A stretch of DNA of 64,000 bases from Planctomycetaceae bacterium (GTDB taxonomy: Bacteria; Planctomycetota; Planctomycetia; Pirellulales; Pirellulaceae), in contig JAAYDI010000061.1 in the NCBI GenBank assembly GCA_012729315.1, forward strand, positions 1 through 64,000, given 5' to 3'. Positions 1-64,000 of this stretch are shown one piece after another. Every line of letters starts with the position of its first letter. Positions within the stretch are counted from its first letter, which is position 1. The notes below the pieces were generated by a model. That model was not told where the DNA came from and did no database searches. It saw only the letters and a program-made list of their open reading frames with translations. Position numbers and translations under genes: made by a program.

Positions 1-193
1 CGGCAAATCTGGTATTGGCTCGCGCCCGGCATAATGCCTCTAGCGCCAGCCGCAGATCGGACTTTCGGGGGCGGACCTGGATCTCCGTCACCCTCGCGTT
101 GAGAACCTCCAGCACCTCCAGGAACCCGTCCCGGTCCAGGGGAGGCACGTAGGCGGCCACTTGGGCCACTAGTAGGGCGTATGGTCCATTCAT
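1..193 (-). CDS. Small hypothetical protein, 3' end outside window
   Basis: An open minus-strand frame runs from an ATG at 193 off the left edge, giving at least 64 residues without a stop. It begins MNGPYALLVAQVAAYV and continues with a charged stretch containing EVLEVLNARV. Its ATG overlaps the stop of the upstream gene as ATGA, so it looks like the fourth member of a translationally coupled operon that begins at 933. I do not recognise the family. The compact, overlapping organisation of very small genes is typical of phage or integrative elements, and the position beside tRNA-Cys fits that. Function unknown. Confidence 0.55.
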   Translation of the reverse strand, partial: MNGPYALLVAQVAAYVPPLDRDGFLEVLEVLNARVTEIQVRPRKSDLRLALEALCRARANTRFA

Positions 194-483
194 GCGGGCC
201 GCCCTCCCGACGGCGCCAAAGTGCCACGTGGGCGGCCCTCCACGGCGCCAGAATCGATTCCTTGGGAGTACCTCGGTCGCCGGCCCATGCGGAACGGCCA
301 CAGGGGGCAGTCATCGACCGGACAGGCGGCCACCTCAGCCGCACTCCCTCCGGAGCAATCCAGACACTTGCTCCTGATCGCCGTCAGCTGGCGAAGATCC
401 GCCGCCCGCTTGGTGATGGTGCGGGATCCGCGGAGGTACCGTACCATGTGATCGGCCGACAGGGTGAGCGTCTTGGTGGCCAT
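190..483 (-). CDS. Small Cys-motif protein of phage or integrative-element type
   Basis: A 97-residue protein starting MATKTLTLSADHMVRYL. An earlier in-frame start at 513 is possible, but the ATG at 483 has a GGGAGG ribosome binding site just upstream and overlaps the preceding stop as TGATG. The centre carries four cysteines in CLDCSGGS...CPVDDCPLWPFR, a CxxC plus CxxxxC arrangement that probably binds zinc. Small proteins with this Cys pattern followed by LWP-[FY]-R are familiar to me from prophages and genomic islands; no biochemical role is known to me. The C-terminal 30 residues are Gly/Arg-rich. Second-to-last visible gene of the coupled minus-strand operon. Confidence 0.7.
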   Translation of the reverse strand: MATKTLTLSADHMVRYLRGSRTITKRAADLRQLTAIRSKCLDCSGGSAAEVAACPVDDCPLWPFRMGRRPRYSQGIDSGAVEGRPRGTLAPSGGRPA

Positions 484-725
484 CAGTCGCCCTCCCGGGC
501 CAATAGCCCACACACGACCTCTTGGACCAGTCCCGCAATTCGAGCATTGGACAGCACGCGACTCAGTCGCTTATACGCGCCGAGTCGGTTTTGAATCGCC
601 AACTGTGAAACCAGCTGGTAGTAAATCTGCCGCAGTGTCAGCGGCCAAAAATCAGCCAGGTCATTGACGACCGCCGTTGCGGCGTCGATCAGTGAGCGTG
701 TCGACTCGCGGAGAGAGTTACTCAT
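483..725 (-). CDS. Short protein related to Toprim/Spo11-like element proteins (possibly truncated)
   Basis: An 80-residue protein starting MSNSLREST. The middle reads LRQIYYQLVS followed by RLGAYKRLSRVLSNARIAGLV. This matches my memory of the N-terminal region of phage and plasmid Spo11/topoisomerase-VI-A-like (Toprim) proteins, in which R-Q-x-x-Y-x-L-V is followed by a tyrosine-containing helix and an AR-x-x-G-L turn. Those proteins run to several hundred residues; here a stop follows soon after the motif, so this is either a stand-alone helix-turn-helix domain or a truncated relic. The start overlaps the upstream gene by 8 bases and its stop overlaps the next start (TGATG). Function is inference. 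Confidence 0.6.
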   Translation of the reverse strand: MSNSLRESTRSLIDAATAVVNDLADFWPLTLRQIYYQLVSQLAIQNRLGAYKRLSRVLSNARIAGLVQEVVCGLLAREGD

Positions 726-933
726 CTTTGGTCCCCTTCCCCTGCCTGTCGCAGTAGTCCATCCAATCACTCCCACGCACGAATGCTCGGCCGTGAACGT
801 ACACCACCCGCAGTCCCTTGCGCCGCGCCTCACGCAGCGCCGCCCGTCCCAGGCCGGCCATCCGTTCGAACAGCTCGACGGGATACTGCTCGTCTGGGCG
901 GATAGCGGCCAGGTCTTCAGATCGATTTGCCAT
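718..933 (-). CDS. Small excisionase/HTH-like DNA-binding protein
   Basis: A 71-residue protein beginning MANRSEDLAAIRPDEQYP. The C-terminal half (KGLRVVYVHGRAFVRGSDW, then MDYC) resembles the winged-helix wing and final helix of small excisionase/MerR-like proteins, which bind DNA and act as recombination directionality factors or regulators in integrative elements. It is the first gene of a four-gene minus-strand operon (933 to 1 and beyond), overlapping the next gene by 8 bases. It follows the terminator at 1054-1087, so it must have its own promoter within 934-1053. The assignment rests on length, wing-like pattern and context, not on a diagnostic motif. Confidence 0.6.
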   Translation of the reverse strand: MANRSEDLAAIRPDEQYPVELFERMAGLGRAALREARRKGLRVVYVHGRAFVRGSDWMDYCDRQGKGTKDE

Positions 934-1031
934 CGTCGTGGCCCTCCATCAGGTTTTTCTTGTTCGCGACACCGTGTCGCGTCAACGGTGGGAATCTTGA
1001 CGGAGAGACCTACAAGTCAGAAATCGGCGCG

Positions 1032-1144
1032 AATTAATCCGACAAGACCGCGCAAAAAAGAACCCTTCCCGGATAGTCCGGGAGGGGTGACCGGCAACCA
1101 GAGAATGTCGGGAACGACACCTGTCGGGGATAATTAATCCGACA
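1032..1144. repeat. 13-bp direct repeat, two copies 100 bp apart
   Basis: The 13-mer AATTAATCCGACA occurs at 1032-1044 and 1132-1144. The second copy contains the stop codon of the 157-residue gene; on the minus strand that gene ends in TGTCGGATTAATT. The first copy lies just past the terminator hairpin. It may be a small duplication of the 3' end of the gene or a pair of protein binding sites. Confidence 0.5.
1054..1087 (-). terminator. Intrinsic terminator of the 157-residue gene
   Basis: On the minus strand an 11-bp stem (1077-1087 pairing with 1063-1073, one G-T pair) closes a 3-nt loop and is followed by a T-run from the A-tract at 1054-1059. It lies 47 bases past the stop at 1134 and separates that gene from the operon starting at 933. 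Confidence 0.75.
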
Positions 1145-1607
1145 GGTAGTCGCGGATTGCGCTTCGCGAGAATTCCTTACCGTACGTTTTTTCGTACCGC
1201 CGATTGAACTCTTTGGTGACGTCGGCTATCGACCATTTTGGATGCTTTTTCTGGATACGCTGAGCGGCTTTGACCCGGCGTTCTCGTTGCGGATCCTTCG
1301 ATCCCTCCGGCCGGCCGGCGGAGTTCGCTGAGACTTTGGGTTGGGCGGTCATCGCGTCCCGGATCTCACGCAGTAGGACAACCTCCGGCCTTGGCCCGAT
1401 CGGCCCGACCACCACTGGGGTCCACGGAATCGTTGTCCCCACCGGCTGACCGATGAGGGTCTGCTGTTGCCTTTGCAGCTGTTTCCGCTGCGCTGCGGTC
1501 ATCGTCGCCAATTGTGCCTGGACATGCTGGCGGCCGGCTGCGACGTCGTCGTTTACGGCAGGGGATACCGGCGTCGGTGCTTCGGCCTTTTGGGTACGCT
1601 TGGCCAT
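1134..1607 (-). CDS. Hypothetical basic protein of the tRNA-Cys-associated element
   Basis: A 157-residue protein from an ATG at 1607 with a GAGGA ribosome binding site about ten bases upstream. The N-terminal part is Ala/Gln-rich and predicted flexible (for example RKQLQRQQQTLIG). The C-terminal 60 residues are basic: GRPEGSKDPQRERRVKAAQR, then a helix with HPKWSIADVTKEFNRRY, ending SAIRDYLSD. That tail looks like a small helix-turn-helix domain. It has no near-complete match to a family I know. It sits between the tRNA-Cys terminator and the phage-like operon, so it is probably cargo of the same element. Function unknown. Confidence 0.65.
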   Translation of the reverse strand: MAKRTQKAEAPTPVSPAVNDDVAAGRQHVQAQLATMTAAQRKQLQRQQQTLIGQPVGTTIPWTPVVVGPIGPRPEVVLLREIRDAMTAQPKVSANSAGRPEGSKDPQRERRVKAAQRIQKKHPKWSIADVTKEFNRRYEKTYGKEFSRSAIRDYLSD

Positions 1608-1787
1608 GAGATGCAGTCCTCATTCAGCCGGCGACCAGCCGCCAGGCGACGTAAGGACTGCTAGCGCCACCTGGCGGCCGGCCTGTGCGGGGATCAGCCG
1701 CGACCGGCAGGGTATTGAAACCACATGCCAATTGTGACGGCGGTTTGCTGGGCGTCCAGTCGAGTTTCTGGCCACCCGTTTCGGCTT

Positions 1788-1807
1788 GGGTACCCATTTG
1801 GGTACCC
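1788..1807. repeat. Double KpnI-type palindrome
   Basis: The palindrome GGGTACCC occurs twice, at 1788-1795 and 1800-1807, separated by ATTT, just beyond the tRNA-Cys terminator. It may belong to the attachment region of the element or be a protein binding site; no function can be shown. Confidence 0.35.
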
Positions 1808-1813
1808 GCCAAC

Positions 1814-1843
1814 AAAAAAGGACTTACGAATCGTCGTAAGTCC
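1814..1843 (-). terminator. Intrinsic terminator of tRNA-Cys
   Basis: A perfect 10-bp stem (1820-1829 with 1834-1843) with a 4-nt loop lies 12 bases past the tRNA 3' end. On the minus strand it is followed by six T (A-run 1814-1819). Confidence 0.85.
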
Positions 1844-1855
1844 TTTCGTATCAAG

Positions 1856-1927
1856 AGGCGCCGGTCGGATTCGAACCGACGATGGCGGATTTGCAATCCG
1901 CTGCCTTAGCCACTTGGCTACGGCGCC
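1856..1927 (-). tRNA. trnC: tRNA-Cys (anticodon GCA)
   Basis: On the minus strand the acceptor stem GGCGCCG (from 1927) pairs with CGGCGCC, leaving discriminator U (complement of A1856), which is the identity base expected for tRNA-Cys. The anticodon stem-loop reads GCGGA-TTGCAAA-TCCGC with GCA in the loop, and the T-arm carries TTCGAATC. CCA is not encoded. An intrinsic terminator follows directly. The 3' side faces a cluster of small phage-like genes, and tRNA 3' ends are common integration sites, but no integrase or second attachment copy is visible here. Confidence 0.95.
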
Positions 1928-2183
1928 GTCAAATTGGGCACCCTGTGCGGGTCGCCCGGGATGTGCCGCTGCAGAGCACATTCCACACGGGCAACTTAGG
2001 GAATCCGCCGGTCCCGGTCAAGAGGATTAACGAAATCGGGCGCACGATTCGATGCTAGTAGTTGTGCCGATCTGCACGGGGTTGCCGGTCGTACGGCCAG
2101 CCGCCGCGGCGCACCCTGCGGTGGCTGCCCACATGGCCGGGTCGTCGGGTCCGCGGGGCGACGAGTGCCACAAGGAGGCGTCC

Positions 2184-2531
2184 ATGGGAGTTCTGGGCTG
2201 GATCAGCAGGCTGTTCTCCGCTCGTCTTGACAAGACCCAGCTGGCGTCCCGGATGGTCGCCGAGAGCCGCACCCTGGTGCACCAGCGCGTCGCGCCGCGG
2301 GCCGGATCGTGTGCCAGCATGGTGGAAGCGCAGGGCTACGTCCGGGCGCGCGCCAGGAGCGTCGTGCGCAGCCGGCTGGCAGAGGCGACTGCCCGTTGCG
2401 GCAGACTCTCGGCCGAGCAGCAGCGGGAGATCCTCGAGCAGGCGTTGTCGCTGATGGCAGACCAGCTGGCCCGCCCGTTGGTGCGCCGGCCGGCCGCGGC
2501 CGCGGCCGCGGTGCGCCGTCACGCAGCGTAG
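2184..2531 (+). CDS. Hypothetical small protein
   Basis: A 115-residue protein starting MGVLGWISRLFSARLD. The ATG at 2184 is preceded by an excellent AAGGAGG site at 2172-2178, which favours it over the in-frame start at 2052. The N-terminus is a short amphipathic helix; the rest is helical and Arg-rich (for example RARARSVVRSRLAEATARCG), ending in an Ala-rich tail with RRPAAAAAAVRRHAA. No known domain is apparent. It stands alone between tRNA-Cys and the HAD-gnd operon. The strong ribosome binding site and codon bias support it being real; function unknown. Confidence 0.55.
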   Translation: MGVLGWISRLFSARLDKTQLASRMVAESRTLVHQRVAPRAGSCASMVEAQGYVRARARSVVRSRLAEATARCGRLSAEQQREILEQALSLMADQLARPLVRRPAAAAAAVRRHAA

Positions 2532-2708
2532 GTCGCCCGGGCCGCGGAGGGGGGTGCGCACGCAGACGCTTCCCGCCACGCATTCGCTCCGCCTTTCTCC
2601 ACGCTCCTGCGGTCTCCTCTCTGCTTTCTGTTCTCTTGCGTCGTCCGAAACGTCGGCACATGTTCGGACGATACCCGTTTCGAGTCTTGGTGGCCGGCTC
2701 CAGGCACG

Positions 2709-2737
2709 TTGCGGAATCGCCGCGACCCCAGTACAGT
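2709..2737 (+). promoter_or_regulatory. Candidate sigma70 promoter of the HAD-gnd operon
   Basis: TTGCGG (2709-2714), a 17-base spacer and TACAGT (2732-2737) lie 55 bases before the ATG at 2793. The spacing is ideal; the hexamers are moderate matches. Confidence 0.35.
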
Positions 2738-2792
2738 GGGAATCCGCATCTTCAACCGGCTGACCACTGATCGTGCAGGCTCGCTTGCGACC

Positions 2793-3659
2793 ATGTTCCA
2801 CTTCACGCCGCACCACGACTTCTTCGTTGGCATCGACTCGGATGGTTGTGTCTTCGACACGATGGAGTTGAAGCACAAAGAGTGTTTCATCCCCAACATC
2901 ATCAACTACTACGAGTTGCAGGCGGTGAGCAAGTATGCCCGGGAAGCGGCCGAGTTTGTGAATCTGTACTCCCGCAGCCGTGGCACGAACCGGTTCCCAG
3001 CCCTGATCGAGACGCTCGAATGGCTGCAGCAACGACCCGAGGTGGCTGCCCGGGGCGTGAGAATCTCGGTGCCGGAGCAGCTGCGGGCCTGGATCCAGAC
3101 TGAGAACAAGCTGGGGAATCCGGCGCTGGAGCGCCGCGTGGCGGAGACAGGTGCCCCGGAGCTGGCTCATGCGCTGACCTGGTCCGTGGCGGTCAATCGG
3201 GCGATTGCCGACATGGTCCGGGGTGTGCCCCCCTTCCCCGGTGTGCGGGAAAGCCTGCAGGCGCTGCAGGGCCGCGTTGACATGGTCGTCTGTTCCGCGA
3301 CCCCGCAGGAGGCGCTGCGGGCCGAATGGGCCGAACACGACATCGAGCGATACGTGTCGGTCATCTGCGGGCAGGAAGACGGGACCAAGGCGGAGATCCT
3401 GCAGAACGCGGCGCCCTACCGGCCCGCGCATGCGCTGATGATTGGCGACGCGCTGGGAGATTACCGGGCGGCCCAGGCGAACCAGTGCCTGTTCTTTCCG
3501 ATCTGCCCGGGGAACGAAGAGGCCAGTTGGCGGCGTTTTAACGAACAGGGTATCGAGAAATTCCTGAACGGCAGTTTCGCCGGCAGCTACCAGCAGACGC
3601 TGCTCGACGAATTTGACCGCTATCTACCCACGAGGCCCCCATGGGAACAACAGACATGA
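2793..3659 (+). CDS. HAD-superfamily hydrolase (phosphatase)
   Basis: A 288-residue protein; start chosen at the ATG before FHFTPHHDFFVGIDSDGCVFD. HAD motif I is D15-S-D17-G, motif II is VVCSAT near residue 166, the motif III lysine is in GTKAEIL near 199, and motif IV is MIGDALGDY near 216, so all catalytic residues are present. Family members dephosphorylate small phosphorylated metabolites; the substrate is not readable from sequence. The insert between motifs I and II is long (about 145 residues, mostly helical), which gives a large cap. Its end overlaps the start region of 6-phosphogluconate dehydrogenase, so the two are translationally coupled and may share a pentose-phosphate role (inference). 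Confidence 0.85.
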   Translation: MFHFTPHHDFFVGIDSDGCVFDTMELKHKECFIPNIINYYELQAVSKYAREAAEFVNLYSRSRGTNRFPALIETLEWLQQRPEVAARGVRISVPEQLRAWIQTENKLGNPALERRVAETGAPELAHALTWSVAVNRAIADMVRGVPPFPGVRESLQALQGRVDMVVCSATPQEALRAEWAEHDIERYVSVICGQEDGTKAEILQNAAPYRPAHALMIGDALGDYRAAQANQCLFFPICPGNEEASWRRFNEQGIEKFLNGSFAGSYQQTLLDEFDRYLPTRPPWEQQT

Positions 3660-5101
3660 CGACATACTGCAACATCGGCTTGTGCGGCCTGAAAGTAATG
3701 GGCCAGAACCTGGTCTTGAACATGGAGGATCACGGTTACCGCGTGGCGGTCTGGAACCGGACGACCTCGACGATGCAGGAGTTCGTCGCGCAGCAGCGCG
3801 GGCGGAACATCGTGGGCTGCGAGACGCTGGCCGACCTGGTCCAACAGCTCAAGGCGCCGCGCGTCGTCATGTTGATGGTCGAGGCCGGCGCGGCCGTCGA
3901 CTCGGTCATCAGCCAGCTGGTGCCACTCCTCTCGCCCGGCGACGTGATCATGGACGGCGGCAACTCGTATTTCAAGGACACCGAACGGCGCACGCGGGAG
4001 GTCGAGCAGGCGGGCCTGCTGTTCATCGGCACGGGGGTGTCCGGCGGCGAGGAAGGGGCGCGGCGCGGTCCGAGCATCATGCCGGGTGGATCGCCGAAGG
4101 CCTGGCCCCTGGTCCAACCGATCCTGCAGGCGATCTCCGCCAAGGTGGGGCCGAACGAGGACATCCCCTGCTGCGATTGGGTGGGTCCGCGCGGCGCGGG
4201 GCATTACGTCAAGATGGTACACAACGGCATCGAATACGGCGACATGCAGCTGATCTGCGAAGCCTATGCCGTGCTCAAGCACGTGGCCGGGCTCGACAAC
4301 GACCAGCTGTACGACGTCTTTGCCGAGTGGAACCGCGGCGAACTGCAGAGTTACCTCATCGAGATCACGCGGGACATCTTCAGCGTGCGGGACGAACTGA
4401 CCGACGGCTACCTGGTGGACATGATCCTCGACCGGGCCGGTGCGAAAGGTACCGGCAAGTGGATGAGTCAGGACGCGCTGGATCTGGGGATGCCGAGCAC
4501 GCTGGTGACGACGGCCGTGTACGCGCGCAGTCTCTCGGCACTCAAGACTGCCCGCCTGCAGGCGAGCAAGGTGCTCGCCGGGCCCCAGGTGTCGGACGCC
4601 GAGCGGTCCGCCATGGTCGGCGATCAGAAGCAGTTCATCGAGGAGGTCCGGCACGCCCTCTACGCCTCCAAGATCGTTTCCTACGCGCAGGGCTTCGTGC
4701 AGCTGCAGGCGGCGGCCAAGGAATACCAATGGCCACTGGACTACGGGCTCTGCGCCCGCCTGTGGCGCGGCGGGTGTATCATCCGCGCGCAGTTCCTCGA
4801 GCGGATCATGGAGGCCTTCGCCGCCCAGCCGGATCTGCCCAACCTGCTGCTGTTCCGCTACTTCCAGGACGCGGTCAGCGCGGCCGACGCCGCCTGGCGG
4901 GACGTGGTCGTGACAGCGACGCGCCTGGGTGTTCCCGTGCCGGCCATCAGCACCGCACTGGCCTACTACGACAGCTACCGCAGCGCCGTGTTGCCCGCCA
5001 ACCTGCTGCAGGCCCAACGCGACTACTTCGGCGCGCACGAGTACGAACGGATCGATCGGCCGGGCAAGTTCCACTCCGACTGGCTCGCGCTGCGGAAGTA
5101 G
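3641..5101 (+). CDS. gnd: 6-phosphogluconate dehydrogenase, decarboxylating
   Basis: A 486-residue cytosolic enzyme that oxidatively decarboxylates 6-phosphogluconate to ribulose 5-phosphate, making NADPH in the oxidative pentose phosphate pathway. The N-terminal Rossmann domain shows GLCGLKVMGQNL at about 13-24. The substrate-binding core has GGNSYFKDTERR and the active-site segment KMVHNGIEYGDMQL near 191. The C-terminal all-helical domain includes GTGKWMSQDAL. Length matches the long decarboxylating class. The ATG at 3641 has a GAGG site about six bases upstream; an alternative ATG at 3656 overlaps the HAD stop as ATGA. It is cotranscribed with the HAD phosphatase. Confidence 0.97.
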   Translation: MGTTDMTTYCNIGLCGLKVMGQNLVLNMEDHGYRVAVWNRTTSTMQEFVAQQRGRNIVGCETLADLVQQLKAPRVVMLMVEAGAAVDSVISQLVPLLSPGDVIMDGGNSYFKDTERRTREVEQAGLLFIGTGVSGGEEGARRGPSIMPGGSPKAWPLVQPILQAISAKVGPNEDIPCCDWVGPRGAGHYVKMVHNGIEYGDMQLICEAYAVLKHVAGLDNDQLYDVFAEWNRGELQSYLIEITRDIFSVRDELTDGYLVDMILDRAGAKGTGKWMSQDALDLGMPSTLVTTAVYARSLSALKTARLQASKVLAGPQVSDAERSAMVGDQKQFIEEVRHALYASKIVSYAQGFVQLQAAAKEYQWPLDYGLCARLWRGGCIIRAQFLERIMEAFAAQPDLPNLLLFRYFQDAVSAADAAWRDVVVTATRLGVPVPAISTALAYYDSYRSAVLPANLLQAQRDYFGAHEYERIDRPGKFHSDWLALRK

Positions 5102-5261
5102 ACGGCAGGGATCGGCTCAGTTGGCCCGCAGCTGCGCGCCGCCAGACGCGCTACGGGACGCCGCACGCTCGCGGCGCGTCGCTCTCGCTCCACGCGCGGA
5201 CGTGCGCCGGCGGAGCGCCGCGATGGGGGGAATCCGGGAGACTGGTGGCCCAGTCGACACC

Positions 5262-6308
5262 TCAAGGTTCCTGCGGCTGTGCCGTCTTCTGTACTGTTTC
5301 CTGTGGCTGTGCCGTTTCCTGTGGCTGCGCTGGGCCTTCAATTGCCGCCATCGCCTGCTGCGCTGCATCGCGGACCTCCTGCTCCGGGTGGTCGAGCAGT
5401 GTGCGGAGCGCGGGCACGGCGCTGGCCGCTCCGGGCCCGATCTTACCGAGCGCAGCGGCGGCGAAGATCTGGACCGATTCGTCCTTGTCCAGCGCGCGAA
5501 TCAGGTGGGGCACGGCTCCCTGCGCGGCCGGCCCCATCTCGGCGATCACCTCGAGCGGTTCCCACTCCAGCCCACCGTCGTTGAGCAACTGTGTGAGGAT
5601 GGGCAGGACGAAGTTGGCGTCCTGGGTCAGCATCCAGATCGCCCTGGCGGCCTGTGCTCGCTCCGACGATTCCGGCGTGGTGGCCACTTGCTGCAGGCGG
5701 GGCAGCGCGGCTTTGCCGAGCTCGCCGAACTTGCCCACCGCCAGGATCGCCTCGACACGCACGGCGTGCACGCCGTCCTGCATGGAGTGGATCAGCGGGC
5801 GGATTGCGTCGGGAGCGACGTCCGGGCCCAAGTTGCCCAACGCCTCGGCTGCGCGCCGCCGGACGGAGGCCACCTGGTCGTTGAGCATATTGACCAGCAG
5901 GGGGACGGCCGGCCGCGCGGGCGGGCCGATCGCGCCCAGGACGCGCGCCGTGAGATAGCGCGCGTGAAAGTCCGCACTGCCGGCCACCTTCATCAGGACC
6001 GGCACGGCTTCCCGGGCGTCCGGACCGATCGCGAGCAGCACGAACAGCAGGTCGCCGCGCACCTCCGGCCACTCGCGGTTGAGGATGTCGATGATCACCG
6101 GCACCGCCGGGCTGGCTTGCGGCCCGGCTTCGTACAGGGCGATCGCCGCGGCGTCACGCGTCTTGGCCAGGGGCGCCTGGAGCGCCTGGATGGCTTCCTC
6201 AACGGTCATCGCAGGCTGCTGGGGCGGCGCCTGGCACCAGGCCACCGGCAGGCCGGGCGACCCGAGCGCCCAGGCAACGAGTACGGGAATCAACAGGGAA
6301 CGGCGCAT
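5262..6308 (-). CDS. Secreted HEAT-repeat protein
   Basis: A 348-residue protein with an N-terminal signal peptide (MRRSLLIPVLVAWALGSPG, cleavage probably near VAWCQA). An AGGAG site precedes the ATG. The body consists of about seven HEAT/PBS-lyase-type repeats of roughly 37 residues, with recurrent A-A-x-A-L-G-x-[IL]-G and AVP-x-[LI] patterns (for example AAAALGKIGPGAASAVPAL). HEAT solenoids are protein-binding scaffolds; no enzyme motif is seen. The C-terminus ends in a degenerate PQET repeat (AQPQETAQPQETVQKTAQPQ) encoded by a decaying minisatellite at about 5265-5330. Convergent with gnd. Probably periplasmic; partner unknown. Confidence 0.88.
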   Translation of the reverse strand: MRRSLLIPVLVAWALGSPGLPVAWCQAPPQQPAMTVEEAIQALQAPLAKTRDAAAIALYEAGPQASPAVPVIIDILNREWPEVRGDLLFVLLAIGPDAREAVPVLMKVAGSADFHARYLTARVLGAIGPPARPAVPLLVNMLNDQVASVRRRAAEALGNLGPDVAPDAIRPLIHSMQDGVHAVRVEAILAVGKFGELGKAALPRLQQVATTPESSERAQAARAIWMLTQDANFVLPILTQLLNDGGLEWEPLEVIAEMGPAAQGAVPHLIRALDKDESVQIFAAAALGKIGPGAASAVPALRTLLDHPEQEVRDAAQQAMAAIEGPAQPQETAQPQETVQKTAQPQEP

Positions 6309-6379
6309 GGGAATACTCCTGAAGGTGGCGGTCTGTCCACCTCAGTGTAGCCGCCGAGTCGGCTAAAGGAAGCGCCGGC

Positions 6380-6892
6380 CTACTTGCGATGCCGGTCGGG
6401 ATTGAGCCGTTCGTCGATCGATTTGCGGAGGGCGGCCGGGTCGTACGCCGGGCCCACATCGATGCGTAACAGCGGCAGGCCGGCGTCCGCCAGGGCCTGA
6501 TCCACGAACTGATCGCGAGCCCGGCGCTCCGGACGCTCGTGCGTCCGATCGTCCAGTTCCAGCGCCAGCTTGGCTTCCATCGTGCCGTGGTCGCAGAGGA
6601 GGAAATCGACGTGTTTGGCGTGGATCCGGTTCTGCCAGGACTGGGACTTCGGAGTCTCGGGACGCACCTGGATCAGGTCGGCCAGCCGCACCATGGCGTG
6701 AATGGACCAGTGGCCATCTACCGCCTGGCTCAACGCCCGGTAGAATGCCAATTCCGATTGAGTCAGCAGACTGGCCCGCTTCTCGTAGGGCAGTCGGGCG
6801 TTGCCCTGCACCAGTCTGGTGAGGATCCAGGCCAACAGGGCCGTCCCCGCCACGAAGAAGATCGGCCAGTGTTCGAGGAGCACAGCGACCAT
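6380..6892 (-). CDS. DUF2726 nuclease-like protein with N-terminal membrane anchor
   Basis: A 170-residue protein from an ATG at 6892 (MVAVLLEHWPIFFVAGTALL). Longer in-frame extensions lack coding character. A single membrane helix spans about residues 8-26. The rest matches the DUF2726 pattern: LLTQSELAFYRAL, a central RIHAKHVDFLLCD, then KLALELDDRTH and ADAGLPLLRIDV. D in HVDF and E in LELDD fit a PD-(D/E)xK-type endonuclease core, though activity has rarely been tested in this family. It begins about 190 bases from, and diverges from, the dihydrouridine synthase at 7081. No partner suggests its role. Confidence 0.85.
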   Translation of the reverse strand: MVAVLLEHWPIFFVAGTALLAWILTRLVQGNARLPYEKRASLLTQSELAFYRALSQAVDGHWSIHAMVRLADLIQVRPETPKSQSWQNRIHAKHVDFLLCDHGTMEAKLALELDDRTHERPERRARDQFVDQALADAGLPLLRIDVGPAYDPAALRKSIDERLNPDRHRK

Positions 6893-7080
6893 GGTGGTAC
6901 CAGCGTGAGATATCTGCGTGAGGCGGGGCGCGCGTCCGCTGCCCGACAGGTTCTCATTCGAGATTATCGACCGTGGGGCCGGGGCTGCCTGCATCTGATC
7001 CGGCTCGTCTGTGCCCTCCAGGTCGGCGCGACCCGCCGGCCGTGACCTCGACTTGTGTACACCACCACGGGCCACTTCCC

Positions 7081-8133
7081 ATGCCCAGCACCAGCCGTAA
7101 TCGGCCCCCGATCGACGCCAGGCAGGTGCCGGCCAGCACGCCGCTGCGCCCGTTACGCCTGGGCAGCGTCGAAATCGGCTTTCCGGTCGTGCAGGCGGCG
7201 CTGTCCGGTTATAGCGATTGGGCAATGCGGATGATCGCCCGCCGGCTGGGAGCTACCTATGCCGCATGCGAAGTGATGCTCGACCAGTTCCTGGTCCAGG
7301 TGCGGCAGCGCCAGCGGACCCGGCACTTCCTTCACCTGAGCGACGACGATCATCCGGTCGGCGGCCAGTTGATGGGCGCCGAGCCCGAGCAGTTCGCGGC
7401 CGGCGCGGCTCGGCTGGTGGCAGCCGGGTTCGATGTGATCGACATCAACTTCGGCTGTCCCGTCAAGAAGGTGCTGGGCAAGTGCCGCGGCGGATACCAT
7501 CTGGGCCAGCCGGCCGTGGCGCTGAACGTCATCCGCCGCACGCGCGATGTCGTGCCCGACGGGATTCCGGTGACCGTCAAGCTGCGGCGCGGCATCGATG
7601 ACTCGCCGCAGAGCCGGGACCGCTTCTATGAGATCCTCAGCGGCGCCTTCCAGCTGGGGGTGGCGGCCGTCACCGTCCACGCGCGGACCGTCGCGCAGCG
7701 TTACAATGGCCCGAGCTGCTGGGAGTTTCTCCGCGAGGTGAAAGAGCAGTTTCCACACCAGATCGTGTTGGGCAGCGGGGACCTCTTCACCGGCGCCGAC
7801 TGCCTGCGCATGATCGCGCTCACCGGCGTCGACGGCGTCGCCGTGGCCCGCGGTGCCATCGGCAATCCGTGGATCTTCGCCCACGCGATGGCCTTGGCAC
7901 GCGGCACCGAGCCGCAACCCCCGACGCTCGCTCAACAGCGTGAGGTGCTGAGCGAACACTATCGGCTGTCCGAACAACTGTACGGCCCGCAGCGCTGCGG
8001 CCCGCTGATGCGCAAGTTCGGTATCAAGTACGCAGCCCAGCATCCGCACCACCTGGAAGTGCGCGCAGCGTTCATTCGCGTGCGACAACGATCCGATTGG
8101 GACGCCGTCCTCAACACGTGGTATGGGGAATGA
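7081..8133 (+). CDS. tRNA-dihydrouridine synthase, DusB-like paralog 1
   Basis: A 350-residue FMN-dependent enzyme that reduces uridines in tRNA D-loops with NADPH. The TIM barrel begins PVVQAALSGYSDWAMR; the active-site segment is DVIDINFGCPVKKVL with the catalytic Cys in GCP. The catalytic-loop sequence continues GKCRGGYHLGQP where typical Dus enzymes have a small GAGxALL-type stretch, so this is a diverged paralog. Later motifs include VTVHARTVAQRY and GVDGVAVARGAIGNPWIF. The ATG at 7081 is preferred over upstream starts, which add a low-complexity leader. The stop TGA at 8131-8133 lies inside the first unit of the AATGACG repeat. A more canonical paralog is at 17068. Confidence 0.9.
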   Translation: MPSTSRNRPPIDARQVPASTPLRPLRLGSVEIGFPVVQAALSGYSDWAMRMIARRLGATYAACEVMLDQFLVQVRQRQRTRHFLHLSDDDHPVGGQLMGAEPEQFAAGAARLVAAGFDVIDINFGCPVKKVLGKCRGGYHLGQPAVALNVIRRTRDVVPDGIPVTVKLRRGIDDSPQSRDRFYEILSGAFQLGVAAVTVHARTVAQRYNGPSCWEFLREVKEQFPHQIVLGSGDLFTGADCLRMIALTGVDGVAVARGAIGNPWIFAHAMALARGTEPQPPTLAQQREVLSEHYRLSEQLYGPQRCGPLMRKFGIKYAAQHPHHLEVRAAFIRVRQRSDWDAVLNTWYGE

Positions 8134-8377
8134 CGGATGACGAGATACGAGGGAATGACGGATGACGAGATACCCGGGAATGACGGATGACGAGATACCC
8201 AAGCACGAAGGAAGGACGAAATAACCAAGATAGGTGACTGAGTGGAATGGCACTGCTGCTACCTCGGCGCGGCGAACCGGGCACGTTGGCGACCATGAAA
8301 AACCCCTCTGTACAGTCCTCACACAGACTCAGCCCTTCGTCCTTCCTTCGTGCTTGGGTATCTCGTCATCCGTCATT
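8127..8377. repeat. AATGACG-type repeat with perfect 41-bp inverted arms
   Basis: Two tandem units of about 26 bp (GGGAATGACGGATGACGAGA and following) run from 8127 to about 8178. They are followed by an arm at 8179-8219 that is an exact inverted copy of 8337-8377 (41 of 41 bases). The 117-bp interior (8220-8336) is unrelated to the other copies in the window. The left units contain the dus stop codon and the right arm contains the last codons of queG. Confidence 0.9.
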
Positions 8378-9514
8378 TTCACTCCTCTTCCCGTTCCTTC
8401 CTGCCAAGGCCTGCCGAATCTCCTCCCGGACATCTGGATTTGACTCCACGGCCAGACGCTGCGTGAGGTCTGCGGACACGTCGGCCAGCGGGAAGCGGCC
8501 CAGCGCCCATGCGCTCGCGGTGCGCACCAACACGTCAGCATCGTGCAAACCCTGTCGCAGTGCTGGGAGGGCTTCAGGCACGGGGTGGTTCCCCAACGCG
8601 ATGGCGGCGCTGCGCAACAGCCCCTGCCGACGTGCACGCCAGAGCGGCGTGTGGCGGAACTGCGCACGAAACGCGTCATCATCGAGCGCAAACAACGGCA
8701 CCAGAGAAAGCGGGTTGAGGTCCGGACGCGGTGCGAACCACTCGCTGTCACCCGACACCCGCCGGTTCCAGGGACAAACCTCCTGGCAGATGTCACAGCC
8801 GAATACCCATTGTCCCATCGCCGGTCGCAGTTGCGGTTCCACCGCCTGCCGCAGTTCGATCGTCAGATAGCTGATGCACCGCGTGGCATCCAGCACGTAG
8901 GGCTGCGGAAAGGCTGCTGTCGGGCACGCGTCCAGACATGCCCGGCACGTGCCACAATGATCGGTTGTCCACGGCGCGTCGTAGTCCAGCACGCAGTCCA
9001 GCAGTAATGCGGCGAGGAAGAACCAGCTGCCGGCATGGCGGTTGAGCAGCATCGTGTTCTTGCCGATCCAGCCCAGCCCGGCACGCTGCCCAAACTCCCG
9101 TTCGAGCAACGGTGCCGTGTCGACGACGCCACGGACACGCACTGATGGCTGCAGCTGCCGTACGCGCTGCTCCAGCTTGCGCAGCTGCCGGTGGATCACG
9201 TCGTGATAGTCGGCCGAGCCCCATGCGTAACGCGATACCCGCCCCTCCCCTGCCCCGGCCGATGCCGGCTCTCCCGCCTGGTACGGCAGACCCAGCATCA
9301 ACAGGCTCCGGACCCCCTCCAGGATGCTCTGCGGATGCGCGTAAGCCGCCAGCCGGTCCCCCAGATACCGCATCTGACCCGCATGGCCGGCGGCCAGCCA
9401 CTCGGCCAGATGTGTGATGCCGCCCGGAGCCACGGCAGGACAGGCGCCGGTCAGGACAAATCCCAACTCCCGGGCAGATCGCTTCAGCTCGGCCGTCAAA
9501 TCCGCAGGAGTCAT
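8366..9514 (-). CDS. queG: Epoxyqueuosine reductase
   Basis: A 382-residue cobalamin- and Fe-S-dependent enzyme that reduces epoxyqueuosine to queuosine in tRNA, the last step of queuosine synthesis. Start taken at MTPADLTAELKRSARELGF. The N-terminal domain has RYAWGSADYHDVIHRQL and the GLGWIGKNTMLLN segment. Two [4Fe-4S] clusters are marked by CGTCRACLDACP (about 186-197) and CDICQEVCPWN (about 239-249). The C-terminus carries HEAT-like repeats (ALPALRQGL), as in the fused long form. The last codons (NDG and the TGA) lie inside the 41-bp inverted repeat arm, so a repeat insertion probably replaced the original C-terminus. Convergent with dus. Confidence 0.96.
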   Translation of the reverse strand: MTPADLTAELKRSARELGFVLTGACPAVAPGGITHLAEWLAAGHAGQMRYLGDRLAAYAHPQSILEGVRSLLMLGLPYQAGEPASAGAGEGRVSRYAWGSADYHDVIHRQLRKLEQRVRQLQPSVRVRGVVDTAPLLEREFGQRAGLGWIGKNTMLLNRHAGSWFFLAALLLDCVLDYDAPWTTDHCGTCRACLDACPTAAFPQPYVLDATRCISYLTIELRQAVEPQLRPAMGQWVFGCDICQEVCPWNRRVSGDSEWFAPRPDLNPLSLVPLFALDDDAFRAQFRHTPLWRARRQGLLRSAAIALGNHPVPEALPALRQGLHDADVLVRTASAWALGRFPLADVSADLTQRLAVESNPDVREEIRQALAGRNGKRSENDG

Positions 9515-9571
9515 CGGATGGCCTGGCCCTCGGAACGGCCAGAACAACCCACCTGGCCGTTCGTTCGATGG

Positions 9572-9600
9572 TTGCGTTTGCTAAAGGTCTTAATTAGCAT
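9572..9600 (+). promoter_or_regulatory. Candidate promoter of the small secreted protein gene
   Basis: TTGCGT (9572-9577), 17 bases, TAGCAT (9595-9600), about 80 bases before the ATG at 9683. Moderate match. Confidence 0.3.
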
Positions 9601-9682
9601 GGGGAATAGGGCTATTGTGCAGCCCGGTCGTTTCTCCCACGTACCCGTTTGACTCACTTGTTTTCGTTTTGGAATTCGACCC

Positions 9683-10135
9683 ATGGCCAGAACTCAGAAG
9701 ATGGTGCTCAGCATTGTGTTGTTTGCCGCGCTGTGCGCGGTGCCAGTTGTAAGCCGCGCCTGCGATGGCTATTGCGCACGCTCGTGGCTCAGCGCTCCCG
9801 GATTCGGCTCGAGCGGATCGCTCTACGGTCTTGGCCATGTCCCGGTGCCACCATACTTCGCACTTCACCCACCCGTCTACTACGGCGAGCGTTATTACCG
9901 GTCTTATGGCGAAAGCCCGTTCGCCCGCCCGGATTACTCGTCCCGGCCCCAGAGAGTCCATGTCCAGGCCCAGGTGATCATCAACCCGTTCGTGGCGCAA
10001 CTGGCCACTACACCCGCCGCGCCCGAACTGGAACCGGCCGAAGTCCAGCCGCCAGTCGATCAGGTCACCTCCGGTCCGCAGATGATCATCAATCCCTTCT
10101 ATGTTGCTGAACCGAAGGTCGCATACGGGAAGTAG
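9683..10135 (+). CDS. Planctomycete-type small secreted protein with INPF motifs
   Basis: A 150-residue protein with a signal peptide (MARTQKMVLSIVLFAALCAV, cleavage around SRA-C). The mature part carries PPYFALHPPVYYGERYYRSY followed by GESPFARP, a Tyr/Pro-rich signature that I recognise from conserved planctomycete exported proteins of unknown function. It also has two copies of an IINPF motif (VIINPFVAQ near residue 98 and MIINPFYVAE near 133). There is no enzyme motif. It is probably a cell-envelope or extracellular protein. It stands alone, with a possible promoter at 9572-9600. Confidence 0.8.
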   Translation: MARTQKMVLSIVLFAALCAVPVVSRACDGYCARSWLSAPGFGSSGSLYGLGHVPVPPYFALHPPVYYGERYYRSYGESPFARPDYSSRPQRVHVQAQVIINPFVAQLATTPAAPELEPAEVQPPVDQVTSGPQMIINPFYVAEPKVAYGK

Positions 10136-10258
10136 TTAGATTTTGGTTTTCAGTTACTCAGTTACTGAATACTGAAAACTCCTATTGGCCCCCACGCGGC
10201 AAAACGATAGTCTACGGCCCCTTCTATTGACGGTGGGTCGACAAGGAGCCCGGGGGCC

Positions 10259-10939
10259 ATGGCGCGGTATGTGGCGATTCTGATTACAGCGTGTCTGTTA
10301 GTCGGCTGCCGTGCGCCGACTCCTTCGTTCAACGTGTTGGCCCCCTACGGATCTCCGACGGTGCCGCCGCCGCGCACCGGAACGGTGGGGACGGCGGGGC
10401 AGTATTATGCGCCGACGGCTCCTGCGGTACAGTCGCCGGCCGCTCCACCAGCCACTCTGCCGGCCACAGCGCCGGTCGACTCATCTCAATCTTTCCCTGC
10501 GGCACCGCCAGCTGCGACTCCGCCAGCGGCACCACCTGTGTCGTACATGGGGGCGGTGCAGGATGGTTTAACCGACCAGGCTGTGCCGGTGGTCCAGGCG
10601 TCCTATGAACCCGGCTCGACAGGTGCCGACAGCCTGCCGGCGGCGATGGTGAGCGATGATCCATTGCCGATCGATACGCTGATGCAGGCGGACGAGCCGA
10701 CGGCAAGTTCGCCATCCACTCTGCAACTTGCCGGAATGCGGGTCAACGATGCGACGCAGTTGGCGGAACCCCGGCCGTTCACTCCGACGGAGGAACCGGT
10801 GCGTCTGGCCAGCCGTTCGACGACCAGCGCCAGTACGCCATCGTTCCTGCGTTTCATCAGCCCCAAGGCCGGGATCAGCAGTCAGACTCCGGCCTCGGCT
10901 CAGTCGCCGGCACCAAGCAGCGAGTGGCAGTCGCGCTGA
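10259..10939 (+). CDS. Pro/Ala-rich lipoprotein, planctomycete type
   Basis: A 226-residue protein with a lipoprotein signal peptide: MARYVAILITACLLVGC, lipobox LVGC, so it should be lipidated at Cys17. Just after the Cys comes FNVLAPYGSPTVPPP, a short motif recurring in small planctomycete secreted proteins. The remainder is low-complexity Ala/Pro/Ser-rich sequence, probably disordered. An AAGGAG site lies about eleven bases upstream. Unknown function; likely a surface or envelope lipoprotein. It follows the INPF protein in the same direction with a 123-bp gap. Confidence 0.8.
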   Translation: MARYVAILITACLLVGCRAPTPSFNVLAPYGSPTVPPPRTGTVGTAGQYYAPTAPAVQSPAAPPATLPATAPVDSSQSFPAAPPAATPPAAPPVSYMGAVQDGLTDQAVPVVQASYEPGSTGADSLPAAMVSDDPLPIDTLMQADEPTASSPSTLQLAGMRVNDATQLAEPRPFTPTEEPVRLASRSTTSASTPSFLRFISPKAGISSQTPASAQSPAPSSEWQSR

Positions 10940-11078
10940 TCTGGCGTGGCACGCGGTGCGCAGCGTGGCGAGATGTGCAGGCACATAGCCGCTTAGGTCC
11001 CTGGATCGGATCGCCAGCCAGTGCGCGGCATCGCCGGGCACAGGATGCGGCATGAAACGAGATTGCCGGAACGCAACG

Positions 11079-11396
11079 CTAGAAAATCCCGAGCTGATCG
11101 CGTGCTTCTTCTGTCATGCAGTCGGGTGTCCAGGGGGGCGACATGACGACCTTGACGTCGACCGTCCCCACGTTCTCCATGCGCGCCACGGCCTGCTTGC
11201 TCTGCGCGACCAGTTGCGGGCCGGCTGGGCACATGGGGCTGGTCATCGTCATCTCGATCCGCACGTCGGTCTTACCGTCCGCATTTTCCTGCACGTCGAT
11301 GCCGTAGACGAGCCCCAGATCGATGATGTTGACGAACAGTTCCGGGTCGAACACGTTCTTGAGTTCTTCCCGCACGGTTTCTGCGGTGATCGTCAT
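11079..11396 (-). CDS. DUF59/MIP18-family iron-sulfur assembly factor (SufT-like)
   Basis: A 105-residue cytosolic protein of the MIP18 family, which helps deliver Fe-S clusters to client proteins. It shows V-x-x-x-L-x-x-VFDPELFVNIIDLGLVY at the N-terminus, MTMTSPMCPAGPQL with the conserved Cys in the middle, and VKVVMSPPWTPDCMT at the end. A GGAGG site precedes the ATG. It is the last gene of the seven-gene SUF cluster, 11 bases after the Rieske gene. It is shorter than SufT proteins that carry an N-terminal extension, so a symbol is withheld. Confidence 0.92.
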   Translation of the reverse strand: MTITAETVREELKNVFDPELFVNIIDLGLVYGIDVQENADGKTDVRIEMTMTSPMCPAGPQLVAQSKQAVARMENVGTVDVKVVMSPPWTPDCMTEEARDQLGIF

Positions 11397-11407
11397 ACAC
11401 TTCCTCC

Positions 11408-11725
11408 TCAGTCGGGGGCCAGTCGCACCAGTATGTCGTCCCCTTCGACCCGCACTTCGTGCACGATTACCGGCTGGGTCGCCGGCATGGTGAGTGCCTT
11501 ACCGGTACGCATGTCGAACCGGGCACCATGCCGCGGGCAGACGATCTGGAATCCGTCGGTCGGCCCGTCGCCCAGGGGCCCGCCGTCGTGTGTGCAGACA
11601 TCATCGGTGCAGTAGAAACTGCCATCCACGTGGAACAGAGCGACCACGCGGTCGTCCACTTCCACGGCCGTGCGTCCCGGGTCGGGAATGCTGGAAACCG
11701 TCGCTACCTTTACAAACTCGGCCAT
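11408..11725 (-). CDS. Rieske [2Fe-2S] ferredoxin
   Basis: A 105-residue Rieske-type ferredoxin starting MAEFVKVATVSSIPDPGRTA. The cluster ligands are clear: CTHDGGPLGDG and, 17 residues on, CPRHGARFD (two Cys, two His). Such small Rieske proteins carry electrons to oxygenases or, in SUF operons, are thought to support Fe-S assembly. It lies between sufD (32 bases upstream) and the DUF59 gene, so it is probably the electron-supply or quality-control component of the pathway (inference). The ATG at 11725 gives the usual family start; an upstream start adds seven residues. Confidence 0.95.
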   Translation of the reverse strand: MAEFVKVATVSSIPDPGRTAVEVDDRVVALFHVDGSFYCTDDVCTHDGGPLGDGPTDGFQIVCPRHGARFDMRTGKALTMPATQPVIVHEVRVEGDDILVRLAPD

Positions 11726-11757
11726 AGCCCACCATGCTTTCTGCACCAGACCAACGG

Positions 11758-13068
11758 CTACGCGTAGTCTCGCACGCGTCGCCCGATGGCCAGCGCCAGG
11801 GCGTCCCGCACGCTCTCGATGGTAATGCGGTCGAAGATCTGCTGGAAGAACCCCGACACGATGGCCCGGATCGCCTCCTGGCGGGTGAAGCCGCGGCAGC
11901 GGGCGTAAAAGATCAGTTCTTCATCGACCCGCCCCGAGGTCGAACCGTGCGTGCACCGCACGTTGTCCGCTTCGATCTCCAGACCGGGAATGGAATCGGC
12001 TCGTACCTGGGAACTCAGCAACAGGTTGTCGTTCCGCTGATAGCCGTCCGACCGCTGCGCGACGGGATCGACTTTGATCATGCCGCGCCAGACGGTCCGC
12101 GATTTGTCCTGCAGTGCCGCCTTGTACAGGAAGTCGCTGCGGCATTGCAGTGCCGCATGATGCTGCTGGGTGTGATAGGCGATGTGCTGTTTGCCGCCGG
12201 TGAACATCACGCCGTTGACTTGACTGCTGGCGCCGGCGCCGGTCAGCTCCACATGCTGGTTGACCTTGGCCAGTCGGCTGCCCATGGCGGCGACCGTCCA
12301 CTGCAGCACCGCGTCCTGTTCGACCACTGCCTTGTGGTGTGCGAAGTGCCAGGTGCCATGCCCCCAGTTCTGCAGGTTCACGACGCGCAGGTGCGCTCCG
12401 GGGCGCAGGATGATGTCCAGCGCACCGCAGTGCAGCCCGGCATCGGACTCGTGCAACCCGTCGGTTTCACACAGGAGCGTGGCTTCCGCACCTTCCTCGA
12501 GCACCACCAGCGCGTGGCTGATGTCTGTGGCGCCGTCGCCCAGCACGGACAGAATGTGCAGCGGTTGACTCACCGCCACGCCGCGCGGCACATGCAGCAC
12601 CTGGCCGGACGTCCAGCAGGCGGCGCGGAGCGCCGAGAACCGGTCGTACCGGGGAGAAACGAGCGGGCACGTCAGATACGGACGCAACCGCTCATCCGCC
12701 TGGTGCACCCCCTCCGCCAGACTGCCGAAGAGCACGCCGCAGTCTGCCCACCGCTTGTCGAGCGACGAGGCGATGACCCGGCCATTGGCGGCGATCACCT
12801 GACCGCCCAGCTCGACCCCGGCACTGAGCAGACCCTGGGGATGCTCCAGCTCCAGCGGGTGATCCACCCCCAGCGCGAACCGGTCCAGGTTGAACGAGCG
12901 GATGTCCGTGCGCTGCCACTCTTCGTTATTGCGGGTCGGCCACGCCAGATCCTGGAACTGCTGCCAGGCCTGGCGGCGCGTGTCCAGCAGCCACGCCGGT
13001 TCATCACATGCGCGGAGAAACGACTCGAAGGCCGTGTGTGAGAATCCGGATTGCGGCGTCGTATGCAT
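11758..13068 (-). CDS. sufD: Fe-S cluster assembly scaffold protein SufD
   Basis: A 436-residue SufBD-family protein. With SufB and the ATPase SufC it forms the scaffold on which Fe-S clusters are built. It has the N-terminal segment NNEEWQRTDIRSFNLDRF, a central beta-helix with AALQCRSDFLYKAALQDKSRTV-like turns, and the C-terminal stretch TSGRVDEELIFYARCRGFTR followed by EAIRAIVSGFFQ, which is diagnostic of SufD. The ATG at 13068 is used; a TTG at 13098 would add ten residues but has no ribosome binding site. It follows sufB by 58 bases. Confidence 0.95.
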   Translation of the reverse strand: MHTTPQSGFSHTAFESFLRACDEPAWLLDTRRQAWQQFQDLAWPTRNNEEWQRTDIRSFNLDRFALGVDHPLELEHPQGLLSAGVELGGQVIAANGRVIASSLDKRWADCGVLFGSLAEGVHQADERLRPYLTCPLVSPRYDRFSALRAACWTSGQVLHVPRGVAVSQPLHILSVLGDGATDISHALVVLEEGAEATLLCETDGLHESDAGLHCGALDIILRPGAHLRVVNLQNWGHGTWHFAHHKAVVEQDAVLQWTVAAMGSRLAKVNQHVELTGAGASSQVNGVMFTGGKQHIAYHTQQHHAALQCRSDFLYKAALQDKSRTVWRGMIKVDPVAQRSDGYQRNDNLLLSSQVRADSIPGLEIEADNVRCTHGSTSGRVDEELIFYARCRGFTRQEAIRAIVSGFFQQIFDRITIESVRDALALAIGRRVRDYA

Positions 13069-13126
13069 CGCGTCAGCCAGGTCGGGAAGTAGGATCAAGA
13101 GCGAATCGAACGGATCGCCAGCGGCA

Positions 13127-14542
13127 CTAACCCACCGAACCTCCCATCTGCAGCCGGATCAACCGGTTCATCTCCACGGCATACTCCATGGGGAGTTCCT
13201 TCACCAGCGGCTCAATGAAACCGTTGACGATCATGGCGCTGGCTTCCGTCTCGGTCAGCCCGCGACTGGTCAGATAGAACAGCTGCTCTTCGCCGATCCG
13301 CGACACGCTGGCTTCGTGGCCGACCGTCACGTCCTGTTCGGCGATCTCGATGTACGGGTAGGTGTCGCTGCGGCTCTGCGGGTCGAGGATCAACGCATCG
13401 CAGACGACCTTGCACCTGGCGTTGGTGGCGCCCTTTTCCACGCGGACCAAGCCGCGGTAGCTGGCCCGGCCGCCGTCCTTGGAGATCGACTTGGAGGTGA
13501 TCTGCCCCGTGGTGTGGGGCGCACAGTGCACGAGCTTGGCGCCGGCGTCCTGATGCTGGCCCGCCCCGGCGAACGCGATTGAGAGGATCTCGCCCCGGGC
13601 ACCCGGCTCCATCATGTAGACGGCCGGATACTTCATCGTCAACTGGCTTCCGAGATTGCCGTCCACCCACTCCATCGTGGCGTCCCGGTACGCCATGGCC
13701 CGTTTGGTCACCAGGTTGTAGATGTTGTTGGCCCAGTTCTGGATGGTCGAGTAGCGGCAGCGGGAGCCCTGTTTGCAGATGATCTCGACGACGGCCGAGT
13801 GCAGACTCTCGGTGCTGTACATCGGTGCCGTGCAACCTTCTACATAGTGGATCGAGGACCCTTCGTCGCAGATGATCAACGTCCGTTCGAACTGCCCCAT
13901 ATTCTCGGCGTTGATCCGGAAATAGGCCTGCAGCGGGAACTCGATCTGCACCCCCGGCGGCACGTAAATGAAGGACCCTCCCGACCACACCGCCGAGTTG
14001 AGCGCGGCGAACTTGTTGTCGTGCGGAGAAATCACCGTCGAAAAGTACTCGCGGACCAGTTCCGGGTGCTCTCGCACGGCCGTGTCCGTATCGGTGAAGA
14101 TCACCCCCTGGTTCCCCAGCTCCTCTTTGAGCGAACCGTAGACCACTTCGCTCTCGAACTGCGCTTTGACCCCGGCGAGAAACTTCTTTTCGGCCTCGGG
14201 AATGCCCAGCTTGTCGAAGGTGTCCTTGATCTCCTGCGGCACGTCGTCCCAGGTCTTGCTCTGCCGGTCGGTGGGTTTGAGGTAGTAGTAGATGTCCTGG
14301 AAATCGATCCCGATGTGCCCGCCCCAGTTGGGCAGCGGCTTGGCCTGGAAGATCTCGAGCGATTTCAGCCGGAACTCGCGCATCCAGGCCGGTTCGTCCT
14401 TCATGTCGGAGATCTGGTGGACGATTTCCGCGTCCAGCCCTTTGCGGGCCTTGAACACCGCCTGCGTCTGCGTCCGGAAATCGTACTTGTTGATCTCGCC
14501 GACGGCGGGTCCGGATTTCGGTCTGGTGATCTCGGTAGCCAT
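13127..14542 (-). CDS. sufB: Fe-S cluster assembly protein SufB
   Basis: A 471-residue core scaffold of the SUF system. Diagnostic segments include [67 protein letters not shown], and the C-terminal [20 protein letters not shown]. The conserved Cys of [11 protein letters not shown] and of [16 protein letters not shown] are present. Length is normal for the family. It binds nascent clusters in complex with SufC and SufD. It is the fourth gene in the minus-strand operon, 47 bases after sufC. Confidence 0.98.
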
Positions 14543-14589
14543 GTTGTCTCTGTTGTCTCTCGTCCTCGTCAGCTGCGTGCGCCGGGCGC

Positions 14590-15402
14590 CTAGGCGACTT
14601 CCTCTTGGACCAGGGCGCGGTTCTGCGCGTCCGCATCCGGGTAGGTCTGGCGGATACGTTCATACCCGTGCCGGTGCAGTTCCTCCGCCAGCGCGGCGGT
14701 GCCCGACTCGACGATCCGCCCGCCGAGCATCACGTGCGTGAAGTCGGGCCGGTTGTGCTCGAGCAGCTTGTCGTGGTGCGTGATGATCAGCAGCCCCATC
14801 TTCTCCCGCCCGATCTCCGCAATGCTCTGGCTGGCCAGCCGCACGGCGTCCGCGTCCAGGCCGCTGTCGGTCTCGTCCAGAATGGCGAATTTCGGCTGCA
14901 GCATCGCCAGCTGCAGGATCTCAGCCCGCTTCATCTCCCCGCCGGAAAACCCGTCGTTGACGTACCGCCGGGCGAACTGCGGATCCATCTTCAACTGCTC
15001 CATCCGCGCGCGCAACTCCTGCCGGAACGCCCGCATCGGAATCAGCTCCTCCCCCTCCTTGCGGTGCGGGTTGCGGACATTGGTCGTCGCGTGGCGCAGG
15101 AAATCCGCCATCTTTACGCCGGGAATCGCCACCGGTCGCTGAAACGCATAGAAAATCCCCGCCCGCGCCCGCTCGTCCGGCGTCATGCTCAACACGTCGG
15201 CACCGTCAAGCTCGATGCGGCCCGCCGTCACTCGGTAGGTCGGGTGCCCCATGATCGCCAGCCCCAACGTGCTCTTGCCCGATCCGTTGGGGCCCATCAA
15301 CGCGTGCGTCTGGCCAAACCCGATCGTCAGGTCCACGCCGCAGAGTATCTCCTTGGACTCCACCGACACGTGCAACCCCTCGATCTTGAGCGTATGCGTC
15401 AT
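14590..15402 (-). CDS. sufC: Fe-S assembly ATPase SufC
   Basis: A 270-residue ABC-type ATPase. Walker A is GPNGSGKST, the signature is [14 protein letters not shown], and Walker B is [15 protein letters not shown], a SufC hallmark. It powers the SufBCD scaffold. The start [12 protein letters not shown] is fixed by a 4-base ATGA overlap with the upstream nuoB stop, so the two genes are translationally coupled. The last twenty residues (for example [17 protein letters not shown]) extend slightly beyond the usual end. Confidence 0.98.
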
Positions 15403-16052
15403 GATTGTTCTCTTTCCCGTGCCAACTTCTGGCGGTTTCGCAGGGGCTCGTCCCCGGCGGGCACCGCGACGCAACCCGTGTGATGGGGCACCGGCAACTG
15501 GTCTGGCACCTTCACCCCCCGGGCCGCGCCAGGGCTCTTGGCAATCCGATGCCCGCGGATCACGTCCTGGATCCGCATCAGCCCTTCCAGCAGCGCCTCG
15601 GGCCGCGGCGGGCAACCGGGGACGTACACGTCGACCGGCACCACCAGATCCACCCCCTTCACGACGTGGTAACCCCACTTGAAATACGGGCCACCACCGA
15701 TCGTGCAGGCCCCCAACGCCATCACATACTTCGGCTCCGGCATCATGTTGTATAGACGCCGCACTCGACTGGCCATCTTGTACGTGACCGTCCCCGCCAC
15801 AATCATCAGATCGGACTGTCGCGGCGTCGCCCGGAAGGCACCCGCCCCAAACCGATCCATGTCAAATCGACTCGCGCCGGCCGCCATCATCTCGATGGCA
15901 CAACACGCCAGCCCGAACGACATCGGCCAGATACTCGACTGCCGCGCCCAGTTGATCGCCTCCTCGATCGTCGTTGTGACGACACACTCCTCCACCAGCC
16001 CTTCAATCCATGTCTGCGCCTGTGTCTGTGTCTGTGTTTGTGTCTGTGTCAT
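15399..16052 (-). CDS. nuoB: NADH-quinone oxidoreductase subunit B, located in the suf operon
   Basis: A 217-residue complex I subunit carrying the N2 [4Fe-4S] cluster. Ligand cysteines are seen at 50-51 ([11 protein letters not shown]), 116 ([11 protein letters not shown]) and 147 (VPGCPPRPE). Two oddities stand out. The N-terminus is [14 protein letters not shown], encoded by a TGTGTC hexamer microsatellite at about 16021-16050. The C-terminal 50 residues past the core form an extension with [17 protein letters not shown]. No other nuo gene is nearby. The gene lies between the SufR-like regulator and sufC and overlaps sufC by 4 bases, so it is expressed with Fe-S assembly. All ligands are intact, so it is probably functional, either as the genome's NuoB or as a paralog. 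Confidence 0.93.
16021..16050. repeat. TGTGTC hexanucleotide microsatellite inside nuoB
   Basis: About five units of TGTGTC, one with a T substitution, encode the Thr-Gln repeat at the NuoB N-terminus directly after the start codon. Unit changes would be in frame, because each unit is six bases. Confidence 0.85.
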
Positions 16053-16273
16053 GGCGTACCGTTTCCACCGTCAGAGCGAACCTGGGACCCCCCCGCGTGC
16101 CCTCGGCCCCGCCTGTGCCAACCGGCGGGCAGCACGCGCTGCTGCACTCGGACTGCAGCGCGTGCGGGCACTTCAAACCGCTCTAGCTTACACCAACCGC
16201 CCGACGATCATCCAGTCCGGCCGTTCCGCCGGCGCTGGTTCCGGGCAGCCGCCGAGGGCCAACACGCACCCAG

Positions 16274-16936
16274 TCAGCCCCCAGCAGCTGCCCCACTTGC
16301 TGGTTTCGATAGTTCCCACGCTACCGGTTCGAATGAACAGCAGGCGTCGCCGTCCAGCCGGCACTCGCGCTGCGACAGCCGGGTGCCCAACAGCCGTGTC
16401 AGTAACTGCCGCTCCATCGCACAGATGTTGCGATCCCGATCGGCCAGATCGGGGTACGGACACGAAACCGCCTTCAGCTGTGGTGTGCCCGACGCCCGGT
16501 CCACGCTGAACGCCACCCGCCGCTCGCGGAATAACCTGGCTAACTGCTCCATCCGCTGCTCAACCGACGCCCCCCCAACCCGCTCTGCGTACGCCTTCGC
16601 CAGCCGCTCGGATACCCGTTGGATCAGGAACCGCCGCACCGCCGCGTCCTGGATCGCCACGATTTCCTTCCAGAGCGCCACTGCCAGGTCTCCAAAATTG
16701 GAACCCGCCTTCCGACGCCCTTTGCTGGTGAGCGAGTAAAAGTGGCTCGGTCGCCCCCGCCCCGCCTTAGTCGACGAACGCTCCACGTACCCCTGAGCCA
16801 TCAACCGATTGAGCCGCTGCCGTACCGCCGTGGCCGTGACGTCCAGTGCCGACGCCAGCCCGACAACCGTCATGGACGCATGCTTGCGGAGCAGGTCCAC
16901 AACCACAATGTCGGAGGCCACAATTTCGTCGGACAT
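16274..16936 (-). CDS. SufR-like Fe-S-responsive transcriptional regulator
   Basis: A 220-residue winged-helix regulator. The N-terminal DNA-binding domain contains MTVVGLASALDVTATAVRQR followed by a wing with RGRPSHFYSLTSKG. The C-terminal part has a Cys cluster: CPYPDLADRDRNIC, then CRLDGDACC, resembling the Cys-rich domain by which SufR/DeoR-like repressors sense [4Fe-4S] clusters. The spacing after the second Cys differs from cyanobacterial SufR, so a symbol is withheld. A GAGGA site precedes the ATG. It heads the suf operon, 221 bases before nuoB, and most likely represses it when clusters are plentiful (inference from family and position). Confidence 0.88.
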   Translation of the reverse strand: MSDEIVASDIVVVDLLRKHASMTVVGLASALDVTATAVRQRLNRLMAQGYVERSSTKAGRGRPSHFYSLTSKGRRKAGSNFGDLAVALWKEIVAIQDAAVRRFLIQRVSERLAKAYAERVGGASVEQRMEQLARLFRERRVAFSVDRASGTPQLKAVSCPYPDLADRDRNICAMERQLLTRLLGTRLSQRECRLDGDACCSFEPVAWELSKPASGAAAGG

Positions 16937-16984
16937 GGCGTCCTCGCAACACGCATCAGCTATCGTTCATCCCTCACCTCAGGT

Positions 16985-17032
16985 ACTGTAGACATTAGTC
17001 GCATTTTTAACAACCAATTGTTTGAAAAATTG
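16985..17032 (-). promoter_or_regulatory. Candidate promoter and operator of the SufR-like gene
   Basis: On the minus strand TTGTTA (complement of 17008-17013), a 17-base spacer and TACAGT (complement of 16985-16990) precede the regulator gene. Next to the -35 box lies the imperfect AT-rich palindrome CAATTGTTTGAAAAATTG (17015-17032), a plausible autoregulatory operator. Confidence 0.4.
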
Positions 17033-17067
17033 ACGCTGCAGCGCTATCGCGGTTAGTGTGGTGGGTC

Positions 17068-18093
17068 ATGAGTCATGCGCAGTCGCCCGTTTGCCCGCCC
17101 GGGCGGACGCTACAGATCGGACGGTTGGCCATCTGGCCGCCGGTGCTTCAGGCGCCGATGGCTGGTTTCACGAATCTGGCGTTCCGGCAGGTGGTGCGCG
17201 ATTACGGTGGTGTCGGGCTGCAGTTCACGGAGATGGTCAGTGCGCAGGGGTTCGCGTGGCTGGATCAGCGGGGCGAATTGCCTGACCGTTTGTGGGGGGT
17301 GGCGGATGAGCCCCGGCCGCTGGGGGTGCAGATCTGGGACAACGATCCTCGGACGCTGGCCGTTGTGGGGCGGCGAGTAGTGGAGGAGTTCGGGGTGGAC
17401 GTGATCGACATCAACTTCGGGTGTCCGGTGCAGCAGGTGACGGAGAAAGCGCGGAGCGGGTCGTATCTGCTGCAGGATCCGGGCCGGGTTGGGGCGATCG
17501 TGGAGCAGGTGGTCAAGGCCTGCGATCCGGTTCCGGTGACGGCCAAGATCCGTCTGGGGCGGCACCGGGGGGAGATGACAGCGTGTGACGTAGCGCGGGC
17601 GGTGGAGTCGGCTGGCGGTGCGGCGCTGACGGTGCACGGCCGCACGGCGCGGGACTTGTATCGCGGGGAGGCCGACTGGCAGTTGATCAGCGAGATCAAG
17701 TCGCACTTGCGGCGCATTCCGTTGATAGGCAACGGGGACCTGGATTCGGCTGAGAAAGTCGTCGCCGCGTTCGGCCGCTACGACGTGGACGGGGTCATGA
17801 TTGGGCGTGCCGCGTTAGGCCGTCCGTGGATTTTCCGGCAGGTGCAGGCGGCGCTGCAGGGCGCGCCGATCCCGGACGATCCGGAGCCCGACGCCGAGCG
17901 TGCGTGTCTGCTGCGCCACTACGATCTGATTGTGGACCGTTTCGGCGTTGAGAAAGGGACGATGTTGATGCGCCGATACGCCTGCCGCTATGCGCAGGGC
18001 CGGCGCGGCGCACGCCAGTTTCGCGCTCACGTTGCGCAGGTGCGCGCGCCGGCCGATTTCCACGCGGTGGTGGACCGTTACTTTCCGACCTAG
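17068..18093 (+). CDS. tRNA-dihydrouridine synthase, DusB-like paralog 2
   Basis: A 341-residue FMN-dependent tRNA-modifying enzyme. Motifs: PPVLQAPMAGFTNLAFRQ at the barrel start, DVIDINFGCPVQQVTEKARS with the catalytic Cys in GCP, then SGSYLLQDP, ALTVHGRTARDLYRGEAD, and DGVMIGRAALGRPWIF. The ATG at 17068 is preferred over the GTG at 17056. The C-terminal helical tRNA-binding domain has MRRYACRYAQGRRGARQFR. It is divergent from the SufR-like gene and shares its intergenic region. Compared with paralog 1 at 7081, its active-site loop is more canonical, so the two probably modify different D-loop positions. Confidence 0.93.
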   Translation: MSHAQSPVCPPGRTLQIGRLAIWPPVLQAPMAGFTNLAFRQVVRDYGGVGLQFTEMVSAQGFAWLDQRGELPDRLWGVADEPRPLGVQIWDNDPRTLAVVGRRVVEEFGVDVIDINFGCPVQQVTEKARSGSYLLQDPGRVGAIVEQVVKACDPVPVTAKIRLGRHRGEMTACDVARAVESAGGAALTVHGRTARDLYRGEADWQLISEIKSHLRRIPLIGNGDLDSAEKVVAAFGRYDVDGVMIGRAALGRPWIFRQVQAALQGAPIPDDPEPDAERACLLRHYDLIVDRFGVEKGTMLMRRYACRYAQGRRGARQFRAHVAQVRAPADFHAVVDRYFPT

Positions 18094-18140
18094 GGTTTAT
18101 CCGACCTCGGCCTTTCCCGATCTGGGCTGTGCAGTACAGC

Positions 18141-19526
18141 TCAGTTCCACCACCAGTTGTCGCCGGTCGGCATGCCGGCGCGGTTGCGGAGTTCGCCGAT
18201 GGCGTCGACCGTTTCGGTGCGTGTGGCGACGTCGAACAGTGCGATCTGCACGCCGCCGGAGGCTGACACGATCAGGCGGTTCCCGGCGCTCAGGAAGCTG
18301 CACTCAGGCGGCACGCTGGTGGGCGCATTCCAGTAGCGCGGCATGAGCACCTCGCTGTCGCTGCTGGTGAGCAGTGTCAGGGGGCAATCGGCCTGAGCGG
18401 TGAGTTCATACTGGTCGATCAGGGCGGCCACGATGCAGAGGTCCATGATGTTGCGCAGTTCGCCGAAGATCGGCTCTTTCGCCGAGAGTTCATCGTAGCG
18501 CTCCGTCATCATGTCGGCCCATTTCTGGGCGGTCGGGCTGGCTTTGCCCGTCTGTTGGGCGCTGCCGTCCGCCAGGAAGGCATCGTCCTCGGTCAGGCAC
18601 TTCACCCCCTGGCCTCGCAGTTCCCAGGCCAGGTTATCCCCCGTCTTCGCGACCGGTTCATAGTTGCAGGTCAGCCACCAGCGCGGGTTGTCGCGCGTGT
18701 CTTTATCCCCGTTCTTGAGCAGCTCGATGTAGCTGGGGAAGCCGGCCAGCGGTGCCGGATCCAGGTTCATTGCCAACCGCTTCATGCGGTAGTCGGCGGC
18801 GACGAGAACGCGCGCGAAATGGCTGGTGCTGGGCACACCGGTGAGCGAGATGACCTGGGGTCCGAACAGCTGCCGCATCGTCTGTTCCAGCTGCGCGATA
18901 TTGCGCCGCTGCGTGGGACGCACCCTAGCCTGCTGGTCGAGGAACTCCTTGAGTTTCCGATTGCCTTCCGGAGTGGGATTGATGGAGCAGCTGATGCCAC
19001 CCTGGCGTGCGCCGGTCACGCAGCGCAAGGCCACGATCAGGTCGTCCAATTGCAGGACGGGGCGGCCGGTGGTTGCGCCAACCACGTTGCCGGCGTCGTC
19101 CACCTTCCAGCCTTCGGCCGGGCCGGCCAGGACGATATCCTGCTGATCGGGATACACGAACACATACTGGACCCGCAGCAGGCCGCCCAGGTATCGGATC
19201 TCGTCGGGCAGCATCCCGGTGTTGTCCGCCAATGCCTTCTCGCACGCGGCCTCCAGGGCTTTGAGCGACACTTTACGCATCTCCACAGCGCGGTTGGCTT
19301 CGGCCGCCGGTGGTTGCAGTTCTTCTCTCAAGGTACGGGCCAGCGCCAGACGCTGGTCGACTGTCGCATTCTGAACCACGCCGTCGTTCTGGATGACGAC
19401 GCCTCCGACGGCTCCGCTGCGATAGCTTCCGGCCAGAACGTACGAGGCTTGCGACACGGCAATCGCCGCAGCAAGCAGGGCGGTGAGTGTGCGGTTCCAG
19501 CCACCTACGGCAGTGCGACTCGTCAT
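18141..19526 (-). CDS. DUF1598 secreted protein
   Basis: A 461-residue protein with a signal peptide (MTSRTAVGGWNRTLTALLAA, cleavage near VLAGS). The body matches what I know as DUF1598, a planctomycete-restricted family: LRVQYVFVYPDQQDIVLAGP, AEGWKVDDAGNVVG, a segment with LQLDDLIVALRCV, GGISCSINPTPEGNRKL, and later FARVLVAADYRMKRLAM. The C-terminus ends MPTGDNWWWN. No catalytic motif is known. It is likely an exported envelope or extracellular protein. An AGAGGAG site precedes the ATG. Divergent from the sigma54 activator. Confidence 0.88.
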   Translation of the reverse strand: MTSRTAVGGWNRTLTALLAAAIAVSQASYVLAGSYRSGAVGGVVIQNDGVVQNATVDQRLALARTLREELQPPAAEANRAVEMRKVSLKALEAACEKALADNTGMLPDEIRYLGGLLRVQYVFVYPDQQDIVLAGPAEGWKVDDAGNVVGATTGRPVLQLDDLIVALRCVTGARQGGISCSINPTPEGNRKLKEFLDQQARVRPTQRRNIAQLEQTMRQLFGPQVISLTGVPSTSHFARVLVAADYRMKRLAMNLDPAPLAGFPSYIELLKNGDKDTRDNPRWWLTCNYEPVAKTGDNLAWELRGQGVKCLTEDDAFLADGSAQQTGKASPTAQKWADMMTERYDELSAKEPIFGELRNIMDLCIVAALIDQYELTAQADCPLTLLTSSDSEVLMPRYWNAPTSVPPECSFLSAGNRLIVSASGGVQIALFDVATRTETVDAIGELRNRAGMPTGDNWWWN

Positions 19527-19822
19527 ACAAATGCTCCTCTATAAACTATGGTCGCGAAACAAGATCGCGCCCCTACTTTTTTCTGGCCGACTCACACAGA
19601 ATAATGGGGGGACTTTCCAGACGCAACGGAAGCGCCAGAGCGGAAAGACGGCTCCGTGCAAGCTCCTTTCACGATAACCTTGACCCCCACCATTTGCAAG
19701 CAACATTTGATCCTGGTACGGGTTCCGCAACACGTCTGCCGCGCCCGGGAGTGGTAGCCAGGAGGTGGTAGTGGTGATTGTGTCTTGAACAGGCACCGTA
19801 GGTCAAGATAAGTTGGAAGAGC

Positions 19823-21886
19823 ATGTTGGCATATCTTGTGATTCGTGAAGGCTCCAAATGGACGGACGTGTTCCGCCTGGTCCCAGGGCGTACCGTCACC
19901 ATTGGGCGGGCCGCTACGAACCAGATCATCGTGAAGGATGATCGGGCCAGCCGGAACCACGCCGAAGTGTTCCTGACCAGCGGCCAATGGACGCTCCGGG
20001 ACCTGGACAGCCGCAACGGGACGATGGTGGGCAACCAGCGGGTGTTGGGTGACCATCCCCTGGCGCCAGGCGACATCATCCGGATCTCGCAGTATCAGCT
20101 GGCCTTTGTCCACGATCTGTCCATGGCCTTTGCGGAGTCCAAAGGGAGCAGTCCGTCCGGGCAGGCACCAGCGGCTGGCAAGGCGGAAGCGGCGGTCGGC
20201 CCGATGGGGGCGGTGACGAATGACGAGCTGGGCGAGCCCGACGCGGCCGATTCCGGGGAGGGCTGGCTCGGGGAGGAGGCGGAAGCCGAGGAACCGACGA
20301 CGATCACGCACCGCCGGATGCAGACCCGTTTTCTGCGCCCCCGTGTGGACGATCCGGCCACGCCTCGCGTCGGCAATGCTGCAGCCCTGCTGTGCCGTCT
20401 GGCCTTTGAGCTGGCCAAGCAATCCGACGTCGCGGCCGTGGCCAACCGGGCGCTGGACGGGCTGTTCGAAGAAACCAAGGTCGATGCCGGAGCCGTGCTG
20501 TTGGCCCCTCGCGACAAGTCAGGGCCGATCGCCGTCAGTGATCTCGAGGTGGTGGCCGCCCGCACGGACCTTGAGCCACGCTATCACCGCGTGTCGAACT
20601 TTCTGGCGGGCACTGTCCTGCGGGAAGGCGAAGCGGTTCTGGCACGCAACGTGGCCGGCGACAGCATGCTGGCTACCCGTGACAGCAAAGGGGAGATTCA
20701 CTCCACGAGCGTCATCTGCGCGCCGATCCGCGAGGGCGCTGACCGTGTGATCGGCCTGATCCACCTCTATTCCACGGGCGACGATCGCCAGCCCGATCCG
20801 GACGATCTGGAGTTCACGTTAGCGGTGGCCGACAATGTGGCGCTGGCCATCAAGAACCTCGGGCGGCAACTGGAGCTGGCTGAAAACCTGTCGCGGACGC
20901 GGTCCGAAATTCTGCAGCTGCGCAGCCGGCTGGGTGCCGAAAGCGAGATCATTGGCGGCAGCGCGCTGATGGCCAACGTGCATCGTGAGATCGCGCGAGC
21001 GGCGGCCAGCCGCGCCACCGTGCTCATCCGTGGTGAGTCGGGGGTGGGCAAGGAACTGGTCGCGCGGGCCATGCACTTCGCGTCCCCACGCCGCAAAGGC
21101 CCGTTCGTCTGCCTCAACTGCGCCGCCTTGACCGAAACGCTCCTGGAAAGCGAGCTGTTCGGGCACGAACGGGGGGCGTTTACCGGGGCTACCGAGCGGA
21201 AGATCGGCAAGTTCGAGGCGGCGCATCAGGGCACCCTCATGCTCGACGAAATCGGAGAGATGAGTCCGGCCATCCAGGCCAAGTTCCTGCGGGTTCTCGA
21301 GGGGCACCCGTTCGAACGCGTGGGCGGGAACCAGCAGATCCGCGTCAATGTGCGGACCGTGGCCGCCACGAATCGCAACCTGGAAAAAGCGGTCGCCGAA
21401 GGAAAATTCCGCCGCGACCTCTACTTCCGGCTGCGCGTGCTCGAGATCTTCGTGCCGCCGCTGCGCAAACGCCCCGAAGATGTGATTGAACTGGCCGTCC
21501 ACTTCCTGGACCGGTTCAACGCGGAAACCGGCCGGCGGTTCCGCGGATTCACGCCGGAGGCATTCGATCGCATGCGGCTCTATCGCTGGCCCGGCAACGT
21601 CCGCGAACTGAAGAACGTCGTCGAGCGCGCTGTTGTGCTGGCGCAGGGTGACTACATCGAAGCGGACGACCTGGCGCTGACCAGCCTGACAACGCAGGGC
21701 GAATCGGCCGAAGCCGTCATGCCCCGGTCGGGATACGAGCCGGTGTCGCTGGCCGAGATCGAGCGTCGCCACATCCTGGCCACCCTCAAGTCCACACTCT
21801 GGAACAAGAGTCGCGCGGCCGCGATTCTGGGCATCGAACGCTCCACACTCGACCGCAAGATCCGGCGCTACCAGATCCAGCGGTGA
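19823..21886 (+). CDS. FHA-GAF-sigma54 AAA+ transcriptional activator
   Basis: A 687-residue enhancer-binding protein. An N-terminal FHA domain (about 20-95; IGRAATNQIIV, RASRNHAEVF, DLDSRNGTMVGN) reads phosphothreonine on partner proteins. An acidic linker leads to a GAF-like sensor domain (about 180-350). The AAA+ domain has Walker A GESGVGKE (near 404), the sigma54-contacting GAFTGA loop (near 451) and Walker B LMLDEIGE (near 475). A Fis-type helix-turn-helix ends the protein (SRAAAILGIERSTLDRKIRR). It therefore activates sigma54 promoters in response to kinase signalling. The Ser/Thr kinase at 23719 is a possible partner, though not in the same operon. Confidence 0.95.
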   Translation: MLAYLVIREGSKWTDVFRLVPGRTVTIGRAATNQIIVKDDRASRNHAEVFLTSGQWTLRDLDSRNGTMVGNQRVLGDHPLAPGDIIRISQYQLAFVHDLSMAFAESKGSSPSGQAPAAGKAEAAVGPMGAVTNDELGEPDAADSGEGWLGEEAEAEEPTTITHRRMQTRFLRPRVDDPATPRVGNAAALLCRLAFELAKQSDVAAVANRALDGLFEETKVDAGAVLLAPRDKSGPIAVSDLEVVAARTDLEPRYHRVSNFLAGTVLREGEAVLARNVAGDSMLATRDSKGEIHSTSVICAPIREGADRVIGLIHLYSTGDDRQPDPDDLEFTLAVADNVALAIKNLGRQLELAENLSRTRSEILQLRSRLGAESEIIGGSALMANVHREIARAAASRATVLIRGESGVGKELVARAMHFASPRRKGPFVCLNCAALTETLLESELFGHERGAFTGATERKIGKFEAAHQGTLMLDEIGEMSPAIQAKFLRVLEGHPFERVGGNQQIRVNVRTVAATNRNLEKAVAEGKFRRDLYFRLRVLEIFVPPLRKRPEDVIELAVHFLDRFNAETGRRFRGFTPEAFDRMRLYRWPGNVRELKNVVERAVVLAQGDYIEADDLALTSLTTQGESAEAVMPRSGYEPVSLAEIERRHILATLKSTLWNKSRAAAILGIERSTLDRKIRRYQIQR

Positions 21887-21907
21887 AGCGGCCTCGCGCC
21901 GCTTCAC
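21883..21907. terminator. Hairpin between convergent genes (terminator-like)
   Basis: A perfect 10-bp stem with a 5-nt loop (21883-21892 with 21898-21907) overlaps the stop codon of the sigma54 activator and faces the convergent thioredoxin-like gene. There is no T-run, so this would be a factor-dependent or bidirectional terminator at best. Confidence 0.5.
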
Positions 21908-21955
21908 GCCGTGACAGGGAGGATGCACGCCGGGACGCCTGCCCACACGCGGCGG

Positions 21956-22387
21956 TCAGGTCCCGTCGTCGGACTCGCTCGACTCATCGGACCCGGCCCG
22001 GGCTCGCGCAACCTGCTTGCGAATGAACTGGCGAATGCTCCCCGGCTCGTGGACGCCGGTGAGCTGGAATCGGCGCCAGCTTTCGCCATTGTGGACGAAC
22101 AGCACCAGTTGCGGAATCGAGTTTCCGCGCAGGAGTCGCTTCGACAGTTCCGGTTTCTCGTCGGTGTTGACCGTAGCAAAGACCACCTGCTCCAGGCCCC
22201 CGTCCCGTTCGAGCTCGGGGATCTTCTCATCCTTCATGGTACGGCATCCCGGGCACCAGTCGGCGCCCACCAGGACCAGCAGCGGTTTGCCTTCCTTTTC
22301 CGCCTGGTCAAAGGCTTTTTGATACGAGCTGTTGAAGCTGGACAGGAATGCCACTTGTATGATCAGGCTTGCGGTCCATCCAATCAT
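21956..22387 (-). CDS. Thioredoxin-fold protein, membrane-anchored or exported
   Basis: A 143-residue protein starting MIGWTASLIIQVAFLSSF, a hydrophobic N-terminus that is either an uncleaved anchor or a signal peptide. It carries VLVGADWCPGCRTMKDEKIP, the thioredoxin active site with CPGC, and the cis-Pro segment GNSIPQLVLFVHNG. The family reduces or isomerises disulfides, probably outside the cytoplasm. The tail is Ser/Asp-rich (RAGSDESSESDDGT). An AAGGAG site nine bases before the ATG fixes the start; longer upstream frames are low complexity. Confidence 0.9.
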   Translation of the reverse strand: MIGWTASLIIQVAFLSSFNSSYQKAFDQAEKEGKPLLVLVGADWCPGCRTMKDEKIPELERDGGLEQVVFATVNTDEKPELSKRLLRGNSIPQLVLFVHNGESWRRFQLTGVHEPGSIRQFIRKQVARARAGSDESSESDDGT

Positions 22388-22526
22388 TTTCTGTTTCTCC
22401 TTTTGGGGTTTCAGGCGCAGGTTTCCGAATATATGTGAAGCCGGGGGATTTGTCATGGACCCTGCGGGCAATTGGGGAAATCCGCGGCAGGGACGGATAC
22501 TGTTCTGGTGGGGGGGGGAATGGAAA

Positions 22527-22554
22527 TTGAGTTGACGGCGTTTGTCGCTATAAT
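22527..22554 (+). promoter_or_regulatory. Candidate sigma70 promoter upstream of Gfo/Idh gene
   Basis: TTGAGT (22527-22532), a 16-base spacer and a consensus TATAAT (22549-22554) lie about 110 bases before the ATG at 22663. Confidence 0.45.
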
Positions 22555-22662
22555 GCCGACGGCTATGTCCGTGGTAGCACGAGCCGGTTGCGCGACAAGG
22601 GCCTGGCAGCGAGGCGTTCGTCCAGCAGCGTGGCATGGGCGGCTGGCGAAGCGGTAAATGGG

Positions 22663-23670
22663 ATGAGACTACGCGTAGGCGTCGTGGGGTTGGGCAATGC
22701 ATGGCAGATGCGGCATCGTGCCGCTCTGCGCGCGTTGGGGGACTGTTTTGACGTGCGCGCCGTGTGCGCCGAGGTGGCGACGCGGGCGGAGCAGGTGGCG
22801 TCGGAATTTGGTGCCGCGCCGGTCGACGGGTTCCGCGCGCTTACTTCACGCGACGACATCGACGCGGTGCTGGTGTTGACGGCCGAGTGGTACGGTCCGC
22901 TGCCCATCTTATCGGCGTGCGAGGCGGGCAAAGCCGTTTACTGTGCCGCGGCGCTGGACATCGACCCGCGGCGGGCCAACGAGGTCAAGCAGCGCGTGGA
23001 GAAGTCGGGGGTGGCGTTCATGGCCGAGCTGCCGCGCCGGCATTCACCGGCCACGTTGCGGTTGAAAGAGCTGATTGCCACGACGCTCGGTGCCCCGCGC
23101 CTGCTGTTCTGTCACGAACGCCAGCGGACCGAAGGCAACGGTGCGGTCGCATCCCGGCCGCGCTGTCCGACCTCCGTTCGCGATCTTCTGGAACTGGTGG
23201 ATTGGTGTCGTTACGTGGTCGGTGGCGAGCCGTCATCGGTGATCGGGGTCTGTCCGCGGCATGGGAGCGAGGCGGCCGATTATCAGATGATGAGTCTGGA
23301 CTTTTCGCCGCCTGGTTCGGTCGGCACGGGGCCGTTAGCGCAGATCAGCTGCAGCCGCTATCTGCGGAGCAGTTGGCCTGAAGCGAGTTCCTTTCGGCCC
23401 CCGGCCGAACTGCAGGTGTGTTGCGAGCGTGGAGTGGCGTTTGTGGACCTGCCGAGCACGCTGGTGTGGTTTGACGAGGCGGGACGCCACCAGGAGTCAC
23501 TCGGCGCGGAGCGGCCGGTGGGGGAACAGATGCTGATGCAGTTTCACCGCGCGGTGACCAGTCTGATTCGCAAGACCGGCGATCTGGAGGACGCCTGCCG
23601 GGCGCTGCAGATCGTTCTGGCAGCCCAGGACAGCGGGCGCACCGGCACGCGGGTCGCGCTGGACCCCTGA
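22663..23670 (+). CDS. Gfo/Idh/MocA-family oxidoreductase
   Basis: A 335-residue cytosolic NAD(P)-dependent oxidoreductase-like protein. The Rossmann start is LRVGVVGLGNAWQMRH, and the second half carries the beta-sheet substrate domain (for example ELQVCCERGVAFVDLPSTLV). The usual EKP motif is replaced: the equivalent position reads CAAALDIDPR rather than EKPLA, so catalysis may be altered or lost. Start chosen at MRLRVGVVGL; an earlier frame at 22588 adds a Ser/Ala-rich segment. Substrate is unknown; the family acts on sugars and related alcohols. Convergent with the kinase gene, 48 bases apart. Confidence 0.85.
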   Translation: MRLRVGVVGLGNAWQMRHRAALRALGDCFDVRAVCAEVATRAEQVASEFGAAPVDGFRALTSRDDIDAVLVLTAEWYGPLPILSACEAGKAVYCAAALDIDPRRANEVKQRVEKSGVAFMAELPRRHSPATLRLKELIATTLGAPRLLFCHERQRTEGNGAVASRPRCPTSVRDLLELVDWCRYVVGGEPSSVIGVCPRHGSEAADYQMMSLDFSPPGSVGTGPLAQISCSRYLRSSWPEASSFRPPAELQVCCERGVAFVDLPSTLVWFDEAGRHQESLGAERPVGEQMLMQFHRAVTSLIRKTGDLEDACRALQIVLAAQDSGRTGTRVALDP

Positions 23671-23718
23671 CGGGCCCTACCCACCCGTCGCAGATCGCCC
23701 GTCATCGCGCGTCGCGCG

Positions 23719-24873
23719 TCATGATTCGGTGCTCGGCCGCTGCTCGTGATCCAGTTCATCGAGTTCGCGCAGCTCCTCGAGCCAGACGCGGATTTCGTTT
23801 TCATACTCGACCGCCAGATTGCTCAACACCAGCTGCCGGAGGAAGGCGGCCGCGCCTTCCTTCACCAGGTCGGCTTCCTCGGCGTTCGGAAACCGCTGCA
23901 TTGGGTCGGGGGCGATCAGCCGGCGGCAGAAGTTCATCAGCAGTTCGTTGACGGTCACTTCTTCCGGCAGGATGTAGTGCAGCCGATGGGGCAGGCTGCG
24001 TTTGAACTCGAGCAGCTCGCGGAGGTTCTTCGGGTTGCAGTTGGCGAAGGGGCTCTGGCCGGCGAGCATCTCGATGAAGACATACCCGAGTGACGCCAGG
24101 TCGCTGCGCGGCGTGCACTCGCTGTTCTCCAGCACTTCGGGGGCAGCGTAGTGCGGGGTGCACATGAAACTCGGTGGCGGCGCCGCCAGCGCGAAGGCCG
24201 ATCCGGTGTCGACGATCTTTGCCGTACCGGTCCTTTTGAGCATCACGTTCGAGGGCTTGATATCGCCGTGCACGATCCCTTCCCGGTGCAGCGCCGCCAG
24301 GGCGCCGAGGCAGCCGCGCATGACGGCCATGGCCACCCCCGCTTTGAACCGCGGATGCGCCGGGCCGGCGGTGACAATGACACGGTTGATGTACTCCCAA
24401 CGCCGCTGGCTCACCCGCGCTTCCACCCGCGCCAGGCGATCCGCGACCAGGAGTTTCTCCAGGTCGAAACCATCGACCCACTCCATGACCATCATGCGAA
24501 TCCGGTCCCGATCCACGAAGTTGTGGACGTCCAGCAGATTGTCGTGCTGGATCTGGGCCACGTGCGCTGCCACGTCGGCGATCCGCTGCATCGCGTCGTC
24601 GTACGCGCGCTCGTCTTCGTAGCGATCGGGTGAGAAGATCTTGATGGCTACCGGCAGTGTGAACCCGTCGGCGCCGCGCCGTTCTGTCAGGTAGACCACG
24701 CCCTGGCCGCCGGAACCGAGCAGGCGCTCGAGGCGGTGATGAGTGGCCCAGTGCAAACGCTTGTTGTTGATCAGGTTCTGATAGCGCTGGATGAGAAATT
24801 CGTTATTGCGTGACGACGGGTCGCGGCCGCGAGTCACCGTCGCATTCACGCCGGTAACGGTGGTTGTCAACAT
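23719..24873 (-). CDS. Serine/threonine protein kinase with atypical catalytic motifs
   Basis: A 384-residue Hanks-type kinase without a membrane helix. The glycine loop is GSGGQGVV (53-60) and the lysine is in VAIK (78). The catalytic loop is HGDIKPSNVML (near 200), where HRD is replaced by HGD. The metal-binding motif is VDTG instead of DFG (near 220). APE is intact in YAAPEVLENS. The catalytic Asp, Asn and both Lys are present, so activity is likely, but the missing Arg in HRD implies that activation does not depend on activation-loop phosphorylation. The last 100 residues are helical with an acidic end. Possible upstream partner of the FHA-sigma54 regulator. Confidence 0.93.
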   Translation of the reverse strand: MLTTTVTGVNATVTRGRDPSSRNNEFLIQRYQNLINNKRLHWATHHRLERLLGSGGQGVVYLTERRGADGFTLPVAIKIFSPDRYEDERAYDDAMQRIADVAAHVAQIQHDNLLDVHNFVDRDRIRMMVMEWVDGFDLEKLLVADRLARVEARVSQRRWEYINRVIVTAGPAHPRFKAGVAMAVMRGCLGALAALHREGIVHGDIKPSNVMLKRTGTAKIVDTGSAFALAAPPPSFMCTPHYAAPEVLENSECTPRSDLASLGYVFIEMLAGQSPFANCNPKNLRELLEFKRSLPHRLHYILPEEVTVNELLMNFCRRLIAPDPMQRFPNAEEADLVKEGAAAFLRQLVLSNLAVEYENEIRVWLEELRELDELDHEQRPSTES

Positions 24874-25116
24874 GGGATAATCTCAATCTGCCCGAAGGCA
24901 TGTTGGTCCGACGAATAACAGTAGAACGAATGAATGGTGGTATTCTACCGGGTCAAGCCAACGCAAGTCCAGTCGATCTTCGTTGCGGCGGCGCGGCGGC
25001 GCGGAGCGCGGACACGTTACATGGCAGAGCAGGTGCGCGGGCGTGGTTCGAGTGATAGCATGTGGTGCCGGTGGTCAGCGCGATTTGCGGCCCTTGCGGC
25101 AATGCTTGCGGTAGAA

Positions 25117-26088
25117 TCAATCCCCTTCGCCGCGGCGCGGAAACCCGAGCGCTTTGTCGACCCGATTGACCAGTTCCTGGCCGCGCAGAAAACGCCGTAA
25201 GTTTTCGCAGAAGAGATTTGTGGCGTCGTCATACCGGGAACGGGACTGGGCGCCCACGTGCGGGGTGATCAGCACGTTGGGCAGATCCCACAATCGACTG
25301 GCGGGCGGCAGCGGCTCCTGCTCCGTCACGTCCAGCCCGGCGCCGCTCAGATGCCCCGCTTCGAGCGCCGCCACCAGCGCGCTTTCGACCACTACCGGCC
25401 CGCGCGCAACGTTGATCAGCACGGCGCCCGGTGGCATCAGCGCCAGCGCCGGGCCGTCGATCATGCCGCGCGTCTGGTTCGTCAACGGGACGCACAGGAT
25501 CAGAATATCGCAGGCCGCCAGCAGCTCCGGAAGCTGCTCCGGCGGAAGCAATCGCTCGACGTACTCCGGCCGCTCGATCGGGAAGTAATCGGTGGCCCAG
25601 ATGCGAGTGCGGAAATGGGTCAGCAGCTCGGCCAGGCGGCGGCCGTTGCCGCCGAACCCGGCGATGCCCACCGTCGTGCCGTGCAGGTCGGCCGTGGGCC
25701 GGCGGATGAACTCCTTCCGCGCGGCCGCGCGGAAAAACACCGGCAGGCCCCGGAGCAGACCGAGAAGCAGGGCCAGCGTCTGCTCCGCCACCTGGTCCGC
25801 AAACAGCCCCGAGGCGCTGGTCACCACGATCGACGACCCGACGACCTCCGGGGTCAGGCAGTGGTCCATGCCGGCAGCGGACGACTGGATCCACTGGAGA
25901 CGACCGCGTGCCACAACCTGATCCCAGGGGACCGGGCGTTCCTTGGCGTGGCCGCAGAAGATATCCGCGTCCAGCACCGCTTCCGGTATTTCCGGTTGTG
26001 CGGCCGCCACAATCTGGGCGTCCGGCGCGATGGCCTGAACCTGCTGGATGTGCCGATCCTCCACGGGGTACCCGAGTACTATGCGCAT
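25117..26088 (-). CDS. D-2-hydroxyacid dehydrogenase
   Basis: A 323-residue NAD-dependent D-isomer-specific 2-hydroxyacid dehydrogenase. Seen: nucleotide-binding GIAGFGGNGRRLAELL, catalytic Arg in LINVARGPVVVESAL, catalytic Glu in EQEPLPPASRLWDL, catalytic His in NVLITPHVGAQS. Members reduce 2-keto acids such as hydroxypyruvate, glyoxylate or pyruvate; the substrate cannot be assigned. The nucleotide loop GFGGNG differs from the common GxGxxG only in having an extra Gly. The C-terminus (VDKALGFPRRGEGD) is normal. It is alone, divergent from the DoxX operon. Confidence 0.93.
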   Translation of the reverse strand: MRIVLGYPVEDRHIQQVQAIAPDAQIVAAAQPEIPEAVLDADIFCGHAKERPVPWDQVVARGRLQWIQSSAAGMDHCLTPEVVGSSIVVTSASGLFADQVAEQTLALLLGLLRGLPVFFRAAARKEFIRRPTADLHGTTVGIAGFGGNGRRLAELLTHFRTRIWATDYFPIERPEYVERLLPPEQLPELLAACDILILCVPLTNQTRGMIDGPALALMPPGAVLINVARGPVVVESALVAALEAGHLSGAGLDVTEQEPLPPASRLWDLPNVLITPHVGAQSRSRYDDATNLFCENLRRFLRGQELVNRVDKALGFPRRGEGD

Positions 26089-26507
26089 GTGTCTCTATTC
26101 CTATCCAAGGCCCAGGCGGGTCAGAACCAGTACACTCGTCTCTTCTTTACCTCACTCTAGAATTCGTGATTACTTGAATTATTGAGGGTTTCTGGGACGT
26201 AGCGGAAGGCCCCGCCCGGCCCTGTCCGGCGGCGGCAAACCCCTGCGGCTGTCGCAGGCCGTCTGCCCCGCCCGGCCCCGCTTGCGGAGTGCCGCGACGT
26301 GTGCGGGTGAAAACCGGGGTGGGACCCCGTTGGCGGACAGGCGAACGCACGCCATAATGTTTGTTTACTGACAGAGCAGCCGGGCCGGTGGCCGTGCGGA
26401 AATACGAGGCGGTCGCATGCTGACGGCCGGGTGGTGCTCACGCAGCATTTGTCCCGCCTTAATTCGACACGCCCTTTCGGTGTGCGACTCTTGTAGGAGA
26501 CTTTCCC
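26089..26507. other. Intergenic region with direct repeat and hairpin
   Basis: This 419-bp divergent gap holds no convincing gene. A 14-bp direct repeat GCCCCGCCCGGCCC is at 26209-26222 and 26265-26278, with a small hairpin (CCTGCG/CGCAGG) between the copies. A promoter for the rightward operon is proposed at 26330-26358. The rest shows nothing identifiable. Confidence 0.5.
26330..26358 (+). promoter_or_regulatory. Candidate sigma70 promoter of the DoxX-oxidoreductase operon
   Basis: TTGGCG (26330-26335), exactly 17 bases, then CATAAT (26353-26358), giving a leader of about 140 bases before the coding start. Confidence 0.45.
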
Positions 26508-27452
26508 CTGGCTACTTCACCATATCGCTTGGGAACGCTCGCTGTGATCACGCTGGTCGCCCTGCGGTTGGGCATCGGCTGGCATTTCTTCCGCGAGGGT
26601 ACAGATAAGATCCAGGACCCGTCCTGGACGGCGGCGCATTTCTTCACCGGTTCGAAGGGTCCGTTGCACCCGTGGTTCGAACTGCTCGTGTGGGACGTCG
26701 ACGGCAAGATCCGACTGAACTACGACCAGACGCCGGGCGGCTGGCCGACGTTCAATCTGGACAAGACGCGGTCCCTCTGGGACCAGTATCGTGTGCGGGT
26801 CGCAGACCACTACGGTTTTGACGAACAGCAGCAGAAGCGCGCGACCGACTGCCAGACGCAATGGGAAGGGCAGCTGGACTGGTATTTCCGGGAGCACAAG
26901 GACGACCTCATCAAGTACTTCCACGGACTTGAGCGGCAGGCGGCGAATCGGGCGGACGTGGCGAAGCGGCAGGTAGCTTCGCTGCGCGGGCAGGCCGAAC
27001 AGATCGAAGCGGAACTGGTGGCCGACAGCGCCCCGTGGCTGGCCCAGGTAGCCAAGCTGTGGACCGGCTATGATGACGCGCTCAACGCCATTGCGACCGC
27101 GGACCAACAGCAGCGCGGGCGGTTGACCATCGGCAAACCGCAGCCCGGCCTGCTCAACACGAACTTCATCGACCGCTTTGTCCCCTGGTTTGACGCCGTG
27201 GTCGGCGCACTGCTGATTGTCGGGCTGTTCACGCGTCTCGCGGCCCTGGCAGGAGCCGGCTTCCTGTTCTCCATTATTCTGACCCAGTGGCCCGGAGCCC
27301 CGGGTGCGGTGCCCGTTTACTACCAAACGATCGAGATGCTGGGCATGCTCGTGCTGGCGGCGGTGGCCGCCGGGCAGTTTGCCGGACTGGATTATGTCCT
27401 TTACGGCTATTGGTCGCAATTCAGGCAATCCAAGCAGGAAAACAACACATGA
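26508..27452 (+). CDS. DoxX-family membrane protein with large insert
   Basis: A DoxX/quinol-oxidase-like integral membrane protein of about 314 residues. The first helix is AVITLVALRLGIGWHFFREG, a DoxX hallmark. A hydrophilic insert of about 170 residues (helical, Gln/Lys-rich) follows, then three more helices (for example VVGALLIVGLFTRLAALAGA). The start is unusual: an AGGAGA site at 26495-26500 points to a CTG at 26508 (LATSPYRLGTLAV), whereas the first ATG/GTG/TTG candidate, TTG at 26529, is 28 bases from it. Its stop overlaps the ATG of the Tat-exported oxidoreductase (ATGA), so the two are coupled. Exact function unknown. Confidence 0.85.
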   Translation: MATSPYRLGTLAVITLVALRLGIGWHFFREGTDKIQDPSWTAAHFFTGSKGPLHPWFELLVWDVDGKIRLNYDQTPGGWPTFNLDKTRSLWDQYRVRVADHYGFDEQQQKRATDCQTQWEGQLDWYFREHKDDLIKYFHGLERQAANRADVAKRQVASLRGQAEQIEAELVADSAPWLAQVAKLWTGYDDALNAIATADQQQRGRLTIGKPQPGLLNTNFIDRFVPWFDAVVGALLIVGLFTRLAALAGAGFLFSIILTQWPGAPGAVPVYYQTIEMLGMLVLAAVAAGQFAGLDYVLYGYWSQFRQSKQENNT

Positions 27453-29284
27453 ACCTGACGCCAGAAGAAAAGAAAGTCGGACAAGGAAACTATCACGAAG
27501 CCCTCGGGGCGATGGACAAGTCCGACTACACCGACGCGCGGGGGGTATCTCGCCGCGATTTCCTCAAGGGAGTCGTCGCGGCCGGTGCCGTGTCCGGCGC
27601 CGGGCTCGGTGCGATGTACTTCGGCTACGGTAAAGTCACCGACCCGGTACGCGTGGGCGTGATCGGCACGGGCGACGAAGGGAGCGTCCTGATCGGGGCG
27701 CTTAATCCCGAGTATGTCCAGGTGGTCGCCATTGCTGATATCCGCCCCTACAACGTGCATCGGGCCTTTCACGGCGACTGGGCCAGCCCCGCGTCGCTGA
27801 CGGCACGTCCCGGCCTGATGGCCAAGTACGGCTGGAAGACGCGGCAGGAAGCCGAATCGCACGTGAAGGTCTACTCGCAGGACTACCACGATCTGTTGAA
27901 CGACCCGCAAGTTGAAGCGGTCATTACCGCCCTGCCCCTCCACCTGCACGCTCAGGTCGCGGTGGAGGCCATGCTGGCCGGCAAGCACGTGCTCGGCGAA
28001 AAACTCATGGCACACAATGTGGCCCAGTGCAAGGTGATGGGCCGCGTTGCGGAGGAGAAGGGGCTCTACCTGGCGATCGGCCATCAGCGGCATTACAGCG
28101 TGCTGTATGACAACGCAGTGAACCTGATCCGCTGGGGTGTCCTGGGCCAACTGCACGGCATCCAGGCACAGTGGCATCGCGGCAATCTGCCGGGCGGTGA
28201 CAGCTGGGCCCAGCCGCTCCCGGGCGGCGAGATCCCCATCAACAAGTCGGAGAAAGATATCCGCGACGACATCGGAAAGCGGCTGAAGGATCTCAGGGCT
28301 CAGTTGGCAAAGGAACGCGATCCGGTCCGCGTAGAACTGCTCGAGCACCAGGTAGCTCAGTGGGAAGCGTGGGACAGCGACCGCAACGTCAACCCGAAGG
28401 ACTTCGACTACCGGGATTTCACTCTCAGTGACGGCACGCAGATCTCGGCGATGGCCGAACTGTGCCGCTGGCGGCTGTGGACCCGTACCGGGGGTGGCCT
28501 GATGGCGGAACTGGGCAGCCACCAGCTGGACGCTGCGGGGATTTTCGTGAGCGCTTTGCGCAAAGACGGCAAAAAGGCCCACCCGCTGACCGTGCATGCG
28601 GTCGGTGGCCGGTACATTTTCCCGGCAGACCGCGAAGCGGAAGACCACGTGTACTGCATGTACGAATTCGCGGGGCCCGAGTACGAGGCGGAGTTCCCGG
28701 TGGGCTACAAGGATCCGGTCAACCTGCTGCCGGATCCCGAAAAGGGGATCCCGGGGTACGACCAGGACCCCAACAAGAAAGTGGTTGTGACCTACTCGTC
28801 CATCAACGGGAACGGCTTCGGCGGCTACGGCGAAGTGGTGATGGGCACGAAAGGCACCATGGTCATTTCGCGAGAGCAGGAGGTCATGCTCTATGCCGGT
28901 TCCGACACTTCGTCGTCCGTGGCGGTCAGCAGCGACAAGGGGGGACCGACCATGGACACGCAGGCCAGTGGTGCGGCGGCCGCCGTCTCCCAGGCCGCCT
29001 CGGCGTCCGGGCCGGTCAGCCGCGGCTACACGGAACAGATCGAGCACTGGGCCTGGTGCATCCGCAACAAGGACCCCGAGAATCGACCGCGGTGCCATCC
29101 GGAGGTCGCTTTGAGTGATGCGGTCATCGCGCTGGCCACGAACGTGGCGCTGCGCCAGGTCGGTGCGACCACGGGCGGTTTCATCCAGTTCCAGGATGCC
29201 TGGTACGACCTGCACGACGACAGCACGCCCGACGGTAGTGTCGTGGCGGACGAGTACAGCCAGCTGACGAAGTCGACCGGATGA
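27449..29284 (+). CDS. Tat-exported Gfo/Idh/MocA-family oxidoreductase
   Basis: A 611-residue protein with a twin-arginine signal after an unusual 35-residue N-terminal extension: SRRDFLKGVVAAGAVSGAG. Rossmann domain VRVGVIGTGDEGSVLIGAL; the EKP-equivalent motif is GEKLMAHN; the substrate domain includes GGGLMAELGSHQLDAAGIF. The length (usual family members are 350-450) comes from inserts around residues 280-330 and 470-540, one rich in Ala/Ser. It probably acts on sugars outside the cytoplasm with a bound cofactor, as in other planctomycete Tat-Gfo proteins. It is translationally coupled to the DoxX gene, which suggests a membrane electron partner (inference). Confidence 0.92.
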   Translation: MNLTPEEKKVGQGNYHEALGAMDKSDYTDARGVSRRDFLKGVVAAGAVSGAGLGAMYFGYGKVTDPVRVGVIGTGDEGSVLIGALNPEYVQVVAIADIRPYNVHRAFHGDWASPASLTARPGLMAKYGWKTRQEAESHVKVYSQDYHDLLNDPQVEAVITALPLHLHAQVAVEAMLAGKHVLGEKLMAHNVAQCKVMGRVAEEKGLYLAIGHQRHYSVLYDNAVNLIRWGVLGQLHGIQAQWHRGNLPGGDSWAQPLPGGEIPINKSEKDIRDDIGKRLKDLRAQLAKERDPVRVELLEHQVAQWEAWDSDRNVNPKDFDYRDFTLSDGTQISAMAELCRWRLWTRTGGGLMAELGSHQLDAAGIFVSALRKDGKKAHPLTVHAVGGRYIFPADREAEDHVYCMYEFAGPEYEAEFPVGYKDPVNLLPDPEKGIPGYDQDPNKKVVVTYSSINGNGFGGYGEVVMGTKGTMVISREQEVMLYAGSDTSSSVAVSSDKGGPTMDTQASGAAAAVSQAASASGPVSRGYTEQIEHWAWCIRNKDPENRPRCHPEVALSDAVIALATNVALRQVGATTGGFIQFQDAWYDLHDDSTPDGSVVADEYSQLTKSTG

Positions 29285-29316
29285 GCCGGTGGCCTGCGAA
29301 AGACAACTGTAGTCAC

Positions 29317-29340
29317 GGGGCGGATCTCCCGATCCGCCCC
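29317..29340. terminator. Hairpin between convergent genes (terminator-like)
   Basis: A perfect inverted repeat (GGGGCGGATC, 4-nt loop, GATCCGCCCC) lies between the convergent oxidoreductase and sugar isomerase genes. No T-run follows on either strand. Confidence 0.5.
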
Positions 29341-29408
29341 ATGCTGTTACAGGCCGTGTCTGCAGCGACAGGCCCGCCTCGCGGGGCACACGCATCGCCC
29401 GGCGGAGA

Positions 29409-30254
29409 TCACGACCAGATCCTCGCCTTCAGCTGTTCGAGCAGGTTGATGGCGTGCGAGATCTCAGCCTTCTGCCGGACCGGGTCCTGCGGAATCTCGC
29501 GCTCAATCGTCAGGGGCCCGTCGTAGCCAATGTCGGCCAGCGTGCGGAGGTAGAGTTCCATGTTCACCGCACCGTGGCCGAGCGGCACCTCCGCCCCCCA
29601 TTCCTCACCGGGCCGCTGCGCCCAGGTGGCATCTTTGCAGTGCACGCTGTGCACGTACCTGCCGACCTGCTGCAGCGCTTCCAGGGGCTCGCCCGTGCCG
29701 TAGAGAATCATGTTGGCCGGGTCGAAGTTGACGAACAGGTTCCGGCGGTCGACGTCGTGGATGAACTGGAGCAGTCCATCGGCCGACTCCTGCCCCGTTT
29801 CCAGATGCAGATCCTGCCCGTTCTGCTGACAATGCTCGCATACCTGGCGAGTCACCGCCACGATATCCGTGTAATCCTTCGACTGCCGATCGTGCGTGAT
29901 GAAGCCCAGGTGGAGGGCCACGACGCCGCAATTGAGCAGCTTGGCGAAGTCGGCGATCTCCAGCATCTCCTGGGTCCGCGCGGCGCGCGTAGCCAACGGC
30001 ACCAAGCCAACGGTCCGGGAGACGGTCGGGATGTCAGCGTAACTCTCGCCCTCGAAACCGCCGAAGACGGCGGTCACGCGGATCTGCAACTCTTCGAGAC
30101 GGGCGAGGAACTTGTCCGCATTCTCAGCGGTGCGGGTCTGCGCGGCAGGGGCATGCAGATGGATGGTCGGCACACCCAGTTCGTGAGCCACTTCCAGTTT
30201 CACACCGAGCCCAGCATCAATACTGGTGAATACACCAATCGGCCACTTTTCCAC
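29409..30254 (-). CDS. Sugar phosphate isomerase/epimerase (TIM barrel)
   Basis: A 281-residue xylose-isomerase-like TIM barrel protein. Segments: IGVFTSIDAGLGVKLEVAHE, GVPTIHLHAP, CGVVALHLGFI, DLHLETGQESADGL (metal-binding Glu), NLFVNFDPANMILYG, VHSVHCKDA, GPLTIEREIPQDP (second Glu). Metal ligands Glu, Asp, His and Glu are all present, so it is probably an active divalent-metal isomerase or epimerase of a sugar. Start taken as GTG at 30254 because an AGGAG site sits nine bases upstream; the earlier GTG at 30293 has none. It may share a sugar pathway with the adjacent convergent oxidoreductase. Confidence 0.9.
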   Translation of the reverse strand: MEKWPIGVFTSIDAGLGVKLEVAHELGVPTIHLHAPAAQTRTAENADKFLARLEELQIRVTAVFGGFEGESYADIPTVSRTVGLVPLATRAARTQEMLEIADFAKLLNCGVVALHLGFITHDRQSKDYTDIVAVTRQVCEHCQQNGQDLHLETGQESADGLLQFIHDVDRRNLFVNFDPANMILYGTGEPLEALQQVGRYVHSVHCKDATWAQRPGEEWGAEVPLGHGAVNMELYLRTLADIGYDGPLTIEREIPQDPVRQKAEISHAINLLEQLKARIWS

Positions 30255-30513
30255 AACACGTATCTCCTGATCGGATCGTTCACGGATCGGCACGCCCCTA
30301 CAGCCCGCTGATTAGACCATGTTGCCCTCGAGAATTCAAACGGGGGGGCGCAGCGGCCATGGGTACGGGATAGCTGTCGTCTGACCTTCGGCCAATTGCG
30401 GGATGTAACCGCTGCACGGTGAGGAGGTAGGCAGTCCATGCGAATGGGCCCCATCCATGGCATGGATTTGTCCACTACAACCGGCTCGGAATGACCGAGC
30501 CTTTCACCGTCCC

Positions 30514-30662
30514 AACGAAGGAATAACGAATGAATGTGTTATGACGATTGTGTGATCTGCGTCAACACGATCTGACGCGAATGCGTCACCCGTCATTCAG
30601 CATTCTCCCTTCCTTCGTGCTTGGGTATCTCGTCATTAGATAATTCTTGGGTATCTCGTAAT
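30514..30662. repeat. Diverged copy of the 143-bp MITE-like element
   Basis: The segment 30529-30605 matches 45721-45797 at 70 of 77 bases, all differences being transitions. The right 27-bp terminal repeat is intact at 30611-30637; the left one is reduced to its inner end (ACGAAGGAA). A further decayed terminal piece follows at 30642-30662. It lies in the 422-bp gap between two minus-strand genes; 30255-30513 holds nothing else I can identify. Confidence 0.88.
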
Positions 30663-30676
30663 TGGACAATTACCAA

Positions 30677-31576
30677 CTACCAACGCTTTTCGTCCCGGCT
30701 TGCCATCTGCGGGTTCTGCAGGATTAGCCCGGACAGGCGTGGAGCGTCGGGATGGGTCGGCGCGAGTGCCAGGGCGCGCTGGAGTGTTTGTTGAGCGGCG
30801 GTGAAATCGCCGGCCAGCTGCCGGGCCTCGGCCAGGTGATACAGCAGTTCGGCCGACTGGAGACCGCGTGCTTCGGCCTGGGCCAGGTGCGTCAGCGCCT
30901 GGTCCGAGCGCCCCAGCGCCTTGTAGGCCAGGCCCTGCCAGAAGAGCAGCGTCGCCGGCTCCTCGCCGGACGAGTAGGATCCGGCCAGCGCCTGGAGCGT
31001 GGCCAGAGCCCGCTGGGGTCGGCCTTGCTGGTAGTACACACCGGCGATCGCCATCCGGACTTCGGGATACTGGGGCTGCATCGCCAGCGCGCGGTGGTAG
31101 TCGGCTAACGCCCCGTCCGACTTCCCCTGCCGCTGGCGGATATCGCCGCGCAGCCGGTAAGCACTGGCCAATTGCCGGCCGGACAGTATCACCCGCTCGG
31201 CCAGACGAGCCGCCTGCTGCAGGTCGTTGGTCGCAAGGTACATTTCGCCAAGTCGCACGACCAGTTCCGGATCGCCGCCCGATAAACGCACCGCTTCCTG
31301 CATGTGCTCCAACGCGTCCTTCCGCGCGCCGCGTCGCCAGAGCGCTTCGGCATAGCGTGCCTGTACCCGCTCGTCGACCGGACAGACATCCACGGCCTGA
31401 GCGAAGAACTGCTCCGCCCGCTGCCAGTTGCCGGCATCCACGGAGTCCATGCCGCGTTGAGCAATCTGTCGAGCCAGCACCACGTCGTCCGGCTGTAGTC
31501 GGCGCGAGAAGCCGGAACACCCGAGGCCGGCGGGAACCAGCAGCAACAAGACAGTCCACCGCGCAGCACACCACAT
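30677..31576 (-). CDS. TPR-repeat lipoprotein
   Basis: A 299-residue protein. From MWCAARWTVLLLLVPAGLGC it has a lipoprotein signal with lipobox GLGC (Cys20). The rest consists of about seven tetratricopeptide repeats (for example WQRAEQFFAQAVDVCP, SDGALADYHRALAMQPQYPE, FTAAQQTLQRALALAPTHPD). TPR solenoids mediate protein contacts, so it likely organises an envelope complex; no partner is evident in the neighbourhood. An upstream in-frame start at 31663 would bury the signal peptide and is unlikely. Confidence 0.88.
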   Translation of the reverse strand: MWCAARWTVLLLLVPAGLGCSGFSRRLQPDDVVLARQIAQRGMDSVDAGNWQRAEQFFAQAVDVCPVDERVQARYAEALWRRGARKDALEHMQEAVRLSGGDPELVVRLGEMYLATNDLQQAARLAERVILSGRQLASAYRLRGDIRQRQGKSDGALADYHRALAMQPQYPEVRMAIAGVYYQQGRPQRALATLQALAGSYSSGEEPATLLFWQGLAYKALGRSDQALTHLAQAEARGLQSAELLYHLAEARQLAGDFTAAQQTLQRALALAPTHPDAPRLSGLILQNPQMASRDEKRW

Positions 31577-31937
31577 GCACTGTGATGTGTCACGCGATCC
31601 GGGTACAACACTGCCGTGCTCGGAGCTCCCGGTTGCTGCATTGTGTATAACACACGCCAACACAAGAAATCTCCAAACTCCCAGGTGGTATCGGCAGCAG
31701 AGCGAACGGTATCAGATGCTTCGACCGCCGACAAGAAGGAATTTATCGACCGTATACAGTAAACACGCAGAGCCCCCTGCCCCCCCAACTTCCCGGCTGA
31801 AAGCAGGACGACTAGGATGGGCAAATGGCGGCTGGACTGTGCACCGAACCGCCAAGGTAGCTGGTCAGGCCTTCATTCGTTCTTGGACCTGGAGTTCGGC
31901 GAGGCACGTGAGCCTACCGGGCCGCTATGGTGACGTG

Positions 31938-32396
31938 ATGGTAGCAACATACGACCGACATGGAATCAGTTTCGTGTATCCCGAAAACTGGGCATTCAGC
32001 GAGGAATCCCAGGACGCCGATTCGCATTGCGTTATGCTGCAGAGTCCGGGGAGCGGGTTCTGGATGCTGCAGTTGCTCCAAACGGCCAAGTCTCCGGAAA
32101 TCCTGGCGGCCGAAGCCCTGCATTCCGTCGAGCAGGAATATGACGATATCGAAGTCGTGCGGGTCGAGGAGGAAATAGAAGGGGTCCGCTCCGTGGGATA
32201 CGACCTGCTGTTCTACTGTCTCGACTTCATTGTCAGCTCGCGCGTCCGCAGTTTCTCAGTCGATCGCCACTCGTTCGTGCTGCTCTGGCAGGCCGAAGAC
32301 CAGGAATTCGAAAAGACCAGCCCCGTGTTTGCCGCCATCACCGCCAGCCTGCTCAGCCCCGCCAAACGAATGGCAGCGCTGAATAATAACAAATGA
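31938..32396 (+). CDS. Conserved hypothetical protein
   Basis: A 152-residue protein from ATG 31938 (MVATYDRHGISFVYPENWAF). It has alternating beta-strand character with FWMLQLLQ, GYDLLFYCLDFIVSSRVRSF and SFVLLWQAED. The layout recalls small PsbP-like or DUF1795-type folds, but I cannot assign it firmly. No signal peptide. The stop TGA (32394-32396) lies inside the first AAATGACGAG of the repeat element, so the repeat determines its end (NNNK). Confidence 0.65.
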   Translation: MVATYDRHGISFVYPENWAFSEESQDADSHCVMLQSPGSGFWMLQLLQTAKSPEILAAEALHSVEQEYDDIEVVRVEEEIEGVRSVGYDLLFYCLDFIVSSRVRSFSVDRHSFVLLWQAEDQEFEKTSPVFAAITASLLSPAKRMAALNNNK

Positions 32397-32762
32397 CGAG
32401 ATACCCATGGGTAATGACGAATGACGAGATACCCAAGCACGGAAGGAATGACGAATGACGAGATACCCAAGCACGAAGGAATGTCTAGTGGCGAGATGCC
32501 TGATAGTGAAGGATGAACGGTCCGGGCGATCGATTGGGGGCGCGCATCCTGTCAGATCCCGTGCGTCCTATCGTGTGGCTCGACTGAGGTACCCTGGCGG
32601 TGGGACATGGAGCCCGCCGGCGGGCATCCACAATCCGCCATTCCTTCGTCCTTGGGTCCCTCGTCATTCGCCATTCCTTCGTCCTTGGGTATCTCGTCAT
32701 TCGCCATTCCTTCGTCCTTGGGTATCTCGTCATTCGTCATTACCCATGGGTCTCTCGTCATT
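32392..32762. repeat. Large AATGACG-type inverted-repeat element (371 bp)
   Basis: The left arm (32392 to about 32490) holds three tandem units of the form AATGACGAGATACCCAAGCA. The right arm (about 32636-32762) holds four inverted units. The outermost parts mirror each other closely, including a shared CCCATGGG core at each end. The middle (about 32491-32635) is unique. It fills the gap between the hypothetical gene and the winged-helix gene, and no real protein is encoded in it. Confidence 0.9.
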
Positions 32763-32827
32763 AAGACATTGTTTTGTATATTCGTTAGAAGTTGACAGCA
32801 GCTTTCAACCCTGATGGAGGGATCCCC

Positions 32828-33046
32828 ATGTCGGCTGCGAGCAGTTCGTGCACTGCCCAAATCGGCGAAACCGCTGGAGTTGTCTGGCACAAGCTGGCAG
32901 AAAACGGTCCGATGACGATGGCCCAGTTAGCCAAGCAGATTGATGCTTCGCGCGATATGGTCATGCAGGCGATCGGCTGGCTGGCCCGGGAAGGGAAAGT
33001 CGAGATCGAGGAAAGCGGCCGCAAGCGATTGGTGACGCTGCGATGA
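32828..33046 (+). CDS. Winged-helix protein, DUF2582 type
   Basis: A 72-residue protein starting MSAASSSCTAQIGETAG. It matches the DUF2582 winged-helix pattern: VVWHKLAENGPMTMAQLAK, DMVMQAIGWLAREGKVEIEE, ending LVTLR. These small single-domain proteins resemble MarR/ArsR DNA-binding domains, but DNA binding and targets are unknown. The ATG at 32828 follows a GGAGGGATCC site; an earlier in-frame start at 32792 has no site. It is convergent with the giant protein of the Tol-like operon. Confidence 0.82.
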   Translation: MSAASSSCTAQIGETAGVVWHKLAENGPMTMAQLAKQIDASRDMVMQAIGWLAREGKVEIEESGRKRLVTLR

Positions 33047-33089
33047 GTGCGGCGAGTGTCAGTTGCATGGGTGTCAGGCGGTCAGCCGG

Positions 33090-36000
33090 CTATTTCGCGG
33101 TGTCTTCGTACAGCGGAAGGTGCCGATACGTCACTTCGAGCGAGAGCAGATTCATTGTGGTGACGTAGAGTCTTCCGGCGTGCGCCGCCCAGCGGTCGGG
33201 CACCGGCTGGTGGGGATCCCAGCTGCCCGCGAGTTCACCCTGGCGGATCTGTGTCTCGACCAGCAGCGGGTGGAGTGCCTGGTGCCAGTCCTGCCAGAAC
33301 TTGCCACCCATGTGGAACATGACCTGGGTGCCGTAGTACCAGTAGTACGTGTCGCGTTTCGGATCGACTCGCGTGCCGATAGCCGGGGGAATCCTGGAAA
33401 GATACGTAGCGCCCCGAGCAAGTGCCGGGTTATTGCGGCGCCATCCCAGGTACATGCGCATGAGCAGTCCGACGGAGGTCATAGTGGCGGTTGGCTTACG
33501 TCCCGCTCGCTGTTCGGGCGTATCGGGGGCGAACGGGTTGTAGCAGTAGAGATGTGGTTGTGTTGAGGAGGCCTGAGCGCGGTCGAGCCAGCGGTCGATG
33601 GCGGCATAGGTTTCCTTGGGCACCTTCAGATTGGCCAATTCGCCACTCTTGAGCGCCATAGTCATCCAGCCGCTGACCGAGGTATCGGAACTCACACCGC
33701 GCGTGTATCGCCAGCCGCCGCGCTGGACATTCTGGGTTTCGACGATGAAGTCGATGGCCCGCTGAGCCGGCTCGCGCAGCATGGGATCCTGGGTCATGCC
33801 ATACGCTTCGCATACAGCCAGTGCAGCGATACTGTGGCTGTAGAACTGCACGACGCGATTCGACTCGTCGTCCATCGGAATGAACAGGCTGCCATCCGGC
33901 TGCTGGTTCTGGAGCAGGAACTCGACTCCGCGCCGCACCACGTCGGCATAGCGGAACTCGATATGGTTATAGCCGGCACCCTGGAACGCGAGCAGCGCGA
34001 GGCCTGTGGCGGCGGCGTCGCTGGCCAGCTGTGGAAGGCCGTCCTGTCGGGCGAACCGGTCAAGCGACCACCGGCCGTCGGGCAATTGGGCCTTGCTCAA
34101 GAAGACCAATCCCAACTCGATGGCATCTTCGGTCTGGGGTCCGACGCCGCCGGTCGGGTCGCTCCGCCCTTGCGCTCGCTCAATGCGGCGCTGGAACGAC
34201 TCGGTGGGCATAGCGGCCGTGACGTTAAGACGAGGCTGGCCGCCGACACGATTCCGGTTGAAACGCGAGCTGTCGATCTGAATATCCGTGTTCGGCTCAG
34301 CTGTGCGGCGGGCTGCCAGGCCAACGTCGACAGTGGCGGTGTTGCCGAGCCCGCCGAGGCCGGTCGGAACATCGATATTCACAGGCAGAGGCTGCCCGGC
34401 CGAGCGGCTGACCGGGCCCGATCGCGGGCCGCCGAGCGCTGGTGTCACGTCCGTACTCAGGCGACCGGCCACATCGCTGGGGCTGACGACGTCAGCCAGG
34501 TCCACGGTGGTGGCATCGCTGGGCAGTTGGAGTTGAGCGGATCGTTTGCCGGGCCCGCCGCGTTGTGTGGCGTCGCGCACAAGAGGTCCGTCGGCTGCTG
34601 AGTTCTGGCCTGCGTGGCGCGTGGGGCTTGCGCTGGGCAGCGTATCAACTGCCGCGACACTCAGCGGCATTGCCGGTCCGCCGCCCGGCCGGTCGCGGCG
34701 GGATGCGGCGGGCGCGTTGGTGGCCAGCCGGCTCGCCTCCGAGTGTGGCAGATCTGAGGCTTGTGGGTCCGCCTGTCCGTGGGCTGTGGGAGTGCCCGCG
34801 ATGTCGACGGTGTCTGCGAGGGTATCTGCCCAGACGGCGGGCCCGCGACCAGTACGGGGTGGCGAGCCGGTACCGCCGCCGACCGCAGGCTGGCCGGTCG
34901 CCGCCTGTACCGCTTCGGCCCGTGCGGCCAGCGACGCGGGTCCCACGTCTGCCGGATTCGCCGCGTGCGCTCCGGCAGACGGATCGGCGGTTCTGTCGAT
35001 GGGTCCGCCAGCATCGGGCGCGGTGCGTTCCGCGGCAGTCACGGCCGTGTCGCTGCTGGCGAGTGTTGTGGATGGCAGGTGGTCGTCGCTCTGTTCGGCG
35101 GCGTTCCCGGCGCTGAGATCCGCGACGCCGGCGTCCACAGGCAGCTGACGGTCCGCGTCCGACCTGGGAGCGATATGAGGAGCGTGGTGGCTGTCGTCCT
35201 GCAGGGCGAATTCGTCCAACAGTCCATGAGCGCGCCGCAGGGCATCGTGCGGGGAGACAGTGGGCACGTCTGCCGGCCCGCCGCCCACCGCCTGCGGTCC
35301 GCCGATAGAGTCCGGTTGAGGACCGGGGCGGGCGTCGAGCAAAGCGTGTGCGTTGACATCCACATCGGCAGCGGCGGGTAGTCCTCCGCCATCACTCGAT
35401 GGTGCGGTGACGGTTGTGCCGGGCGTCTCGGCCAGCAGTGACGGGAGTGGAGCGTGGCCCGACTGTGCCCGCGGGACGGTTGAGCGCTGGGTTCCGAAAC
35501 TCAGGTCCGGCTGGCCACCTCCGGCGCCACGTCCTGATCCGGTTTCTGTCACGAGCGTGGTCGGACCGGTGTCGACGTCCAGGTTGCCTTTGGCGGCCGT
35601 GATGCTGCCGCGTTGGGCGTCAGACGCCGCCTGAGCCAGTGCCGCGCTGGCGCTGGCCTGGATGTCCGCCGGCTGCCGGGCGCCCGCCCGCAGTTCCGGG
35701 CTGAGTTGAATGGGGGCGAGCACGGCGCTGGGTTGCGGCTGGCCCGCACGTCCGCTGCGTACGATTGCGGCATCGTGTGGCTCGAGGGCAGGCCCGGCCG
35801 GCAGATTCTGAGTGGCCTGAGCGCGGCGGGCTGAGCCGGAGGCGACAGCGCCGGGGCTGGTGCCTGCGGGATCCGCCTGGCCCAGGTTGTGCGACATGCC
35901 GCGACCGGCCGTGCCAAGTTCGGCTTTGCTCAAGGCCATTACGGCCGGTTCGGTCGCGGTGGCCGCCTGTTCCGCGGCCGATGCTGGGCGGCTCGGCGTC

Positions 36001-37808
36001 TCCGCCGCGAGTGGCGACACGGCGTCAGGCGCGTCACGCAGTGCGCGGCGCGGGTGTGGATTCGTGTCGGGCACGGCGGTCAGCGACGGTGCGGGGGTGG
36101 CGGACGGTCGACGCGGCTGGACGAGCGGCGTCTGGTCGACGGCGACGGAACCGATCGTTTCGGCCGGCGCGCGTTGCCGCTCAGCGGTCCCATTCCCGGC
36201 CGCTTGCCGGGCCACGTCTATGTGGGCCGAGGCGGCCGGACCGGCGAGTGTGCGTGAGGGCTCGACCGCACCGGACTCGGCCGCTACGGGACTCACGCGT
36301 TCAGCCAGCGCGCCGAGTGCGGCTGCGTCGGCGGGCTGGCGGCCGGGCAACGTCGCACTGACCGGATCGGTCGGCCGCTGCGTGTCTGCAGGCGATCGCC
36401 GCACCCGGCCAGCTGCTGCCGGGTCCCGATCGGCCGCGTCTGGAGCGACCGGTTGGGGACCCTGCACGACCGCCGCCATCTGCTGATCCTTGGTCCGCTG
36501 GGTCGGCTGGGCGGGGGCAGTGGGCAACGGCTGCACCTCGGTCGCTGGCGGCGGTGTGGTGCTGGGCGCGGAGACGCGTTCCACGCTGGCAGTCAAGTCA
36601 GGCCGTGTGGTGACGCGCGCCTGGCGATTGGAAGCCGCTCGCGGTGTCTGGGCGAGTGTATTGCGCGCGGGCGACGGCTGTTCGACATCTCGCCGCCGGG
36701 ACGTTGACTCGGTGACCGGGTGACGTGGTGGAGGGTCCACACGACGGCGCGCCTCGGGTGCCTGTGTCAACAGTTTGTCATCAACATCGGTCGCACGCGG
36801 CTCGGGAGTCGCGGCGGCCTGCGACGGTGGCGTCTCCGGTTGACTCCGCGCAATCGCTGCCGATTCGGGTGTGACGGATCGGGTGCGGTCAGCGCGGGGC
36901 ACGGCGGCAGCCGGCGCGGACGGTTCCGGGCTCGGCTGGGCCGACTGCGGACGGCGTGCCAGCTGGAGGTCGGGGGCCGGGCTAGGCATCATCGCCGGTT
37001 GTTGTGCCGGCCGGCGGGGCTGCTCGGCCACGTCAGTCTCGGGCTCGAGCCCCATCACCTCAGCCTGGACAACATCCTCGCGACGTTCCGGGCGAGGTAC
37101 CACGGCGGGTATGTCGGCCAACTGTGTCGGGCGATTGGGCAGTGGCGAATGCCGCCGGCTCAAGACCGACATATCGTCGCGTTGCCGAGGCACAGTCTGA
37201 TTCGGTTCCGCCCGGTTGACGACGCTCGGCAGCGGGACGTCCTGGGGGTCCGGGACCGGCCGGGCAGGCATGTCGATGGTGGTCGGATCTGGCTGCTGAG
37301 GTGCCGCCCGTGCGGTGGCGAGTTCGGGCTCGGGCGTCTGTACCGTAACCGGCTGTTCGAAATCATGGCGTGGTTGGCGTTCCGGTGCAGGCCGCCACGC
37401 TGTGACGGCGGGGGGCTTCACTGTGCGTGGCTGCGGTGGCCGCTCGGTGGCCGCCACCATTTCAACCCACGCGCGTTGGAACACGTCGGTCTCGAGTGAC
37501 GCGATGAACAGCACGACGTGGACGATCACGCCCAGGACGATCGACAGCTGCATGGTGCGGCGCAGCAGCCGATTGCCGGTCCACGCCAGGACAGCCAGCG
37601 CTGTGGAGATGACCAGGACGATCACGATCAGCCAGGTCCAGGCATTGGCGAACCAGCGGGGATCGTCCAGCCGCAAGTACGCCAGAACAGACCCGGCCAG
37701 GAATCCGCCCAGCACGACCAGGGCCACGACCAGCGGCCACAGCTGGTCGGTGATGCGCCGGTAGCGCACCGGATGTGTCTTTCGAATGATGTGTCGCGTC
37801 TTGGCCAT
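33090..37808 (-). CDS. Giant membrane-anchored protein with disordered linker and terpene-cyclase-like toroid (TonB/TolA-like architecture)
   Basis: A 1,572-residue protein. Three membrane helices lie at about 24-45, 56-77 and 86-105. Then comes a region of about 1,100 residues rich in Pro, Ala, Arg, Asp and Thr with no fold. From about residue 1235 the sequence is an alpha-toroid of the prenyltransferase/squalene-cyclase class: ELGLVFLSKAQLPDGRWSL, GVEFLLQNQQPDGSLF, ETQNVQRGGWRYTRGVS (QW-like motifs). The cyclase DxDD motif is absent, so it is unlikely to be an enzyme. It starts 3 bases after exbD in an operon with ExbB, ExbD and a TPR protein. With an odd number of helices the linker and toroid should be periplasmic. 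I infer a force-transmitting TonB/TolA-like role; this is untested. Confidence 0.9.
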   Translation of the reverse strand: MAKTRHIIRKTHPVRYRRITDQLWPLVVALVVLGGFLAGSVLAYLRLDDPRWFANAWTWLIVIVLVISTALAVLAWTGNRLLRRTMQLSIVLGVIVHVVLFIASLETDVFQRAWVEMVAATERPPQPRTVKPPAVTAWRPAPERQPRHDFEQPVTVQTPEPELATARAAPQQPDPTTIDMPARPVPDPQDVPLPSVVNRAEPNQTVPRQRDDMSVLSRRHSPLPNRPTQLADIPAVVPRPERREDVVQAEVMGLEPETDVAEQPRRPAQQPAMMPSPAPDLQLARRPQSAQPSPEPSAPAAAVPRADRTRSVTPESAAIARSQPETPPSQAAATPEPRATDVDDKLLTQAPEARRRVDPPPRHPVTESTSRRRDVEQPSPARNTLAQTPRAASNRQARVTTRPDLTASVERVSAPSTTPPPATEVQPLPTAPAQPTQRTKDQQMAAVVQGPQPVAPDAADRDPAAAGRVRRSPADTQRPTDPVSATLPGRQPADAAALGALAERVSPVAAESGAVEPSRTLAGPAASAHIDVARQAAGNGTAERQRAPAETIGSVAVDQTPLVQPRRPSATPAPSLTAVPDTNPHPRRALRDAPDAVSPLAAETPSRPASAAEQAATATEPAVMALSKAELGTAGRGMSHNLGQADPAGTSPGAVASGSARRAQATQNLPAGPALEPHDAAIVRSGRAGQPQPSAVLAPIQLSPELRAGARQPADIQASASAALAQAASDAQRGSITAAKGNLDVDTGPTTLVTETGSGRGAGGGQPDLSFGTQRSTVPRAQSGHAPLPSLLAETPGTTVTAPSSDGGGLPAAADVDVNAHALLDARPGPQPDSIGGPQAVGGGPADVPTVSPHDALRRAHGLLDEFALQDDSHHAPHIAPRSDADRQLPVDAGVADLSAGNAAEQSDDHLPSTTLASSDTAVTAAERTAPDAGGPIDRTADPSAGAHAANPADVGPASLAARAEAVQAATGQPAVGGGTGSPPRTGRGPAVWADTLADTVDIAGTPTAHGQADPQASDLPHSEASRLATNAPAASRRDRPGGGPAMPLSVAAVDTLPSASPTRHAGQNSAADGPLVRDATQRGGPGKRSAQLQLPSDATTVDLADVVSPSDVAGRLSTDVTPALGGPRSGPVSRSAGQPLPVNIDVPTGLGGLGNTATVDVGLAARRTAEPNTDIQIDSSRFNRNRVGGQPRLNVTAAMPTESFQRRIERAQGRSDPTGGVGPQTEDAIELGLVFLSKAQLPDGRWSLDRFARQDGLPQLASDAAATGLALLAFQGAGYNHIEFRYADVVRRGVEFLLQNQQPDGSLFIPMDDESNRVVQFYSHSIAALAVCEAYGMTQDPMLREPAQRAIDFIVETQNVQRGGWRYTRGVSSDTSVSGWMTMALKSGELANLKVPKETYAAIDRWLDRAQASSTQPHLYCYNPFAPDTPEQRAGRKPTATMTSVGLLMRMYLGWRRNNPALARGATYLSRIPPAIGTRVDPKRDTYYWYYGTQVMFHMGGKFWQDWHQALHPLLVETQIRQGELAGSWDPHQPVPDRWAAHAGRLYVTTMNLLSLEVTYRHLPLYEDTAK

Positions 37809-37811
37809 GCG

Positions 37812-38225
37812 TCAGTCGTTTTGAGTGGTAATCGAATACCGCTGCGTGCCGGCCAGTTCGCAGAGGTTCATGATCGTGACCACGTAATCAAACGGCACGC
37901 GCCGATCGGCGCGGATGACCACCGACTGGTGGACCGGATTGTCGGCCACAGCCTGGCGCAGCACCTCTTCCACTTCCTGCTGCGACATGGCACGGCCGTG
38001 CACGAAGTACTCGCCGTGCTCATCGATGTTGATGAACAGCTCCTTCGGTTCGACCATCAGCGGTTGCGCTTCGCTGGCCGACGGCAGCTGGACCTCCAAT
38101 TCATAATCTTCCTGTGCGAACTGCGTGGCGACCAGGAAGAAGACCAGGAGCAGGAACACGACGTCGATCAGCGGCGTCATGGGCACTGTTCCCGTAGCGC
38201 GGCCTTTGTTGATTTTGACAGCCAT
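37812..38225 (-). CDS. ExbD/TolR-family proton-channel subunit
   Basis: A 137-residue protein with one membrane helix, MTPLIDVVFLLLVFFLVATQ (about 16-35). It contains the conserved proton-carrying Asp21. The periplasmic domain has LQLPSASEAQPL, ELFINIDEHGEYFVHG and VIRADRRVPFDYVVTIMNLC, all typical of ExbD/TolR. Together with ExbB it forms a proton-driven motor in the inner membrane. It sits directly between exbB and the giant toroid protein, 3 bases before the latter, so that protein is the probable driven partner. I do not use exbD or tolR as a symbol because the system type is unclear. Confidence 0.95.
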   Translation of the reverse strand: MAVKINKGRATGTVPMTPLIDVVFLLLVFFLVATQFAQEDYELEVQLPSASEAQPLMVEPKELFINIDEHGEYFVHGRAMSQQEVEEVLRQAVADNPVHQSVVIRADRRVPFDYVVTIMNLCELAGTQRYSITTQND

Positions 38226-38362
38226 GATCTACTCGTTGTGACGGTGCAGGGGTCAGATCGTTCGGTGTTCCGAAGTACAGTTGTGTGTGTCAGGCGTTGT
38301 GTGCGTGTGCGTGTGTGTGTCAGGCTCGGGCGGCGGCCGGGCGCGGAAGTCACTTCGCGCGT
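38226..38362. other. GT-rich intergenic stretch between exbB and exbD
   Basis: The 137-bp gap contains repeated GTGTGTGTCAGGC and GTGCGTGTG elements (about 38280-38330), a short degenerate GT microsatellite. It spaces the two motor genes of the operon. No promoter is recognisable. Confidence 0.4.
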
Positions 38363-39106
38363 TCACCGGGCGGGGGGCTGAGCCAGGGGTGGTGGTTCGG
38401 CGGTGTTGACGGCGGTCTTTCCGTCGCCCGGCGAGCGGCCGAAGCGTACGCGTCCTTCATACCGCTCGATCTGCGGCAGCAAGGCGTAGAGCATTTCATC
38501 AATCTGGTGGAACAGCTTCTGGATCCGCCCCTCGAAGAAGTGCGCGAGGATCGAGGAGGGGATGGCCACGAGCAGGCCGCCGTAGGTGGTGACCAGGGCG
38601 ATGTAGATGCCGGTAGCAAGTTCCAGGGCCTTGTTCTGGCCTGGTGCGAGCAGCGTGGTGCGGTGGAAGCATTCGATCATGCCCCACACGGTGCCCAGGA
38701 GCCCCAGCATGGGCGTCACGGTGGTGGCGAGGTTCAGCCAGCGGACGAGGCCATAGAGCCGCTCGGCCTCCCGTTCACTGGCTTCGGCCACCGTGTGTTC
38801 CACCTCGCTGTGCGGCCGTCCGACCTTGAGCAGCATGGCTTTCACGACGTTGGCGGCGGCCGACGGATACCGCTGGCAGATCCGATAGGCTTCGCGCGGG
38901 TCGAATGCATTCGGGCTCTCTGCGAGCCCGCCGAGCTCGTGGACCAGCAGCGGGGGCAGCACGCGCGACCGCCGGAGCGAGATGGACCGTTCGATGGCGA
39001 TCACGACCACCACCAGGCTCATCAGGGCGATCGGGATCATGATCCAGCCGCCGGAGACCATCAGCCAGAAGAAGTTCAGCCCTTCGTCTACGTTCACTTC
39101 AGACAT
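38363..39106 (-). CDS. ExbB/TolQ/MotA-family proton-channel protein
   Basis: A 247-residue inner-membrane protein. First helix GGWIMIPIALMSLVVVVIAI (about 19-38), a cytoplasmic loop, then NLATTVTPMLGLLGTVWGMI, the conserved TolQ/ExbB motif, and IYIALVTTYGGLLVAIPSSI. These residues line the proton pathway. A GGAGG site nine bases before the ATG supports the start. It follows the large TPR gene by 66 bases and precedes exbD. The C-terminal tail is Pro-rich. Forms a motor with ExbD; which outer protein it drives is inferred from the operon. Confidence 0.95.
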   Translation of the reverse strand: MSEVNVDEGLNFFWLMVSGGWIMIPIALMSLVVVVIAIERSISLRRSRVLPPLLVHELGGLAESPNAFDPREAYRICQRYPSAAANVVKAMLLKVGRPHSEVEHTVAEASEREAERLYGLVRWLNLATTVTPMLGLLGTVWGMIECFHRTTLLAPGQNKALELATGIYIALVTTYGGLLVAIPSSILAHFFEGRIQKLFHQIDEMLYALLPQIERYEGRVRFGRSPGDGKTAVNTAEPPPLAQPPAR

Positions 39107-39172
39107 TGGATGATCCTCCGCCTATCGTCGGGGCGGCTGCTCCCTGCGTCCCACGTGGAACGTGGCCAGCTG

Positions 39173-42100
39173 TCACAACTGGGCGAGCGCATCGAGTCGT
39201 TTCCGGGCTTCCGCTGCCAGTTCGTTGTCGGGGTGGGTTTCGACGACATATCGATAGAACTTCTTGGCGTCGGCAATCCGCGCCGTGCGGTCGGCGGGGG
39301 TCGCCGCCGACTCGATCAGCACCTCGCAGCAGCGGCCGGCTTCGTAGCCCGCCTTGGCCTGCCAGGTCTGCACGTCTGGCGGCACCTGCTCGGTGCCGTA
39401 GCGGAACATGACGCGCTGGAAATCCTTGATCGCGTCATCGAACTGTTTCTGCTGGAACTGGAGTTCGCCGAGCATGAACTGGGCCCGCGCGCCGGCGGCG
39501 CCGCGCGATCGCTCGGCCGCCTGCTTGTAGTCAGCGACGGCCTGTTCCAACTGGTCGAGTTGCTGGTGCGCGCGCCCCCGTTCGCAATAGGCTTCGGCCA
39601 GGTAATTGCTGTCCGGGAATTGTGTGATGAGCGCATCGAGGAGGGCGATGCTTTCAGGGTACTTCTGCAGCTGCAGCGCGGCCTGGCCGGCGTGCAACTG
39701 GCGCAACACGGCGATCTGAGGGGAAGAGGCTTCCAGCTTGGCAGCTTCGACCAGCGCAGGCAGTGCCTGCTCGTAGTTCCGCATGCGGAAGAGGCATTCC
39801 CCCTTCATGAACCAGGCGTCGGAGGCCAGGTTCCCCTGTGGATGGGCATCGAGTTGGGCCTGGAACTGTTCGAGCGACTCGGGGTACTGCTGCAGCTGGT
39901 AGTGGGTCCAGCCGAGTTTGTAGTGGATCTTTTCGGACAGGGCCGGATTGTTGGCCTGGGCCGCCCGTGTGTATGCCTGGACCGCCTCCGCATACTGTTT
40001 CTTGCCATAGTGGTCTTCCGCGACGTGGAAGTTGGCCTCCGCCGCCAGCGGGCTGGCCGGATGCTGCGCGGCGAGTGTCGCGAAGGCCTGCACAGCGGCC
40101 GCGTCGTCGGGTTGCGATCGATAGGCCCAGCCCAGTTCGTACAGCACGTTGTCGGCGCCCGCATAGTCGGGTTGTTCAGTGAGGAGGGTTGTCAGGGTCT
40201 GAGCCGCCTTCGCGAACTCGCCCTGCGCCGACTCGGCCAGGCCGCGTTCGTAGAGCGCATCCGCGCGCTGAGCGCTTTGCGGACTGGCGGTCAGGAACTG
40301 GTCGATGTCGGCGATGGCTTCCGCGTACTTCTGCTGCTGGCGAAGGGACATGCCTCGTGCCAACAGCGCGTCACTGCGCAGCGGATGGTCCGGGTGCTGA
40401 TCGATCAGCGCCGTGAAACCGGCCACCGCCACATCGTACTGGCCGGCCTTGAGTGCCGCCCAGCCTTGGCCATAGAGCGCATACGGAACATACGTCGACT
40501 GCGGAAACTGCTCGACCACCTGGCCGTAGGCGGCGATTGCCTCGGCAAACCGGTCGGTCGCATAGCGGCACTCCCCCAGTTGGTAATACACCTGATCAGC
40601 CAGCGCGGTGGCCGGATGGGCCTGGAGCAGTGCTTCGAGTGTGGCCAGCGCCTGTTCGGTCTGCTCGAGCTTGCTCTGTGTCCGGGCCAGGTACAGGAGG
40701 GTCTCGTCGGCCTGGCGCCACGTAGCGCTGGCCGCCATCGCCGCCTGCAGCTGGTCCGCTGCTTCGTGGAACTGGTCCAGCTGGAAATGACTCAGCCCGA
40801 TCAGATAACAGGCTTCCGCTTTCTGGTCTGGCGAGGTCAGCTGGGGAGCGAGAGGCAGGAGCAGGTCGATCACCGCCTGGTAATCCTGTTGCAGGTAACT
40901 GACCAGCGCCAGGCGAATCTGCCACAGGCTCTTGTCCGGATGCTCGGCAGTGTCGTCGATCAGCGCGCGATAGAGCGTGGCGGCCTGCGTATAGTCCTTC
41001 TTCTGGATCTGGCACTCGGCGACGATGTATCGGGCGTCGGGTGCGAGGACATGTTCGGCGAACACCTGCTGGAACTGGGTGGCCAGTTCCAGGGCCTGAT
41101 CGTACTGTTTGAGTTCCAGGGCAGCGAACGCGGCGTTGTAGAGGGCCAGCGCCGCCACCTCGTGCTCGGGATGCGTTTTGTAGACCTCCAGGTATTCGTG
41201 CAGGGCGTCGGCCTGGCGCCCCTCGATTTCGTACAGGGCATCAGCCCGATCCAGCTGCACGTTGGCTGCGAACGGGCTGGCTCCGGCCTGTGGCATGATC
41301 TTGTCACAAAGTGCCAGTGCCTGATCCGGGTGCTTGGCGCGCAGGTGGATGCGGCACAGCCAGTGGGCGGCCTCCACCGCCCGCTCGCCCTCCGCCGCCA
41401 CGACCTTGTCCAGCCAGACGGCCGCCTGGTCATACTGTTCAGCGCGATAGTAACAGCGGCCGGCCGCCAGCGTCGCCTCGGGAACCTCCGCAGACTGCGG
41501 GAAGCGTTCGGTCAGCGAGACGTAGAGCGCGGCGGCCTGGGGGAATTTCTCCAGCCGCGTCGCGCAGTACGCCTGCCGCAAGAGCGCGTGATCGGCGGCC
41601 GCAAACCCGTCGACGCCAGCCACCGCTGCGAACATTTCACCCGCCAGCGCTACGTCACCCTGCTGCAGCACCGTCTCGGCTTTCCGCATCTGCACTTCCG
41701 TGACCAGTTCGTCCGTGGGATACCCCTCGAGGAACATATCGTACGCCTTGCTGGCCTGCGCCCATTCGGCCAGTTCTTCCAGCGTCACGCCCAGGGCATA
41801 GAGCGCATCGGACCGCAACTTGGATTCCGGAAACCCGGTCACAAGCTTGCCGTACGCCAGCGCCGCCTCCTTGCGTTTGCCCACCGCATAATGCGACTCG
41901 GCCTCAAAGAACAACGCCTGTTCGACGTGCTTCCCCTTGGGATGGTCGGCCGCGAGCTTTCCAAACGTCTCGGCCGCCAGTGGGTACTGAGCCGCATCAC
42001 CGGCGGTGGCCAGCGAGTAATAGCACCAGCCGAGATTCAGGCAGGTCTCTTCCATCTGTTCGAAGTCGGGATATTTCGTCACCACCTGCCGGAACGACTC

Positions 42101-42430
42101 GGCCGCCTTGGCATACTGTTTCAGCTGCAGTTGGCAGACGCCCAGGTAGTGCAGGGCCTTGGGGGCCAGCGGATCGGTTCCGAAGCGATCCAGGAACCGC
42201 GTCCATTCTTCCACAGCCACCTCAAATGCGCCGTTGTTCTGGTAGTTCGCCGCGTCTGTGTAGATGCTGAGCGCCTCGGGGGACGACTGAGCGGGCGACT
42301 CGGCCGCCGGCTTCTTCTCTTCCTGAGCTGCCAGCAGAGCCGCCAGCCCGCTGACCGTTCCCACCCCCCCCCAGACCGCGATCGCCCCCGTAGCCGCCAC
42401 GAGCAGGGAGACACGAAATGTACGCAACAT
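39173..42430 (-). CDS. Giant TPR-repeat secreted protein of the ExbBD operon
   Basis: A 1,085-residue protein with an N-terminal signal sequence (MLRTFRVSLLVAATGAIAVW; cleavage near LAAQE). An AAGGAG site lies five bases before the ATG. The rest is roughly 25 consecutive TPR-like repeats of 35-37 residues with recurring ALYxLG, KYPD, and FPxS patterns (for example KALHYLGVCQLQLKQYAKAA, VVTKYPDFEQME). It resembles an enlarged CpoB/YbgF, the TPR partner of Tol-Pal systems. It is the first gene of the four-gene operon. A periplasmic scaffold role is inferred. Confidence 0.9.
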   Translation of the reverse strand: MLRTFRVSLLVAATGAIAVWGGVGTVSGLAALLAAQEEKKPAAESPAQSSPEALSIYTDAANYQNNGAFEVAVEEWTRFLDRFGTDPLAPKALHYLGVCQLQLKQYAKAAESFRQVVTKYPDFEQMEETCLNLGWCYYSLATAGDAAQYPLAAETFGKLAADHPKGKHVEQALFFEAESHYAVGKRKEAALAYGKLVTGFPESKLRSDALYALGVTLEELAEWAQASKAYDMFLEGYPTDELVTEVQMRKAETVLQQGDVALAGEMFAAVAGVDGFAAADHALLRQAYCATRLEKFPQAAALYVSLTERFPQSAEVPEATLAAGRCYYRAEQYDQAAVWLDKVVAAEGERAVEAAHWLCRIHLRAKHPDQALALCDKIMPQAGASPFAANVQLDRADALYEIEGRQADALHEYLEVYKTHPEHEVAALALYNAAFAALELKQYDQALELATQFQQVFAEHVLAPDARYIVAECQIQKKDYTQAATLYRALIDDTAEHPDKSLWQIRLALVSYLQQDYQAVIDLLLPLAPQLTSPDQKAEACYLIGLSHFQLDQFHEAADQLQAAMAASATWRQADETLLYLARTQSKLEQTEQALATLEALLQAHPATALADQVYYQLGECRYATDRFAEAIAAYGQVVEQFPQSTYVPYALYGQGWAALKAGQYDVAVAGFTALIDQHPDHPLRSDALLARGMSLRQQQKYAEAIADIDQFLTASPQSAQRADALYERGLAESAQGEFAKAAQTLTTLLTEQPDYAGADNVLYELGWAYRSQPDDAAAVQAFATLAAQHPASPLAAEANFHVAEDHYGKKQYAEAVQAYTRAAQANNPALSEKIHYKLGWTHYQLQQYPESLEQFQAQLDAHPQGNLASDAWFMKGECLFRMRNYEQALPALVEAAKLEASSPQIAVLRQLHAGQAALQLQKYPESIALLDALITQFPDSNYLAEAYCERGRAHQQLDQLEQAVADYKQAAERSRGAAGARAQFMLGELQFQQKQFDDAIKDFQRVMFRYGTEQVPPDVQTWQAKAGYEAGRCCEVLIESAATPADRTARIADAKKFYRYVVETHPDNELAAEARKRLDALAQL

Positions 42431-42726
42431 GGCTACTCCTTCACCCAACATCCAACCACGCCACCGTTTACAGGCCCGCGCACCCGTCCGATTATGGAGC
42501 GGCGTGCCGCGCCGTGATGCCGTTGTCCTGTTCAATTCAGTGTACCGATGTATTGGGGGGGGGAGTAGGGAGCAGGACGGTATTGGGTGCAGCCATCTCC
42601 TCCGGACCCCGCCCTGCGTGGCTACTCCTTGCTGTCATCCGCCCGACCAAGTACGCTTGAAAAGCATGTCGTGTCGGGCCGCGGGCCTGACCGTTCGGTC
42701 CCGCACTCTCATGGCTGTGGCACCTC

Positions 42727-43701
42727 GTGACAAAAGTCTTGGTAACCGGTGGCGCTGGTTTCATTGGTTCTCATCTGACCGAGAAACTGCTGGAGCGCGG
42801 CGACGAAGTGATCGTGGTGGACGACGAGTCGACCGGGCGATACGAGAACCTCGCGGCCGTACATAACCATCCGCGGCTGACCTATGTGCGGGGCTCGATC
42901 GACGATGAGTCGCTGGTGCAGCGCGTGGTGGACGAGGCGGATCAGATCTACCACCTGGCCGCCGCAGTCGGCGTTGCGCTCATCGCGCGGGAGCCGATCC
43001 AGACGATCGAGCGGAACATTTATCCCACGCAGCTGCTGTTGAACAAGGTGCGTTCGCGCGTGGCGGGTGGGGAGTCGGTGAAGGTGTTCCTGGCCAGTAC
43101 GAGCGAAGTGTACGGGAAGAACCCCAAGCCGCTGTGGGATGAGGACGACGACCTGGTGTTCGGCGCGACGACCAAGGCACGGTGGTCGTATGGCGCGTCG
43201 AAGGCGATCGACGAGTTCCTGGCGCTGGCCTGCTGGCGCCAGTCGCAAGTGCCCGTGGTGATTGGGCGGTTCTTCAACGTGGTGGGGCCGCGCCAGTCGG
43301 GCGCCTACGGCATGGTGTTGCCGCGGTTCGTCGCGGCCGCTCGATCCGGCAAGCCGCTGGTGGTGCACGACGACGGGCACCAGGTCCGCTGTTTCGCCCA
43401 TGTGCAGGACGTGATCGCAACCGTGATGGCCTTGATGGCCGAACCTCGTGCGGTCGGCCGCGTGTTCAACATCGGCAGCGACTACCCGATTTCGATTCTC
43501 GAGCTCGCTCAACGGGTCGTGCGGATTTCCGGGTCCAGGTCCGGCATCGAGTTCCAGAGTTACACGGACGCCTACGACCGGGATTTCGAGGACGTGCGGC
43601 GCCGCGTGCCTAATCTGGCGCGCGTCCGAGACACCATCGAGTACCAGCCGGTGTACGATCTGGACGGGATTATCCGCCAGCTTGTCGAGTCCACGCCGTA
43701 G
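42727..43701 (+). CDS. NAD-dependent epimerase/dehydratase
   Basis: A 324-residue extended short-chain dehydrogenase acting on nucleotide sugars. The Rossmann motif is TGGAGFIGSHL (7-17), the catalytic pair Y155xxxK159 is in WSYGASKAID, and Ser/Thr is in LASTSEVYG. The C-terminal region (GRVFNIGSDYPISILELAQR) fits the UDP-glucuronate decarboxylase/UDP-glucose epimerase branch. The start is a GTG at 42727. The substrate cannot be fixed; UDP-sugars for cell-wall or exopolysaccharide synthesis are likely. Divergent from the giant TPR gene. Confidence 0.92.
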   Translation: MTKVLVTGGAGFIGSHLTEKLLERGDEVIVVDDESTGRYENLAAVHNHPRLTYVRGSIDDESLVQRVVDEADQIYHLAAAVGVALIAREPIQTIERNIYPTQLLLNKVRSRVAGGESVKVFLASTSEVYGKNPKPLWDEDDDLVFGATTKARWSYGASKAIDEFLALACWRQSQVPVVIGRFFNVVGPRQSGAYGMVLPRFVAAARSGKPLVVHDDGHQVRCFAHVQDVIATVMALMAEPRAVGRVFNIGSDYPISILELAQRVVRISGSRSGIEFQSYTDAYDRDFEDVRRRVPNLARVRDTIEYQPVYDLDGIIRQLVESTP

Positions 43702-43797
43702 GCCGCACGCCGCGGGAGACATCAGAAGCGGTCCGCCGCAGCCAACTCAGCACCATCCACAGGCGGCCTGCCTCCCCCCCACTTCCGGACGATATTC

Positions 43798-43826
43798 TTG
43801 ACATTTCCGGTTTGGGAGAGTCGAAT
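43798..43826 (+). promoter_or_regulatory. Candidate sigma70 promoter of the prepilin-type gene
   Basis: A consensus TTGACA (43798-43803), 17 bases, TCGAAT (43821-43826), about 160 bases before the ATG at 43989. Confidence 0.45.
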
Positions 43827-43855
43827 TTAGGTGTTGCCCGAAATTCACTTGCGAA

Positions 43856-43895
43856 CGTTCAGCAGGGGCTCCGCTGGCGGAGCCCGCGCTGAACG
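43856..43895 (+). promoter_or_regulatory. Strong hairpin in the leader of the prepilin-type gene
   Basis: Two stacked perfect stems: CGTTCAGC with GCTGAACG (8 bp), and inside it GCTCCGC with GCGGAGC, making a very stable 40-nt hairpin between the candidate promoter and the gene. No T-run follows. It may be an attenuator-like leader structure or a terminator for the upstream epimerase gene. Confidence 0.45.
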
Positions 43896-43988
43896 TATGT
43901 CGGCAACGTCTTATCTGCCGGCGCAGTCGCGCTGCACCTTGCGCGTCCACGACTTGACAGACACGAGGCACAGGCAAGGAGAGGCTCT

Positions 43989-45674
43989 ATGAGGTCACTA
44001 CGCGGTTTTCGCCGATCAACTCACAGGGGCCCGTATCGCAGGGGCCTGTGGCTCCCATCAAGGAACGGTACGATGCGCACATGTCGCGGCTTTACGCTGA
44101 TCGAATTGCTGGTGGCCATGACCTTGTCGCTGATCATTGTCTTGGCCGTGACTCAGGTCTTTCGGCTGGTGGGTGACAGCGTGCTGGCCGGCCGGGCGGT
44201 GGTGGAGATGTCCAGCCAGCTGCGAACGGCCGCGGACCAGCTGCAACGCGACCTGAGCGGGATCACGGTGCCGGTCCGGCCGTGGGCGGCGCCGGACACC
44301 GGCAGCGGGTATTTCATGTACTACGAAGGCCCGTTCTGGGATCTGGGATTGGGGCCGGCGGCGGCGGACGCTGCGCCGACCCCGCGCATCCGGCCGTGGT
44401 TCGGGGAATCCAGCATGGGCGACATCGACGATGTGCTGATGTTCACGTCCTGCACGAGCGATGCACCGTTTGTGGGTCAGGTCATGGCGTCGTTGGACCT
44501 TTCGAATCCCGGCAAGGTGCGGCTGTACATCGACCCGGCCAATCCGACGCATCGCGAGACGATCGAGTCACGTGTGGCCGAGGTGGTGTGGTTCACCCGG
44601 TTCAACGATCGCAACGGCAACGGTCAGCCGGATACGGGCGAAGTGACACTCCACCGACGCGCCTTTCTGGTGTTGCCCAACCTGGATCTCACCGATTCGA
44701 CCATCCAGGCCCTCTCGCCGCTGCAGTTCCACAGTGCGTTCGACATCTCGGTGCGCACGACAATGACCAGTGCCAACACGTGGGCCCGCCTTCCCAATTC
44801 GCTCGAGGACCTGGCGCTCCGGGAGAACCGGATTGCCCACGATGTCTCGGGCTCCTACCCGCTGCTCAATACCCCGAACCGCCAGTTCCCATCGCTGTTC
44901 TGGCGCGGGCTGCTGGCGCCCCAGGGTGCGGTGCCGACCCCCGGTCTGGACAACCAGTGGGGGGTGGCAGGTGTGGATGATGATGGCAACGGCACGATAG
45001 ACGATGTGAGTGAAGCGGGGCACTTCGGCAGCGACGATCTCATGCGGCCGATCGACCTGGCGGCCCCCCCCTGGCCCCCTTCGCTGGTCAGCCGTGAGGT
45101 ATACGCCGAGTCGTATGGCAGCGACGTGGTGCTGACGAACCTGGCCGCGTTCGATGTCCGAGCGTACGATCCGACGGTGCCGATCTACCAGGCCGTGCCG
45201 GGGTCTGATCCGGTGTTGCCCGGCGATCCCGGCTACGGCGACGCGATGACCGGCTCACCTACGCCACTGGGAAATGGCGGCTATGTCGACTTGTTTTACC
45301 GGCGTTATGTCGGCGGAGGCTCGTCCGTGTTCTCCGATCCGCCTTTGCCCCGATCGGGGATGCAACTGTACCTGCCGGTGTTCTGGGGTCAGCAGCAGTT
45401 CCCGGCTGTCTACGATACCTGGTCGCTGGACTACGAACGCAACGGGATCGACGAGGACGGGCTGCTCGGCCTGGACACCACAGGGCTGGTGGATCAGGGG
45501 ACCAACGGCATTGACGACGATGGCGTCCACGGCGTGGACGACCCGGGTGAGCGCGAGACGTCGCCCCCCTACCCTGTTCCGCTACGCGGCATCCAGGTGC
45601 GGCTCCGCATCGTCGATCGCGACACGCGTCAGGTCCGGCAGATGACCGTGACGTCGGACTTTACGCCGGAATGA
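43989..45674 (+). CDS. Prepilin-type secreted protein with calcium-loop-like repeats
   Basis: A 561-residue protein with a prepilin cleavage signal CRGFTLIELLVAMTLSLIIV, cleaved after Gly34, followed by a membrane helix. It is likely a PulJ-like minor pseudopilin (type II secretion or type IV pilus machinery). Short Asp/Asn-rich loops recur: RFNDRNGNGQPDTGE, DDDGNGTIDD, ERNGIDEDG, GTNGIDDDGVHGVDD, all resembling EF-hand/dockerin calcium loops. The ATG at 43989 has an AGGAGAG site; an ATG at 44073 with AAGGAA would give a more usual short leader. No other secretion gene is nearby, so it is an orphan. Confidence 0.85.
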   Translation: MRSLRGFRRSTHRGPYRRGLWLPSRNGTMRTCRGFTLIELLVAMTLSLIIVLAVTQVFRLVGDSVLAGRAVVEMSSQLRTAADQLQRDLSGITVPVRPWAAPDTGSGYFMYYEGPFWDLGLGPAAADAAPTPRIRPWFGESSMGDIDDVLMFTSCTSDAPFVGQVMASLDLSNPGKVRLYIDPANPTHRETIESRVAEVVWFTRFNDRNGNGQPDTGEVTLHRRAFLVLPNLDLTDSTIQALSPLQFHSAFDISVRTTMTSANTWARLPNSLEDLALRENRIAHDVSGSYPLLNTPNRQFPSLFWRGLLAPQGAVPTPGLDNQWGVAGVDDDGNGTIDDVSEAGHFGSDDLMRPIDLAAPPWPPSLVSREVYAESYGSDVVLTNLAAFDVRAYDPTVPIYQAVPGSDPVLPGDPGYGDAMTGSPTPLGNGGYVDLFYRRYVGGGSSVFSDPPLPRSGMQLYLPVFWGQQQFPAVYDTWSLDYERNGIDEDGLLGLDTTGLVDQGTNGIDDDGVHGVDDPGERETSPPYPVPLRGIQVRLRIVDRDTRQVRQMTVTSDFTPE

Positions 45675-45686
45675 TGTTTAATTACG

Positions 45687-45829
45687 AATGACGAGATACC
45701 CAAGCACGAAGGAAATGTCGAATGAATGCGTTATGACGATTGCGTGATCTGTGTCGACACAATCTGACGCGAATGCGTCACTCATCATTCAGCATTCGTT
45801 CTTCCTTCGTGCTTGGGTATCTCGTCATT
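45687..45829. mobile_element. MITE-like element with perfect 27-bp terminal inverted repeats
   Basis: 45687-45713 is the exact inverted copy of 45803-45829, beginning AATGACGAGATACCCAAGCA. The interior (45714-45802) is an extended imperfect palindrome centred near the 12-bp perfect palindrome TGTGTCGACACA (45750-45761). No open reading frame or transposase is inside. A diverged copy is at 30514-30637. It sits in the convergent gap between the prepilin-type gene and the DUF1080 gene. Confidence 0.88.
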
Positions 45830-45835
45830 GGTTAT

Positions 45836-47080
45836 TTACCATGCCATTTCGGTGGCGCGCAGGTTCCGAAACGACAGATTGGTCGTCGGATCGTGTCCTT
45901 GGATCATGATGGTGCCGGGATCGAGGCGCAGCCCTTTCCGCGGGTTGGGATCTGCGGGGCGGGTATCGGTCCAATCGGTGACCTGGTAGCCGTTGACCCA
46001 GACGGCCACGTGAGGACCGTGGGCGACGATGGTTTTGTGGAACCACTGGAGGTCGTCGGCGACGACGCGGCGGGCATCGGCGCGGCGGAAGATGCCGCCG
46101 GTGCCGCAGTCCGCCGGTTGCGTACGGTCGCCGTTCTTGAACACGTTGTGAATCTGGCTTTCGTAGCCGTTCATATCTTCACCCGGCACGCACCGGAAGA
46201 AGATGCCCGAGTTCAGCCCCGGGGCATGGCTGATGCATTCCAGTTGTAGCAGGAAGTCGCCGTACTGTTTTTCCGACTCCAGTTGCCCGCGCCCGTTCTG
46301 GACGTTCAGGGTTCCATCTTCGGCCACCGTGAACCGGCTGGCCAGTTCCGGGTACTCCTTCCACCCCGTGAGATCGTGGCCGTTGAAGATAGCTTCCAGT
46401 CCCAGCGGGCGGAGGCGGACATTGCGGAACGCGATCCGGCCCTGGCTGTGCTTCAGCCCGACATGGCCGCGCAACAGCGGCTGGGGGTCGGTGTAGTCGA
46501 GCACCTGCTGGCCGTCGAGCGAGACGACGATGTGGCCGGCCTGCACGTGCACCTCGAAGGTCTGCCACTCTGGCCGGTTGAGGTCCTTCGGCACAGCTTG
46601 ACGATCGACCAGGCTGCCCGTGGGGAACGGATGGTCGCCGTCGGCAATGTTCAGTTCATAGCAGTCGGCAGCCGCATCCTGCGGATCAGGAGTGGTGGCC
46701 AGGACGATGCCGCTGTTGGTCCCCGGCGCGCGGAGGAACTCGACGTGCAGCACGTAGTCAGCGAACTGCGTGGTGGTGGTCAGCAGCGTCTTATCGCCGT
46801 GTTCGACGACAATCGTCCCGTCCTCGACACGCCAATCTGCCCGCTTGTCGTGCTGCCAGCCGAACAGTGTCAGGCCGTCGAACAGCGAGATCCAGCCCTC
46901 TGCCAACAGGTCGTCACTGAGCAACTGAGGCTCGCCAGTGTCGGCCGCCGGCGCCACGGCCGTATCCGGCCGCGACTCCGGAGCTTTCGCGGCGGGGGGC
47001 GTGTCCGTGCAGCCGGCGACGACCAGCCCACACGCGACGGCACAGATCAGCCGGCAGATCCAATCCGATGTCCGATTCAC
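45836..47080 (-). CDS. Lipoprotein with two DUF1080 (3-keto-disaccharide hydrolase) domains
   Basis: A 414-residue lipoprotein: start GTG at 47080 with a GGGAG site, signal MNRTSDWICRLICAVACGLV, lipobox VAGC (Cys24). Domain 1 runs about 55-225 (GWISLFDGLTLFGWQHDKRA, PGTNSGIVLATT, WQTFEVHVQAGHIVVSLDG). Domain 2 runs about 230-414 (AIFNGHDLTGWKEYPELAS, APGLNSGIFFRCVPGE, VAVWVNGYQVTDW). DUF1080 is a concanavalin-like fold; some members hydrolyse 3-keto-glycosides in planctomycetes and Bacteroidetes. It is probably surface-exposed and works on glycans together with Gfo/Idh oxidoreductases. Earlier in-frame starts are non-coding in character. Confidence 0.93.
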   Translation of the reverse strand: MNRTSDWICRLICAVACGLVVAGCTDTPPAAKAPESRPDTAVAPAADTGEPQLLSDDLLAEGWISLFDGLTLFGWQHDKRADWRVEDGTIVVEHGDKTLLTTTTQFADYVLHVEFLRAPGTNSGIVLATTPDPQDAAADCYELNIADGDHPFPTGSLVDRQAVPKDLNRPEWQTFEVHVQAGHIVVSLDGQQVLDYTDPQPLLRGHVGLKHSQGRIAFRNVRLRPLGLEAIFNGHDLTGWKEYPELASRFTVAEDGTLNVQNGRGQLESEKQYGDFLLQLECISHAPGLNSGIFFRCVPGEDMNGYESQIHNVFKNGDRTQPADCGTGGIFRRADARRVVADDLQWFHKTIVAHGPHVAVWVNGYQVTDWTDTRPADPNPRKGLRLDPGTIMIQGHDPTTNLSFRNLRATEMAW

Positions 47081-47357
47081 GATGTCACTCCCACGGGGTT
47101 CGAGAACGGAAGGGGCATGCAACCAAGTGAAGATCGAAGACCATTGTGAACAACGGACCCCAGAGGGCCAATAGGACCAACCGGCCGCTGCAATTCTGCG
47201 CTTCATTTCACAAGGGAATCGGGTTTCACCCAACCGGGCCTGCCCCGTAAGCTCGTCTCGTTCCCACAGCTCTTGACCCGAATGTGAGCAAGGAGATCTC
47301 TGATGAAACGGGGGTGGCGTCCTCACCGGATGACCGACAAACGCATCCGGCCCCGTC

Positions 47358-48377
47358 TCAGCCCCGTTCCCGCAGTTCGCCGACGATCCGCTGCACGATG
47401 CGTGCGACCTGTTCCGGGTCGATCTCGATGCTGGCCGGGCAACCGCCGACAGGTTCGTCGGTGAAGCCTTCGGCGGCCAGCAGGCACTGGAGTTGCCGCC
47501 CGAGCTGATCGAGTTCAATCTGCTGGCTGGGCGATTTCGGCTGGCGTCCCCGGCCGGCGGCGAATCCGCGCAGCTGCAGCGCCGCGCGGAAGCCCTCGGG
47601 AAACTCAGCCGAATAGAGCATGGCGTCGAACAGCAGGAGCAGCCGGTACTGCAGGTCGCGCGCGGCGTCGAGTTGGCCGGAGACGGTCAGGTCATAGAGC
47701 TTGCGGGTGATTTCCGGCACGATGCCACTGGTCGCATTCGTGCCGCCATCGCATCCGATCAGCAGCATCGGCATCAGGGCCGCATCCCAGCCGGTGAGGA
47801 AGCTGAAGTCGGGGCGCTGCGGGCGAACGGCGGCGATCATCCGCATCATGTGCGGCAGATCGCCGGAGGAGTCTTTGATGGCGACGACGCGCGGGCACTC
47901 GTCGGCCAGCCGGCGGACGGTGGGCAGGTCGATGGGCGAAGCGAACAAGGGAATGTTGTACAGCGTGACGTCGATGGGCGAGTTATCGGCGATTTCCTTG
48001 AAGTAGGCGTACACGCCGGCGGGGGTCAGTTTGTAGTAGAACGGCGCGACGATGGCGACGGCCCGGGCACCCAACTGATGATAGCGTTCGCAGGCCCGAA
48101 TGGTCTCCCGCGTGTTGGCCTCCGCCGCCCCGGCCAGGATCGGCACGCGACCGGCCGTCTGATCGGCGATAATCTCAATGATCCGCCGCCGCTCGTCGGC
48201 CGTGAACCGGGTGAACTCGCCGGTCGATCCGTTGGGATACAGACCGTGGACGCCGCGTTGGATGAGCCAATCGACGTAGCGGCGCAACTCGCGTTCGTTG
48301 ATCTCGCCGCGATCATCCAGCGGCACGACGTTCGGAGTGAAGACCCCCTGCAGGCGGTTGCGAGATTCGTAGGTCAT
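47358..48377 (-). CDS. DapA/NAL-family aldolase with C-terminal helical tail
   Basis: A 339-residue dihydrodipicolinate-synthase/N-acetylneuraminate-lyase family enzyme. Schiff-base Lys is in VAIKDSSGD (near 166), the catalytic Tyr in LYNIPLFAS (near 140), and the substrate loop is GSTGEFTRF. It is longer than the usual 290-300 residues: after the normal end comes a 24-residue tail [20 protein letters not shown] that is a clear amphipathic helix. Such tails can be encapsulation peptides for microcompartments or oligomerisation helices; no shell gene is nearby. The substrate is a 2-keto acid plus an aldehyde, otherwise unassigned. Confidence 0.9.
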
Positions 48378-48523
48378 GGGTCAGCCATTTCGCCCTGATG
48401 ATTCAAATCGCCCGCCACGCCCTTGCGTGACGGCCAGCAACCCTTAATCATAGCTTGGCGGAGCAGGTGTGGCAGGCACGCTGCGGGACGTGGAGCGTGA
48501 AATCAGACCCAGGGGCCCTGGTC

Positions 48524-50755
48524 GTGGCGAAACACTTGAAGAACCCGGCCGCGGACACAGCAGGGGCGGCGGATCTGTCCCCCGAGCGAACGACATCTTG
48601 GCGCGCGCGCGAATCGCTGCTGGCGGCCGCCGGGGCGGCCGTGTTTGTCGTACTGTGCGGCCTGTACGCGGTGTACTTCTTCCGCGTGCCGATCGCCCGC
48701 CAGCTGGATCTGTATCGCTACCAGTTGCTGGGGTTTTTCCTGGTCCCGGAGGAACTGGTGCAGCAGTGGCGAGCGGCGCCGGTCGGCGACGTGGCGGTGG
48801 CCGACCGCATTCCGCTGCTGCTCCTGGCCGGCACGGTGTGGGGCGTGGCCTTCCTGCTCGGCTGGCTGGTCTTGTCTCGCGTGCGGATCGCGCGGCAGTT
48901 GAGCCGTCTGGAGTACTTTGCGTTTGCCACCGGGATTGGCCTGAGCGGCCTGTCGCTGCTGACTCTGGCCGTGGGTCTGCTGGGCGGCCTGAACCAGCCG
49001 CTAGTGTTCCTCGCCGCCGGCCTGGCCATCGTGATGGTGTCCGTCTGGCAGGCGCGGCGTGTGGCAGCGTGGCGGGCGGACCGGCCGGCCAGTGCGTCTG
49101 CCAGTGCGGCCGCCGGGGCGGTTGGGGACGAACCGGCCGCGCCAGCGCGCCAGCGGCCGCGGGCCTGGTGGTGCGCATTGCCGTTCGTGTTGGTGATTGT
49201 AGGTGGTGCGCTGTTGCCGCCGCTGGATTTCGATGTGTTGGAGTATCACCTGCAGGTTCCGCGCGAGTGGGTGCAGAGTGGCCGCATCACGTTCCTGCCG
49301 CACAACGTGTACGGGAACATGCCGCTGGGGGCCGAGGCGCTGGCGGCACTGACCATGGCCGTGTCGCCGGGCGAAGAGGGCTGGTGGTGGGGCGCGCTGG
49401 CGGGCAAGCTCGTGATGGCGCTCTTTGCCCCGCTCACAGCGCTGCTGTTGTATTCAGCCGCCAGTCGCTGTGTGTCGCGCGAGGCCGGCATCGTCGCGGC
49501 GCTCCTGTACCTGTCGACTCCGTGGATCACGCACGTCTCGGCCAACGGCCTGAATGAGGGTGTGATCGGGTTCTACCTGCTCGCCGCGTCATACGCCACG
49601 AAGCGGTGGCTGGATGAGCGGCATGCGGACCCGGTCGCGGCGCGCGGCTACGTGTGGCTGGCCGGCTGGATGGCGGGCGCCGCTGCAGCCTGCAAGTACA
49701 CCTGCGTGGTGCTGGTGGTCCTGCCGCTGCTGATCGTGGTGCTGGTGATGAGCCGGCGTGACTGGTTGCGGACGGTCAGCGCCTTTGTTGTGGCGGTGAT
49801 GCTGGCGTGCGGTCTCTGGTATGGCAAGAACTGGGTACAGACAGGCAACCCGGTGTATCCGCTGCTGCCCCGCGTCTTTACCAGTCAGCCGCGGACGCCG
49901 GAGCAGGTGGTTCAGTTCCAGCGTGCACACCGGGTGCCGGTGGATGCCGAGGGGCGCCGGTATTCGCCGGCCCAGGCCTGGGCAACGCTGCGGTCGCTGT
50001 TGGGCGACAGCGTCCATCACAGCCCGTTGCTGGTCCCGTTTGCGGCCCTCGTGCTGGTGCGCCGGCGGACGCTGCGGCAGGCGGCCTATTGGCTGATCGG
50101 CGGTCTGGTGTTTGTCGCGGTGTGGTGGCTGACCACCCATCGACTCGATCGCTTCCTGGTCCCGGCGTGTCCGCTCTTTGCGCTGGTGGGCGCGATCGGC
50201 GCGACATGGTCTTCGTCGCGCGTGTGGCGTGGCACGATGTGGACGGTGCTGGGACTGGGGCTGGCCGCCAGCTTCATGATGGTCGTATCGCGTCCCGTGG
50301 CCGACAACCGCTACCTGGTGCGCCTCACGCAGCTGCGTGACGACCCGCAGCTGACGACCGTGACGGTGGCTCATCGCTACCTCAACCAGCACGTGCCGCC
50401 GAGGCGGAGGGCGCTGGTCGTGGGAGACGCCGCCGTGTTCAACCTGCGCGTGCCGGTGCTTTACAGCACCTGTTTCGATACGTCTGTCCTGGAGGAACTG
50501 CTGCGCGACCGCGACGCGCAGGCACGGCGTGCCAGGCTCAAGGAGCTGCGCGTGTCGCACATCTTCGTGAACTGGCAGGAGATCGCCCGTTACCAGCAGC
50601 CGGGCAACTACGGATTCACAGCGGCGATTACCCCGGAGCTGATCCATGGCGAGTTGGAGGCGGAGCAGCGGTTGATTCGCGCCGTCGCCGTCCCGGAGCT
50701 GGATCGGCAGAGCGGCGAGATCTTTGAAGTGGTCACGTCACCCGATCGGCCGTGA
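48524..50755 (+). CDS. Membrane glycosyltransferase, GT39/ArnT-like
   Basis: A polytopic protein of about 743 residues. It has multiple membrane helices (for example SLLAAAGAAVFVVLCGLYAV, PLLLLAGTVWGVAFLLGWLV), a periplasmic loop with PPLDFDVLEYHLQVPREWVQ (the Asp and Glu expected near the active site of dolichyl-phosphate-mannose-type transferases), and an extracytoplasmic C-terminal domain with VPRRRALVVGDAAVFNLRV-like sequence. Probably transfers a sugar from a polyprenyl phosphate to envelope targets. The start is uncertain: GTG 48524 has AGGGG eight bases upstream; GTG 48497 and TTG 48455 are alternatives without a clear site. Confidence 0.85.
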   Translation: MAKHLKNPAADTAGAADLSPERTTSWRARESLLAAAGAAVFVVLCGLYAVYFFRVPIARQLDLYRYQLLGFFLVPEELVQQWRAAPVGDVAVADRIPLLLLAGTVWGVAFLLGWLVLSRVRIARQLSRLEYFAFATGIGLSGLSLLTLAVGLLGGLNQPLVFLAAGLAIVMVSVWQARRVAAWRADRPASASASAAAGAVGDEPAAPARQRPRAWWCALPFVLVIVGGALLPPLDFDVLEYHLQVPREWVQSGRITFLPHNVYGNMPLGAEALAALTMAVSPGEEGWWWGALAGKLVMALFAPLTALLLYSAASRCVSREAGIVAALLYLSTPWITHVSANGLNEGVIGFYLLAASYATKRWLDERHADPVAARGYVWLAGWMAGAAAACKYTCVVLVVLPLLIVVLVMSRRDWLRTVSAFVVAVMLACGLWYGKNWVQTGNPVYPLLPRVFTSQPRTPEQVVQFQRAHRVPVDAEGRRYSPAQAWATLRSLLGDSVHHSPLLVPFAALVLVRRRTLRQAAYWLIGGLVFVAVWWLTTHRLDRFLVPACPLFALVGAIGATWSSSRVWRGTMWTVLGLGLAASFMMVVSRPVADNRYLVRLTQLRDDPQLTTVTVAHRYLNQHVPPRRRALVVGDAAVFNLRVPVLYSTCFDTSVLEELLRDRDAQARRARLKELRVSHIFVNWQEIARYQQPGNYGFTAAITPELIHGELEAEQRLIRAVAVPELDRQSGEIFEVVTSPDRP

Positions 50756-50881
50756 GCCAGCCGCGGCCTCGTGCCGGCCGGGTTGCGTGTCTGCCCCGCC
50801 GGCGCCGAGAGAAGATGGCTGCTCCGACTCGGTTCGCACCGGATGGGGTGCCACGACAGGCGAGCGCAGAACGAGGACATC

Positions 50882-51763
50882 ATGTGGCTGAGGTGGGTGG
50901 TAACCAATCTGTTGAACGAGATGGCCGAGGAGAAGGTGCAGCAGGCGGTCGAGCGGGCGAAGCACTTCGTACAGACCGCTCGCCGGCCGGAACCGGGCCA
51001 GGATCTGCTCGGTAATGGGGTGGCCGCGCCGCCGGACGTGGCGCTGGTGTTTGCACTCGGCCTGGAATCTGGCGGACTGGTCGACCGCGCGACGCATGTA
51101 GTGACGACCGAGTGCCCGGCGTTTGTCGAACGCCTGGGGGAACTCGACGGCCGCCGCGTGCTGATTGCCGAGTCGGGGGTGGGTCAGCAGGCAGCCCGGC
51201 GTGCCACGGAGGACCTGATCAAGATCCATCGTCCGCAGTGGGTGGTGGCGGCCGGATTCGCGGGCGCCCTCGTTCCGGCACTCAAGTACGGCCACATTCT
51301 GATGGCCGACTCGATCGTCGACAGCGCGCGCAGGAGGCTGGACGTCGGCTTCCGCATCGCACCGCAGGTGACCGCGGCCAACCCATCCCTGCACGTCGGC
51401 CGGCTGCTATCCGTGGACCAGCTGGTCCGCCAGCGTGCGGACAAGGAGCGGCTGGCGGCGGAGTTCGACGCCGTGGCCTGTGACATGGAGACGATGGCGA
51501 TCGCACACGTCTGCCGCGAGCGGCAGGTGCGTTTCCTGGCGGTGCGGATCATCACCGACGGGCTGGATGATCGCCTGCCGCCGGAGGTGGAACACATGCT
51601 GGATCAGCAGTCGCTGGCGGGCAAGCTGGGCGCGGCGACGCGCGCCATTTTCCAGCGGCCGGGGAGTATCAAGGATATCTGGAAGCTGCAGGAGACCGCC
51701 CACCGCGCCGCCGACCGGCTGGCCGGGTTCCTGGTGGGAGTGATACCGCAGTTGGGTGCGTGA
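50882..51763 (+). CDS. Nucleoside phosphorylase-like protein, coupled to ispH
   Basis: A 293-residue protein of the purine nucleoside phosphorylase/MTA-SAH nucleosidase superfamily. Start MWLRWVVTNLLNEMAEEKV with a GAGG site. The phosphorylase core begins VALVFALGLESGGL, then GVGQQAARRATEDLI, WVVAAGFAGALVPAL, and the base/ribose site FDAVACDMETMAIAHVC (Met-Glu-Thr-Met pattern), plus RIITDGLDD. The N-terminal 50 residues are a helical extension. Location directly before ispH resembles hopanoid clusters in which the phosphorylase HpnG releases adenine from adenosylhopane; futalosine hydrolase is another possibility. Assignment beyond the superfamily is inference. Confidence 0.85.
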   Translation: MWLRWVVTNLLNEMAEEKVQQAVERAKHFVQTARRPEPGQDLLGNGVAAPPDVALVFALGLESGGLVDRATHVVTTECPAFVERLGELDGRRVLIAESGVGQQAARRATEDLIKIHRPQWVVAAGFAGALVPALKYGHILMADSIVDSARRRLDVGFRIAPQVTAANPSLHVGRLLSVDQLVRQRADKERLAAEFDAVACDMETMAIAHVCRERQVRFLAVRIITDGLDDRLPPEVEHMLDQQSLAGKLGAATRAIFQRPGSIKDIWKLQETAHRAADRLAGFLVGVIPQLGA

Positions 51764-51869
51764 ATCGGCAAGCACGCGAACGAACAGGCACGGGGGTCGC
51801 GCGGTCGGTCGCGATGTGTGTACGTGCGTGGAGCGCGTGGCCGCGGCACATGCTGAGGCGAGTCGAACC

Positions 51870-52802
51870 ATGATGCGTGCAATTCTGGCCAGCCCGCGAG
51901 GGTTTTGTGCGGGCGTGAACATGGCGATTGAGAGTCTGGACCTGGCGATCCAGGTGTTCGGGACCCCGATCTACGTGTACCACGAGATTGTCCACAACCG
52001 GCACGTGGTCGCTGCGTTTCGCGACAAGGGCGCTGTGTTCGTCAACCGGATCGACGACGTGCCGCCCGGTGCCACGCTGCTGTTCTCCGCGCACGGCGTG
52101 TCGCCGGACGTCCGGCGGCAGGCGTCGCAGCGGCAACTGCGCACGATCGACGCCACGTGTCCGCTGGTCATCAAGGTGCATCGCGAAGCGCTCCGCTTCG
52201 CACAGGATGGGTATACGATCCTCCTGATCGGACACGAAGGGCACGACGAGGTGATTGGCACCATGGGCGAGGCGCCGGCAGCCATTCGCCTGGTGGAGAA
52301 CGAGGCGAGCGTGGACCAGCTGGATCTGCCGGCCGACGCGAAAGTGGCCTACCTGACCCAGACGACTCTGAGCGTGGACGACGCGGAGCGGATCATTCAA
52401 CGGCTGCGCGGACGCTTCCCGCAGCTCGTCGGACCCCCGCACGACGACATCTGCTACGCGACTCAGAACCGGCAGCAGGCCGTCCGTTCACTGGCGCGCG
52501 AGGCTGATGTGGTGCTGGTCGTCGGGAGCCAGAACAGCTCGAACAGCCAGCGGCTGCAGGAGCTGGCCCGCGAATGTGGGGTCGATGCCTACCTGATCGA
52601 CAGCGCTCAGGACATGCGTCCGGAGTGGCTGGCGGGCAAACGCACCGTGTTGGTCACGGCCGGCGCCAGCGCCCCGGAATCTGTCGTCCAGCAGTGCGTG
52701 GAGCACCTCCGCGACCGCTATGGAGCGGCGATCGAATACCGGTCGCTCCATAGCGAAGAGGTCCATTTCCCGCTCCCCCGCGAGTTGCGCGCGTACCGCT
52801 GA
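51870..52802 (+). CDS. ispH: 4-hydroxy-3-methylbut-2-enyl diphosphate reductase
   Basis: A 310-residue [4Fe-4S] enzyme that makes IPP and DMAPP in the last step of the MEP isoprenoid pathway. Cluster cysteines are in RGFCAGV (Cys13), IDATCPLVIK (near 97) and DDICYATQNRQ (near 195). Other motifs: VYVYHEIVHNRHVV-like N-terminal segment, SAHGVSPDVR, EGHDEVIGTMGE, VVGSQNSSNSQRL. Two ATGs stand in tandem at 51870/51873, after GAGG. It follows the phosphorylase by 106 bases and likely shares its transcript. A terminator-like structure lies about 160 bases downstream. Confidence 0.97.
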   Translation: MMRAILASPRGFCAGVNMAIESLDLAIQVFGTPIYVYHEIVHNRHVVAAFRDKGAVFVNRIDDVPPGATLLFSAHGVSPDVRRQASQRQLRTIDATCPLVIKVHREALRFAQDGYTILLIGHEGHDEVIGTMGEAPAAIRLVENEASVDQLDLPADAKVAYLTQTTLSVDDAERIIQRLRGRFPQLVGPPHDDICYATQNRQQAVRSLAREADVVLVVGSQNSSNSQRLQELARECGVDAYLIDSAQDMRPEWLAGKRTVLVTAGASAPESVVQQCVEHLRDRYGAAIEYRSLHSEEVHFPLPRELRAYR

Positions 52803-52958
52803 ACCGGCCGGAAATCCGTCGCAACGGTACAGCTTGTCCAACCGCTGCCGGCGCACCCTCAGGGCGCCAAAAACCACAATCTGTGGCTGCAATTCACCTG
52901 ACCGCTTGCATGGCCCCCCGAAATGGATAGAATCAGCATGTTCGTGAGCTTTCCAAAC

Positions 52959-53029
52959 GGAGGGGCTGGCAGCTTTTGGTTCGACGATTCTGCCCCTCGT
53001 CGACCAAATCGTCGGCCTCTCCTTTTTTT
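52959..53029 (+). terminator. Structured intrinsic terminator or small RNA downstream of ispH
   Basis: An outer stem (52959-52966 with 53015-53022, one G-T pair) encloses an inner hairpin (52976-52987 with 52997-53007, one bulge) and is followed by seven T (53023-53029). An alternative pairing AGGGGC (52961-52966) with GCCCCT (52992-52997) competes with both. Gene ends converge here. It is more elaborate than a simple terminator, so a 3'-derived small RNA is possible. Confidence 0.6.
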
Positions 53030-53075
53030 CTTGCCGCCACTTCTGTCGGCGCGGGGCGAGCTGCTCGGCGAACAG

Positions 53076-53576
53076 TTACAGGCTCAGATAACGGATCAGG
53101 TTGCGCACGGGCTGCCCCGGCTTAAAGAGTTTGGGTTGGCCCATCAGACTGCGTCCCACGACGTATCCGTCGGGCACCTCCGGATCATCGGTCACTGGCC
53201 GCAGCGCTTCGACACGCGGGCCGGGTGTCACCACGGGGGCCGGCACGCTGTATTGCACGACGGGCGCGGGGGCTTGAGTCGCACAGCTGCGCCAGGGGGA
53301 GCCGGCTGGCAGGGGCACCAATTCCGAAGCGGAGATCGCTGCAGGGAGACTCTCGGCCACGGTGGGTGACATGTAACTGGCTCCAACTGTCGTCTGCCGC
53401 ACCAGGGGCGGCTGCGCGATGTGCGCCGGGCTCTGGCAATGCGCGGGTGAAGCGGTCAACACGATCGGCTGCATCCGCTCGTGCGTCTGGGCCACGGCAT
53501 ATTTCAGGCAGCCGGTCGTCACGACTCCGCAGATAACCGCCGCAATATTAGGATGTCTGAGCATCATTGTGAGCAT
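53076..53576 (-). CDS. Planctomycete-type secreted protein
   Basis: A 166-residue protein with a short signal sequence (MLTMMLRHPNIAAVICGVVT, then TGC, possibly a lipobox variant at Cys23). The mature part is Pro/Ala-rich. The C-terminus carries DGYVVGRSLMGQPKLFKPGQ followed by PVRNLIRYLSL. This G-x-P-x-[LY]-x-PGQPVRN ending is one I recognise from conserved small planctomycete exported proteins of unknown function. An AAGGTG site precedes the ATG. Convergent with ispH. Confidence 0.75.
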   Translation of the reverse strand: MLTMMLRHPNIAAVICGVVTTGCLKYAVAQTHERMQPIVLTASPAHCQSPAHIAQPPLVRQTTVGASYMSPTVAESLPAAISASELVPLPAGSPWRSCATQAPAPVVQYSVPAPVVTPGPRVEALRPVTDDPEVPDGYVVGRSLMGQPKLFKPGQPVRNLIRYLSL

Positions 53577-53909
53577 CGTTGCACCTTCTCGATGGTGATG
53601 GAGGAATCAGGACTTGCAGTCCACGAGAGATGCAAGCCGCGTGCCAGAGCAGCCGGCGGCGGTGCCCGATGGCAGATGACACAGCACCAACGGCATGCCC
53701 ACTCACAAGTCGAGCGGTCGTGGACGACGAGCCGTTACGTACCAGCCGCCGTGCCGGCAATCAGCCGCTAAGCCTCTGACGTCCAACGACTTGCCGTGCA
53801 TCTCCCCAATCCCAATCACAGTCCCAATCACCCATCACTCACCATTCGTCATTCGTCATTCGTCATTCGTCATTTCCCCCCCCCTTTTCCCCCGCCGCAT
53901 TTGTAATTT
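53577..53909. other. Intergenic region with tandem heptamers
   Basis: This 333-bp gap between two minus-strand genes has no gene. It contains CCCAATCA-type repeats (about 53808-53835) and four tandem ATTCGTC heptamers (53844-53871, the complement of the AATGACG core of the dispersed repeats), followed by a C9 run. Nothing else was identified. Confidence 0.6.
53844..53874. repeat. Tandem ATTCGTC heptamers (AATGACG family)
   Basis: Four perfect heptamer units plus ATT. This is the simplest form of the repeat whose longer units occur at 8127, 30514, 32392 and 45687. Confidence 0.85.
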
Positions 53910-55388
53910 TTACAAACTGTCGGTGGCGGGCAGGTCCAGCACGAACGTGGTCCCCTGTCGATCGGCGCTGGCGACAGACACGCGACCGCCGTGCAGAGTG
54001 ACGACGCGCCAGCACTTGGAGAGGCCGAATCCCAGGCCGCGACCGGCCTCGCGTCCGGAGAAGAACGGGTCGAAGATGTGGGGGCGCACGTGCGGGGGGA
54101 TGCCGGGTCCGGAGTCGCGGATGGTGATCCGAGCACAGGTGTTGGCATCGGGTTGAGGCTGGGGTGCGTGGGCGACCGAGATGTCGACCTGGCCGTCGGC
54201 GATGAGCGCTTCGAGGGCATTGACACAGACGGCGCGGATGGCGGCCGCCAACTGAGTTGCATCGGCCTCGATCACGAGCGTCTCGACGCCCCCCTGACGC
54301 ACGATGCGTGAGCCCTGCAGCTGTGCGTCGTGCTGCAGCTCAGCGACGACGGTATCGATCAGCTGGACGAGGTCGAGTCGTTCTTTGACCAGCGCTGGAG
54401 GGCGGGCGAAGAGCATCATGTCGGCGATCATCTCGTTGGCCCGGAAGGCCTGGGCGTTGATCGTGGCCAGCATTCGCCGTTTCTCCGCGTCTGACTCCTG
54501 CGCCAGCATCGCCTGGGCACGGGTGGAGATATTGGCCAGCGGATTGTTGATCTCGTGACTGGCCCCGTACGCCAGCTCGCCGAGGGACGCGAGCTTGGCT
54601 TGTTCCAGGGTCTCGTCGAAGTGTTGTTCCAGCTGTTCGAGTCGCCGCAACCGTTCGGTGAGTCGCTGGAGGAAGTGCGGCGTGCCCGCTTCGGTGTTGG
54701 TGCATCCCTGCCACCGCTTGCGGGCCAGGATGGTGTCAACCAGATCCACCTGGCCGACGCGCCGGCCACGGCGCCCGGCCTCGCGCCACAGGTTGCTGGC
54801 ACGCACGACCAGTTGTACGGTTTCGTGCCGGGAAGACCGCGATCGTTCGCGGAGCAGCGTGAGGAGCCAGCCGGGCAGGCATCCGCTGTCGGGCCGGGCG
54901 AGGGAGATCCGCGGCCCGCAGCTGCGCAGCCAGTCGGCCGCGTTGTGGAGCATTCCCAGCAGAAAACCTTCGGCCGCCCGCGCGTCGTCAGCCGCCTGAT
55001 CGGCCGCGAGATTCGCCACGGCGACCGAGTCGGCAGATAGCTCGCGCCAGCGCGACCGCACGTCGCGCAACAGTCCGGCTTCGGCCACCTCACCGTCCGG
55101 CCAATTCAGGGCCGACAGCAGGCGGGTGGCGAGCCAGCGCGCCAGGTCCAACACACATCGCGGAGTGGGACCGCCCATACACCCCATCCAGCAGGCGGCC
55201 CAGAGCGTGAAGGCAGGATCGACCGACATCAGCTCCGCGAGGCCCACCTCACGCGCTGCTGGATCATCGGCCAGCAGACTGCGCGAAAGCTCAAACGATG
55301 CATGGTCGTTGAGCGGCAGAAACCAGACGGAAGGGCCCGAACTCAGACCCGGCAACCGGGCAACGTACCTGGCCGGATCCTTGTTCAC
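53910..55388 (-). CDS. Sensor histidine kinase with HDOD-like N-terminus
   Basis: A 492-residue soluble histidine kinase. The first about 240 residues are helical and resemble an HDOD-type domain (LLADDPAAREVGLAELMSVD), typical of a planctomycete kinase group. The dimerisation helix carries phosphoacceptor His near 277 in ELAYGASHEINNPLANIST. ATPase motifs: N-box AVCVNALEAL, G1 RDSGPGIPP, F-box HIFDPFFSG, G2 GLGFGLSKC. Start taken as GTG 55388 with GGGGGAG seven bases upstream; GTG 55412 is too near its site. It follows the response regulator gene by 101 bases; together they form a two-component system. No membrane helix, so it senses a cytosolic cue. Confidence 0.9.
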   Translation of the reverse strand: MNKDPARYVARLPGLSSGPSVWFLPLNDHASFELSRSLLADDPAAREVGLAELMSVDPAFTLWAACWMGCMGGPTPRCVLDLARWLATRLLSALNWPDGEVAEAGLLRDVRSRWRELSADSVAVANLAADQAADDARAAEGFLLGMLHNAADWLRSCGPRISLARPDSGCLPGWLLTLLRERSRSSRHETVQLVVRASNLWREAGRRGRRVGQVDLVDTILARKRWQGCTNTEAGTPHFLQRLTERLRRLEQLEQHFDETLEQAKLASLGELAYGASHEINNPLANISTRAQAMLAQESDAEKRRMLATINAQAFRANEMIADMMLFARPPALVKERLDLVQLIDTVVAELQHDAQLQGSRIVRQGGVETLVIEADATQLAAAIRAVCVNALEALIADGQVDISVAHAPQPQPDANTCARITIRDSGPGIPPHVRPHIFDPFFSGREAGRGLGFGLSKCWRVVTLHGGRVSVASADRQGTTFVLDLPATDSL

Positions 55389-55489
55389 CCACTCACTCCC
55401 CCGGCGCGCCACCTCCGGCTACGCCAGCGGTGCCACGCGCGATGTCCGTGCCGCGTGGCACTCAGTTCAAAGGCTGCACTGACCCGGCG

Positions 55490-56077
55490 TCAGCTGGCCA
55501 ACGCACGCTCCATTTCCAGCAGGTCACAGGCCCGGTCCAGAAGGCGGTCGACCGTGAACGGCTTGTGCATGAAATCGTCCGCACCGGCCGCCTTCAGATC
55601 CGCCACCTTCCCCTGCTCCACCATCCCGGAAATGCAGATGATCTTGACCGACTCCAACGTGCTGTCGCTCCGTACACGCTGGCAGACTTCCTTGCCATTG
55701 ATGTCGGGCAACATGACGTCCAGAATCACCAGGTCGGGCCGGAACTCCTTGACCAACATGCCCGCGTCAAACCCGTTGTTGGCCAGCCGGATGTCGAACC
55801 GCCCATCCCGCTCAAACACGTCCGCCAACAGCTCCACCAGCTCCTCGTCGTCATCGACGATCAGGACCTTGCGTTTTCCGCTCTCCAACGCATCGGTCGG
55901 TATGCCGTTGTCCCGCATGAACGCGAACAGCTGGTCACGCGGAATCCTCCGAAACCGGCTGCCCGGGACGCGGAATCCCTTCAACGATCCATTGTCGAAG
56001 CAACGGATAATCGTCTGCTGGCTAACCTTACAGATCTTGGCCGCTTCCCCGGTGGTAAAGACAGTTTTCGTAGACAT
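55490..56077 (-). CDS. Response regulator with N-terminal MerR-like DNA-binding domain
   Basis: A 195-residue protein with inverted domain order. Residues 1-60 are an excisionase/MerR-type helix-turn-helix (TTGEAAKICKVSQQTIIRCF, wing GSLKGFRVPGSRFRRIPRDQ). Residues 70-190 are a receiver domain with acidic pocket D75-D77 (VLIVDDDEEL), phosphoacceptor D120 (LVILDVMLPD), S150 and K172 (HKPF). Most response regulators have the DNA-binding domain after the receiver. It is the first gene of the operon with the histidine kinase at 53910-55388 and has a strong promoter and long leader upstream. Confidence 0.93.
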   Translation of the reverse strand: MSTKTVFTTGEAAKICKVSQQTIIRCFDNGSLKGFRVPGSRFRRIPRDQLFAFMRDNGIPTDALESGKRKVLIVDDDEELVELLADVFERDGRFDIRLANNGFDAGMLVKEFRPDLVILDVMLPDINGKEVCQRVRSDSTLESVKIICISGMVEQGKVADLKAAGADDFMHKPFTVDRLLDRACDLLEMERALAS

Positions 56078-56233
56078 GGCGATGAACCATCCCTCCTCGT
56101 TGATGGCTGGGCTAGCGTGCTCAAGGGCCCCTGAATGGCCATAGCTACCGCTGGATATGCGAGCCCTCGTGACTTCCCTGTCCTGCGACGTCGCTGCTAG
56201 CCTCTAGCTCCCTCGTTAGTTAAGTCCCGCGGT

Positions 56234-56310
56234 GTGTGCAGTTAGCACACCTCCCTGAACCGCTTCATTTGGCAAGCTCGTCCGGTTCTTCCGAAATTAC
56301 CGAACTTGCC
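56234..56310 (-). promoter_or_regulatory. Two hairpins in the RR-HK leader RNA
   Basis: The first, starting about five bases after the expected transcript start, is closed by GGCAAG/CTTGCC with an inner TTCGG/CCGGA helix (56271-56310). The second has a 6-bp stem and a 5-nt loop (56234-56250). They precede a GGAGG site near the response regulator start. Confidence 0.45.
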
Positions 56311-56320
56311 AGCCGCAGAG

Positions 56321-56348
56321 ATTATACAACTCTCCCGATAACAGTCAA
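56321..56348 (-). promoter_or_regulatory. Strong sigma70 promoter of the two-component operon
   Basis: On the minus strand TTGACT (complement of 56343-56348), a 16-base spacer, consensus TATAAT (complement of 56321-56326). Eleven of twelve consensus positions match. Confidence 0.7.
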
Positions 56349-56483
56349 GATTGATGTGTCGCACGTAAAGCCATACCTCAACGCAACTTACGACACGACA
56401 CAAGGAATGGCGGTAAAATCTGCGCTGCGGACGAGGACCGATTTTCGCCCGTCTGATTCGCGAACTTGGAGACGCTGCGGCAA

Positions 56484-58346
56484 CTACACGCGAGGCGAAT
56501 TCGAGCGGCTGTCGGAGCGGTTCTGGAGGTAAGCGATCAGCAGTGCGACGTCGGCCGGCGTGATGCCGCTGATGCGACTGGCCTGATCGAGCGTCACGGG
56601 TCGGATCTTGGCCAGTTTCTGGCGTGCCTCAGTGCGGAGATGCGCGAGCTGGCTGAAGTCGAACCCTTCAGGAATTCGGCGGCTGGCCAACCGCCGTTGG
56701 CGTTCCACCTGCTCGAACTGGCGGTGAATGTACCCGGCGTACTTCACGTCGTACACGACCTGGGTAGCGACCTCCTCGCGGACCTGGGCGAGTTCGGGGA
56801 CCTGCGCGATCAGCTCATGCCAGCCAACTTCCGGTCGGCGCAGGAGTTTGGTCAGCGACATATCGTCCCACCGTCGCGCGTCGAGCAGGCGGATGACGCG
56901 CTCAATGTCGCGTTCTTTCGCCTGCAGGCGCTGCCAGCGCACCTCGTCGACGAGTCCCATCTGGTGCGCCAGCGGGGTGAGACGCCGATCCGCATTGTCT
57001 TGGCGCAGCAACAGCCGGTACTCGGCCCGGCTGGTGAACATCCGATACGGTTCGTCCACGCCCCGGGTGACCAGGTCATCGATCATGACCCCGATGTACG
57101 CCTGATCACGGCGGAGGACGAGCGGCTCGGAATGGCGGAGGCAGGCGACGGCATTCGCGCCGGCGACCAGACCTTGGGCGGCTGCCTCCTCATAGCCGGT
57201 TGTGCCATTGATCTGGCCCGCGAGGAAGAGCCCGGCCACAACCTTGCTCTCGAGCGTCGGGCGGAGTTGATCGGGGGGGCAGTAGTCGTATTCGATGGCA
57301 TAGCCATAGCGCATGACCTGGGCATGCTGCAGTCCCGGAATCAAGCGGAACATGGCGTCCTGCACATCGCGCGGCAGGCCGGTGGAGATGCCGTTGACAT
57401 ACACCTCGAGTGTGTTCCGGCCCTCCGGTTCCAGGAACAGCTGGTGCGAGTCACGTTCACCGAACCGCACGACTTTGGCTTCGATCGAGGGGCAGTAGCG
57501 TGGCCCGGTCGACTGGATCTGGCCGCTGAACATGGGAGCGTGATCGAGATTGGCGCGGATCAGCTCGTGCACGGCCGCGTTGGTGTGGGTGATCCAGCAT
57601 GGGAGCTGGTCGACCTGCAGGCGGTCGGTGAGAAACGAGAACGGCTGCGGCTGCGCATCGCCGGGCTGCATCTCCGTCTGCGAGTAGTCGATGGTGCGTC
57701 CGTTGAGTCGTGCGGGCGTGTCGGTCTTGAACCGTTCGACGCGCATCCCCAAACGCACCAGCGCGGCGCTGAGTCCCCGGGTGGTCCCCTCCCCTGCACG
57801 CCCTCCTTCGATCTGGGTCTCTCCAGTGTGCATGATTGCCTGCAGGAAGGTGCCTGTGGTCAGGACGACCGCCGGCGCTTTGTACGTGGCGCCGCCCCGT
57901 ACGCGGACTCCCAGTACACGGGCCTGCACGCCACTGCGCTCCGTCCACACCTCCGTCACGAGGTCTATCACCGTCTCCTGGCGCAGCGCCACGTTGCCTT
58001 GCCGCTCCACACAGTGTTTGACGGACTCCTGATAGGCCCGTTTGTCCGCCTGTGCCCGGGGACCGTGCATCGCCGGTCCCTTGCGCCGATTGAGCATGCG
58101 GAACTGGATCCCGGTGGCGTCGATCACCCGGCCCATCGCTCCGCCCAACGCATCGATCTCGCGCACGAGATGCCCCTTGGCCACGCCGCCGATGGCCGGA
58201 TTGCAGCTCATCTGAGCCACCGTGTCCAGATTCGTGGTTAACAGGGCTACGCGGGCCCCCATCCGCGCGGCCGCCAACGCCGCCTCAGTCCCGGCGTGCC
58301 CCGCGCCAACCACGATCACATCGTATTCATAGTCCGCCTGTCCCAT
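56484..58346 (-). CDS. mnmG: tRNA uridine-5-carboxymethylaminomethyl modification enzyme MnmG
   Basis: A 620-residue FAD-dependent enzyme which, with MnmE, modifies the wobble uridine of several tRNAs. Motifs: [20 protein letters not shown] (FAD binding), [87 protein letters not shown]. The C-terminal MnmE-interacting helical domain is complete ([18 protein letters not shown]-like end). The ATG at 58346 gives [14 protein letters not shown]; the upstream helicase stop lies within its first codons (20-base overlap), so the pair is cotranscribed. mnmE is not in the window. Confidence 0.97.
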
Positions 58347-60195
58347 GCTCCAATCGTGACACATGAGCAAGCGTGTCGGAAGACCGCTCGAACCCGACGG
58401 GACTCGTGCCAACTCGTTTGACGGGTGCAGGGACGGGCAGGTTGAAGAGGCCGAAGATCTGTTCTTGCGTGAGTCCCAGGTTATCGGGCCCACCGGCTTC
58501 CGAGAACACGGCGGCGGCCAATTGACGTTTCTCTTCGAGCACCTGCTGGATCCGTTCTTCAATGGTGCCCCGCGTGAGCATGCGGGTGACCGTAACGGGG
58601 CCCGTGGCTCCGATGCGATGCGCCCGGTTGATGGCCTGGTCTTCAACGGCCGGGTTCCACCAGCGGTCGAACAGGAACACGTAGTTGCAGAACTGCAGGT
58701 TCAGTCCGACACTGCCCGCGCCGTAGCTCATCAGCAGGACGTGATGGTTGGGGTTCGTGCGGAACTGAGCGATGGTTTGATCGCGACGGCGGGAGGGGAT
58801 TTTGCCGTGGTATTCCAGCGGACCGAACCGGGCCAGGCGTTGGCTCATGATTTCGATTGTCTGGACCCACTGGCTGAACACAATGGCCTTCTTGCCGCTG
58901 GCCGCGACTTCTTCCAGATCCGCTTCCAGGCGTTCCAGTTTGCTGCTCGAGCCGGTCATGGGATCGAAGTTGCAGATCTGCTTGAGTCGCAGGACGAGTT
59001 CAAACACATGCTGGATGGTCAGTGCTTCGCCGAGGCGCGACAGCCGCACGACGCCCTGCTCTTCGGCAGCTCGATACGCTTCTTCCTGTTCGCAGGTGAG
59101 TTCCAGATCGGCATCGCGGTAGAGTTTGGGCGGCAGATCGGTCAGGACGGCATCTTTGCTGCGGCGGAGCACGTAATCGCGTGCGGCGCGGCCGATGCGC
59201 CGTGCCTGCATATTACTGTTGAGATGGCCGGGCAGCAGGAAGTCGAAGATAGCCACCAGGTCTTCAGGGCTGTTCTCGATGGGGGTGCCGGTCAGCGCCC
59301 ACGAACGCGTGCGTGAGATGGAGCGTGCCACCTGGCTGGTCGTGCTGGATCGGTTCTTGATCCGCTGCGCTTCGTCGAGCACAACAAGGTCAAACTGCAG
59401 TTGCCGGCCGCACAGCACGTCCGCGTCGCGTAGCAACAATTCGTAGTTGGCGATCTTGACCGGCACCTGGTCCTGCTGCCACTGCCACCGCCGCCGCGTC
59501 TGATCCCCTTCAATCACACTCACGGGCAGTTCCGGCGCCCAGTGGGCGAACTCGCGCTGCCAGTTCGTGACGAGCGGTTTGGGGCAGACCAGCAGGACCG
59601 ACCGAATCTCACCACTGCGCAGCAGCAGCCGCGCCGCGGTGATGGCCTGCATCGTCTTGCCCAACCCCATTTCGTCTGCCAGGATCGCCGCGTACCGCGG
59701 ATAGAGGAACGCGATCCCCTGGTACTGATACGCAAACGGCTGGTTGGGAAAGGTCAGCTGGCCGGAGTTCACCAGCGACTCGAGCGGCGGCTGGAGCAGG
59801 TAGTACAACCGATCCTGCAGCTTGACGATGTCGCGTGGAGGCTGGAATCGCGTGCGGGCCGGCAGCGACTTCGTCACGTCCGACACACGGGCCGCGGCGA
59901 CCGGCCGAGGCGGTCCGGCCGGCGGGCAGTTCGCCGGCAGTTCTGGAAACATGTAGCTGCGCACAGACACAGGCGTCTGGGTGATCTGCACCGAGAGTGC
60001 CCGGGTGGGAGCCGGCTCAAGCGGTATGTGGGCAACGTCAATCCGGGCTTCCCGCCGCAGCGCCGTCAGCCACCCGGTGGCAAAGCAGGCCACGGGCACT
60101 GACAGATCAGCCCTCACGATGCGCAGCGGTGCCTCCGCGGAGGTTCGCGGCGCGGCAGGCGGTTTGCCAGACGTTTGCGACTCGCACATCGGCAT
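58327..60195 (-). CDS. SNF2-family DNA helicase-like ATPase
   Basis: A 622-residue Swi2/Snf2 ATPase. Motif I is [11 protein letters not shown] (about 173-183), motif [10 protein letters not shown] (about 272-279), motif [12 protein letters not shown], then the C-terminal domain with [23 protein letters not shown] and motif [17 protein letters not shown]. The first 150 residues include a Pro-rich part and no SWIM zinc finger. Such bacterial proteins remodel nucleoprotein or assist transcription; the exact role is unknown. It overlaps mnmG by 20 bases and starts 18 bases after the hypothetical gene at 60214. The start codon (ATG 60195) lacks a clear ribosome binding site. Confidence 0.93.
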
Positions 60196-60213
60196 CGTGG
60201 TCCAGTGACGGCA

Positions 60214-60828
60214 TCAGTGACTGCTGGCGCGCGCCTCGTCGATCGCTTCGCGGATCCTGTGGAACGGCTCGTCCATCTCGATCTGGCCGGCGAAGTGCGC
60301 CCACTGCTCAACCAGATACGGCTCGTCCTCAGGACATTCAGCTAGCACGGCAACGCGGTAACTCCCGAGTGGGAACGCATGCAAGGGAGCCCCCCCCGAG
60401 CCGGACGCCACACGGACCACCCCGCCAATGGCTGTTTCGCCGGCTGCATGTAGGGCGGAATGCGGGCCAGCGTCATCCGTTTCCGGTGTCGGCGCCGGCG
60501 GGTCGAGGACGAGCGCCATGGGAGTGTCCACCACGAATCGGGCGGCCATGGCAGGTGGGCAGTCAGTGAGCACGATTCTGGGCGCTGCCTTGGATTTCTC
60601 GAGCAGCGTCTGCCCGATGCGTTCGCCACACAGGTAGGGATCGAGCGTCGGTCCGTAGAGGATTTCCTGCGCGCGATTGGCGCGTACGGGGGCCGTGCAG
60701 TGGAACTCCAGCGGACGTCCCAGCGAGTTGAGGACCAGGTACCCGCCGAGCAGCCCCTGGTCCGCATCGCGCGCGACCGTCAGGAATCCGATAGCAGGCA
60801 ATGACTTTTGGCCGACCGATCGAATCAT
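60214..60828 (-). CDS. Conserved hypothetical protein upstream of SNF2 gene
   Basis: A 204-residue protein starting MIRSVGQKSLPAIGFLTVAR. It has mixed strands and helices, with DQGLLGGYLVLNSLGRPLEF, LYGPTLDPYLCGERIGQTLL, and PRIVLTDCPPAM. No signal peptide, membrane helix or catalytic motif is recognised. I believe related proteins precede SNF2 genes in other planctomycetes, but this is memory, not a search. It is the first gene of a three-gene minus-strand operon with SNF2 and mnmG. A TTG start at 60843 would add five residues. Confidence 0.75.
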   Translation of the reverse strand: MIRSVGQKSLPAIGFLTVARDADQGLLGGYLVLNSLGRPLEFHCTAPVRANRAQEILYGPTLDPYLCGERIGQTLLEKSKAAPRIVLTDCPPAMAARFVVDTPMALVLDPPAPTPETDDAGPHSALHAAGETAIGGVVRVASGSGGAPLHAFPLGSYRVAVLAECPEDEPYLVEQWAHFAGQIEMDEPFHRIREAIDEARASSH

Positions 60829-60977
60829 GTAGTTGTCCGTCAACGCCGCGTGATCCAGTTAGAGTTTCCATCGGGCATTCGACGCGGTTGACTTTAGCGA
60901 TGATCGCGAGTTGGAGACGCGTCCGGCCTGTAAGAACAGGGAGAAGGAACGCGCTGGCAAGCGAGCGAACTGTGCGC

Positions 60978-61005
60978 TCGACATCGGCTCAGGATCGTTT
61001 ATACT
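60978..61005 (+). promoter_or_regulatory. Strong sigma70 promoter of the 61035 gene
   Basis: TCGACA (60978-60983), a 16-base spacer and TATACT (61000-61005), each one mismatch from consensus, about 30 bases before the ATG with a GGAGG site between. Confidence 0.65.
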
Positions 61006-61034
61006 GAGGTATCAGACCTGGAGGAAACATCTGC

Positions 61035-61493
61035 ATGAGTCCTGACCCTTCGCACCTGCCCATGTTCCGCATTGACGTATCGGCAGACGCCTCGTCTGGT
61101 CGCTTGGAGAGTGAAATGGACACGGGCGATTTGATCGTCGCCCTCTTGCGGCAACTGGTAGTTGGCCAGGAGCAGCAGAACCAGCTGTTGAAGGAGTTGA
61201 ATCAACAGCTGAGTGCGGCCCAGCGACAACGTGCGCACGAGTTGGGCCAGTGGAAGGATGCCAACCCGGAGTTGGCCCGCTGCTGCCGCTCGGCAGCTGA
61301 AACGCTCAGCCGCGTGCAGACTCAGTTCCTGCAGAATCTCACGGAGGAGATCGAGACGCACGAAGAGTGTCTGCTGGATGGCGAGTTCATGCTCAACGAG
61401 TTCGTCGACCGGTTCGGTCCCCGGTTGGCCCATCTCAACGGCGTGCTCCAGGTGCTGTCGCAGCTGAGCTACGTTCCCAACATGCCGCGGTAG
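61035..61493 (+). CDS. Conserved hypothetical helical protein
   Basis: A 152-residue cytosolic protein. After about 25 flexible residues it is almost wholly helical: LIVALLRQLVVGQEQQNQLL, KELNQQLSAAQRQRAHELGQ, ETLSRVQTQFLQNLTEEIE, EFMLNEFVDRFGPRLAHLN. Heptad-like spacing suggests a coiled coil and self-association. No family name known to me. It has a clear GGAGG site and the best promoter in the + strand (60978-61005), so it is probably well expressed. Confidence 0.8.
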   Translation: MSPDPSHLPMFRIDVSADASSGRLESEMDTGDLIVALLRQLVVGQEQQNQLLKELNQQLSAAQRQRAHELGQWKDANPELARCCRSAAETLSRVQTQFLQNLTEEIETHEECLLDGEFMLNEFVDRFGPRLAHLNGVLQVLSQLSYVPNMPR

Positions 61494-61752
61494 CCGGGAG
61501 ATCGAGCGTTCCCGCCCGCACGCAGCTGACCGCCGGCGGTTCGCGCCACCGCGCTGCCTCCACCAGCTGACCCCGGCACTGCGGGCTCCGTGTCACGCTC
61601 CGCCATTCGGGGACAGGCCCCGAACGATCAGGCGCGAGACAGTGCCGTCTGGCCCGCATCCGCCCGGCCGGACGCGGTGACGAAGCATCTGTGGCCGCAC
61701 ATTCTGGTAGAATCGTGCAGTGACCACTTCATTCAGTCCAGGAGGTGCAACG

Positions 61753-62922
61753 ATGCAACGGTCTCGGGTCTGTTGCCGGATCGGTTGCCGGCTGGTTCTT
61801 GTCGCGGCCCTTGCCGGGCTCACGTACAGTGCCGCGCGGTGTGTAGGAGCAGACACAGCGGGAGCGGGCAGTGTGGACACGTGGCCCGTGTTTCGCGGCG
61901 ACTCCCGGTCGACAGGCGCGGCGCAGAGCGACCTGCCGGCCACGCTGGATCTCCTCTGGGAATACCGGGTGCCGGACGGCGCGTTCGAGTCGACGCCGGT
62001 GATCATGGCAGGAGTGGTCTACATCGCGGATCTCGACGGGTGCCTCTACGCGTTGGAGTTGGCCACGGGCAAGGAGCGGTGGAAGAAGAAGTGGGAGACC
62101 GGGTTCACAGCGGCGGCGGCGGCCGGAGACAAGCGTCTGTACCTGGGCGACATTGACGGGCTGCTGCGCTGCCTGGACATCGGCTCCGGCGACGAATTGT
62201 GGACATACGCCGCGGAGGGTGAAATCAGTAGTGGAGTGAACTTCTACCGGGACAACGTCCTGTTTGGCTCTCAAGACGGATCGTTGTACTGTGTGCACGC
62301 CGAGCGCGGTACGCTGGTCTGGAAGTACACGATCGAGAACCAGATCCGTTGCACGCCGACGGTGGTGGAAGACCGTGCCTTTGTGGCCGGGTGCGACGGT
62401 GCGCTGCACATCGTGGACTTGACTAGCGGCCGGGCGGCGGGCAAGGTCGACATCCAGGCTCCGACCGGCGTGACACCGGCGGCCGCGGGCGACCGGGTCT
62501 TTTTCGGAACCGAAGGCCATCAGTTCTTCTGCGTGGACTGGCGCCAGGCGGCGACGGTGTGGACGTTTGCCGACCCGGAACGTCAGCAGCCAGTCCGCAG
62601 CTCGCCGGCCGTGGCGGGGGATCGCGTCGTCTTTGGAGGGCGGTCCAAGAAGGTCTATTGCCTGGGCAGCCAGAATGGCAAGGCCGTGTGGGAGTTCGTC
62701 GCGCGGCAGCGGATCGATGCGTCGCCGGTGATCGTGAAGGACCGGGTGTTTGCAGCCGCGGCGGACGGCCGCCTGTACGGGCTGGACCTCCAGACGGGGA
62801 AGGAAGTGTGGCAATTCGAGGCAGGTGGCGGATTCACAGGTTCCCCGGCGGTGGCGGCCCAGCGGCTGGTGATTGCCAGCGACGAGGGGGTGGTCTACTG
62901 TTTCGGCAGTCAGTCGCAGTGA
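61753..62922 (+). CDS. Secreted PQQ-like beta-propeller protein
   Basis: A 389-residue protein with a signal peptide (MQRSRVCCRIGCRLVLVAAL, cleavage near CVGADT). It has a seven- or eight-bladed beta-propeller of PQQ repeats with recurrent GxVYxxDLDGxLYAL-, ATGKERWKKK- and DGSLYCVHAERGTLVW-type patterns. It resembles BamB-like planctomycete propellers that scaffold envelope complexes. An AGGAGGTG site nearly matching consensus fixes ATG 61753. It precedes the GcvH-like gene by 18 bases, so the two are probably cotranscribed. Confidence 0.92.
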   Translation: MQRSRVCCRIGCRLVLVAALAGLTYSAARCVGADTAGAGSVDTWPVFRGDSRSTGAAQSDLPATLDLLWEYRVPDGAFESTPVIMAGVVYIADLDGCLYALELATGKERWKKKWETGFTAAAAAGDKRLYLGDIDGLLRCLDIGSGDELWTYAAEGEISSGVNFYRDNVLFGSQDGSLYCVHAERGTLVWKYTIENQIRCTPTVVEDRAFVAGCDGALHIVDLTSGRAAGKVDIQAPTGVTPAAAGDRVFFGTEGHQFFCVDWRQAATVWTFADPERQQPVRSSPAVAGDRVVFGGRSKKVYCLGSQNGKAVWEFVARQRIDASPVIVKDRVFAAAADGRLYGLDLQTGKEVWQFEAGGGFTGSPAVAAQRLVIASDEGVVYCFGSQSQ

Positions 62923-62940
62923 AGTGGGAGTGCGGCAGGC

Positions 62941-63390
62941 ATGAGTGACCTCGAATTCCTGATGGGCACGTACGCAGCGCACATTCCGGCCGACCGCAGC
63001 TACTGTACGAATCACCTGTGGGCCCAGCCGCACGGGGGCGCGCACCGGTTCGGCTTCACGGCCTATGCCGTCCGCCTGCTGCAGGAAGTGTATTTCCTGG
63101 AATGGTGCGTCGAGGAGGATGTATTTCTGCAGCAAGGGCAGGCGATCGGCGCGCTGGAGAGCAAGAAGGCGGAGAGCGAACTCTACTGTCCAGTCACCGG
63201 GCACCTGATCCAGTTCAACGCCGCCCTGCTCGACGATCCGTCCGGCATCAGCGCCGACACGTACGGCAGCGGCTGGCTGTTCGAACTGCAGGTGGACGGA
63301 GACGGGCTGCTGTCTCCCGAGCAGTACATCCGGTACCTGGAGTCGGTGTGGGAAGTCACACAACGCACAATCAAAGAGCAACTGAGCTGA
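62941..63390 (+). CDS. Lipoyl-carrier protein, GcvH-like, probably not of glycine cleavage
   Basis: A 149-residue protein of the glycine-cleavage H family. The H-type fold is visible: HRFGFTAYAVRLLQEVYFLE, then the lipoylation site GALESKKAESELYCPVTG with Lys76 in the position of the conserved lipoyl Lys, and GSGWLFELQVDGDGLL. Its N-terminus (MGTYAAHIPADRSYCTNHLW) and C-terminus are atypical, and no gcvT, gcvP or lpd is nearby. H-like lipoyl proteins outside glycine cleavage act, for example, in sulfur-oxidising heterodisulfide-reductase-like pathways; that role is only a hypothesis here. Confidence 0.88.
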   Translation: MSDLEFLMGTYAAHIPADRSYCTNHLWAQPHGGAHRFGFTAYAVRLLQEVYFLEWCVEEDVFLQQGQAIGALESKKAESELYCPVTGHLIQFNAALLDDPSGISADTYGSGWLFELQVDGDGLLSPEQYIRYLESVWEVTQRTIKEQLS

Positions 63391-63440
63391 CCAGCGCGAC
63401 GGCGTCCGGCCTGTGGCGCGCAGATCCGCGAGTGGAGCAC

Positions 63441-64000
63441 ATGGCAGCACGTATGGCCATCATCCTGTCCCAGGGGCAGAGTCAGGGGCAGAATCACAGT
63501 TCCGCCAAGCGGCATCTGGAGGAGAACATTGCGGCGGGACTGGCGTCCGACCCGACCTGCGCTGTGATGCTGATCCCGCCGCTATACGACCTGCCGCCGG
63601 GCAGCCCGGCGTTCCAGATGCTGCGCGAACTCCCGGGCGACTTCGTGCTGCTGTCGTGGCTCTACCCGCGGGCCGCGCACTGGACACTCGATCGCCACCA
63701 CGTCCGGGGTCAATTGATAGAGACGCCGCTGATAGAGACGCCGCTCGAATCGGGTGTGAATGAGTTGCGGGAGCACGGGGCGCAGCCACAGCTGCCGGAT
63801 GCCGACCAGCCACGTGTTCTGGACCGGCGTCCAGCGCCCGATCGGCGCATCTATCACCTCGACCTGCGGACGAGTGAGGACCCGCGTGTGTTTGTGCAGG
63901 AGGTGCGGCGGATCGTGGCGGAGCGTGGGGGGGCGTTGGCTGATCGGTCGGCGGCAGCGTCACCGCCGGCAGACTCCTCACACCATGTGCCCGCCGCGAC
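63441..64000 (+). CDS. Hypothetical protein, cut by the window end
   Basis: An open frame of at least 186 residues from ATG 63441 to the window edge with no stop. It starts MAARMAIILSQGQSQGQNHS, then IAAGLASDPTCAVMLIPPLY, and FVLLSWLYPRAAHWTLDRHH. The LYDL...LSWLYPRAA layout appears, to my memory, at the N-terminus of planctomycete iron-sulfur or CbiX-like proteins next to GcvH-like genes, but no cofactor motif lies in the visible part. A perfect 15-bp tandem duplication (63715-63744) repeats IETPL. It follows the lipoyl gene by 50 bases, so they are probably one operon. Confidence 0.65.
   Translation, partial: MAARMAIILSQGQSQGQNHSSAKRHLEENIAAGLASDPTCAVMLIPPLYDLPPGSPAFQMLRELPGDFVLLSWLYPRAAHWTLDRHHVRGQLIETPLIETPLESGVNELREHGAQPQLPDADQPRVLDRRPAPDRRIYHLDLRTSEDPRVFVQEVRRIVAERGGALADRSAAASPPADSSHHVPAA
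63715..63744. repeat. 15-bp tandem duplication in the last gene
   Basis: TGATAGAGACGCCGC occurs twice in direct succession (63715-63729 and 63730-63744), adding five residues in frame. Both copies are identical, so the event is recent or is held by selection. Confidence 0.8.

Follow-up and report, generated by a model that had tools for sequence, protein, structure and literature searches.

A conserved four-gene locus of Pirellulales encoding ExbB, ExbD and a giant alpha-toroid protein, a probable transducer on the TonB/TolA plan

TonB and TolA hold ExbB or TolQ through a transmembrane (TM) helix bearing a Ser-x3-His motif, and in E. coli cryo-EM the contact network of TonB Ser16 and His20 includes Ser34, Pro190 and Trp38 of ExbB (PMC12215075). 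The vWA proteins were published as a transducer class in 2025, in a paper from which the words squalene, toroid and prenyltransferase are absent (PMC12204202). We found no description of a toroid-headed motor-driven system in the literature searched, with preprints and many subscription journals lying outside that search. The window, by which we mean the whole 64,000-nt stretch that was analysed, comes from contig JAAYDI010000061.1 of a Planctomycetaceae bacterium (assembly GCA_012729315.1). On its minus strand, running from 42430 to 33090 (the set spans 33090-42430), we verified four ORFs in the order TPR protein, ExbB, ExbD and giant toroid protein; a sequence-only reading had placed them there, and the ORF check, the translations and Pfam bore out both place and strand. 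The genes are separated by 66 (TPR/ExbB), 137 (ExbB/ExbD) and 3 bases (ExbD/giant). An Rfam search of the four-gene region gave no match, and promoter and terminator scans gave signals at or below chance level. We think it probable that these genes specify a trans-envelope transducer powered by protons and built on the TonB/TolA plan, in which the third TM helix of the giant docks on ExbB and the toroid grips a partner in the envelope.

The two motor subunits were readily assigned. The ExbB/TolQ proton-channel subunit (38363..39106, minus strand; 247 residues) matched Pfam MotA_ExbB (PF01618) at 1e-22, with 80.6 bits relative to a curated cut-off of 22.9, and the ExbD/TolR subunit (37812..38225, minus strand; 137 residues) matched PF02472 at 4e-30, with 104.8 bits relative to a curated cut-off of 25.4. 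The proton-carrying Asp of ExbD is kept in the window and in 36/36 relatives, and the proton-path threonines of ExbB, also present in the window, are kept in 33/33 (Thr148) and 32/33 sequences (Thr181); these proton-path residues are intact in both subunits. The position of ExbB Glu176 is not conserved and holds Ile in the window. Among the ExbB residues of the TonB/TolA contact network, Ser34 is kept in 31/33 sequences and Pro190 in 32/33; at Trp38 another residue, usually Val, is found instead.

The last gene (33090..37808, minus strand) encodes a giant putative transducer of 1572 residues, composed of three TM helices, a linker and a toroid. AlphaFold2, run on 28 orthologous giant N-termini, predicted helices at residues 19-44 (TM1, 37677..37754), 56-76 (TM2, 37581..37643) and 80-106 (TM3, 37491..37571, all minus strand), in agreement with the three membrane helices proposed earlier, as well as a short fourth helix (109-122) after TM3; past residue 122 the N-terminal model had no predicted structure. 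By comparison with the E. coli TonB and TolA sequences, TM3 is the counterpart of their Ser-x3-His helix. Its His (His97) is one of the few positions conserved at 90% or above; of 40 aligned giants, 36 have His here, three have Asn and one has Tyr, and the position at -4 is Ser in 25/40 and otherwise another small residue, which in the window is Gly. The four giants with Asn or Tyr nevertheless have ExbB and ExbD adjacent. At the locus with Tyr (L076) ExbB Ser34 is replaced by Ala, the sole such locus in the set; this is one instance of a paired replacement and no more than suggestive. In another relative (L077) the TM3-type helix is the only TM helix and leads directly into the Pro-rich linker, which is the TonB topology. 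The flanks of motor-type helices carry a mean charge of +1.2 before and -2.0 after the helix, which fits the expected insertion from cytoplasm to periplasm; the helices used for per-position residue counts were chosen partly by the Ser-x3-His motif, so that these counts are not independent of it. TM3 thus carries what reads as the TonB/TolA motor-binding signature, and from this we infer that it docks on ExbB. Further along, the Pro-containing segment HDFEQPVTVQTPE (residues 148-160; 37329..37367, minus strand), in which P153 is likewise conserved at 90% or above and AlphaFold2 predicts no strand, is by its position a candidate motor box.

The linker of the giant (residues 123-1216; 34161..37442, minus strand) is rich in Pro and Ala and about 1,100 residues long (1,111 counted), with 13.6% Pro; its composition and the lack of AlphaFold2 structure agree with the disorder over about 1,100 residues that had been claimed for it. 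In relatives the linkers range from 345 to 1,828 residues (median 807) and are likewise rich in Pro and Ala-type residues. The C-terminal 356 residues (1217-1572; 33093..34160, minus strand) were modelled as an (alpha/alpha)6 toroid with a pLDDT of 95.4 and a pTM of 0.94. The best solved match to this model by Foldseek was squalene-hopene cyclase (E 3e-7, TM 0.64, 16% identity), followed closely by other (alpha/alpha)6 toroids, among them the GlcNAc 2-epimerase and GH76 mannanase folds. A motif search found no DxDD in the window toroid, and in the 3/95 aligned toroids that have one it lies at places that look like chance; the fold match and the motif search together uphold the description of a squalene-cyclase-like toroid lacking the catalytic motif. 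The giant scored 24.4 bits (1.7e-5) against Pfam SQHop_cyclase_C, under the cut-off of 26.1, and 30.7 bits against the cyclase equivalog TIGR01507, where the cut-off is 431. The thioester motif C-x-EQ of complement-type toroids was found in 0/95 aligned toroids. Many of the invariant toroid residues are aromatic or charged (W, Y, E118, D159, R330). That the giant is an ordinary squalene-cyclase gene was ruled out by the missing DxDD, the scores far under family cut-offs and the linkage to a motor.

The first gene of the set (39173..42430, minus strand) encodes a TPR protein of 1085 residues that matched many Pfam TPR families, down to 1e-63, and by eye has a plausible Sec signal and no lipobox; in 40 toroid loci a member of its family precedes ExbB. 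The parallel with CpoB drawn in the sequence-only reading was not established: the score against the CpoB equivalog NF008068 was 90.3 bits, where the cut-off is 383, and the cut-off of TIGR02795 was exceeded, but through many repeats. A second TPR protein with a lipoprotein-like start (30677..31663, minus strand) lies 1.4 kb past the giant gene; its family is found downstream in four other loci, and we regard it as a doubtful member of the set.

To examine gene order we fetched 40 orthologous-tier loci from Pirellulales, five of which (L050, L060, L062, L063 and L073) were cut by contig ends or Ns. The conservation of the four genes together had been named beforehand as a point on which the proposal would stand or fall. 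Of the 35 assessable loci, 30 have all four on one strand with their order unchanged (including L079, of the propeller type described below). Two loci (L058 and L074) have the TPR gene and giant without ExbB and ExbD, and at three (L066, L075 and L078) the toroid gene stands with no TPR, ExbB or ExbD detected. A close ExbB is encoded elsewhere in genomes G084, G064 and G067, and none was found in genomes G054, G093 and G063; the giants of G054 and G093 keep the TPR gene. That TPR remains beside the giant where ExbB and ExbD are gone hints that the TPR protein may be the direct partner of the toroid. When the neighbours of all toroid ORFs were clustered, ExbB was found at 42 loci, TPR at 40 and ExbD at 38, and the next family, a protein kinase, at 10; a mere coincidence of neighbouring genes was ruled out by the conserved order, the toroid tree and this clustering. 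The expectation that the toroid's context is tied to the motor held for the giant clade; many shorter paralogues lack local ExbB and ExbD, though most of these keep the Ser-x3-His helix.

The same genome has a second complete set on contig C51 (L087:6045-12518), with a TPR protein of 971 residues, ExbB, ExbD and a toroid protein that has two TM helices and carries LSVFAHLLLF; in the toroid tree its toroid is placed far from those of the giants. Directly upstream of this second set (L087:1-5760) are microcompartment-like genes (BMC shell-like, acetate-kinase-like, aldehyde-dehydrogenase-like and EutN-like), and two TatA-like genes follow it.

Toroid proteins, automatically annotated as prenyltransferase/squalene oxidase repeat proteins, were found in 99/99 relatives, in 149/149 genomes sampled in the class and in 180/199 Planctomycetota genomes, commonly several per genome. 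The scan of genome contigs found no match outside Planctomycetota, and the plasmid search returned one planctomycete record only. Of the toroid proteins that have a TM helix at the N-terminus, 77/107 contained Ser-x3-His, as did 2/207 control helices; toroids were counted per protein and controls (from other genes at the same loci) per helix, and neither count is independent of phylogeny. Of the two matches among the controls, one was a vWA protein, so that the screen recovered the published vWA class unprompted. The shorter paralogues without local ExbB and ExbD mostly have one N-terminal helix with Ser-x3-His; across the phylum they appear to be built like the giant, and they may share motors encoded elsewhere.

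The toroid proteins that we saw beside ExbB or ExbD fall into three kinds, namely the giants with three TM helices, a kind with two (L087, L109, L114 and L116, of which L087 and L116 are far from the giants on the toroid tree) and a propeller kind. The last (L079:3818-7555, L140:2538-6398, L141:1315-4917, L142:7328-10825, L143:295-3801 and L144:6463-10071) has an N-terminal TM helix without the motor-binding His, then a PD40/TolB-like beta-propeller (PD40 was confirmed by Pfam in L079 and L143) and the toroid, with ExbB/ExbD adjoining. Members of all three kinds are accompanied by the same TPR family. Some further arrangements were seen. One locus (L132:2086-9950) has three tandem toroid proteins with a Ser-x3-His helix; an anti-sigma zinc finger (zf-HC2), located cytoplasmically in the first of them, points to a form of the transducer that signals. 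At another (L153:9606-10661) a vWA transducer, with the helix PAWLISIVVHVGLL, lies near an ExbB-ExbD-ExbD-toroid cluster on the same genome stretch. The window's own genome has two tandem toroid proteins by a gene that by eye is OmpH/Skp-like, for a chaperone (L093:5155-9805), and on contig C207 (L090:1039-9254) a secreted protein resembling a diverged toroid with HEAT repeats; on the same strand are ExbB, a pair of ExbD genes and the gene of a large protein resembling TPR with a beta-propeller.

This genome, which is 96.65% complete, gave six ExbB/MotA-family matches and six ExbD matches. One of the former, on contig C112 together with a toroid gene, proved to be a flagellar-type MotA of a MotA/MotB pair, and that on contig C178 is atypical. 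Profile searches of this genome detected neither TonB_C nor the Plug domain of TonB-dependent receptors, and on this ground a Ton system with an ordinary TonB was rejected for it; both domains were also absent from six toroid-bearing relatives (G011, G012, G013, G061, G062 and G066), of which one is a single contig with a completeness of 99%. In some other relatives TonB and receptors are present. Co-dependence of ExbD and toroids across the phylum was not supported: ExbD is kept in most genomes without detectable toroids, so toroids are not the sole users of ExbB/ExbD motors.

The proposal of an ExbB/ExbD-driven machine on the TonB/TolA plan is supported by the conserved gene set, the proton-path residues and the Ser-x3-His helix. 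Under it, protons passing through a motor of ExbB and ExbD, presumably in a 5:2 ratio, would drive the giant, whose TM3 (Ser/Gly-x3-His) would dock on the first TM helix of ExbB as TonB and TolA do; the linker, very long and flexible, would then pass the force to an alpha-toroid that lacks the catalytic motif of the cyclases and would grip a partner in the periplasm or the outer membrane. The machine may, as the sequence-only reading proposed, reach as far as the outer membrane or an outer protein layer. As scaffold or partner of the toroid, the strongest candidate is the secreted TPR protein encoded in the same set. Several features count against this reading: the Gly at -4, the replacement of ExbB Trp38, the giants with Asn or Tyr for His, the propeller kind that lacks the His and yet adjoins ExbB/ExbD, the giants of G054 and G093 without a close ExbB, and the three-TM topology. 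If the toroid were instead an envelope-anchored enzyme, either like a terpene cyclase or an (alpha/alpha)6 protein acting on glycans, which the motor only positions or accompanies incidentally, this would account for the nearest solved folds being class II terpene cyclases, GlcNAc 2-epimerases and GH76 mannanases, and the invariant aromatic and charged residues would suit a pocket; we consider this unlikely, as DxDD is missing in 92/95 toroids, the cyclase equivalog cut-offs are far from reached, and an anchored enzyme leaves both the ExbB/ExbD linkage and the motor-binding helix unexplained.

Quite unlikely, too, is that the toroid proteins bear no force and serve as sensors or regulators linked to the motor, whose helix reports the state of the motor or the proton-motive force, or the load on the envelope, to the cytoplasm. 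The zinc finger ahead of the Ser-x3-His helix in the L132 group and the many paralogues without a local motor speak for such a role; the giants, however, have no recognisable cytoplasmic signalling domain, and a long linker with a secreted TPR partner suits transmission across the envelope. ExbB/ExbD is often encoded far from TonB in bacteria, and with TonB and receptors present in some relatives and ExbD retained in most toroid-less genomes, the motor might instead energise an ordinary TonB or Tol-Pal encoded elsewhere, the TPR and toroid genes being mere neighbours. This we hold to be very improbable given the absence of TonB_C and Plug from this genome and six toroid-bearing relatives, the conservation of the linkage across many families, and the TonB/TolA helix carried by the giant itself.

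Returning to the transducer reading, we are inclined, with some reserve, to extend it to the phylum: the alpha-toroid proteins of Planctomycetota may be a third large class of envelope transducers driven by the proton-motive force, beside TonB/TolA and vWA, sharing ExbB/ExbD motors, and in members without TonB they may be the principal means by which the outer envelope is energised. If so, a phylum-wide family annotated by its fold as squalene cyclases would be recast as motor-driven envelope transducers, and the TonB/TolA plan of motor helix, flexible linker and interchangeable head would be more modular than TonB, TolA and the 2025 vWA cases suggest. It also offers an answer, open to direct testing, to the question of how the outer envelope might be energised in Planctomycetota that lack TonB and receptors.

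With TonB-ExbB-ExbD and TolA-TolQ-TolR (PMC12215075) the locus shares ExbB/ExbD with proton-path residues, a TM helix with Ser or a small residue-x3-His, and a Pro-rich disordered linker followed by a C-terminal globular domain. It differs in that the giant has two extra TM helices ahead of the motor helix, whereas the single N-terminal TM helix of TonB and TolA is seen in L077 and most shorter paralogues; the linkers of the giants run from hundreds to about 1,800 residues, a toroid replaces the small TonB_C or TolA C-terminal domain, and a TPR gene is nearby, whereas neither Pal nor TolB nor a receptor was seen among the four genes. The vWA force transducers (PMC12204202) likewise have an SHLS helix, a disordered linker, a C-terminal domain other than that of TonB and synteny with TPR, tolQ-like and tolR-like genes, but have a vWA domain in place of the toroid and a heterologous ExbD pair where this locus has one ExbD. 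CpoB/YbgF, too, is a secreted TPR protein whose gene accompanies those of a TolQR-like motor; the TPR protein here is four times larger, is TPR throughout and does not reach the CpoB equivalog cut-off. Squalene-hopene and other class II terpene cyclases share the (alpha/alpha)6 toroid fold and QxxDGxW-like repeats, whereas the giant has one toroid to the two of squalene-hopene cyclase, no DxDD, a membrane anchor on a long linker and a motor-linked operon. We conclude that the giant and its set are a toroid-headed variant of the TonB/TolA-like motor-driven transducers, lying outside TonB and TolA by C-terminal domain and topology.
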